Program-made: the position numbers and the translations under genes | Notes under the pieces: generated by a model | What the model saw: only the letters and a program-made list of their open reading frames with translations | The model's database searches: none | What the model was told of the DNA's origin: nothing | DNA from: Candidatus Poseidoniaceae archaeon | GTDB lineage: Archaea; Thermoplasmatota; Poseidoniia; Poseidoniales; Poseidoniaceae | DNA length: 36,678 bases | Reading direction: 5' to 3' | Assembly: GCA_030747785.1 (NCBI GenBank) | Contig: JASLKC010000053.1 | Location: forward strand, 1 to 36,678 | Shown here: positions 1 through 36,678 of the stretch, one piece after another | How the letters are laid out: the number at the start of each line of letters is the position of its first letter | Numbering within the stretch: the stretch's first letter is position 1

Positions 1-2
1 GG

Positions 3-1550
3 ATAGAGGATAAATCATGTGGTCTGGAGGAAGACGTACCTTGTAACATCCATAAGGCCGGATTAGGAAATGATATGTGGAGCCTTGACAATGATTTGCG
101 CTTTGATACACAATCGGGGCACATTCTCGCAATTGAATTACGCGATGGTACAAATCACTACAATCCAGAATTTGATGAGACCTTAATCGGTGCTGGTCAG
201 GCCCTTCGATTCAGTGGTAGAGTTTTGTTTGCAGAGGATGAGTCTCCAGCGCCACCAGGCTCATTCAATATCGAACTTGGAGATTATGAAAATGAATGGA
301 TTACCACTAGCCGCGATGGTGGATTTTTCACTATTGATTTACTGGTTCCAGATGTTAGAAGCGGGCATCTTGATTTGCGAGCATCACTCACAGAACTGCC
401 CGGTCTTTCTACAGATGAATCACCATTCAAGCCGCGACTCCGTCTTGCAGTTGATGGCGAGCAACCTACTATTCATGCCGTGACATTAGATGGAATCGAG
501 CCGGGTGGTGAAATACCAATTTCGCGTGCTGGTGAACTTCAAGTAATGCTTGAAACAAGAGACGACAATGGATTCGACATTGACAATCCTGCCGTACTTC
601 ACTATCTTGTAAGAGCCGGTGAGGCTGAAATTAGCAGGGGGACTGCGCCTCTCCCAGATACAACACCATTCGAGGACCAATTCTTCTGGACCGGTAATAT
701 CGATTTGACCGATGGTGGTGCAACACAATTGCTACCATCTTACACAATTGATGTATGGGTTACTGGCTCAGATGCTTCAGGAAATCCATATGATAGCAAT
801 TCAAACCAACTGGAGGAACCACTTGCATCTTGGCCACTTGCGCTTACTGGGCCTGATGTTAGTCTCCGTGCAGCTGATACCACATGGACATGGTCGGATC
901 CATCTCCACACCCTGGTGATTCTGTGCAATTGGTGATTCAAGCGCGCAATGCTGGCTCAACTGGCGAAATGACCTTCTTGTTACAAAAGAAGGTAGAGGG
1001 AGATTATTGGGCAGAAGCAAGTAGTAGAACCGTCGAGATGAGTAGTGGAAAAAATATCCAAATTTCACTACAGATAATCGCTGATGGGCTCGGTGGAGAT
1101 ACACTTGAGTATCGCCTACTTCTCTTGGATTCGGGTGTTGAAAAGGAGAGAATTTCCATCTCGCCACTCCTTGTAAAAGATGAAGTGGAACGAGACGGTG
1201 AAGCATTAGCAGGGCAAGTTACTGATTCTGCACTTGCTGTTGTAATGTATCTTATCGCCCTTGTTGCAATGTCATATGCGGTTTGGACAATGATTCAAAT
1301 TAGAAGGATTCGTAGAGGCGATGAGGAAATCGAAGGTGATCAGACCGCTGAAGTGATTGAGAATATGCTGGATGGCAAAACTGTCCCAACCGTTCCGGGG
1401 GCACCTACTCTACCAACTGCTGTTCAGCACGGAGCACCTACACAGCTAGCACCTCCATTGCCGCCAACTGGTCTGCCAGAAGGATGGACAGAACAACAAT
1501 GGCAACATTATGGCCACCAATATGTGGCTTCAATGGGTTCAAACGATTGA
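3..1550 (+). CDS. Membrane-anchored surface protein, 5' partial, with QWQHYGHQ tail
   Basis: The reading frame is open to the left edge of the window: codons from position 3 run without a stop into the first in-window ATG at 75. The gene therefore starts outside and its N-terminus (probably a signal peptide) is not seen. The visible 515 residues are a beta-rich ectodomain with repeated Ig-like/CARDB-like character. One transmembrane segment follows about 82-108 residues from the end, then a basic stop-transfer stretch (RRIRRG), so the C-terminus is cytoplasmic. The tail has a Pro/Ala/Thr-rich linker and ends in PPLPPTGLPEGW and QWQHYGHQ. The subtilase ending at 31214 has nearly the same end. 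No enzymatic motif is visible. A surface-binding or structural role is inference. Confidence 0.8.
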   Translation: MEDKSCGLEEDVPCNIHKAGLGNDMWSLDNDLRFDTQSGHILAIELRDGTNHYNPEFDETLIGAGQALRFSGRVLFAEDESPAPPGSFNIELGDYENEWITTSRDGGFFTIDLLVPDVRSGHLDLRASLTELPGLSTDESPFKPRLRLAVDGEQPTIHAVTLDGIEPGGEIPISRAGELQVMLETRDDNGFDIDNPAVLHYLVRAGEAEISRGTAPLPDTTPFEDQFFWTGNIDLTDGGATQLLPSYTIDVWVTGSDASGNPYDSNSNQLEEPLASWPLALTGPDVSLRAADTTWTWSDPSPHPGDSVQLVIQARNAGSTGEMTFLLQKKVEGDYWAEASSRTVEMSSGKNIQISLQIIADGLGGDTLEYRLLLLDSGVEKERISISPLLVKDEVERDGEALAGQVTDSALAVVMYLIALVAMSYAVWTMIQIRRIRRGDEEIEGDQTAEVIENMLDGKTVPTVPGAPTLPTAVQHGAPTQLAPPLPPTGLPEGWTEQQWQHYGHQYVASMGSND

Positions 1551-1567
1551 TTCGGAGGCCACTCATT

Positions 1568-2002
1568 ATGAGCGCCACTGATGCGATGGTCGTCCTGCAG
1601 GAAAGGATGGTAAATCTCGTCAATCAATTATCAATGCCAGTTATCGAAACTAGCTTAGTTATTGGGAGATGGACCAACAAGGCATCGCATCATCTATCGC
1701 AGGTGGCGCAAGAAAATGGCGAAACCCTACCATCGTTATTGTCCGAGCCTTGGCCTCTGGAAGTAGAAGTCATGGAATCTGATGTCGAATTTGATTTGGA
1801 AAAGGCTTTGTCGATTACAGATAGAGACCGCATGGACATTCTCGACACATTGATTCGGGTTTCAATCGATGAAACCAAAATGCCCCTTTCCGATGCATTA
1901 TTGGTTCTCCGTTCGTGGGAGCGCCTTGTTAGGATGCAATTGAGTCAGGCGGTTGGACCGGGACAGTTGTTTAGTCCTACGGAGATACCAGAGGATTTCT
2001 GA
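1568..2002 (+). CDS. Small conserved-looking helical protein, unknown function
   Basis: This 144-residue protein starts at ATG 1568, which has a GGAGG ribosome-binding site at 1555-1559. The frame opens further upstream at 1484, but that would overlap the end of the previous gene. The predicted product is acidic, mostly helical and soluble, with no cysteine cluster, signal peptide or membrane segment. I do not recognise the family. It sits 17 bp after the surface protein and 9 bp before the lipoprotein metalloprotease, so the three are probably co-transcribed. A link to surface-protein handling is only suggested by position. Confidence 0.7.
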   Translation: MSATDAMVVLQERMVNLVNQLSMPVIETSLVIGRWTNKASHHLSQVAQENGETLPSLLSEPWPLEVEVMESDVEFDLEKALSITDRDRMDILDTLIRVSIDETKMPLSDALLVLRSWERLVRMQLSQAVGPGQLFSPTEIPEDF

Positions 2003-2011
2003 GGTGGGAAA

Positions 2012-2779
2012 ATGAGAGCGATTCTATTGTCTACATTATTGGTATTGGCTTCACTTAGTGGATGTTTTGGTGGAGATGAGATTTTTCCTGAGAACCCCGG
2101 AATCCCAGGGGGGCTTGCCCTTGCTTGCTTGCGTTCGAGCACATTCGATTCTCTAGTCATAGAGATCGATTATGAAGAGGGCTACGAGCCCGATACAAAC
2201 GCTGTAAACACTCTCAAAAGTCGAGTTACTGAAGTCTGTGAAAAACCGGGTGGAGTAATAGTTGAGAAAACTCTTGTCGATTTCTCTCACGATGGACCTT
2301 GGACTTCAAATGACGTACGAACGATCTCTGATGAGTTCCGCCAAGGTGATGCAATGGAAGGGGATACACTGCACTGGCATTTCCTCTATCCTGCAGGTAA
2401 AAATCAGGATTCGAATGTCTTGGGTGTAGCAGTTGATGCTTCGACGGTAGCAATTTTCCTCGATGCTGTAGAAGATGCAGAGGGTTTCTTTGGAAGGCCT
2501 TCGGCCGAGGAAGTAGAAAAATCAGTTACAGTGCATGAAGCAGGGCACCTTCTTGGCTTGGTAAATTTAGTTTACATTTCTCCAATCGAGCACGAAGATT
2601 CTGAACATAGAGGTCATTCAAGTAGTTCAGGCTCAGTGATGTATTGGGCGATTGAATCACAAAATGTTGGTAATTTCATCACCGGAGATTTACCTGATGA
2701 ATTCGATGATGATGATAAAGCAGATCTAGCCGGAATGGCAGATGGGTCCATCGAAGTCGATAGCCAATTATGGCCCTGA
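2012..2779 (+). CDS. Lipoprotein zinc metalloprotease (HExxH)
   Basis: This 255-residue protein opens with a short hydrophobic leader ending in a lipobox (LASLSGC), so it is probably lipid-anchored and extracellular. The catalytic zinc motif is H175-E176-A-G-H179-L-L-G, within VHEAGHLLGLVN. A Met-turn-like SVMYWA follows about 30 residues later, giving a metzincin-like layout. The usual third ligand position after HExxHxxGxx is Asn185 rather than His or Asp. A His-rich stretch (EHEDSEHRGH) lies between the motif and the Met-turn and could supply the third ligand, as I recall for some secreted lipoprotein metalloproteases. It is probably a peptidase acting outside the membrane, and its substrate is unknown. 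Its 3' end overlaps the convergent gene by 12 bp. Confidence 0.8.
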   Translation: MRAILLSTLLVLASLSGCFGGDEIFPENPGIPGGLALACLRSSTFDSLVIEIDYEEGYEPDTNAVNTLKSRVTEVCEKPGGVIVEKTLVDFSHDGPWTSNDVRTISDEFRQGDAMEGDTLHWHFLYPAGKNQDSNVLGVAVDASTVAIFLDAVEDAEGFFGRPSAEEVEKSVTVHEAGHLLGLVNLVYISPIEHEDSEHRGHSSSSGSVMYWAIESQNVGNFITGDLPDEFDDDDKADLAGMADGSIEVDSQLWP

Positions 2780-3109
2780 ATTATCAGCGACAAGAATGCT
2801 GGAGTCCTTCCATGCATCGAAAATCGACCATACATAGAGTCCTATCCAAAGGATTAGTGTAAATGATAACGGTATCTGCAAGAAGAAGAAATCAAATGAT
2901 TTTCGGTGCTTACGGTTGAAGTGCTGTCCGAGGAATAAGAATGGGATTATGGCTAGAGCCACAGCGATTAGAGGTCTTAGAGTGCCCCAAAATCCAACGC
3001 CAGCAGTCATTTCATGCCAGATTTGTTTACCGACATTTCCAACACCGGCTTCTTTGACTTCAGTGGTCAGACTCACGACCATGACATCCCCGTCATCTTC
3101 GCTCATCAT
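2768..3109 (-). CDS. Small integral membrane protein, unknown function
   Basis: This protein has 113 residues (112 if the second ATG, at 3106, is used). The N-terminal third is soluble and acidic. Two or three hydrophobic segments follow: one from about residue 41 (TLRPLIAVALAIIPFLFLG) and one or two around residues 72-94 (FFLQIPLSFTLILWIGLYVW), separated by a basic loop (NRKHRKS). It is convergent with the metalloprotease and overlaps it by 12 bp at the stop codons. It is divergent from the pyroglutamyl-peptidase/Nudix gene across about 75 bp. The family is not recognised. Coding is supported by frame length, membrane-protein composition and the tight fit with its neighbours. Confidence 0.65.
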   Translation of the reverse strand: MMSEDDGDVMVVSLTTEVKEAGVGNVGKQIWHEMTAGVGFWGTLRPLIAVALAIIPFLFLGQHFNRKHRKSFDFFFLQIPLSFTLILWIGLYVWSIFDAWKDSSILVADNSGP

Positions 3110-3183
3110 CCACTGCTCTCACGCTAAGGCTTGTCAATGTGGCGACAAGAATGCTCATGGTTGGCCGGTGTTGAGGGGTGTCT

Positions 3184-4113
3184 ATGGCGAAGCCAGTATT
3201 GGTTACGGGTTTCACACCATTTGGCTCGCATGATGCCAATATTTCACAGGAGGTGGCGGAATCACTTGCAGGGCAAGAGATTCGAGGCCATCCGATTGAA
3301 GTAGAAATTCTGAGTGTAGACGAAGCAGGTTCACAATTGGTCGCAGACCGAATCAATTCAGGAGATGAATTTGCTGCAATAATGCATATGGGATTAGCAG
3401 AAAATGCAGATTGGCCTAGAATTGAGACTGTTGGACGGGACATACTTGATTTTCGAATACCAGATAATTCTGGTCGACAAATCAAGGATTCAACAATCAC
3501 TAGCAAAGGGGATTTATTTGCGACAATTAATCCTCTTGATTGGGACACTGAGAGGATGATTGATTCCCCGAGAATCAGTATTGATGCTGGAGAATTTCTT
3601 TGCAATGAAGTCTTGCATCGAACACTGAATACTTGTGAAGATACACCTTGCTTTTTCCTACATCTACCATTACGAGATAAGTTGACTGATCCTAAGGGGT
3701 TAGCACTTGAATGCATAGACCGTATGTTACGTCCACCGGCAATAGATGTCGGTGCAGGAGCAATAATGCGCGATGGCGCTTTCTTGGCAGCTCGAAGAGC
3801 ACCAAGTGAGAAACACGCTGGATGGTGGGAATTTCCCGGCGGTAAGTTCGAGGAAGGAGAGGATGCATATTCCTGCTTACGCAGAGAAATCATGGAGGAA
3901 TTGGAACTCGAAGTAGAAGTGGGCGAAAATATTGGAGTTTGGATATTTGACCACGGTGATGTAGTTGTCCGATTACATGTCCACGAATGCATCGTAATTT
4001 CCGGTGAAATGAAGTTGCATGTCCATGATGATTCACGCTGGTGCACCACACCAGATGAGGTTCCTTGGCTTGGGCCTGATTATGAGATTGCCACAGCAAT
4101 CAGTGCCAGGTAA
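3184..4113 (+). CDS. Pyroglutamyl-peptidase I (C15)-like / Nudix (MutT-like) fusion protein
   Basis: Start is ATG 3184, preceded by GAGGGG at 3173-3178; a GTG at 3178 would add two residues. Residues 1-185 resemble peptidase family C15, which removes N-terminal pyroglutamate. The GFTPFG motif is near the start, and the triad matches as Glu81 (RIETVGRD), Cys140 (GEFLCNE) and His160 (FFLHLP). The spacing is slightly tighter than in bacterial enzymes. Residues about 186-309 are a Nudix hydrolase with box G220-x5-E226-x7-R234-E235-x2-E238-E239, where the usual Gly near the box end is Glu. WWEFPGGK is typical of MutT 8-oxo-dGTPases. Both active sites look intact. The joining of peptide trimming and nucleotide cleaning is unusual, and the Nudix substrate cannot be read from sequence. 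The 3' end overlaps the convergent gene by 14 bp. Confidence 0.85.
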   Translation: MAKPVLVTGFTPFGSHDANISQEVAESLAGQEIRGHPIEVEILSVDEAGSQLVADRINSGDEFAAIMHMGLAENADWPRIETVGRDILDFRIPDNSGRQIKDSTITSKGDLFATINPLDWDTERMIDSPRISIDAGEFLCNEVLHRTLNTCEDTPCFFLHLPLRDKLTDPKGLALECIDRMLRPPAIDVGAGAIMRDGAFLAARRAPSEKHAGWWEFPGGKFEEGEDAYSCLRREIMEELELEVEVGENIGVWIFDHGDVVVRLHVHECIVISGEMKLHVHDDSRWCTTPDEVPWLGPDYEIATAISAR

Positions 4114-4633
4114 TGGCCTCGCCATCTTTTTGCATTCTGTAATCATCACCGACTCGGCGCGGAATGGTATCTCGTCCAGTGTGCCAAGTTGCCGCCTCTA
4201 TCCAATCGGCGAGGTCAGTACCTTCAATCTCAATGGTAATGACTCCACCAAGAGGTGATTTACCCGGTAAAGGGTAGGCGACTTTCCCTGCGAGAGCCGC
4301 TTGTCTTAAGATATGGAAAATTGTAGAATCATCTTGTAAATTATCACTCATTGCATCCAGACTAGTATCGAGAATACGTTGTGTATGAATTGCTGAAAGG
4401 AATTCATCGAGAGGAACGGCGGATGCTGCTAAAACGAGATTTCTGTCAACAGGGAATGACGGCTCTTCCGGTACTTCGCAACTAAAACCGGGAAAGAGTC
4501 TGCAAACCGCTTCCATGACTTTGTCAGGAGAATCTGCACCGGTGATGATTGTCGAGACAATTACAGACAGACCCTCGTCTACACCCGAGAGTTTTAGCCT
4601 CTGCATATTACTATCCAGATGCCCATGGCTCAT
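4100..4633 (-). CDS. UPF0201-like (PF01877) archaeal RNA-binding protein
   Basis: This protein of about 177 residues matches what I know of the archaeal UPF0201/COG1931 family. It has an N-terminal strand and helix with SPDKVMEAVCRLFPG, then IHTQRILDTSLDAM, then TIFHILRQAALAGKVAYP followed by SPLGGVITIEIEG. The family pattern is QRILDTAR...LNKQAA.G.VNF...LG.I.V.I. The function is poorly defined; RNA binding is assigned by domain. The frame is open to 4768, but a longer form would run into the divergent glycosyltransferase gene. ATG 4633 or ATG 4606 (MQRLKLSG) fits better. A TATA-like tract at 4661-4668 on this strand could serve a leaderless transcript from 4633. The start is uncertain. Confidence 0.72.
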   Translation of the reverse strand: MSHGHLDSNMQRLKLSGVDEGLSVIVSTIITGADSPDKVMEAVCRLFPGFSCEVPEEPSFPVDRNLVLAASAVPLDEFLSAIHTQRILDTSLDAMSDNLQDDSTIFHILRQAALAGKVAYPLPGKSPLGGVITIEIEGTDLADWIEAATWHTGRDTIPRRVGDDYRMQKDGEAITWH

Positions 4634-4680
4634 CAAGATATCAGGCCAACCTTCACATCCCGTATAGATTGCCACAGGCC

Positions 4681-5646
4681 ATGGGATACCGGGTATGCGC
4701 AGTTGTACCAACCCTGAACGAACGCTCCCATATCGCGCGGTGTATCGATTCGTTGTTGGCCCAAACAACTCCTATTGACATCTTGGTACTCGATGGTGGT
4801 TCAACAGATTCTACCCTTGAGATTCTTGCAGGATATGGGGATTCAATTACTGTAATAGATAATCCTGGCAAACGGGTAAGCCAAGCACGCAACCTCGCAT
4901 TGGAACATATCGGCAAGGATATCACGCATTGCTTGGAAATAATCGGCCACTCTTGGATTGATGCAGATCATGTGGAGAAGAGGCTAGCAGACCTAGCTGC
5001 TCTCGAAGAAGAATTGGGCAAAGAAGTCGGTGCCATTGGCTGCCGTACCGAAGCGGGTTCACACGAAGGCATGGTTTCGCGTTGGGTAGAAGGGGCACTA
5101 GCCTCGCCAATCGGTTCCGGCGGGGGCCAATTCAATCGGTTTAAGGGACGAAGCCGTACTAAAGTACCCGCTTTTTGTCTTCACAATGTTAGAGCACTCA
5201 AAGAGGTTGAGGGGTGGGATGAACGCTTCATTACCAGCCAGGATTCTGACCTCTCGATGCGAATGATTGCTGCGGGTTGGCAATTGTGGCGAAGTGATGT
5301 ATCTGCAGTTTACATGCATAAGCGTTCGACACTTTCCAATTGGTGGCGAATGAGCCACCGTTATGGATTTTGGCGAACTAAGGTAATTTTACGCCACCCC
5401 CTACGTGCTGACCCACGTGAGTTTCTTCCAATTATTGGACTAATCATGATTCCCTTATTGCCGGTTTGGTGGTGGGCTCCTGCAGTATATTTGGCCACGC
5501 TATTACTGGTTGGAATTGCTTCGATGAGGGGGATATCAAGCATTGTCGGTATCCCATTGTGTTTGATTATTCTACATACTGCCTTCACCATAGGTCTCTT
5601 CGACGGACTGGTACGCACTGGAAGGCCACCTAAAGACCGGTCATGA
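4681..5646 (+). CDS. Family 2 glycosyltransferase with C-terminal membrane segments
   Basis: This 321-residue protein starts at ATG 4681, where GT2 homology begins (CAVVPTLNERSHIARCIDSLL). The nucleotide-sugar binding region shows ILVLDGGSTDST (Asp38). An acidic pair comes later (SQDSDLSMRM), and HKRSTLSNWWRM sits where the acceptor/QxxRW-like region is expected. The last 75 residues hold two or three hydrophobic segments (EFLPIIGLIMIPLLPVWWW and following), so it is held at the inner face of the membrane. It probably transfers a sugar to a lipid carrier or surface glycan, in keeping with the many secreted proteins here. Donor and acceptor are unknown. An ATG upstream at 4549 would overlap the opposite gene and add no homology. 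Confidence 0.85.
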   Translation: MGYRVCAVVPTLNERSHIARCIDSLLAQTTPIDILVLDGGSTDSTLEILAGYGDSITVIDNPGKRVSQARNLALEHIGKDITHCLEIIGHSWIDADHVEKRLADLAALEEELGKEVGAIGCRTEAGSHEGMVSRWVEGALASPIGSGGGQFNRFKGRSRTKVPAFCLHNVRALKEVEGWDERFITSQDSDLSMRMIAAGWQLWRSDVSAVYMHKRSTLSNWWRMSHRYGFWRTKVILRHPLRADPREFLPIIGLIMIPLLPVWWWAPAVYLATLLLVGIASMRGISSIVGIPLCLIILHTAFTIGLFDGLVRTGRPPKDRS

Positions 5647-5685
5647 AATGTCAACAATTATCCCTTGAACCTCGCGCACAGGTTC

Positions 5686-6603
5686 ATGGATGTCCCCCGT
5701 GGCCTGACTTCTTGGGTACTTCTGGGATTACCAATAGTGATTCTAAACACCTTGAGAGTAATCATTACTCCATTGGGTGGGATGATGTCAGTTTCACCTA
5801 CGCTTGATGTAACTCTTCATATCGTTGCACTTGCAATAGGAATTATCATGTTCCGAAAGACTCGAATCGTACGAGATCACGAATGGGTTCGCTCCAAAGC
5901 AGTGAAATCAGTTGGTGAGCACTTCAAGGCAGAGGAAAAGGGTGTCTGGGAGAAGGATGTACATATGGAAACTGGACTTTCTATTGATGCTGAAGTCAAC
6001 ATGAAAGGACAAGTTAGCATGCTTACTGGTTCAGGTGTGAATCAAGACGTTGAGATTTCTGAGGAAGTCGAAGTTGAGATGCTAATAGATTCCGAACATG
6101 TAATGCGTGCACAAAGAAGGGTAACCGGGGATGAGCAATTCGATGACGGGGCCGTTCGCTCAACTCTAGGTGCAACTCGCAAAACTTCCCCAATGGATGC
6201 ATTAATCGATTGGATTTCCGGTTTATGGGGGCATGACCGTGCTGCTGAAAGAGAAGCCAAGAGGGCTGCCTCACTCGAACAGAGGAGCCGTGAAACCCCT
6301 GTTACAGCACAACGACCAATCGCTCCAATTCAACCTATTGAGACCGACCGTAAGAAAACGGAAATGGTGCTCACCACGATGACAGATGGAGGAAACCTCG
6401 ACATCGATGTTGAAGTTGCACCTGAAGTAGAGGAAAAACAAACCCTCTCACTGGAGGAAATGGCGTATGGCGTCCAATCTGTGGCGGCATATTCTCCTGA
6501 GCCATCCTCTTCCTCATTTTCGCCACGTCCAACATGTCGAGCATGTTCTGCCCCGAATGAAGTTGGAGAGCGCTTCTGTAGCAATTGTGGTAGCAATCTT
6601 TGA
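5686..6603 (+). CDS. Two-TM membrane protein with cytoplasmic C-terminal zinc ribbon
   Basis: This protein has about 305 residues from ATG 5686. A TTG at 5665 in the same frame would add seven residues, and no clear ribosome-binding site decides between them. Two hydrophobic segments near residues 9-30 and 41-57 form a hairpin. A long charged region follows with an acidic, beta-like stretch ([11 protein letters not shown]), a basic helix ([19 protein letters not shown]) and a Pro/Ser-rich linker. The last 22 residues are a zinc ribbon, C-x2-C-x11-C-x2-C, ending SNCGSNL. It follows the glycosyltransferase by about 40 bp and precedes dnaJ, so the three may be one operon. The family is not recognised. 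A scaffold or adaptor role at the membrane is inference. Confidence 0.75.
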
Positions 6604-6656
6604 GCGCATGGTTCAAAGAGGCCCTGCTACCCGAACGGAATAAGGCAGTGGTCGAA

Positions 6657-7781
6657 ATGTCAGAAAAGCGCGACTACTACGAAGTTCTTGGAGTCACCAA
6701 GAGCGCAGATGATTCCGAGTTGAAAAAGGCCTTCAGGTCAATGGCTCGAAAGTTCCACCCTGACAAGAATGATTCACCAGATGCAGAGTCCAAATTCAAG
6801 GAAATACAGGAAGCTTATGCAGTATTATCCGATTCTCAAAAGCGTGCAAATTATGACCGCTTTGGACATAATAGTCCGGGCGGAAGTCCATTTGGCGCTG
6901 GAGGTTTCCAAGGATTCAATATCAATCTGGATGACATCCTTGGAGGCGATTTCTTTTCCAATATATTTGGGGGAGGCTCAAGGCGTTCCACAAAACGTCA
7001 AGGCAACGATATTCTCGTTCGTCATTCGGTAAGCCTAAAATCAGTATTAGATGGAACCGAGGAGGAAATTACTCTTGATCTTCCACACCACTGTAGCGAC
7101 TGTAATGGCACAGGTGCCAAAGACGGAAAAGTTAGTGATTGTACAGAATGCGATGGCCAAGGCAGGGTACGTATTAGGCAGCAAGTTGGTCCATTTGTCC
7201 AAGATGCAGTTCGAGATTGCCCCCAATGTCAAGGTAGTGGCATGTCATCGGCAGCACGATGCAAAAAGTGTGCTGGAGACGGTCTTGACACTTCTGAGGA
7301 AACTTTGCGATTTAATGTCCCGAAGGGAGCAAGTGATGGTACTCGTTTGCGTATGAGAAGCAAGGGTCAGCCAGGGCCTTTTGGAAAAGGAACTTCAGGC
7401 GACCTATTTATTGAATTACGAATCGAAGAGCACGCTTGGTTTGAGCGTAATGGAATGGATTTAATCATGAGTATTCCAATTGGTTTTAGTGACCTTGCTT
7501 TGGGCACCTCAATCACAATTTCTCACTTTGATGGCAAGGACTTGACTATCAAAATCCCTGCAGGAAGTAATTCGGGAGATACTACGATAATTAGTGGCAG
7601 AGGACTTCCTAGTAAGCGTGGCTTTGGCCGAGGCGATGTAGTAGTATTGCTCAAATTGTATATGCCAAAGAAATTCGATAAAGCTACCAAGAAATCTCTC
7701 AAAGAACTTAGAGACTCGCTTGATGGTGGCGACGATATTATCGATCGTATCATCGATGATGCTGAAGATAGACGTTCTTGA
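6657..7781 (+). CDS. dnaJ: Chaperone protein DnaJ (type I Hsp40)
   Basis: This 374-residue protein has the full type I layout. The J domain (residues 5-70) carries the HPD tripeptide at 34-36. A Gly/Phe-rich linker ([13 protein letters not shown]) follows. Four CxxCxGxG-type zinc repeats lie between about residues 146 and 210 ([32 protein letters not shown]). Two C-terminal substrate-binding beta domains complete it. It delivers unfolded clients to DnaK and stimulates its ATPase. No dnaK or grpE lies in the window, so it is separated from its partners here. ATG 6657 is chosen because the J domain starts directly after it; the frame opens earlier but only adds a non-homologous extension overlapping the previous gene. 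It is convergent with the next gene with no gap. Confidence 0.95.
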
Positions 7782-9809
7782 TCACTCTTCTTCAGAGTGT
7801 TCAGAGCGTGTAATAATTTGTGTTGGCTTAGCAGCCATAGGCTTACCATCAACAAGCCCTGAAAGGTGAATGTCCAGTGCATTTCCACCACCGGACAACT
7901 CTACTTTGATGAAGAAACGAGTGCCTTTTGATAATGTGTCGACAAATACTTCATGTCCCCGATAAAGTAAGCGTGGCTCAACCTTACTAACTTCCCAGTG
8001 TTCACCTTCTGGGGCTTCAAATCTTATTGCTGCAACTTCCCATTCCTCCTGCTGAGGGTTGAGGCCAATCAATAGAGGCCAAGCGCCATTGGTAGCCATT
8101 CTATCATCCATGACCCATACTGCGATGTCTATTCCTGAAGTATGATGCCGAAGAGTTGGTTTTCCCCATGCCGTTAGTGCTTCTTCCCATTCAAGACTAG
8201 CAACTGCACGTAGAGCGCGAGCCAAGTCTTTCTCAACAGGCTGCCCGCCTTCAAGGCGTTGGCGTAACCACTCTAGCCTATTCTTTGCTGTGGCCATCTC
8301 TGCGGCAAGGATTCGCTCGCTTCTCAAATGAACTAGAATCCATATTAGCGGGAGGAGGAATGAGAAACCAAGAGACCAACGCAACATTACTGCTGCACTT
8401 TTTACTTCATCACTCGCGGGGAACCATGGCTCTTCGCCCTCATCGATTACAATGGTGTCAACCCGAATATTCCAGTGCAGTATTTCGGATTCATTACTTG
8501 CTGCAGCAGAGCCATTTACATGCTCGATGATGATGAAGTGTGTACCTCTCCCAACAGTGAGCGACGTCTCTATATTATCCATTGAAAACGAAGCTTCATT
8601 TTCATCGAGTATTTCCCAAGTTTTTTGGTCGATGTCGAGAATTTTTACTTTCATATCCCTTACATCTCCCTCAAGTGTGAGGTCGATTAAATGGATCGAC
8701 TCGTTCCAACCAGTCGTCTCTACACGTAGAACATCAATCCAATCGCCATTCGGCAAAGTTAACTCGCCTTGTACAACCTCTCCATCCATTTCAATCAGAG
8801 GCCACGAGGAATTGTCTGAAGTAAGTCCCATTGGTATCAGTGCAGGTGATTCTCGGCCCGAATTGGCATCTGCATGACTATTTCTTTGGAGGCGACTGGT
8901 CCAATAACAATCACAATCAACGGTTATCTCAATGAGTTCAACATCAGTTTGCGAGAACACCATATCCCCTGCATGGTGAGTGCTTGATTCTCCCCACGAA
9001 CCACCTTGTAGCATTCTAATACTTGCATCTAAACTATTGTTTACATCAGATATTTCGGTGAGTGCTACAATCTCTAGTGACTGTGTTGAACTGAAGGGTG
9101 TACGTATAGGAACACGGCCAATTCCGTTTAGGAATGTGGGATAGTCAACGATTCGTGGAGAGGCGACATCGATACGATGAACAGTCATTGACCAAAGAGT
9201 ATCAGGAGATTGGCTGGTAACTGTAGCCATAATACGTCCTTCTTCAGAAATGGGAATAAATAGCGGTTCCATACCATCAATCGATGTATTAGATGCAGAT
9301 GTGATTTCACCAATTACAATTTCACTATCATTTGTTTGGAAATGAAGTTGGACATCGAGGTCTGAAGATGAACCCATCAAATTGATACGAAACATTTCAC
9401 CGGATTCTACTGGGACCGCAAAGACATCGGCGCTATCATTCGTCATGTCACCAGTCATTATTGTTGCATCACAATTTCCAATGAAGAAGTAATCTTGCGG
9501 GCATAATTGTACATTTGTCGATGCAAATACTTCTCCGGGTGCGGGTCGAAGATTTGGCAAATCTTCCATTGTAGGGAGCACGCCTTGGCAATATACTCCA
9601 TGTCCTGCGGATACAGTAGCATTACCAGCACTTATTCCAACCTCAAAGGAGGTGCCATTTGCAAGTTCAACTCCATTATTGCTAATGTTGGCTTCACCGG
9701 TGCAGTCGAGCCAAGCGCGACCATCTACGACAGCATAGGTGAATGAGTACGCACTAGCCCCTTGTGCGATAAACATCACAACCAAAATGCCGACTAATGC
9801 CCTGCGCAT
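7782..9809 (-). CDS. Large secreted single-anchor membrane protein, unknown function
   Basis: This 675-residue protein has a clear signal peptide (MRRALVGILVVMFIAQGASA). An ectodomain of about 450 residues follows, rich in Asn/Ser/Thr with many N-glycosylation-type sequons and acidic residues. One transmembrane helix lies near residues 472-495 (WSLGFSFLLPLIWILVHL). The roughly 175-residue cytoplasmic part begins with a charged helix (MATAKNRLEWLRQRLEGG) and continues as a mixed soluble domain. The middle of the ectodomain has bacterial PPC-like features (long strands, repeated FRINLMG-type segments), but I cannot assign it firmly. The folded cytoplasmic domain sets it apart from simple wall proteins and could mean sensing or tethering; that is inference. 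It ends flush against dnaJ (convergent) and is divergent from arcS across 66 bp. Confidence 0.8.
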   Translation of the reverse strand: MRRALVGILVVMFIAQGASAYSFTYAVVDGRAWLDCTGEANISNNGVELANGTSFEVGISAGNATVSAGHGVYCQGVLPTMEDLPNLRPAPGEVFASTNVQLCPQDYFFIGNCDATIMTGDMTNDSADVFAVPVESGEMFRINLMGSSSDLDVQLHFQTNDSEIVIGEITSASNTSIDGMEPLFIPISEEGRIMATVTSQSPDTLWSMTVHRIDVASPRIVDYPTFLNGIGRVPIRTPFSSTQSLEIVALTEISDVNNSLDASIRMLQGGSWGESSTHHAGDMVFSQTDVELIEITVDCDCYWTSRLQRNSHADANSGRESPALIPMGLTSDNSSWPLIEMDGEVVQGELTLPNGDWIDVLRVETTGWNESIHLIDLTLEGDVRDMKVKILDIDQKTWEILDENEASFSMDNIETSLTVGRGTHFIIIEHVNGSAAASNESEILHWNIRVDTIVIDEGEEPWFPASDEVKSAAVMLRWSLGFSFLLPLIWILVHLRSERILAAEMATAKNRLEWLRQRLEGGQPVEKDLARALRAVASLEWEEALTAWGKPTLRHHTSGIDIAVWVMDDRMATNGAWPLLIGLNPQQEEWEVAAIRFEAPEGEHWEVSKVEPRLLYRGHEVFVDTLSKGTRFFIKVELSGGGNALDIHLSGLVDGKPMAAKPTQIITRSEHSEEE

Positions 9810-9875
9810 GTCAGACTCTCGTGCACTTCTCCTCCTTCAAATCATTCAAGACAGGCGCACACACGGGCATGATAC

Positions 9876-11618
9876 ATGCAGGCGCTAGGACGTTCCGTAA
9901 TAGCACGTCAAAGGATGGCGCGCCTATGGGGCCTAGGTGATCGCAGCGAACCATCTTCCTTCACTCCAGGATTAGTATTGATGGATGGTGATGATGCTCC
10001 GGTTTCTATTGCTCCGTTCACTACTTCGAAGGATGAAGGGATTCCTGCAATAATCAAACTCGAAGCCAGAGCAGCTTTTGCTCCATGGGAAGGCTCAGAA
10101 TTATCTCCAATGCTCAGCGCTTCTATCGGGCATGTACTTCCGCCCTCTTTAGATGAGGCTGATGCAGGAGAATCTGCTGACAAGGGACTACTATTGCCTG
10201 TTTCTTGGCAGGCTATGTGTCATGATCAAGAACTCGCTGAAACTGAGATTCAGCCTCATGTAGTAGTATTGACAGATGCTCTTCAATTAGCAGGTCGTCC
10301 AGGACGTCTTGTTGAAGCAATCGATGTAATCAAGCGTAGATTTCCTGGTGCTCTATTGTGGTGCCCAGGGATTGGTGGGCCGGATAATTGTGCAGTATAT
10401 TCATGGTTTGGAGTCGACCTATTCGACACTACACGCTCTCAACAAGCCGAGGCATTTGGAGCTGTATTATCTGGCGAAGGTCCACGGTTGAATGAACCTA
10501 CAGTCGAAGATGATGTAGACCATTGGTCTCTAGCAATTGCCGAGGTGCGCAGAGCGATTAGGGATGGTAATCTCCGGGAATTAGCAATGAAAAAATCGCT
10601 CTCTAGCCCGCGTTTAGTTGAGCATATGAGGCGACATGACCAATTAATGTCACAAAAGAATGGCTTTCTCAATCAAATCGTGTCTGAAGGTACAACCTTG
10701 AGGATTCACTCTAGCGATTCCCACGATGACCCAATCATCACCGATTGGGTTCGATTCATGACAGAGTCTTACTCCCGGCCGGAAGGAGTAGATGATGTGC
10801 TGATACTATTGCCGTGCTCAGCAAGAAAACCATATTCATTTTCGCGTTCACATAGATCATTTAGACGAGCGCTTGGACACAATGCTGCCCATGAAGTGAT
10901 GGTAACTTCACCTCTTGGGCTTGTGCCAAGAGACTTGGAAGAATGTTGGCCTGCTGGACATTATGATATTCCCGTAACCGGTAATTGGGGCGATGATGAA
11001 CTGAAGCGTGTTCGGACAATGCTTGATGCACTTGTGAGCAATAACGGCTATCGGGTAATTATCAACCACAGTGGTATGGAATATCAAAACACCTCATGTG
11101 AAATTATTGAGACCAGACAAGGCGATTCAGCAACATATCATGATTCATTGAATAGATTAGGAGAAGCAGTACTCAACCATGTGCGCATCAAGAGGCGTCG
11201 TGGCGAAGAAGTCAATATCGCTAATTTCCGTTCTGTAGCTAGATTTCATAACCTCAACGACAATTGGCTTGAAGGAGTCAATATAGGGGGACGCTTCCCC
11301 AGATGGAAGATAAATCTCAATGGCGAACAAATCGCAATGTGGGCGCCTGACAGAGGCGGATTTTCATTAGCAAAGGCTTCGATACCGCTCCTCGATAAGC
11401 ATGATTCCTTGCCTCGGGTCCACCTCAAGTCGGATATCAAGTGGAAGGGAGACCTCAACTTGTCCATTCTAAAATCATGGCCTGAAACCATACGAGCCGG
11501 TCAGGATTTATTGGTGATGCAAGACGACGCAGTTGTTGGAATCGGACGTGCAACAGCTCCTGCTTGGGAGTGGTCTGCAACACCGGGTAGGCTTGGAAAG
11601 ATGCATCAAAGGCTGTGA
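9876..11618 (+). CDS. arcS: Archaeosine synthase ArcS (TgtA2-like)
   Basis: This 580-residue protein is related to archaeal tRNA-guanine transglycosylase but lacks a full TGT active site. The hallmark is PCSARKPYSFSRSH, with Cys314 (LLPCSARKPY), the conserved motif of ArcS. A C-terminal PUA-type RNA-binding domain follows (about residues 500-580, with IRAGQDLLVMQDDAVVGIGRA). ArcS acts after TgtA has put preQ0 at tRNA position 15 and takes part in converting it to archaeosine. The N-terminal half keeps a degenerate TGT-like barrel (LVEAIDVIKRRFPGALLWCPG). It is followed by rps15 within about 75 bp on the same strand. ATG 9876 is used because the N-terminal similarity (GRSVIARQRMARLWGLG) begins just after it. 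Confidence 0.88.
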   Translation: MQALGRSVIARQRMARLWGLGDRSEPSSFTPGLVLMDGDDAPVSIAPFTTSKDEGIPAIIKLEARAAFAPWEGSELSPMLSASIGHVLPPSLDEADAGESADKGLLLPVSWQAMCHDQELAETEIQPHVVVLTDALQLAGRPGRLVEAIDVIKRRFPGALLWCPGIGGPDNCAVYSWFGVDLFDTTRSQQAEAFGAVLSGEGPRLNEPTVEDDVDHWSLAIAEVRRAIRDGNLRELAMKKSLSSPRLVEHMRRHDQLMSQKNGFLNQIVSEGTTLRIHSSDSHDDPIITDWVRFMTESYSRPEGVDDVLILLPCSARKPYSFSRSHRSFRRALGHNAAHEVMVTSPLGLVPRDLEECWPAGHYDIPVTGNWGDDELKRVRTMLDALVSNNGYRVIINHSGMEYQNTSCEIIETRQGDSATYHDSLNRLGEAVLNHVRIKRRRGEEVNIANFRSVARFHNLNDNWLEGVNIGGRFPRWKINLNGEQIAMWAPDRGGFSLAKASIPLLDKHDSLPRVHLKSDIKWKGDLNLSILKSWPETIRAGQDLLVMQDDAVVGIGRATAPAWEWSATPGRLGKMHQRL

Positions 11619-11691
11619 TTCCCCGTAGGGGAGATGGCCGCAGCGGTTAAGAATGGGTTACAGGTCGGCGAAATGCTCGGAGGTATCTCAC

Positions 11692-12147
11692 ATGGCACGA
11701 ATGTACGCTGGCAGCAAGGGTAAGTCTGGTTCCACAAAGCCACACACAGGTGTAGCACCAGAGTGGTCCAACACAGATGTATCCGCTATCAATTCCCTAA
11801 TCATCGAACTCGGTAAATCAGGGCACACCAGCGCACAGATTGGTACTATCCTTCGTGACCAACACGCAGTTCCCGATGTCCGAACCGTTCTGGGCAAGAG
11901 AGTTTCCGCAATCCTCTTGGAGAACGAAATTGGTGGTTCTTACCCTGAAGACATGATGAATCTCATGCGCAAGGCAGTTACCATCATTGAGCACCTTGGA
12001 ACCAATCGTAAGGATTTGCATAACAAGCGTGCCCTTGAATTGATTGAAGCAAAAATTCGCAGACTCGCAAAGTACTACATCTCCGAGGGTCGTTTAGACT
12101 CCGAATGGAAGTACAAGCGTGACCAACTCCGCCTGATGGTAGAGTGA
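11692..12147 (+). CDS. rps15: 30S ribosomal protein uS15
   Basis: This 151-residue protein is the archaeal/eukaryotic form of S15, with the typical N-terminal extension MARMYAGSKGKSGS and the S15 helical core in the C-terminal half (MRKAVTIIEHLGTNRKDLHNKR, then LIEAKIRRLAKYYISEG). S15 binds the central domain of 16S rRNA early in small-subunit assembly. ATG 11692 is firmly supported by GGAGGT at 11679-11684, seven bases upstream. The same frame opens 13 codons earlier, without a ribosome site. The next gene, 54 bp downstream on the same strand, is a RecJ/Cdc45-like protein. The rps15-recJ order is common in euryarchaea. Confidence 0.95.
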   Translation: MARMYAGSKGKSGSTKPHTGVAPEWSNTDVSAINSLIIELGKSGHTSAQIGTILRDQHAVPDVRTVLGKRVSAILLENEIGGSYPEDMMNLMRKAVTIIEHLGTNRKDLHNKRALELIEAKIRRLAKYYISEGRLDSEWKYKRDQLRLMVE

Positions 12148-12201
12148 TGGTTCCGCACAACTTGATGAACTACCGGCCGCGAGTGGTCGGATGGTGAGTG
12201 G

Positions 12202-13095
12202 ATGCACGACCTGCTTCAGACATCCTTATTTCTGGACCTCAAAGAAGGTCTGCTCGCCATTGTCAATCGTATCAAAGAGGCAGAAATCATCCAAATCGTT
12301 TCTCCAGCCGATATGGAAGGCGTACTCGCCCTTTCCCAATTAGAAGCCGCATTATTGGATGTATCAATTCCTTATCGCCGACGCTTACAACCACCGCGAA
12401 GGCATGTGCCAAGAGATGAGGTTCCACCATTGCCTGAAGGAGATGGATTGACAATCCATCTCGATCCATTCGAGGAGGCACAAAATTCCATGCTGATGGA
12501 AGATGGTGTCATCCATATACATCCTCTTCAGGTTGAAGTGGAATCTGAATCTTCAACACGCTCACACCATGGAGCAGTGGATTGTGTAGCGATTTGTGGG
12601 ACAATTGCAGCGATAATTGCCCCAGATGGTGCACGTGTAAGGAAGCAACGAGCAATGGTATTAGCAGGTACTTGGCTCTCAAATAGAATGGAATCAAATT
12701 ACGACCCAGTAATGTTGCTATTACGTGATCATTTAGATTCTGAAGGTTCGATTGATGTCCGGACTTTACCGGAGGTCCCTTCACCAGCACCAAACATGAT
12801 TCCTGGCCTTTCAGCTGGTATGCTGAAGCGGTTGCGCCGAAGTTGGCCAGGTATGGACTTTGAAGAGAGGTCAGGCGCAATTAGTGAATTGGTCTTGCCT
12901 TGCCTAAAGGAAGAGGGATTGTCTACAATGCGTGTCGAGGAGTTAATCTGGCACCGAGCAATTGTTCCTGGGCATGATGTTGACATTGCTAGTCAATTGC
13001 ATGTTGCACTTGAAGGATGGCCTGAAGATTCTGATGCATCTAGAGTTCATGCCAGTGTGATTGCTGATAACCTAATCAAACAAGGTCATCTTTAA
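12202..13095 (+). CDS. Degenerate DHH/RecJ-Cdc45-like protein
   Basis: This protein has 297 residues. Its start resembles the first motif of the DHH phosphoesterase fold (VNRIKEAEIIQIVSPADMEGVLALSQLEAALLD), where active RecJ/GAN proteins have a hydrophobic strand, then D-x-D-G. Here the place reads SPADMEGV, and no DHH motif is visible later, so metal-dependent nuclease activity is unlikely. The middle carries a second strand-loop (VDCVAICGTIAAII) and the C-terminal 100 residues are helical. The position directly after rps15 matches the archaeal recJ/GAN locus. An inactive RecJ homologue in archaea would be a Cdc45-type replisome subunit that binds MCM and GINS. That assignment is inference from context and weak motif likeness. 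The 3' end overlaps the convergent gene by 4 bp. Confidence 0.6.
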   Translation: MHDLLQTSLFLDLKEGLLAIVNRIKEAEIIQIVSPADMEGVLALSQLEAALLDVSIPYRRRLQPPRRHVPRDEVPPLPEGDGLTIHLDPFEEAQNSMLMEDGVIHIHPLQVEVESESSTRSHHGAVDCVAICGTIAAIIAPDGARVRKQRAMVLAGTWLSNRMESNYDPVMLLLRDHLDSEGSIDVRTLPEVPSPAPNMIPGLSAGMLKRLRRSWPGMDFEERSGAISELVLPCLKEEGLSTMRVEELIWHRAIVPGHDVDIASQLHVALEGWPEDSDASRVHASVIADNLIKQGHL

Positions 13096-15128
13096 TCCAC
13101 AATTTTGAGGACTCTTCCACATCCTCCGCATGGCATTCTAAATGGGCGAGTATCAGTAGTTACCGGATTTACAGTACTGCAGGCAGGGCAATCAATCATT
13201 GGGAAGGTAGGCAGATTTTCTCCAGGAACTTTGCGCCGTTTTGGACTGGCGAAAGCGGTAATTATCCACATTATCACCGTACTACAGGCAATCGCCCCTA
13301 CAGTGAATGGCGGGTAAGAGTACCATAGGGTTATCAAAACAAATGGCACAAGTACCAATTCTATCCACAACGCATTTCGACGCTTATCCTTTGTAATGGT
13401 GAGTGCAAACCAGAAACCACTACCAAGGAGAATTAGAGTAAGTAGATTCAGTGATAGCGGTGCGTTGAGAATATTTGTTGAAGGCAATGCCGTCAGACTA
13501 AATGTTGTAGAGGGGTCAATTCCCCTCTGACTAATTTCAATTGATTCCCCGCTTAGTCCCCTTCGGTGCTTAAGAGATGATTCGAAACTGTCATCATCCG
13601 TTCTCAGTTCTGCACCTGTGAGGCTGGACATCAAATCGGTATCAATCTGAATCATGAGATCAAAACTCGACCAGATAGGAGTCGCCTGTGGTATCAGGAA
13701 ATGCCGCAAGAGAGTATTGACGCTATCTTTTTCGGCAATTTCCTTTGTTTTTATTGTGAGAGTTAGTGGGTGTGGAGTGACTTTGTATTCTTTATGTAAA
13801 TCAATTTCGAAAGAGAGTTCGATTAAATCAGTAACATCATTGCCAAGCAATTCTTCCAATTCAATGGCCATTCCATCATTCATGTAAGTCATTGCTAGGT
13901 TGACCATTTGATGTTCAAATTCGTTAATTTCTACTTCATCGACGACTCGATTTCGGCGCAGGTCATCATCGACAGCCCCGGCGCGGAATATTCTCAGGGG
14001 TTGAGATAATGCAGGGTCCTCATTGCCGATGTTATCAAAGCCCCAACGCATCCAATATGCAATTTCCCCATCAATACTGAGGGTAGTCACCCTATCGATA
14101 ACCATCTTATCTTTTTCTTCATACACATCCATCGTAATTTGGACTGCAAGAGGAGAGCCACCACCATCCGATCTCAGTGGTTCTTCATCAGGATAGAATA
14201 CACCGCCTCCTCCAGAACCATCATCTTGTGGATAAATTGTGAATTCCGCTGTTCCCGACATTGTTGGTGTTCCTGATTGAATTTGAATCGATGCTTCAAT
14301 CGTGATATTTTGTTCTCCACCAGTTGCTGCAGTCCAAGTCCATGTGAGACGAACATATTCGCCACTCCTTGTCTGAATTGGATCGCCATTCAATGCAGCA
14401 TTATTAATTCGCATTTCGAGGCTGTTTGCATATGCTCCAACCGATGTCCCCCATGGTGATGCAATCACCAGAGAGATATGGGTGTCTAATCCCTCAACCA
14501 CTGGTTCCTCAATAGTCAAATCAACAAGCGGTATATTGGCATTGATACTACTGTCATCATCGGCTGTTCCCCATCTGAAGAACAATCCAGCATCGCCGCT
14601 AGGTACGCTGAATACGACTGTTTGAGCCTTCAGTGTAACAGTAATACTGCTTGAGCCTGAAATAGAACCTGAATCTACGGGTATGGATATTGAAAGAACA
14701 CTAGACCCTGCTGGAAGAAATGAGTTACTTGCATCGGTAGTGCCAGTATGAGTTTCTCCACCAATCATGACTTCGACCGAGGCGTTGATTTGGGCTCCAC
14801 CGGCATTTTTGACTTCATATTGAATGTCAAATTCCCAAGTTGATGAGGGAAATTCCCCTGGCCACGCTGGAGAAATACTCCATTCTGCAAGCATTTGTTC
14901 CTGAGCAACAGCGTCGGTAATTGCAACTTCTTCTGCCTCAGAACCTAACTCAGCATCAAATGGCGTCATCATCCCTGCATTTGCTGGTCCAAGTAGATGG
15001 AGTTCTATCGCATTTGAATCACAGCAAACAGTTTGCGATTCTGCACTTACAGTGTCCATCGGTAAAGAGGATAACAGCAAGATAAGGCAGAGTATGATTG
15101 GCTGTATGAGGCGCATATACTTACTCAC
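13092..15128 (-). CDS. Secreted multi-domain membrane protein with C-terminal zinc ribbon
   Basis: This 678-residue protein starts with a signal peptide (LIQPIILCLILLLSSLPMDTVSA; the first or fifth codon could be the start). An ectodomain of about 520 residues follows, with at least two Ig-like/CARDB-like beta domains (SSTWEFDIQYEVKNAGGAQI, TWTWTAATGGEQNITIEASI). Around residues 560-640 there are about three hydrophobic segments. The last 32 residues are a zinc ribbon, C-x2-C-x17-C-x2-C, ending GGCGRVLKIVD, which should lie in the cytoplasm. I do not recognise the family as a whole. The outside-binding, inside-ribbon design recurs in this window and could pass contact information inward, but that is inference. 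It lies downstream of the 116-residue gene on the same strand. Confidence 0.78.
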   Translation of the reverse strand: MSKYMRLIQPIILCLILLLSSLPMDTVSAESQTVCCDSNAIELHLLGPANAGMMTPFDAELGSEAEEVAITDAVAQEQMLAEWSISPAWPGEFPSSTWEFDIQYEVKNAGGAQINASVEVMIGGETHTGTTDASNSFLPAGSSVLSISIPVDSGSISGSSSITVTLKAQTVVFSVPSGDAGLFFRWGTADDDSSINANIPLVDLTIEEPVVEGLDTHISLVIASPWGTSVGAYANSLEMRINNAALNGDPIQTRSGEYVRLTWTWTAATGGEQNITIEASIQIQSGTPTMSGTAEFTIYPQDDGSGGGGVFYPDEEPLRSDGGGSPLAVQITMDVYEEKDKMVIDRVTTLSIDGEIAYWMRWGFDNIGNEDPALSQPLRIFRAGAVDDDLRRNRVVDEVEINEFEHQMVNLAMTYMNDGMAIELEELLGNDVTDLIELSFEIDLHKEYKVTPHPLTLTIKTKEIAEKDSVNTLLRHFLIPQATPIWSSFDLMIQIDTDLMSSLTGAELRTDDDSFESSLKHRRGLSGESIEISQRGIDPSTTFSLTALPSTNILNAPLSLNLLTLILLGSGFWFALTITKDKRRNALWIELVLVPFVLITLWYSYPPFTVGAIACSTVIMWIITAFASPKRRKVPGENLPTFPMIDCPACSTVNPVTTDTRPFRMPCGGCGRVLKIVD

Positions 15129-15144
15129 CTGAAGAACTGTGTCG

Positions 15145-15177
15145 CTAATGCCCTATTCAACACTGTGGGCACATTAG
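15145..15177. repeat. Inverted repeat between two minus-strand genes
   Basis: CTAATG-CCC at 15145-15153 pairs with GGGCACATTAG at 15167-15177, leaving a two-base bulge and a 13-base loop. It sits in the 61 bp between the 116-residue gene and the large zinc-ribbon protein gene, and could end the first transcript or regulate the second. Confidence 0.4.
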
Positions 15178-15189
15178 TCCCAAAAATGC

Positions 15190-15540
15190 TCAAAGAGCCT
15201 TCTCTAGCAATGTGCCGAGTTCCTTCTCAAATAATCCGACAAGGGCTTCTCCGACCTCACCCTGGAGGTCATCTGGTAACATCCTCAGGCCAAGTCTTGC
15301 TGCGGCTCGACTTGCTTTCAATTCAGCATAAACGGAGCGAGCCTTTGCTTGGAAATAGTATGATACCGCTTCCTTGATTTCAGCCTTGAGTTCTTCATCG
15401 GCATCGACCTTTGCACGAATATGGTTCTTTAGTTCATCCTTGACTAAATCTCTGAAGGCTTCTAGGACTAAATCTTCAGTTGCCATCAGGTCTTTGACCT
15501 GAGCACCGAGGTTTCCAGTGAGAAGACGTTCAATCGCCAT
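15190..15540 (-). CDS. Small helical protein, unknown function
   Basis: This 116-residue protein is almost entirely alpha-helical by composition, rich in Ala, Glu, Lys and Leu (VLEAFRDLVKDELKNHIRAK, DADEELKAEIKEAVSYYFQA). It has no cysteines, membrane segment or recognisable catalytic motif. The ATG at 15540 gives a compact start. The gene is 61 bp upstream of the large zinc-ribbon membrane protein on the same strand and divergent from the small CBS-like gene. The heptad-like charge pattern suggests self-association or a coiled-coil bundle. I do not recognise a named family, and a cytosolic structural or binding role is only a guess. Confidence 0.7.
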   Translation of the reverse strand: MAIERLLTGNLGAQVKDLMATEDLVLEAFRDLVKDELKNHIRAKVDADEELKAEIKEAVSYYFQAKARSVYAELKASRAAARLGLRMLPDDLQGEVGEALVGLFEKELGTLLEKAL

Positions 15541-15615
15541 AATTTCCGGTTGCGGTCACCACTCTTGAACCCATCTGTGGCGAGGATTCATCAACCAGAG
15601 CGGTCAGTCACAGTC

Positions 15616-15882
15616 ATGGAGTTCTCTTCGATTGGTGCTGAAGATTCAATCGAAGAGGCTCGTTCACGTTTGGAATCGTGCGATGCTCTTGTCGTATGGG
15701 GTGCAGAAATAATGATTGGAATAATGACAAAGGAACATCTTGAACGAAAGGGTTCTTGCGGGCAAGTTTGCGAACTTGATATCTTGATAGATCCTGACCC
15801 AGCAAAGGCAGCAGCATGGCGTCCAGCATACATTATCATCACCGAAGACGGCGAACCGGTAATTCTCAGTCGTGGACCATGA
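15616..15882 (+). CDS. Small single-CBS-repeat-like protein
   Basis: This protein has 88 residues from ATG 15616. The frame opens at 15550, but the extra 22 residues look random and would crowd the divergent promoter. DSIEEARSRLESCDALVVWGAEIMIGIMTKEHL follows the pattern of one CBS repeat (helix, short strand, strand, GI(V/M)T-x-x-H/D-L). CBS repeats normally come in pairs and bind adenosine nucleotides, so this protein would have to dimerise to form a site. Two cysteines (GSCGQVCELD) follow. Its last 17 bases overlap the convergent gltX gene. Coding is likely but the family call is tentative. Confidence 0.6.
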   Translation: MEFSSIGAEDSIEEARSRLESCDALVVWGAEIMIGIMTKEHLERKGSCGQVCELDILIDPDPAKAAAWRPAYIIITEDGEPVILSRGP

Positions 15883-17536
15883 GAAGGCCCTCTTCTTCGA
15901 TTATGGCATAGCCAATTCTCTCGAGTTGGACTATTGTGCCAACCGGGAGCTGGTGAGTTTCTAGAATTCCTTCTTCCAACTTGAGGTTCTGACCTTCTGC
16001 AGTGCGAAGGGTGGCTGGTGAGCCACCTGCGACCCAGTGAATAATCGGACGCTTGTCAGAGCGCTCGATGCTTTCGACATTTCCATCTGCATCAACATCA
16101 CATAGGTCCTTGAGTCTAACCGGCTTTCCTGAATCCTGCGATTCAACCCAGACACCCTCTTCGAAGGAAAATGAGCGCACCCCAAGATCCTCAGAAGGAT
16201 GTGATGCAATATTTCCACTTCTTTCGACATCGCCAGTAATCACGAGTGGAACTGCATTACGAATGAAGGCAAGCCTTGGAGCAGTTGATTCAATCGATTT
16301 TGTATTGTGCGAATAAAGTGTGGATAATGGGACTGCAATATCTTTCTGAGTCAGACCTAGTTCAATCCAGAATGATCTCAATGCTTCTGACTTAATTCCA
16401 CGCCGTGAAAGTGCTGAAAGTGTGGGTAAGCGCGGGTCATTCCAATCGTCAAATAAGCCCTCAGCGATGTCCTTTTTCATTTGAGAAGTCGAGAATCCTC
16501 CGAACTCATGTACTTTGACTCTGCCCCAGTAAATGGTCTCAGGATATTCCCATCCGAAGTGTGAATAAAGAAGGGTTTGTTTCCTAGTAGAATCCATCAA
16601 ATCCTTGCCGCGAATAATGTGGGTAACACCTTGGAGGTGGTCTTCAACTGCTGATTGGAAGTCAAGCAATGGCCACACTCTCCACTTATTGCCCACTCGC
16701 GGATGAGCATTTGTCTGAATGCGAGCAGCAGGCCAATCACGAAGAGCAGGATTTTTCAGCGTCATATCGGTTTTGACACGAAGTACAGCATCCCCCGGTT
16801 GGTATCCCTCAGGGTCATTCATTCTCTTCCAACCATCGAGATTATCTTCTACTGAATTAGCCCGACATGGGCACTCAGTCATCCCAACTCTGTGTTCCTT
16901 GAAATCTTCTGCAGGGCAGGTGCAAACATAGCCAAAACCACCGGCAAGCATCTTTCTTGCATGTTCGTGGTACAAATCCATTCTTTCAGATGCGATTACT
17001 ATTCGATGAGCTGGATAGCCACACAACCACTCTTGCTCACGTGGTATGCTTTCGTATGCTTCAAGCATTGGGGGTTTGACTGTAGTATCGGTATCATCGA
17101 AGCGAAGAATAAGTACGCCATCGTGATCATTTGCATATTGTGCATTGATGACTAATCCGCGTGAGTGGCCAAATGAAAGTGGGCCATTTGGATTTGGAGC
17201 GAATCGTAATACCGGTTTCTCTCCATTGAGGTTTGGCAATTCAGGCAACCCCACTCTGCGGGTTTGAATTTTCTTCTCGAGCAGATGAGGGGCCTCAGAT
17301 TCGAGAATGGTTTCAATTGCCTCAAGTCCTTCAGTAGTCGCCATTGCATTTGCAGCAGTTACCGCTTGTGCGACTAGGGGTGCGAGATCTTTGCCGTGAG
17401 GCCTTAGGTCTGCCCTACTCCCCATTATGCGAGAAATAACCGAGCCAGCCTGTCCTTCTCCAGAATACTGCAGGCTATTTTGCAGGGCGAGGTGGCGAAT
17501 AAGGTCTGTAACCTCATCGTCTGGAGTCCACTCCAT
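15866..17536 (-). CDS. gltX: Glutamyl-tRNA synthetase, archaeal type
   Basis: This class I synthetase of 556 residues charges tRNA-Glu, and in archaea usually also tRNA-Gln for later transamidation. The ATP site motif is FAPNPNGPLSFGHSRG (residues 112-127, the HIGH equivalent). The KMSKS loop is represented by GFSTSQMKKD near residue 350, followed by the archaeal signature DDWNDPRLPTLSALSRRGI. The C-terminal half is the archaeal/eukaryotic beta-barrel anticodon domain. A longer frame from 17653 would overlap rnhB by 91 bp. ATG 17536 is preferred because archaeal GltX proteins begin right before DLIRHLALQNSLQYSG and this leaves a 26 bp gap. The gene follows rnhB on the same strand, so the two are probably co-transcribed. 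Confidence 0.93.
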   Translation of the reverse strand: MEWTPDDEVTDLIRHLALQNSLQYSGEGQAGSVISRIMGSRADLRPHGKDLAPLVAQAVTAANAMATTEGLEAIETILESEAPHLLEKKIQTRRVGLPELPNLNGEKPVLRFAPNPNGPLSFGHSRGLVINAQYANDHDGVLILRFDDTDTTVKPPMLEAYESIPREQEWLCGYPAHRIVIASERMDLYHEHARKMLAGGFGYVCTCPAEDFKEHRVGMTECPCRANSVEDNLDGWKRMNDPEGYQPGDAVLRVKTDMTLKNPALRDWPAARIQTNAHPRVGNKWRVWPLLDFQSAVEDHLQGVTHIIRGKDLMDSTRKQTLLYSHFGWEYPETIYWGRVKVHEFGGFSTSQMKKDIAEGLFDDWNDPRLPTLSALSRRGIKSEALRSFWIELGLTQKDIAVPLSTLYSHNTKSIESTAPRLAFIRNAVPLVITGDVERSGNIASHPSEDLGVRSFSFEEGVWVESQDSGKPVRLKDLCDVDADGNVESIERSDKRPIIHWVAGGSPATLRTAEGQNLKLEEGILETHQLPVGTIVQLERIGYAIIEEEGLLMVHD

Positions 17537-17562
17537 GGATAGGGCGTAACGCCTCTGGTTAT

Positions 17563-18198
17563 TCAAAACAAGGTTTGTTGAGACTCTGAAGGCCTCGGTG
17601 GAGGCCTCCCTCCCCACGCGTCGGATGTCGTTTTCCAACTCCACCGCAAACAATCGTGAGGCGTATCACCTTTGACCAGAATTTTTACCGCTGCCTTAGT
17701 TTTGGGATCGGAAGGATAACCGCTTCCTATGTCGAAGCCGATTTCTTTGGCCAACTCATCAATCTCTCTATCCCTAGTCACCTTTGCAATAATACTGGCA
17801 GCACCGACTTCAAGGTGATTAGAATCTGCACCATGTTCAGCCATGCAAATCCTTCCGGATTTTTGTGTCACATTGCGTGCAAATCTTTCTGCATTAACGT
17901 CACATGCATCGAGCATTGTTTCACCAGGCGGCATTATCGCTAATGCCTCGGCAAATAATTCCACTTCAAGGTCGTTTAGATTATGGTGGCAATCAATTCT
18001 TTCAGGCGGGCAGATAATGATGCTATGAGGCATTTTCACAAGGGTCGCATAGATTTCTTCACGGCGTTTCTTACTCAAATCCTTTGAATCCCGGACGCCT
18101 AATTCAGCGAGTTCACTGAGGTTTTTTGTTGCGAATGCACATACTACTAGGGGTCCGATTACCGGCCCCCTCCCCGCTTCATCAACTCCTATGTGCAT
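17563..18198 (-). CDS. rnhB: Ribonuclease HII
   Basis: This 211-residue protein begins directly with the active-site strand MHIGVDEAGRGPVIGP, where Asp6 and Glu7 bind metal. Later carboxylates are Asp97/Asp100 (LDACDV) and Asp125 (EHGADSNHLE), followed by the family sequence VGAASIIAKVTRDREID. RNase HII cuts RNA in RNA-DNA hybrids, removing single ribonucleotides from DNA and Okazaki primers. The length is normal for archaeal RNase HII. It lies 9 bp after the stop of the large secreted protein gene at 18208 on the same strand and is followed by gltX. It could therefore be read through from the upstream surface-protein gene. Confidence 0.95.
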   Translation of the reverse strand: MHIGVDEAGRGPVIGPLVVCAFATKNLSELAELGVRDSKDLSKKRREEIYATLVKMPHSIIICPPERIDCHHNLNDLEVELFAEALAIMPPGETMLDACDVNAERFARNVTQKSGRICMAEHGADSNHLEVGAASIIAKVTRDREIDELAKEIGFDIGSGYPSDPKTKAAVKILVKGDTPHDCLRWSWKTTSDAWGGRPPPRPSESQQTLF

Positions 18199-18207
18199 CT
18201 ACATACC

Positions 18208-20577
18208 TCATAGGTCTAAATCATCGAGATCGAGCATGGATGGGACTTCTTCAGTTTCTTTCGCCACAGGATTAGTGCGCGAAATTTCGGGTTCTAAGTC
18301 ATCAGGTAGTGCAACATTGGCTTGATGAGGGGCGCTAACTCGGCCCGATGCTACATCGAAAGCGAGTTCATCCATCTTATCCTTGAGAATAATTTCATCG
18401 TGGTGGTCAATCACCGTACTTGCCGCTCCTACTAATTCCGGCTCAACAGGGTCGGTTTGCATTTGTGTTGGACCACTGGTAGCATGGAACATACCAGTGA
18501 AAACTTCTGCAGGTATTTTGGGTGATTCGGCAATTTCTGGTTCGCCCTGTCGCTTACCATGGAATTCTGCCATCCAATCTTCAGGCTCTTGATTATCAAG
18601 TTCTGGTGGCGCATTACGTGCTGCTTCAGCCTTCCGTTCACGTCTATCCTTCACGCTCTTGTTAATCATCATCCCACCGAGCAAAGTTGCCATGATAATC
18701 CATTTCCAGGCCCATATGATGTAAACAATCGCCGAAGCAATTCCTCCAACATCTACTAGTGGTTCATCAGTGGCATCTCCTATTTTGCCATCGAATGTTG
18801 AATTTGTAGTATAAACGAAGGGGTTTTCTTCAGCAAGACGACTATGTGCCGTAATATTGAGGAATAGGTTTCCTCCCTCATTTTGGTCTGTGGGTAAAAC
18901 TGCATATGCACGGAATGTGAAATTTGCACCCTTTTCAATATCTATCATTTCAAATGAACGAATAGCACCAGCCTCACTTTCAGTCCATGCTCCTTCTGGA
19001 GGCACAAAACTCATCTCGGTGAAATATGATGAAGTCATTCGTACAATCAAACCATCCCTAATATTGCCCTCATTTCTCAATGTCATTACCACATTGAGTC
19101 GGCCACTTGAATCGACTTCGGAACTAGAGTTCTCCCATATCCAGTCAACATGAGGCGCCGTTATTGTTTCGAAATTGATAATGTCTATTATGACTCCATC
19201 TCCACGAATTAAGCGTATTGTAAGACTCCCGTCGGCCAATCCCTCTGCACCTTCAAGCGTAGAAAGATTCAGTTCGATATCATCTTGATATCCGTCCTTT
19301 TGAATACTCCATGGGCCAACGTCGATGGTTGCATTTATTCCTTCTATGTCAAAGAGTTCCAAACTATAGGAATCCCAATAATTCCCAGTATTATTTATCT
19401 GAAGTGGAATGACACAATTGGAATTAACTTGCACTGATGTGCATTGATCCTCAGTCATGACTAATTCACCACCTCTTTCCCAATTGATGAATGAGCCAAT
19501 GCTTGCAACTCTTGTTCTTTCCGAAATACTAACTGGGGCTGCGAGGAAATCAAGTCGTAACTCACCAGAATTAGCATTGGGCGCACTAAATCCAATTTCA
19601 ATCGTTCTACTTTCATTTGGGTCAAGAGAATCCCCTTGTAAATTATCGAATACAGCTATTGTCCATCCTTCGGACTCGATGCGGTCACTTTCTTCAGAGC
19701 CTATACGTAAGCGTGCATCGAGGAAAGTAGCGGTATTGCCATTATTTCGAACGGTTACATCAAGTCTTCCTGTGCCACCAGGATTTAGCGATAGGTCGCT
19801 TTGAACAGCGTCGATAGTGAGGTTGAACCATGTTTGCATGTCCAAAGAAAAAGTCCAATTCGCAACTCTTCTATCCAATCCGGATTCTGCTTCAAGAGTG
19901 AATGACGGCCCAGTTCCTGCAAGAGGAGCGCCATCGACAATAGGTGGGACCTCAATCCAGAAGCTAACAAATTCATTCTCGCCATCGAGAAGGTTGAGAT
20001 GTACCTCTCCGTCATCGTTCATATCATCGGAGAAACCAAAATCCCAAGATGAAGCGGTATTCATTCTGACTTTAACAAAGTCATCAACTCCTGCAGCATT
20101 TGAAACATTCATGGCTAAAGTGGTACGCACTCCTTGCTGAACATAGAATGATGAGCCATCATTGGCTCCAAAACTTAGCATCGACCATCGCGAAACTAGA
20201 ACTACAACAGTGAAGTTCTGACTCCAGTTTGGAATTTCAACGCATGAGACTGTGAAATTGAAATTTTGCGTGCCATATGGTGCAACATCATCTACTGTGA
20301 TGTTGATATCTATACCGCCTTGTCTCCCAGATGCAACTCTGTATGCTTCGATTGGTAGGCCGCTAATATTCAAATCCTCATCTGCAGAATCAAGATTTGC
20401 CTCAAGGTGCCTTTCGAATCCAACGATATTATGCCAACCGATACGGAATTGTACCGTTTCACCTGGGTGAGCGACTATATCGCTATCTACATAGAGATTG
20501 AATGGAGTCTCTTCTGCCGCAACCGGTACTTGCGGTAATAGAAAGATGACCAAAAGGGTCACAGTGAACCGGCGCAT
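18208..20577 (-). CDS. Large secreted single-anchor protein with NEW3-like beta repeats
   Basis: This 789-residue protein has a signal peptide (FTVTLLVIFLLPQVPVAA). An ectodomain of about 600 residues follows, with repeated domains of NEW3/CARDB-like type: recurring GGTGRLDVTVRNNGNTATFL, INNTGNYWDSYSLELFD and RLNVVMTLRNEGNIRDG segments. One TM helix lies near residue 610-640 (IVYIIWAWKWIIMATLLGGMM), followed by KSVKDRRERK and a cytoplasmic tail of about 150 residues that is acidic, Pro-rich and ends in DLDDLDL. The N-x-G-N repeats are shared in style with the subtilase at 26418-31214. They suggest a carbohydrate- or protein-binding surface scaffold, but no catalytic motif is visible. The tail lacks both the QWQHYGHQ module and the zinc ribbon. 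Confidence 0.8.
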   Translation of the reverse strand: MRRFTVTLLVIFLLPQVPVAAEETPFNLYVDSDIVAHPGETVQFRIGWHNIVGFERHLEANLDSADEDLNISGLPIEAYRVASGRQGGIDINITVDDVAPYGTQNFNFTVSCVEIPNWSQNFTVVVLVSRWSMLSFGANDGSSFYVQQGVRTTLAMNVSNAAGVDDFVKVRMNTASSWDFGFSDDMNDDGEVHLNLLDGENEFVSFWIEVPPIVDGAPLAGTGPSFTLEAESGLDRRVANWTFSLDMQTWFNLTIDAVQSDLSLNPGGTGRLDVTVRNNGNTATFLDARLRIGSEESDRIESEGWTIAVFDNLQGDSLDPNESRTIEIGFSAPNANSGELRLDFLAAPVSISERTRVASIGSFINWERGGELVMTEDQCTSVQVNSNCVIPLQINNTGNYWDSYSLELFDIEGINATIDVGPWSIQKDGYQDDIELNLSTLEGAEGLADGSLTIRLIRGDGVIIDIINFETITAPHVDWIWENSSSEVDSSGRLNVVMTLRNEGNIRDGLIVRMTSSYFTEMSFVPPEGAWTESEAGAIRSFEMIDIEKGANFTFRAYAVLPTDQNEGGNLFLNITAHSRLAEENPFVYTTNSTFDGKIGDATDEPLVDVGGIASAIVYIIWAWKWIIMATLLGGMMINKSVKDRRERKAEAARNAPPELDNQEPEDWMAEFHGKRQGEPEIAESPKIPAEVFTGMFHATSGPTQMQTDPVEPELVGAASTVIDHHDEIILKDKMDELAFDVASGRVSAPHQANVALPDDLEPEISRTNPVAKETEEVPSMLDLDDLDL

Positions 20578-20660
20578 GATGTCTCGATGGAGGCAAGCAC
20601 TTCAAGTCGTTGGGGGAAATGTGTCGATGGTTTGATGATGTGTGGCATAATACAGGTAAT

Positions 20661-20969
20661 ATGCCCATTTGGCCGTTCAAGCGTAAAGCCCCTAAGTTGG
20701 TTGAGGACTCACCAACTCCTATTGCGTATTCCATTGGAGAAGAAAATACTGCAGAAGAATTGAGCGACACATCGCATAAAGAGGATGCAGATTACAAGGC
20801 AGCAATGGCTCTATTTGGCGGTTCTAAGGAAGTGGAGAGTAAAGATGCTGAAGGGGAATGGATCAATCATACAGATGGATATTGGTACCTCAAGAATCCA
20901 GATGGTAGTTTTGAGCCAATTCCGCATTTAGAGGACGCAGAAGGTAACAAAGTACCATTTACAGGTTGA
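20661..20969 (+). CDS. Small acidic protein with aromatic C-terminal motif, unknown function
   Basis: This protein has 102 residues from ATG 20661; an earlier start at 20610 would add 17 residues with no support. It begins with MPIWPFKRKAPK, a short basic amphipathic start that could touch the membrane. An acidic middle follows, then an aromatic, turn-rich end (EWINHTDGYWYLKNPDGSFEP). That end recalls small Trp/Tyr modules but matches none that I can name. A TATA-like CATAATAC at 20645-20652 lies close to the ATG, which would fit a leaderless or short-leader transcript. It is divergent from the large NEW3-like gene. An eight-base T-run lies just after its stop. Confidence 0.65.
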   Translation: MPIWPFKRKAPKLVEDSPTPIAYSIGEENTAEELSDTSHKEDADYKAAMALFGGSKEVESKDAEGEWINHTDGYWYLKNPDGSFEPIPHLEDAEGNKVPFTG

Positions 20970-20976
20970 TTTTCCA

Positions 20977-21004
20977 TATTTTCCAGAATTTTTTTTCATT
21001 TTAC
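20977..21004 (+). terminator. T-rich terminator after the 102-residue gene
   Basis: A T-rich tract begins about 8 bases after the stop codon at 20969 and includes an unbroken run of eight T at 20989-20996 flanked by shorter T runs. Archaeal RNA polymerase stops at such runs without needing a hairpin, and none is evident here. Confidence 0.65.
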
Positions 21005-21025
21005 CTAGATGATTTACCCTCAAAT

Positions 21026-21042
21026 ACGGCCACGTAGGCCGT
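21026..21042. repeat. Short perfect inverted repeat upstream of the aquaporin-like gene
   Basis: The 17 bases read ACGGCC-ACGTA-GGCCGT, a perfect six-base inverted repeat with a five-base spacer. It lies about 140 bp upstream of the next ATG and 30 bp after the T-tract. It could be an operator for a dimeric regulator, or a small hairpin in a 3' end. Confidence 0.45.
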
Positions 21043-21119
21043 TTACATTAAGTGAGTTCAGACACACCGGCATTTCCGCATACCTTCTGGAATCGCGCTA
21101 TTAGGTACTTTATCAGGGG

Positions 21120-21131
21120 ATGCTATTATAA
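21120..21131 (+). promoter_or_regulatory. Probable TATA-box promoter of the aquaporin-like gene
   Basis: The AT-rich element TGCTATTATAAG sits about 50 bp before ATG 21181. If it is box A, transcription would start near 21150, leaving a leader of about 30 bases that contains the GAGGGGG ribosome-binding site just before the ATG. The gene has no same-strand neighbour close by, so it needs its own promoter. Confidence 0.45.
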
Positions 21132-21180
21132 GTAGAGGAATTGAAATAGCAAATGCTCTCAACAGAGGGGGATAAGAAAG

Positions 21181-21840
21181 ATGGAAATAAATTGGAAAGA
21201 TAATATGAACGAAATTGGTGGGGCATTTATGGTCTCATGGGTGATATTTGGCGGTCTATTAAGCGTCGGAATGAGCCTAACAATGACTGGTGGAATCGGC
21301 ATGGGCGTTGCTCTTGCTGTTGCATGGATGGCCTTTACAGGCGCACATCTACTACCTGCAGTTACCTGGTGCCATATGTTAACTGGCGATATGTCGGATG
21401 CTGAAGGAAACTGGATGGCAAATGGAATGCGCTTGGTATCCCAAGTAATTGGGGCAAGTCTAGCGATCATCCTAATGACCGAAGCAGGAGAGATTGACAC
21501 TTCCTGGGCGGCAACAGACATGTGGATTGCAGACATTGCAGATCACATATGGATGGTACTAGGTACAATTGCAGCTGGTGCTATTTGGTGGCAGATTCAC
21601 ACACGCTGTGATTCTGCTTGGGCAAGTGCCTTCGGTCTAATGGCTCTTGCAGGCGCAATGACAATAACCGGTGCAAATGAGATGGGAGCATCCATCACTA
21701 GTGGTGGCGACGGCATTGCTGACACACTAGTCAACTGGCTTTGCGACGGCATCTTAGTTGGTGTCGGTGCTCTAATGGGCGTCAAGATTGATGAGGTCGT
21801 AGATAATATGGGCTCAGACGACGATTCATCTTCAGAGTGA
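21181..21840 (+). CDS. Six-TM membrane protein resembling a divergent aquaporin (MIP family)
   Basis: This 219-residue protein has six hydrophobic segments near residues 12-33, 37-60, 82-101, 121-140, 147-165 and 183-202, plus a short acidic tail (GSDDDSSSE). The first half follows the aquaporin pattern: GAFMVSWVIFGG, then GVALAVAWMAFTGAHLLPAVTW, then MRLVSQVIGASLAIIL. GAHLLPAVT matches the G-H-x-NPAVT half-helix except that Asn is Leu58. The second half-helix position reads ANEMGASITSG and also lacks NPA. Length is close to the family norm (about 230). A water or small-solute channel is possible, but the missing Asn residues of both NPA motifs leave its selectivity unknown. The gene is monocistronic, with its own promoter-like element, a strong ribosome-binding site, and terminator-like structures on both sides. 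Confidence 0.6.
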   Translation: MEINWKDNMNEIGGAFMVSWVIFGGLLSVGMSLTMTGGIGMGVALAVAWMAFTGAHLLPAVTWCHMLTGDMSDAEGNWMANGMRLVSQVIGASLAIILMTEAGEIDTSWAATDMWIADIADHIWMVLGTIAAGAIWWQIHTRCDSAWASAFGLMALAGAMTITGANEMGASITSGGDGIADTLVNWLCDGILVGVGALMGVKIDEVVDNMGSDDDSSSE

Positions 21841-21876
21841 TTATCACTTAGTAAGAAGATAGAACCAATTGATTGT

Positions 21877-21928
21877 TGTGATGGAGCACTCTTGGCTTTC
21901 GAGCCAGGAGTGCCCATCACACCTTTTT
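21877..21928 (+). terminator. Long hairpin with UUCG loop and T-tract
   Basis: The left arm at 21877-21897 pairs with the right arm at 21902-21921 in three blocks (TGTGATG/CATCACA, GCACTC/GAGTGC, TGGCT/AGCCA) separated by small mismatches. The loop is TTCG. CCTTTTTC follows at once. This is the form of a bacterial intrinsic terminator, placed 36 bp after the aquaporin-like stop. Confidence 0.75.
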
Positions 21929-21952
21929 CGGCGTATTGCGTCACAGGGGGTT

Positions 21953-22003
21953 TTCGGATGACCCCTCCTCCATCCGAATATTATTACTTCACTGAATAGT
22001 GAA
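21953..22003. repeat. Two further hairpins in the convergent region before pheT end
   Basis: TTCGGATG at 21953-21960 pairs exactly with CATCCGAA at 21971-21978 (eight bp, ten-base loop). TTCACT at 21988-21993 pairs with AGTGAA at 21998-22003 (loop GAAT). They lie between the plus-strand aquaporin-like gene and the minus-strand pheT stop, and may help end or protect transcripts from either side. Confidence 0.5.
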
Positions 22004-22021
22004 ATAGTGTTCACAAAGATT

Positions 22022-23686
22022 TCACAGCACTGGATCGGTTAGTACCGAGTCTAGTGCAATCATGTCAAATTGTGCCCCACTCATGGGTACCTTTAGTTCA
22101 AAGTTTTCAGCGACAAGTGGGTCTATCTCTCCACATTCGCCAACTTTGCTTCCTGCAACAATGATTTCTGCAGCCCTACCAGATAACCAGGGTCCGCCTT
22201 CAATTGCAGTCAAACTCCAATTTTCGCAACCAAGGTCTCGCATTAATGCCTGAATTCTACCACGTAATGCTGCAAAACCTCCACTGGGTTCTGCGACTAA
22301 GAATGCGAAACGTTCCCGGTTATGGTGGTCAACAACTACAGTTCCAAGCTCATATACCGACTGTGGAAGGTCATGATGGCGATTTGCAGCAAGAAGTCTG
22401 AATAGTCCTGGAAGAATATTTTGTCGTAGGATTGTATGTTCGGTTGTAATTGGATTAGTCATTCGAGTAATGGCTCCATCAGCAGACCACCGCATTGCAT
22501 TGAATTGGTCATTATCATTGGAAAGTGTAAGAGATTGAATTTGCATCATTCCTAGGCCCTGCAGGGCGCCACGTATTCGGCGTCGAAGATGATTATCAGG
22601 CCTTGGTAATGCGGTTAGAGGCGCCTTGGGCACATCGTGTGCTAAGTCTTCATATCCATGACCTATGGCTACTTCTTCTACCAAATCAATCGGGTGCAAA
22701 ATATCGAATCGCCATCTTGGCATTGAAATGGACAGAACATCTTCTCCGCCATTGAAAATCCCGCCCATCCTTCGAATAGCGTTATCAATTTCGTCATTGG
22801 TGAATGAATTACCCAATACTCCCTCTACGAGTTCACGTTTTATCGTATGTTCAACAGGGGAACCATCGATTGACCACTCTTTGCCATCGTGTCCAGTGAT
22901 TCTAACAGATTCCACACGGCCTCCAAGAATTGATAATTGCAGACAAACCAGCATTACTGAAGATTCACATGCTCTGCTATCCCAACCAGTACATTCGATG
23001 AATAAATCCCGGGTATTGGTAGTGACAGTAGTGTGGTCACCATTGATTATTGGAGGGAAGGAGAGCACATCATCGTTTGAATCGATAATAATTGGCACTC
23101 TATCCATTCCATCCAATAGATGCGCGTAATCAACACCTTTTGGATGAGACTCGAGTATTTCATCGACGGTCATTTCCTTCTCCATCGCAAGTGGAATAAA
23201 GGCATGATCACGATTAGCTGCAATTATTGTGAACGGTGGTGCAATTGTCGCCAAATCGTGTATTCCAATACTTGAACGTCGGCGTCCTCTACCAAGGGCA
23301 AAGTGCAATTTTTCTTGATGATCCATGAGACGTTTGATGACCTCTTCATCGATTTCAACCCCTCGGACAACAGCACCTCTTACGATGGGACGAATATTCT
23401 CTAATTCAGAATCCACCTTCATGGAAATAGTTCCCGGATGAATTGCTAAATGAGGCATAGAGGGAGCATTGTGGAGAAAGGGCATCATTCCATGGAACAG
23501 AGTTTCAGGAGAAAGAAGGTCAGGCCTATCGGGGAATATTTCGATATCTAGAGTTTCTTCATCGCAAATATCGATGTCAGTTCCCATTAGCGGTAGGCGG
23601 TGTGCAAGGTCGGCAATATCGTGAGTTCGTCCTCTGGATTCAACCATGTTGCGCAGAAGATTCTGCTCGACGCTAATGGTTGGCAT
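22022..23686 (-). CDS. pheT: Phenylalanyl-tRNA synthetase beta subunit, archaeal type
   Basis: This 554-residue protein is the archaeal/eukaryotic short form of PheT, without the bacterial N-terminal tRNA-binding and C-terminal anticodon domains. It starts [15 protein letters not shown]. It then shows [16 protein letters not shown] (B1/B3 region) and [21 protein letters not shown], the typical B3/4 segment, in the first third. The B5 domain follows ([28 protein letters not shown]), then a degenerate class II core ([33 protein letters not shown]). With PheS it forms the alpha2-beta2 enzyme that charges tRNA-Phe and edits Tyr errors. PheS is not in the window. The gene starts only 4 bp after the upstream GXGXG gene on the same strand, so the two are probably one transcript. 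Confidence 0.95.
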
Positions 23687-23690
23687 TCAT

Positions 23691-25205
23691 TCACCTCGCG
23701 AACCAATGTGGCATTGGGCGGTCATATCCCGCCAGGCGCAGGCCGCTCACGGCTGCAGTATCCTGGTCGCATGCACGTAGATTGATTCTACCTAGGGAGT
23801 CTATTGAAGAGATTCCTAAGCGATTAAGATGGGCACAGAGTCCTGCATTAACTTGGGCAATCCAACCAGAAACATCCTCGTCGGGTGCAGGTGAAATCGC
23901 GAAACCAAGTCCGGAGGCGCATAGGATTGCTAGATCTTCACTTGTAGCAGCCCATGGCAACATCATTGCAGATGAGGAACTATCACCGAGGCGAGCCTTG
24001 GCTGAGCGACCAACCAATGGTAATGTTGCAGCAGCACAAATACCACTGCCATCATCGAGAATACTTGCTGCAACATGAGCGCCATGATGGCTTGCATTAG
24101 TGTGGAGGCTTGCAACATTGTTTACACCATGCAACATCAATACTTTCGAATTGGCGCCAGCTAGGCTCTGTAGTGAGACTAGTAAACCATCGATAGCAGC
24201 TGAATCCATTGCGGGTAGTGCAGATAAGTCAAGGGCAAAACCTCCTGCGGCTTTCACCAATTCTGGTGCATCAGCAAAATTGCTTCCATCGATTAATGCG
24301 ATGTCACATTCCCTTGGTGATTTACTGACAAGGCAGGGGTGAAATAGGTCCTTCGGAGCGCCATTAGGTAAGAATGGTAATAGTGGAACAGGTAAGGCAA
24401 GAGCCTCTTCCTCGCCAATTAAAGTCACAGTATCACATGTGGCATGATGAGGATTATGATCACCTTCATCTGGGACTAATGCGATTCCAGAGAGGTCTTC
24501 TCTACAACTCGCCATAATTCCTTCAACGGGGGTACCATCTGCTACAATGCACACAGCATCTGCTGGGACCTGAAGGTCAGCCTCGCTAAGTTGCTTGTTG
24601 ATATCATCCGCTTCTTTCTTGGTTAATGCTCGAATTTTTACTCCTGGTGGAGGGGAAGGGCATCGCCCATTGATTACGATTCTACCACCGGACATTCTTG
24701 CGCCAGGGTCTGGTCCTACATCCCCATGTACGACGATAAGTCCATCACTCATACCACCGCCAATTCGGCGGCCAGCATCGCCACGAACGATGATTAGTCC
24801 TCCAGACATTGCAGAACCGGCATCATCACCGACTCCATCTAGAACAGTGATACATCCACTTCTCTGCCCGTAGCCTACACAATCACCTGCTTCACGCTCA
24901 CAAGTGATATCATTACCGTTGTTACCGGCGCCGAGGAAAGAGGAACAATCACCTTGGTGAGTATAGGTGCCACCATCACCGAAAGCAGCGGTAAATGGCC
25001 CAAGTCGCCCTAAACTACGGATTCTTGCACCCTTTGGAAGATTTGGACATAATCCCAGTTCTCCATCCTTGGGAACAGGCTCTCCACTTGTTGTCCAACC
25101 AATACGTAGTACAATGTTTCTTTCAAGGGCTTTCTCAAGTTGCGCGGGCAACCTAGAATTGATGCTCATTGAGCGTGTGACTACATCGTCGGAGGACGCC
25201 ATCAC
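23691..25205 (-). CDS. GXGXG-domain protein related to glutamate synthase (GltB-like)
   Basis: This 504-residue protein carries a GXGXG beta-helix near residues 105-185: repeated turns GDCVGYGQRSGCITV, GSAMSGGLIIVRGDAGRRIGG, GMSDGLIVVHGDVGPDPG and RMSGGRIVINGRC. This fold occurs in the C-terminal domain of glutamate synthase large subunit and in formylmethanofuran dehydrogenase subunit C. The C-terminal half is Ala/Ser-rich. Its end (LCAHLNRLGISSIDSLGRINL) resembles the tail of the GltB FMN domain, but the FMN and Fe-S motifs are not evident. In GltB the FMN domain precedes GXGXG; here the order looks reversed. Amidotransferase function is therefore doubtful, and it may be a structural or regulatory relative. 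It is divergent from gap across 110 bp. Confidence 0.65.
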   Translation of the reverse strand: MMASSDDVVTRSMSINSRLPAQLEKALERNIVLRIGWTTSGEPVPKDGELGLCPNLPKGARIRSLGRLGPFTAAFGDGGTYTHQGDCSSFLGAGNNGNDITCEREAGDCVGYGQRSGCITVLDGVGDDAGSAMSGGLIIVRGDAGRRIGGGMSDGLIVVHGDVGPDPGARMSGGRIVINGRCPSPPPGVKIRALTKKEADDINKQLSEADLQVPADAVCIVADGTPVEGIMASCREDLSGIALVPDEGDHNPHHATCDTVTLIGEEEALALPVPLLPFLPNGAPKDLFHPCLVSKSPRECDIALIDGSNFADAPELVKAAGGFALDLSALPAMDSAAIDGLLVSLQSLAGANSKVLMLHGVNNVASLHTNASHHGAHVAASILDDGSGICAAATLPLVGRSAKARLGDSSSSAMMLPWAATSEDLAILCASGLGFAISPAPDEDVSGWIAQVNAGLCAHLNRLGISSIDSLGRINLRACDQDTAAVSGLRLAGYDRPMPHWFAR

Positions 25206-25314
25206 TCCGCCGGGTGTTGTTCCCTCTCATCAATGGTTTCCCTCGTCACTATGGTCTAGTACGATAGGGAAGGTTCATTTGGAGTACGCGGGGGCACATC
25301 AAACGGGGAGAATA

Positions 25315-26349
25315 GTGACCATCAAGGTGGCCATCAACGGATACGGTACCATCGGCAAGCGTGTTGCAGACGCAGTTGCTTGTCAAGACGACATGGAAAT
25401 AATCGGTGTCACAAAGACCAGGCCAGCCTTTGGCTGTGACTTAGCGGTGCGAAAAGGATACCCTCTATACTGCACCTTTGATGATGCAGATCGTATTGCT
25501 GCCTTTGCTAAGGCAGGCTATGAATGCCATGGTGGTCTTTCTGAATTATTGGCTGCGGCTGATGTCGTTGTCGATTGTTCACCAGGGAAGATGGGAGCCG
25601 ACAATAAGTCGAAGTACCAAGCTGCTGGAATAAAATGGATTTTCCAAGGTGGCGAAAAGCACGCTATGACGGGCATGTCTTACACCTCTTGTGCAAATCA
25701 CACCGAGAACTTGAATGCAGAAGGAACTCGAGTTGTGAGTTGTAATACTACAGGACTTTCGCGCACTCTTGTCCCACTCTACAACCACTGTGGTTCACTT
25801 TCCGTAGAATGCACAATGATTCGTCGCGCTGCAGATCCTGGCGACTCCAAGAAAGGGCCAATTAATGCAATCAAACCAGTCCTAAAGGTTCCAAGCCATC
25901 ATGGCCCTGATGTCATGACTGTAAAACCAGAGATTGAGATTAATTCACTAGCGGTTGCAGTTCCTACTACAATCATGCACGTTCACTCTATCGTTGCAAC
26001 CTTGCCTGAGGGTCACGGATTGACTACTGAAAGCGTACTTGAACTATGGAATGCAAGTCCACGAGTGGTAATTATGAACGGTGCTGAAACCGGAATTACC
26101 ACTACTGCCGAAGTGATGGAATTCGCTCGTGACATGGGTAGAACTTGGGGTGACCTCCATGAGATATTCGTCTGGGAAGATGGAGTAAAATTAGTGGGTA
26201 ATACGCTATATTATTTCCAAGCGATTCATCAAGAATCCGACGTCATCCCAGAAAATGTAGATGCGATTCGTGCACTGATGGGCACTGAATCTGATTGGAA
26301 AGTATCGGTTGCAAAAACCGATGCTGCAATCGCTGCGTTATTCGAGTGA
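25315..26349 (+). CDS. gap: Glyceraldehyde-3-phosphate dehydrogenase, archaeal type II
   Basis: This 344-residue enzyme oxidises glyceraldehyde-3-phosphate with phosphate and NAD(P) to 1,3-bisphosphoglycerate, or runs in reverse for gluconeogenesis. The Rossmann motif INGYGTIGKRV is at the N-terminus. The catalytic Cys143 lies in the archaeal signature SCNTTGLSR. DPGDSKKGPINAIKP and the C-terminal helix are typical of the archaeal family rather than bacterial Gap. The start is GTG 25315, with GGGGAG at 25305-25310. The frame is open much further upstream, but that part is antisense to the GXGXG gene and has no homology. No other glycolytic gene is nearby. A perfect palindrome follows the stop. 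Confidence 0.94.
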   Translation: MTIKVAINGYGTIGKRVADAVACQDDMEIIGVTKTRPAFGCDLAVRKGYPLYCTFDDADRIAAFAKAGYECHGGLSELLAAADVVVDCSPGKMGADNKSKYQAAGIKWIFQGGEKHAMTGMSYTSCANHTENLNAEGTRVVSCNTTGLSRTLVPLYNHCGSLSVECTMIRRAADPGDSKKGPINAIKPVLKVPSHHGPDVMTVKPEIEINSLAVAVPTTIMHVHSIVATLPEGHGLTTESVLELWNASPRVVIMNGAETGITTTAEVMEFARDMGRTWGDLHEIFVWEDGVKLVGNTLYYFQAIHQESDVIPENVDAIRALMGTESDWKVSVAKTDAAIAALFE

Positions 26350-26357
26350 AATTTTCC

Positions 26358-26375
26358 TTGCTCCTATAGGAGCAA
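26358..26375. repeat. Perfect 18-base palindrome between gap and the subtilase gene
   Basis: TTGCTCC-TATA-GGAGCAA is identical to its own reverse complement. It begins 9 bases after the gap stop and ends 42 bases before the subtilase ATG. It could form a 7 bp hairpin ending gap, or be the operator of a dimeric regulator for the subtilase. Confidence 0.6.
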
Positions 26376-26379
26376 CCGA

Positions 26380-26392
26380 GGTTCATATTCAA
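26380..26392 (+). promoter_or_regulatory. Possible TATA box for the subtilase gene
   Basis: GTTCATATTCAAG lies 26-38 bases before ATG 26418, the spacing expected for box A of a leaderless or near-leaderless archaeal transcript. The match to the TATA consensus is modest. Confidence 0.3.
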
Positions 26393-26417
26393 GTAGGGTA
26401 CAGGAGTCGCAGAGCCC

Positions 26418-29400
26418 ATGCATGCTACTCGTCGAGCAATGGTCCTACTCTTGGTCCTACTCGCATCACCCTTGGTGAGTTTGGCTCCGACGGGTAGTGC
26501 TGCCTCACCAGACTCACTCGAACTCGCTGCAGCAAATTGGCATGTAATCGATGATGTCGAAATGAGTACATCTGCCCTGAAGTCAGTCGATTTCCGTATA
26601 CATCTCGCAATTGGTTCATTCGACCCACTGAGCGAAGAACCACCATGGTCCGGAATTAAGGATGATTTTGATTATCGACAAACCGGTATGGCAATCGTTC
26701 AGTTGAATCATCATACTGGAGAGGCATTGTACGACCTCGTAGATGAGCATGGAGTATTCGTTCTCGACCACATGGGTGGATCAGCATGGCTGGTTAGACT
26801 CTCTCATCCCGATGACCTTGTGGCAATTCAACATGATGAGACTGTTCGATGGGCAGGTATCATGCAACCGGGATGGCGTCTTTCTCCTAATTTGAATACC
26901 AATACCGCTCTGATTGCTGCAATCCCAGCGGCCGACCTCATTCCTGAGGCATTGGAAGGACTTGCACATGACCTTGTGTTGATGGGGGCAGAGGAAGCTT
27001 GGTGCGGCCTACATCTGTGTGAAATAACAGGAACAATAGACCATTCCCTACTTGCTAGAGATGGCAGAATTATCTTCAGTGAGCCAACTTATTCGCTACG
27101 TTTGACCAATGCAATGGCAGGCGCAGTTGTTGGTGTAGATGCAGTGACAAATAATGCATCCTTTACCCTCGATGGTTCTGGAGAAACTATCTCCTTCACC
27201 GATACTGGATTAGATTCAGACCACCCTGATATCGTGGGACGAGTCGCTGCAACTTACACCCAATTCGGCCTTGACCCAAGTCCTGCCGATACCAATGGTG
27301 GACATGGAACTCATGTCGCCATTACTCTAGTTGGAGATGGTAGTGGAGATGGATCTGCAAAAGGAATAGCGCCTGCTGCTAACATAATCGCTTATGCATT
27401 AGAGCATGACCCAACCGGTGTTTTCGGTAGATTGGGAAGTATTTACGACATGCTCAGGCATGCAGAACAAGAAGGTTCACGAGTATCAGTTAATGCGTGG
27501 GGACTCAATGGTAATTGGGGAAAATATACTGCTGATTCACGCTCACTCGATGTATTTGTGAGAGATAATCCCGAGTTCTTACCGATTTTCTCTGCTGGTG
27601 ATGATGTGCATCAGGACCCATCGAAGATAATGGCTCCATCTACTGCGAAGAATGTACTTTCAGTTGGTGCGACAACTAATTCGGGAACAATGGCAAATTT
27701 CTCGGCCCAAGGTCCATCGATGGATGGAAGAGTCAAGCCTGATATCGTTGCACCTGGCGTTGGTATTTGCTCTGGACAAGCAGAGGAAGCAACTGCTCCA
27801 ATGGGCTGGTCCTGCGCAAGTGGAACCCACTCAAATGGAAATCCAATGTACATGACCCTAGATGGATCTAGTCAGGCAACTGCAGTAGTTGGCGGAACGG
27901 TATCCCTCACAAGAGAATACATCCGTGAACAAGTTGGTATTTCTTCTCCATCAGCCGCACTTCTCAAAGCTACTGTAATCAATGGTGCTATCGATTTGGG
28001 CGCTCCAGATATTCCTAACTCTGCTGAAGGATGGGGTCAAATCAACCTTGAGCGAACCATTCTACCGATGGATGGAAACACACATCTTCAGACATTTGTT
28101 GATGATGCTAGAGTACTAAATGCTGGTTATTCCACAGTTTATTCATTTGAGTTAGATGCCTCACATGGCATCGATTTGACCTTGGCCTGGACCGATGTTG
28201 CGGGTAGCGCAAATGATAATCAGAATAATTCACGTCTCGTAAATGACCTCGACCTCTTGCTGATTTCACCCGATGGTACGGTATACAAGGGCAATGTGAT
28301 TTTCAATGGTGAATCAGTTCCAAATGGCGTCTCTGATTCTATCAATAATGTCGAAAGGATTCGTATTGCACCAGGGTCCGTTGTAACAAGCGGACAATGG
28401 CAGGTCAAGGTAGAGCACACCGGTGGCTTAGAGCAAGCGTTCGGACTAGTCCTTACCGCAAAGGCAAACCCCATTCCATCTACTGATTTGATAGTCTTCG
28501 ATGGCTCGATTTACGCCTCTTCAGAGTCACCATTACTCAATGATTTAATCACTCTGCGTATCTCATGGTTCAATCAAGGTACACTACCTGCTGGGTCATT
28601 CAGAGTAACACTTGAGGACCTTACCTCAGGTGATACACTATACGATTCTACAAGAACTGGCCTCGCCGACGGAATCATCGATTCAGTTACGATTTATCAT
28701 CAGTTCAATACTACGGGCATACACGATATGCGATTGAGCATCGATGTTGATGATGATGTCGTTGAAATCAATGATGCGACCAATGGAACTGACAATAATA
28801 TACTCAACATGCAAATGGAAGTAAAAGCGCTGGGCGTCCGACTTGTCCCGCTAGATTTGTCAGGAGCCGTCGATAATAATCGCATCAACCAAACTCTAGA
28901 CCCTCGGAATGGAGTTGGGATGACTTGGCCAATATTACTGAGGCACGAAGGAACCGGTACCGAATCGGTCAAACTCACAATTTCCCAAGTGCAGATTCCT
29001 CATCCAGTAAGAGATGATTTCCTCTTACCTCCGGAGGATAATTGGAGTAAATCTTCAGACCTTTCTGGTCCTTTCACCCTTTCACCAATGGGAGGAGGAG
29101 GAGACCAAATCCACCTCAATATCACCATGACTGATGATGATGCAGATAATTCGGGAAATATCCCTCGATATGCCGAAGCGGGGGTATTCTTGGTTGACGT
29201 AACTGCGCGCTATGAATTTGATCAAAGCGTTTCACACACAATTCGCCTCCAATTAACCGTGATGGAAGTGAAGGATGTTATGGTTGCACCAGCGGGAACG
29301 GATGGTCTTGAAGCTGCCCCTGGTAGTAGTACAGCATTTTCAATATCAGTGATGAATACCGGCAACTCCCCTGCAATTTACGATTTGGACTGTTATAGTG

Positions 29401-31214
29401 AAAACCGGTGGCAAGTCCAACTTGGTCAATCAAATTCCAGTTCATTTTCATTCGAGCCATTAGATATTCTAGAATATCTTCCAATGCAGGTTCGACTCTA
29501 TGTTCCACCTGTAGTCGATGGACTACCTGCAGCGGGTAGTCAAGATTCCATTTCTTGTTCGGTTACCAGTGTTCAAGACCCGGAATTGAATATTACTGAA
29601 GTAGTGATTTTGACAGTGAAGGCACTCCAGTCATTTAATACCGAGTTATTCGATCACGAGGGGCTTGAAATCGGGCCCTCTGCTCTTGCACGAGATATCG
29701 CTGTAGACACCTCTGAGCGCGTTAATCTTACACTGGGAATTGAGAATACGGGAAATACTGCACTCAATCTCTCAATGCGTGTTTCACCCGAGTTAACCAC
29801 TTGGACAATTGGTGTAACACATGGCGATGAATCGGATTCACGTGAAGTTAGTTTCTCAATACAGCCTGGAGGCTCTACAACCGTAGTAATTGCTGTATTG
29901 ATCTCTCCGACTGCATCGATGGGAGATACCAATAGATTGGTATTCAAAACAAGTGTAAATCAAGCGATTTTCTTGAATAATGAAACGACCCTTGTGGTGA
30001 AAGATGAATTATCTATCGAACTAGATGCTAGTAACTCTGACACCTTCCCAGTAATGGTTGATGGGGAATGGAATTATTTTGAATTCACAATTGAAAATAC
30101 TGGAAATGCCCTAGTGACATTATCGTGGGATCACAGTATTGCGCCCGATGGTTGGCAGGTTGGTTTCGCAAATCCAACGTCAATTATGAATCCACGCGAT
30201 ATAGAAACTATACGAATCGGTGTGATTCCTCCAGCAGGAGAAGCCGTAGGTATTTCGGAATTTGAACTTGGGATATTTGTAGATGCCACAAATGGTTTCG
30301 AAACAATTTCTGAGGACATTCGTATTACAATCGAAATTCAAGAAACCACATATGCAGTTATTGCCCCTCTAGATGATACTGAAAGGCCCTTGCTCTCTAT
30401 CGCACGCGATGGAAGTGCAACTCAAAACCTAACTATTACCAATGATGGAAATAGTATCCTTGATGCCACGCTCGTTGCATCGGTGATTAATGAGGAAGGT
30501 GAAGAAGTGAAAGATTGGGAAGTCTCCCTTTCCAAGACTAGTTTTGAAAATATTGCGATTGGAGGAGTAACTCAATTCACAGTTACTGCTACACCAAATG
30601 ATGATACTGAAACTGGAATTGTGACTATCAGAATTATTGCAACAACTGCAGATACAAATTCGAGCCTTGATCTAGAAACCTCGGTAGAATCCCGCCGTTC
30701 ACAAGGCGGTCTATTCGGCATCATGCCAGTTTGGGCAGCGAGTCTTGTGATATTCGCAGTTATCGCTGCTGGTGCTATTGTAGCTATCAGAATCAAGCGC
30801 TCGGCACCAAAGAATTACGATGGTGAAGAGTTGGTTGCACCCGATGCACATTCGATGCCAGATGATGGCGACAGACTTGATGCAATGATGGATTTAGTTT
30901 CAAAAACAAGTATTGCAAGTGGTGCAGTATCTGCAGAGGAGATTGCTGATGCCCTCGCGGGATCAATTCCGCAACTTCCTCCTCCTCCAGCCGTGGTCCC
31001 TGATGGTAGACCACCACGACTAGAAACACCAACAGGGCGACCGCCTGCTGCAATTCCGGCCGGTCGTCCGACAGTTACTCCAGCAGTAGTTCCAGTGCCA
31101 ATTGCAGTACCCGCAGGTCCACCACTTCCACCAACTGGATTACCTCCTGGTTGGTCAATGGAGCAATGGCAACATTATGGTCACCAGTGGCTTATTCAAC
31201 AAGGCCAACAGTGA
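26418..31214 (+). CDS. Giant membrane-anchored subtilisin-like serine protease with QWQHYGHQ tail
   Basis: This 1598-residue protein has a signal peptide (AMVLLLVLLASPLVSLAPTGSA) and an S8 subtilase domain with an intact triad: Asp262 (SFTDTGLDSDHPDI), His296 (GGHGTHVA) and Ser485 (LDGSSQATAV). A pre-catalytic region of about 240 residues may act as a propeptide. Behind the protease come a jelly-roll P-like domain (DLTLAWTDVAG, NDLDLLLISPDG), a CARDB-like domain (LRISWFNQGTLPAGSFRVTL) and several NEW3-like repeats (MNTGNSPAIYDLD, ENTGNTALNLSMR, ENTGNALVTLSWD, TNDGNSILDATL). One TM (about residues 1437-1458, VWAASLVIFAVIAAGAIVAI) is followed by RIKRS, a Pro-rich linker and the terminal PPLPPTGLPPGW...QWQHYGHQ module. 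It probably digests protein at the cell surface, as expected of a heterotroph living on marine protein. Confidence 0.93.
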   Translation: MHATRRAMVLLLVLLASPLVSLAPTGSAASPDSLELAAANWHVIDDVEMSTSALKSVDFRIHLAIGSFDPLSEEPPWSGIKDDFDYRQTGMAIVQLNHHTGEALYDLVDEHGVFVLDHMGGSAWLVRLSHPDDLVAIQHDETVRWAGIMQPGWRLSPNLNTNTALIAAIPAADLIPEALEGLAHDLVLMGAEEAWCGLHLCEITGTIDHSLLARDGRIIFSEPTYSLRLTNAMAGAVVGVDAVTNNASFTLDGSGETISFTDTGLDSDHPDIVGRVAATYTQFGLDPSPADTNGGHGTHVAITLVGDGSGDGSAKGIAPAANIIAYALEHDPTGVFGRLGSIYDMLRHAEQEGSRVSVNAWGLNGNWGKYTADSRSLDVFVRDNPEFLPIFSAGDDVHQDPSKIMAPSTAKNVLSVGATTNSGTMANFSAQGPSMDGRVKPDIVAPGVGICSGQAEEATAPMGWSCASGTHSNGNPMYMTLDGSSQATAVVGGTVSLTREYIREQVGISSPSAALLKATVINGAIDLGAPDIPNSAEGWGQINLERTILPMDGNTHLQTFVDDARVLNAGYSTVYSFELDASHGIDLTLAWTDVAGSANDNQNNSRLVNDLDLLLISPDGTVYKGNVIFNGESVPNGVSDSINNVERIRIAPGSVVTSGQWQVKVEHTGGLEQAFGLVLTAKANPIPSTDLIVFDGSIYASSESPLLNDLITLRISWFNQGTLPAGSFRVTLEDLTSGDTLYDSTRTGLADGIIDSVTIYHQFNTTGIHDMRLSIDVDDDVVEINDATNGTDNNILNMQMEVKALGVRLVPLDLSGAVDNNRINQTLDPRNGVGMTWPILLRHEGTGTESVKLTISQVQIPHPVRDDFLLPPEDNWSKSSDLSGPFTLSPMGGGGDQIHLNITMTDDDADNSGNIPRYAEAGVFLVDVTARYEFDQSVSHTIRLQLTVMEVKDVMVAPAGTDGLEAAPGSSTAFSISVMNTGNSPAIYDLDCYSENRWQVQLGQSNSSSFSFEPLDILEYLPMQVRLYVPPVVDGLPAAGSQDSISCSVTSVQDPELNITEVVILTVKALQSFNTELFDHEGLEIGPSALARDIAVDTSERVNLTLGIENTGNTALNLSMRVSPELTTWTIGVTHGDESDSREVSFSIQPGGSTTVVIAVLISPTASMGDTNRLVFKTSVNQAIFLNNETTLVVKDELSIELDASNSDTFPVMVDGEWNYFEFTIENTGNALVTLSWDHSIAPDGWQVGFANPTSIMNPRDIETIRIGVIPPAGEAVGISEFELGIFVDATNGFETISEDIRITIEIQETTYAVIAPLDDTERPLLSIARDGSATQNLTITNDGNSILDATLVASVINEEGEEVKDWEVSLSKTSFENIAIGGVTQFTVTATPNDDTETGIVTIRIIATTADTNSSLDLETSVESRRSQGGLFGIMPVWAASLVIFAVIAAGAIVAIRIKRSAPKNYDGEELVAPDAHSMPDDGDRLDAMMDLVSKTSIASGAVSAEEIADALAGSIPQLPPPPAVVPDGRPPRLETPTGRPPAAIPAGRPTVTPAVVPVPIAVPAGPPLPPTGLPPGWSMEQWQHYGHQWLIQQGQQ

Positions 31215-31240
31215 AGACGGGTACGCACCCCGCCAAATAT

Positions 31241-31873
31241 ATGAGCAGTATCGTATTGTTCGGTCCACCTGGTGCAGGAAAGGGCACTCAAGCACAGAGA
31301 ATCATGGATTCCACAGGCTTGCCACAGGTGAGTACAGGTGACATGCTCAGGGCTGCAGTTGCTGCTGGAACCCCTACGGGGATGGAAGCAAAGAATTACA
31401 TGGAATCTGGTCAATTAGTTCCCGATGAGGTAATTATCAATTTAATTCGCGATAGAGTTCAAGATACCGATGCAAGTAATGGAGTCATGTTTGATGGGTT
31501 TCCAAGAACTGTAGCACAAGCTGAAGCGCTTGCAGAAATTACTGAAGTTAGCCATGTCATTGCAATCGAAGTTCCTGATGGTAGAATTGTCGAGAGAATT
31601 TGTGGACGATATACTTGTGGCGACTGTAGCGCCGTATTCCATGATACATTCAATCCCTCTAACGTAGAAGGTGTGTGTGACTCATGTGGCGGTAACGACT
31701 TCAAGCGTCGTGCAGATGATAATGCAAACACGGTTCTTTCACGTCTTTCTGCTTACCACGAACAGACATCTCCGCTTGCCGAGTGGTATGACCAACGTGG
31801 AATATTTTTCCGAATCGATGGAGATAGAGCCATCGATGAGATTACTGAAGATATCTTGCGTGCACTGAAGTGA
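31241..31873 (+). CDS. adk: Adenylate kinase
   Basis: This 210-residue enzyme interconverts ATP + AMP and 2 ADP. The P-loop GPPGAGKGT is at residues 8-16, followed by the AMP-site segment STGDMLRAAVAAGT and DGFPRTVAQAEAL. The LID domain carries a four-Cys zinc site (CGRYTCGDCSAVF ... GVCDSCGG), as in many Gram-positive enzymes. It is the long bacterial-like form rather than the methanogen AdkA type, which is known in several euryarchaeal groups. ATG 31241 starts MSSIVLFGPP. The longer frame from 31151 overlaps the subtilase gene and is not homologous. It begins 26 bp after the subtilase stop and is followed by rnp4 after 9 bp. Confidence 0.95.
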   Translation: MSSIVLFGPPGAGKGTQAQRIMDSTGLPQVSTGDMLRAAVAAGTPTGMEAKNYMESGQLVPDEVIINLIRDRVQDTDASNGVMFDGFPRTVAQAEALAEITEVSHVIAIEVPDGRIVERICGRYTCGDCSAVFHDTFNPSNVEGVCDSCGGNDFKRRADDNANTVLSRLSAYHEQTSPLAEWYDQRGIFFRIDGDRAIDEITEDILRALK

Positions 31874-31882
31874 GGCTTAGTA

Positions 31883-32227
31883 ATGTCACGACGGTCAGGA
31901 CGCGCAAAGGCAAAGCGCCTACGACAGGAGAAGGCGCTAGATGCCCAAATCCATCTCTCAGGATTGATTTCAAATCCATCTAATACAATGGAACTTCGCA
32001 AAAATGCAGCGCGCCATTTAGTCAAGACCTCAAGGCGACATCGACTACCATTGCCGGTACAACAGCGCCATTGGATATGCAGAGGGTGCACGACACCCCT
32101 TATTCCCGGAACAACAAGTCGTACTAGAATTCGCGAGGGGCAGAGAATTACTACTTGCTTAGAATGTGGGCGAATCAGAAGGTTTGGGGGAGGCCCCGGA
32201 TACCATAGGAGGTCTCGCATTGAGTGA
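31883..32227 (+). CDS. rnp4: Ribonuclease P protein component 4 (Rpp21 homologue)
   Basis: This 114-residue basic protein has a helical N-terminus (RSGRAKAKRLRQEKALDAQI) and a C-terminal zinc ribbon with Cys66, Cys69, Cys92 and Cys95 (WICRGCTTPLIPGTTSRTR ... TTCLECGRIRRF). This matches archaeal Rnp4, which with Rnp1 (Pop5), Rnp2 (Rpp30) and Rnp3 (Rpp29) supports the RNA enzyme that matures tRNA 5' ends. Its stop overlaps the TTG start of the next gene, an RNA-binding protein. It lies between adk and a YhbY-like gene, so this is a small information-processing operon. Confidence 0.9.
   Translation: MSRRSGRAKAKRLRQEKALDAQIHLSGLISNPSNTMELRKNAARHLVKTSRRHRLPLPVQQRHWICRGCTTPLIPGTTSRTRIREGQRITTCLECGRIRRFGGGPGYHRRSRIE
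32208..32213 (+). promoter_or_regulatory. Shine-Dalgarno site that decides the TTG start of the YhbY-like gene
   Basis: GGAGGT lies six bases before TTG 32220, inside the rnp4 reading frame. It matches the archaeal 16S anti-SD and is the best reason to read a non-ATG start here. Confidence 0.75.
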
Positions 32228-32489
32228 TATTCCTGCTAGTATCCGTCGTGAAGCACAATCACGTGAATTCCAACCAAGTGTTCGTATTGGTAAGACCGGA
32301 ATCACCGATGCTTTGGTCGAGGAAATTAGGGGTCAACTTGCAAAGCGCAAGTTGGTGAAAATCAAAATCAATAAGGGAATTTTCGAGCGTTCTGATCGTG
32401 AAGTTGCATGGTCACACCTCGAAGAGGTGACAAACTCTACGCTTGTATTATCTCGTGGCAATGTCGGCGTTCTTTGGCTTGGACATTGA
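32220..32489 (+). CDS. YhbY/CRM-domain RNA-binding protein
   Basis: This 89-residue protein is one CRS1-YhbY (CRM) domain. It shows FQPSVRIGKTGITDALVEEI with the conserved G-x-x-G loop, then RKLVKIKINKG and the final strands TLVLSRGNVGVLWLG. In bacteria YhbY binds pre-50S particles; archaeal members are thought to bind rRNA or RNase P-related RNA. The start is decided by a textbook GGAGGT at 32208-32213, seven bases before TTG 32220. That start overlaps the end of rnp4 by 8 bases, which suggests coupled translation. An in-frame ATG at 32166 would give an overlap of over 60 bases and has no ribosome site. Confidence 0.88.
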   Translation: MSDIPASIRREAQSREFQPSVRIGKTGITDALVEEIRGQLAKRKLVKIKINKGIFERSDREVAWSHLEEVTNSTLVLSRGNVGVLWLGH

Positions 32490-32526
32490 GGATATGCTCA
32501 TAGATGCTCTTTAGGTGGGTATCACC

Positions 32527-34173
32527 ATGCGAGTGAGCCGCTTGTCCCGTAGACATCCGTCTCAATGGCTTTCATTTCTCGCTCTCATTGTGACGGGTGT
32601 CATGATTTTCATCGGTGAAGGTGTCGCTAGTGGTGGCGGTGCAATCGATGCAGGGATTCACCTACCCGAAGGATTAGGCAATGCTCCAGTTTTCGTTGGC
32701 TTAGGAATTCTATTCTTAGTTTATGCGCTGATTATTACTGAATTTGTGCATCGAACTCTGGCTGCAGCAATAGGTGGACTTCTAGCTGTTTTTGCACTTA
32801 ACTACTATATCGGCGAATCATTAACTCTTGCCCAAGTTACCACGCTTATCGAATGGGAAACAATTGGTCTTTTGTTAGGAATGATGGTGATGGTTGGAAT
32901 CATGTCGCATACGGGAGTATTCGAATGGTTTGCTGTTGAAGCCTACAAAAAAAGTGGTGGAAATGTTTGGACCCTGATTGTAATTCTGTGTATTGTAACT
33001 GCGGTTTTATCCGCATTCCTAGATAATGTAACAACAATGCTTCTGTTGACACCAGTGACTATCCAATTAGCAAGAGTGCTAGATCTCAAACCAATACCAA
33101 TTCTCATTTCTGAGGTATTATTCTCAAATATTGGTGGAACTGCAACAATGATTGGAGACCCACCAAACATCATTATCGGTTCTTTGATGAGTAGTGCTGC
33201 AATCGAAGGTTCTGAGTATCCTTCGCTCGCTGAGCATGGAATTAGTTTCAATGATTTCATTGTCGAATTAGCTCCTGGTATTCTATTGACTATTGTTCCT
33301 ACCTTCATGTTCTTGAAGTGGATGTACAGTGAGGAATTTAGTGGCGAGAGAATTCGAGATGTTGCTGAATTAGAGTCGAAATATGGCATCAAGGACAGCA
33401 AGATGCTATTGAATTCAGGCATTATTCTATCACTTGTAATCACCGGATTTTTCCTTCACCCGATTATACATATTCCCGTTTCGTGGGTTGCACTAGTCGG
33501 CGCAGTTGCTATGCTATTGGTTACTAATAGGCATGAATTGGAAGAGCCATTGGAGAAGGTGGAATGGTCCACTCTGATTTTCTTTGCAGGGCTATTCGTT
33601 TTGATTCATTCCCTACAACATCTAGGAGTAATTGATTGGATTGGAAATCAAGTCATTTCAGGCATCCTACTTTTCCCGGATGACGAAACATCGAGGCTCG
33701 TTGCAGCCCTTGTGATTATCCTGTGGGTGAGTGCAATCGCTTCTGCTTTTATCGACAATATCCCCTACACTATTACGATGGTACCAGTCGTTCTTCAGAT
33801 TTCTTATGAACTAAATATTTCACTTGGGCCGATGATTTGGGCCCTAGCATTTGGTGCTTGTCTTGGAGGAAATGGTACTTTGATTGGAGCATCAGCAAAC
33901 GTGGTTACTGCTGGTATGTCAGAAGAAGCTGGCTACCCTATTTCCTTCAATCAATTCTTCCGCGCCGGATTCCCTGTAATGCTCATTACCGTCACAATAA
34001 TCACTTTCTATGTAGTATTGGTATTCGGTGTTGATCCTATATTCAAATGGGTTCTTCTTGGGATTGCATTATTTGGAATTATTTGGCAATATGCACGAGG
34101 ACGTTCTAAGGGCGATTCGTGGGCTTCTGCTATGGTAGACAGTGAATCGATTCTTAATTTCGAAGAGGAGTAA
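32527..34173 (+). CDS. NhaD/ArsB/P-protein family ion transporter
   Basis: This 548-residue integral membrane protein has about twelve hydrophobic segments and the two-fold repeat of the IT (ion transporter) superfamily. The first repeat has [21 protein letters not shown] and [18 protein letters not shown]. The second has [20 protein letters not shown] and [20 protein letters not shown]. These hairpins form the transport site in NhaD Na+/H+ antiporters and ArsB. The N-terminal segment is longer than in small ArsB proteins. No arsenic gene is nearby, so a Na+/H+ or organic anion role is more likely for a marine cell; the substrate cannot be read directly. ATG 32527 is chosen with AGGTGGG upstream; GTG 32515 is an alternative. 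It follows the YhbY-like gene by 37 bp. Confidence 0.88.
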
Positions 34174-34237
34174 TGTTGCCCATTGTGGCGGTGTCTTCAA
34201 AGGTCTGACGCACTGTGAGAGATTTAGAGGCGGTTCG

Positions 34238-35578
34238 ATGCAAGAGTGCAGAGTCTGTGGAATGCTCTTCCTAGGAGGGGGTGCTTGCCCATCATGCGGC
34301 TCGCAAGTTTCCATCGATCATTCGACTGAAACTCCCACTTTCAACGATGATGAAGAGGGCATCCCAGGCCTCGAAGATGTTGCAGAAGCAATCGGTTCAA
34401 AAGCCGAAGAAAAATCAAATTCAAGCGGTCTTCTATTCGGCATGGGGGCGACGGCTGAAGTCATCGAGTCTAACCTTCCATTCGGTGTTGGTTCACTTGT
34501 GGAAAGCGGTGTAGAAGTTGCAATGCCATATGCTGATGAATTAGATGTTCTAGATATGCGTTCTGAAGTTGAGCAGTCCGAACCAGAGTTGGAAATCGTG
34601 CCAGAACCAGAACCTGTACCAGAACCTGAACCTGAACCAGAACCTGTTCCTGAGCCAGAAGCAGTGCCAGAACCAGAACCTGTACCAGAACCAGAACCTG
34701 TACCTGTGCCAATTAGACTCCAAGCAATACCGATTGCCGAACCAGAACCCGAACCAATTAGACTCCAAGCACTTCCGATTCTAGAGCCTGAATCAGAACC
34801 GGTTCGCGTCGAAGCAATTCCTGTGGCTGAACCAAAAATCATGCATATTGATGCAACTGATGATGTTGTGCCGGAAGATGTTCCAGATATGTGGCGTATT
34901 GATGCTGCTGAAGTGGATATGGATGAGATTTATGCTCAGGAGGAACAGATTGTGGAGATTAGTTATGGTGATGAACTCACCAACGATGATGTCATTGTAC
35001 AATTCGATGAATTCCATCATGAAGCAGATGGTTTCAGCGTAGGCAAGATGGATTCTGCACCTGAATTACATCCTGCTAAAGCCTTACCAGTCAATGTTGA
35101 AGGTAATAATCCAGTTAGCGAACTTATTATCACGGCCTTTGAGCACATGGAGGACTCTTCCTGGATGCAAGCCGCTCAGATACTACAAGGCGCATCTGCA
35201 CTGAAGCAAAATGACCCAGCGATTTTGAATAATCTTGGACTTGCATTATTGCAACAATCGCTCGAAATGGATTCTACTGGAGACTCAATGGCCACTTCAC
35301 AATACGAGGCTGCTATCATGGCACTGAGACAAGCTGCAAAAATCGATACTGCCAATGATACGATTTTGCTAAATCTCGCACACACATTATTGGTCAGCGG
35401 TCGGTCAGACAAGGCACTTGGCGTTGCCCAAGTTCTTTGTTCAAGGACTGTTGATTTAGAAGCAGAAAATCTACGTGGTGCGTGCCTGATTCAATTGGGT
35501 AGAGGGGAAGAAGCCAGGGCGGTCCTAACGCCGTATATGAGCGACCCATTAGTTGTTGCAAATTTAGGTAGGATCTAA
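34238..35578 (+). CDS. Zinc ribbon - PEP repeat - TPR protein
   Basis: This 446-residue protein starts at ATG 34238, where the zinc ribbon begins (Cys4, Cys7, Cys17, Cys20: [10 protein letters not shown] ... CPSCGS). An acidic region follows, then a Pro-Glu-Pro tract (about residues 120-158) and a degenerate 15-residue repeat, [41 protein letters not shown]. The C-terminal 155 residues are TPR-like helical pairs ([60 protein letters not shown]). There is no signal peptide or TM, so it is cytosolic and probably a protein-protein adaptor. The stiff PEP stretch would act as a spacer between ribbon and TPR. The partner is unknown. It is the last gene before the 23S rRNA leader. Confidence 0.8.
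34600..34834 (+). repeat. In-frame PEP and 45-base tandem repeats
   Basis: Positions 34600-34711 are imperfect repeats of CCAGAACC-type hexamers encoding Pro-Glu-Pro/Val-Pro. From 34712 two and a half 45-base units follow (34712-34756, 34757-34801, 34802 onward). The first two units share the exact 18-mer CCAATTAGACTCCAAGCA at their junctions, which points to recent duplication. Confidence 0.8.
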
Positions 35579-35889
35579 TCGGCGCTAAACCGGTTGGATA
35601 TTGATAGGTATTTTCTACCAAATTTCCGCTCGAATTTCGGCTTCTATAAACGCAGTACTGCGAGACATTTCTGTACATCTACACAACCCCTCACTTCCAA
35701 GGCCTACTGCGGAGTCTTGATATACGGGAGGTAGGTCGGGGGGTTGCTTATGCACCCGAGCATGCCTGTCATGCTTGGGGAAGTGACTAGGAGGGCCGCC
35801 CTGCGGGGGTACGGTCTTCCCAAGATGTCTGAATTGGCATGACTGGATACCGAAGGGTTACTCGCACAGGTGTGGTACATACACATTCT
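35579..35889 (+). other. Intergenic region: 23S rRNA promoter/leader
   Basis: No gene or tRNA is visible here. A TATA-like CTTCTATAAA lies at 35641-35650 and TTGATATA at 35717-35724; either could be box A for the rRNA. Two hairpins lie further on. AGCATG/CATGCT within CCCGAGCATG ... CATGCTTGGG spans 35756-35779. GGAGGGCCG pairs with CGGTCTTCC across 35790-35820, with two G-U pairs. These fit a structured pre-23S leader or the 5' half of a processing stem. The absence of a 16S gene and spacer tRNA shows the 23S gene is transcribed separately. Confidence 0.5.
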
Positions 35890-36678
35890 GTTGCTACAAC
35901 CCATCTGGGGGATCGCTCGGCTTGAGTACCGAAGAAGGTCGTGACAAGCTGCGATAAGCTGCGGGGAGACGCATGAGTGTCTTGGATCCGCAGATAGCTG
36001 AATGGGACTTCCTATCCCTTAGGGGATGATCGCTTATGCGATAGGGAACCCCCCGAATTGAAGCATCTTAGTAGGGGGAGGAAAAGAAATCAATGAGATT
36101 CCGTAAGTAGTGGCGAACGAACACGGAACAGGACAAACCGAATCCCGATTTGAAAATGAGGGACATGTGGTGTGACCATTTTTTGCCTAAATCACTGAAA
36201 TAGAAGTCGCCTGGAACGGCACAGCCATAGAGGGTGAAAGTCCCGTATATGCAAGTGACATGGCCACGTAATGGCTCAAGAGTAGTGTGCGTTGGATATC
36301 GCGCATGAATATGGGAGGCAGGAACTTCCAATCCTAAATATATCTCGAGACCGATAGTTTACAAGTAACGTGAGTGAAAGCTGAAAAGAATCCTTAGCGG
36401 GATGTGAAAAGAACGTGAAACCAGATGGGTACAGGCTGATAGGGCGTGAAAGCGAAGATATGAGCAGCGTCCTATCGTGCGTTTCGAAAAATGCCCCAGG
36501 GAGTCTTGATCATTGGCGAGGTTAAGTGGTTGATCCACGTAGCCGAAGGGAAACCGACAAGTCCGCAGCAGTTTACTGTGAGGGACGAAGTGTGCTCGCT
36601 TGGAGTCAATGGTGGAGGACCTGAAGCCCGACGATCTATGCCTGGCCAGATTGAAGCCCGACGAAAGTTGGGTGGAGG
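35890..36678 (+). rRNA. 23S ribosomal RNA, 5' part (cut by the window end)
   Basis: The sequence shows conserved 23S landmarks in order. GGATCGCTCGGCTT and GACAAGCTGCGATAAGCT are near the 5' end. GAATGGGA and CTTAGTAG then AGGAAAAGAAATCAA follow. Later come GTAAGTAGTGGCGAACGAA, GTAACGTGAGTGAAAGCTGAAAAGAA, GAAAAGAACGTGAAACC and GCCGAAGGGAAACCGA. By alignment from memory with other archaeal 23S genes, the mature 5' end is near 35890 (GTTGCTAC), give or take ten bases. About a quarter of the gene is present. Reading frames drawn across this part are not coding. Confidence 0.96.

What the first reader, a model, noticed from the sequence alone, without database searches (positions are those of the whole stretch)
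31120..31211. Shared cytoplasmic C-terminal module GLPxGWxxxQWQHYGHQ on two unrelated surface proteins
The giant subtilase and the surface protein at the left edge have unrelated ectodomains and lie about 26 kb apart. Yet both end with one TM, a basic stop-transfer, a Pro-rich linker and nearly the same final 30 residues: PPLPPTGLPxGW, three variable residues, then QWQHYGHQ and a short end. By eye about 20 of 31 positions are identical. Because the module follows the anchor it should face the cytoplasm. Sequence conserved better than the ectodomain implies a common partner. I infer a docking, sorting or quality-control tag that collects surface proteins of this lineage, and I know of no described archaeal sorting signal of this form.
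Basis: partly seen in the sequence, partly recalled or inferred. Interest (0 to 1): 0.85.

Follow-up and report, generated by a model that had tools for sequence, protein, structure and literature searches.

The report
Shared cytoplasmic tail of archaeal surface proteins
About ten unrelated kinds of surface protein in the abundant marine archaea Poseidoniales end, inside the cell, with almost the same 25-residue tail, which probably lets one unknown inner partner hold or position them all.

Summary
The two tails are identical at 20 of 32 aligned positions. The window's genome holds eight copies, and every genome searched of its order (Poseidoniales, Marine Group II) has copies: 4-13 in Poseidoniaceae, 1-7 in Thalassarchaeaceae. 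The sister family of the class (21 genomes; one weak hit in a 25-residue frame) and other Thermoplasmatota have none. Consensus: PPLPxxGLPxGW[TS]MEQWxHYGxQWL. It sits on about ten ectodomain families (subtilase, PKD, thrombospondin type 3, CARDB and others), 20-160 residues after the one transmembrane helix of signal-peptide proteins, so it faces the cytoplasm. It is as alike between families (73%) as within them (70-81%), whereas ectodomains are 37-48% identical; codons at invariant residues vary freely. No Pfam, NCBIfam, PDB, plasmid, viral or literature match was found. It is not a sortase-type signal (motif-TM-basic): here the order is TM-linker-motif. Homologous ectodomains can lack it or bear other order-specific tail modules, so tails are exchangeable. 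Best explanation: a docking module for a common cytoplasmic partner. The partner is unidentified and function is untested; self-association and a quality-control tag remain open.

The parts
26418..31214 (+). Tagged surface protein 1: signal peptide, subtilase (Peptidase_S8, residues 253-540), CARDB and other beta-sandwich domains, one TM, cytoplasmic tail
   Evidence: Peptidase_S8 E=1.2e-37, CARDB E=2.2e-11
30732..30788 (+). Single transmembrane segment of the subtilase (WAASLVIFAVIAAGAIVAI), followed by RIKRS
   Evidence: hydropathy scan
30789..31115 (+). Cytoplasmic linker, including the family-specific motif IASGAVSAEEIADALAGSI and a Pro-rich stretch
31116..31202 (+). GW module, copy 1 (GPPLPPTGLPPGWSMEQWQHYGHQWLIQQ); three residues then stop
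   Evidence: profile E=1.3e-16
3..1550 (+). Tagged surface protein 2 (C-terminal 515 residues; cut by the window edge), family CL7, no Pfam match to the ectodomain; orthologue in G011 is 1812 aa, 56% identical over 408 residues
1227..1283 (+). Single transmembrane segment of protein 2, followed by basic residues (RRIRRG)
1449..1535 (+). GW module, copy 2 (APPLPPTGLPEGWTEQQWQHYGHQYVASM)
   Evidence: profile E=2.1e-17

Best explanation
The 25-residue module PPLPxxGLPxGW[TS]MEQWxHYGxQWL is a cytoplasmic docking domain carried on the tails of a fixed set of single-pass surface proteins in Poseidoniales. Shown: one module family, under protein-level constraint common to about ten ectodomain families, placed after the only C-terminal TM of signal-peptide proteins, present in every Poseidoniales genome searched, independent of the ectodomain to which it is attached. 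Inferred: the Pro-rich part and the Trp/Tyr helix pack as a small polyproline-turn-helix unit whose remaining conserved face is bound by one cytoplasmic partner that anchors, clusters or positions these proteases, adhesins and stalk proteins. The partner is unknown. My estimate is 0.97 that this is a real shared module and about 0.55 that it works by docking to a separate common partner.
For: Eight copies in the own genome, bimodal scores. 58/58 family, 60/60 order and 82/82 Poseidoniales genomes in the phylum draw. Ten ectodomain families by BLAST clustering. Module identity between families 0.73, within 0.70-0.81, ectodomain 0.37-0.48, linker 0.24-0.53: one constraint acts on all copies. Nine invariant columns in 76 copies; helix positions 19, 23 and 27 vary while 17, 18, 20-22 and 24-26 are conserved, more conserved surface than folding alone would need. 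Many synonymous codons are used at invariant Pro, Gly and Leu, so it is neither a DNA element nor a recent copy. In 204 collected copies a TM lies 20-160 residues upstream, and charge is higher on the tail side in 172. AF2 with 47 rows: mean pLDDT 80, PPLP..GW region about 86-90, helix 34-49 of 51. Homologous ectodomains occur without it or with another tail module, and a second tail motif (ANSMYGG) sits on different ectodomains in the two taxonomic families, so tails are exchangeable units.
Against: No partner has been identified. The AF2 pTM is only 0.47, no PDB fold match was found, and a longer tail model was poor (mean pLDDT 58), so a defined fold is not established. Topology rests on hydropathy and signal peptides, not on experiment. 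Conservation between families would also result from self-association.
Confidence: 0.55

Rival explanations
1. The module is a self-association domain: Trp-rich tails bind each other and cluster the tagged surface proteins into patches, without a separate adaptor.
For: The pattern is shared by all copies whatever the ectodomain. It contains three conserved aromatic positions (W18, Y21, W/Y25) and an invariant helix Gly. Several tagged proteins per genome would give a many-to-many network. It needs no partner, and none was found.
Against: Polar positions Q17, E16 and Q24 are as conserved as the hydrophobic ones, which a simple aromatic zipper would not need. A genome such as G072 carries a single tagged protein, so only homotypic contacts would remain there.
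Confidence: 0.22
2. It is a biogenesis or turnover signal: a tail read out by the insertion, quality-control or proteolysis machinery to confirm that a large exported protein is complete, or to mark it for retrieval.
For: It sits near the C-terminus of often very large secreted proteins (about 370-2170 aa), which would report completeness of synthesis.
Against: 35 of 204 copies have more than 20 residues after the module, up to 97, so a free C-terminus is not read. Only 10 of about 86 single-pass surface-like proteins with cytoplasmic tails in the complete genome G011 have it. Close homologues exist without it.
Confidence: 0.13
3. It is a C-terminal sorting signal of the LPXTG/PEP-CTERM/PGF-CTERM kind, processed by a transpeptidase or protease.
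For: Many unrelated exported proteins of one genome share only their C-terminal region, the same many-to-one pattern as those systems (PMC3237569).
Against: The defining order motif-TM-basic end is not met: here it is TM, linker, then the motif on the cytoplasmic side. No NCBIfam CTERM model matched tails or whole proteins.
Confidence: 0.03
4. The similarity reflects shared ancestry or gene conversion of the tail without present function.
For: All copies are one family of sequence; an ancestral tail could have been duplicated onto several genes.
Against: Ectodomains and linkers have diverged to 24-53% while the module stays at 70-81% over the whole order, with synonymous positions freely varied. 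That is purifying selection, not recent conversion.
Confidence: 0.03

Closest known systems
LPXTG / PEP-CTERM / PGF-CTERM / GlyGly-CTERM C-terminal sorting domains
   Same: Many otherwise unrelated exported proteins per genome share only a short C-terminal module; presence is a property of a lineage
   Different: Those have the signature motif on the outer side, then the TM, then a few basic residues, and are processed there. Here the module follows the TM and a 20-160 residue linker, inside the cell. No member matched an NCBIfam CTERM model
SHOCT domain (PF09851)
   Same: About 30-residue domain near C-termini of many unrelated proteins, helical, function unknown (PMC3581485)
   Different: SHOCT is two helices and widespread over bacteria and archaea; no SHOCT match in 66 members at E<=1. 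The present module is Pro-rich plus one helix and was seen only in Poseidoniales
Polyproline-turn-helix miniproteins (pancreatic polypeptide fold, Trp-cage)
   Same: Pro-rich segment followed by a turn and an aromatic-faced helix of about 14 residues (own knowledge; AF2 model)
   Different: No sequence or Foldseek match; packing of the Pro segment on the helix could not be read from the model
Cytoplasmic-tail docking motifs of eukaryotic membrane proteins (e.g. integrin or cadherin tails; own knowledge)
   Same: Would work alike if the best explanation holds: short cytosolic tail, common adaptor, diverse ectodomains
   Different: No homology; no adaptor known

Membership tests
Sortase-type C-terminal sorting domain (LPXTG, PEP-CTERM, PGF-CTERM, GlyGly-CTERM) | Order signature motif, TM helix, short basic end | tested here: not met
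   Motif lies 20-160 residues after the TM in 204 copies
Sortase-type C-terminal sorting domain (LPXTG, PEP-CTERM, PGF-CTERM, GlyGly-CTERM) | Match to a curated CTERM model | tested here: not met
   No NCBIfam match of 66 tails at E<=1 and no CTERM-domain match of 10 whole proteins at E<=0.01 (the MtsC hits there cover thrombospondin repeats)
Sortase-type C-terminal sorting domain (LPXTG, PEP-CTERM, PGF-CTERM, GlyGly-CTERM) | Paired processing enzyme with the same species distribution | not tested
   The tag is universal in the order, so profiling within it is uninformative; no proteome-wide comparison was made
SHOCT domain | Pfam profile match | tested here: not met
SHOCT domain | Two short helices | tested here: not met
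   AF2 model shows one helix, residues 34-49 of 51; moderate confidence
PP-fold / Trp-cage miniprotein | Polyproline segment packed on an aromatic helix | tested here: inconclusive
   Ordered coil plus helix in AF2, pTM 0.47, coordinates not readable, no Foldseek hit
WW domain | Three-stranded sheet with two spaced Trp; profile match | tested here: not met
   Only a chance PDB match to an Itch WW domain over LPxGW, E=1.1; the model is a helix

The most novel reading that the evidence does not exclude
Poseidoniales use a cytoplasmic 'tail code': several order-specific short modules (the GW module, the LIAQGY..YAQQY module, ANSMYGG and perhaps WW-like ends) are exchangeable address labels on single-pass surface proteins, each read by its own cytoplasmic partner, an inside-out way for an archaeon to organise its surface.
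Probability: 0.33. Interest if true: 0.85.

Novelty: new variant of a known kind. Interest (0 to 1): 0.66.

Why it matters
Poseidoniales are among the most abundant archaea of the surface ocean and are thought to degrade protein there, yet to my knowledge none is in culture and how they hold their proteases and adhesins is unknown. A short, highly conserved bait present on all these proteins makes the inner side of that surface experimentally reachable: one peptide pull-down could name the organiser. It would also be, as far as I could find, the first described shared cytoplasmic tail module for archaeal surface proteins, with a topology opposite to the sortase-type signals.

Tried and rejected
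Partner finding by co-occurrence: not possible inside the order because every genome has the tag; the sister family that lacks it differs in too many other genes. Virus or mobile-element origin: no relative in viral contigs or plasmids. Bacterial occurrence: one 'Deltaproteobacteria' single-cell contig (L235) carries it, but that contig has the archaeal aIF5B-MoxR-ParA order of Poseidoniales G011 (54, 85 and 65% identity), so it is a contaminant or mislabelled. Weak hits in the sister family lie in frames of 25-35 aa or are partial matches. Foldseek against PDB gave nothing. AF2 of the tail with motif ANSMYGG was unreliable. One alignment row was not recognised as locus sequence by the structure tool (cause not established), so a smaller alignment without it was used. 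A WW-domain identity for the Trp-rich ends of other surface proteins was considered; no Pfam match. Literature searches for the motif and for Poseidoniales surface sorting gave nothing relevant; the library holds open-licence papers only.

Full report
Observation. The subtilase ORF (26418-31214) and the ORF cut by the left edge (3-1550) end with the same module; 20 of 32 aligned positions are identical. Each has one transmembrane segment, basic residues after it and a Pro-rich linker. Only the subtilase matches Pfam (Peptidase_S8 E=1.2e-37, CARDB), so the ectodomains are unrelated, and they fall in separate clusters.

Copies in the genome. The tail as query finds eight loci in the window's own 1.83 Mb assembly. 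A profile of the eight gives E between 1e-18 and 1e-15, and the next hit is 5.4. In the one-contig relative G011 (2.06 Mb, fetched whole) the same profile finds ten proteins at E<1e-12 and then a gap to 0.007. That borderline protein, o1641, is itself a surface protein with a divergent PEGW..QW tail.

Distribution. All 58 genomes of the family draw, 60 of 60 of the order draw and all 82 Poseidoniales genomes of the phylum draw have it; none of the other 211 genomes of the phylum draw does. The sister family of the class (f3, which I take to be Marine Group III) has one weak hit in 21 genomes, in a frame of 25 residues. The best 80 hits among 84,980 named species are Poseidoniales (many titled only 'Euryarchaeota archaeon'), apart from one contig labelled Deltaproteobacteria whose gene order is that of Poseidoniales. 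Contig lengths link f1 to Poseidoniaceae (G047 contig of 618,868 bases is that of L206) and f2 to Thalassarchaeaceae (G077 contig of 13,697 bases is that of L195). Copy number is 4-13 in f1 and 1-7 in f2.

Carriers. Collected copies cluster into ten ectodomain families: CARDB-type, a tandem PKD pair, a ~1150-aa family without Pfam match, subtilase, thrombospondin type 3/propeller, an unnamed one, arylsulfotransferase-like, the left-edge protein's family, a choice-of-anchor V-like one and a giant one (names; several are weak matches). Counts include orthologues from different genomes. In 204 copies a TM lies 20-160 residues upstream, net charge is higher on the tail side in 172, and 169 end within 20 residues of the module. 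No copy was found on a protein without a TM, other than fragments cut by contig ends.

Constraint. Within families the ectodomain (300 residues before the TM) is on average 37-48% identical, the linker 24-53% and the module 70-81%; between families the module is 73% identical. So copies on unrelated proteins are held to one standard. Invariant Pro, Gly and Leu use many synonymous codons among the eight copies of the own genome: selection is on protein and is old. In 76 copies P5, G8, L9, P10, G12, W13, Q17, W18 and G22 never vary; positions 19, 23 and 27, one face of the helix, vary freely.

Exchangeability. In G011 four other subtilase relatives lack the module. Thrombospondin-stalk homologues of family CL4 have other ends, and an orthologue of the arylsulfotransferase-like family, 60% identical in its ectodomain, has none. 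A second tail motif, LPxxDxVANSMYGG(A/S)xxIFxQP, occurs once in nearly every Poseidoniales genome of a 98-genome class draw (76 of 77 have it; two copies in the own genome) and in none of 21 sister genomes. It lies about 30-100 residues before the GW module, on the ~1150-aa family in Poseidoniaceae but on the CARDB family in most Thalassarchaeaceae. In genus g12 the CARDB protein keeps a variant of that motif and has no GW module. A third tail module, LIAQGYPxxxARTYAQQY, is also in 29 of 29 Poseidoniales genomes and 0 of 21 sister genomes. These facts make tails modular units apart from their ectodomains.

Structure. AF2 on 51 residues with 47 rows gives mean pLDDT 80, an ordered PPLPxxGLPxGW coil (blocks of 86-90) and one helix 34-49; Foldseek finds nothing in the PDB. 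A longer tail with the ANSMYGG motif was poorly predicted. A polyproline-turn-helix unit is a reasonable guess, not a result.

Mechanism. Shown: a shared, selected, cytoplasm-facing module (by predicted topology) on a defined subset of surface proteins (10 of about 86 candidate proteins in G011). Inferred: a common cytoplasmic partner binds it. More of the helix surface is conserved than packing alone would need, polar residues included, and the same sequence is kept on proteins that share nothing else. I put 0.55 on docking to a separate partner, 0.22 on self-association, 0.13 on a biogenesis or turnover signal.

Known systems. Sortase-type signals share the many-proteins-one-module logic but have the motif outside, before the TM (PMC3237569); that defining order is not met here and no such model matched. 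SHOCT is a short C-terminal domain of similar size (PMC3581485), but its profile does not match. No paper found names the motif, and no Pfam, NCBIfam, PDB, plasmid or viral relative was found.

Noticed in passing
own genome G000:C20:23170-23238 (in L003) and C3:11110-11178 (in L177); L157, L167, L172 and others: Second cytoplasmic motif LPxxDxVANSMYGG(A/S)xxIFxQP, nearly always one per Poseidoniales genome (two in the own genome), carried by different ectodomain families in Poseidoniaceae and Thalassarchaeaceae, always N-terminal of the GW module where both occur.
   Followed up: yes
L330-L333 (genus g12): CARDB-family surface proteins keep a variant of motif two (ANSALGG) but have no GW module; their tail ends shortly after it.
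   Followed up: partly
G011:C1 129174-129257 (-), 598612-598836 (+), 983182-983265 (+): Another order-specific cytoplasmic tail module, LIAQGYPxxxARTYAQQY, 1-4 hits per Poseidoniales genome, none in 21 sister-family genomes; weak sub-threshold resemblance to UBA (PF00627, E=0.0014).
   Followed up: partly
G011 ORFs at 90102, 294120, 555824, 952972, 1139432, 17701 and others: Several surface proteins end in Trp-rich, WW- or DUF2510-like stretches (e.g. WTDGSGYTWRAMDDGNTYWWTGTEWQKYA) without Pfam match. Whether they are a further tail module, or could bind the PPLP segment, is open.
   Followed up: partly
G011 ORFs o0305, o1548, o1458 and L006, L039, L041: Another recurrent end, SFLDDLL / LLDDLDL, on tails; in the downstream PKD gene of the tandem pair it follows the GW module after a Pro/Gln-rich stretch.
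   Followed up: no
L235 (JAOMAZ010000035.1): Contig of a single-cell genome labelled Deltaproteobacteria is Poseidoniales DNA (aIF5B-MoxR-ParA and tagged protein as in G011): contamination or mislabelling.
   Followed up: yes
L173:561-7526: Two tagged PKD-repeat proteins lie in tandem in the own genome and in G011, about 34% identical to each other: an old duplication with the tag kept on both.
   Followed up: no
window 30912-30968: The subtilase tail has a further conserved stretch SGxVSxxEIxxALAxS between TM and Pro-rich linker in most orthologues, resembling by eye the second half of a SHOCT domain.
   Followed up: no
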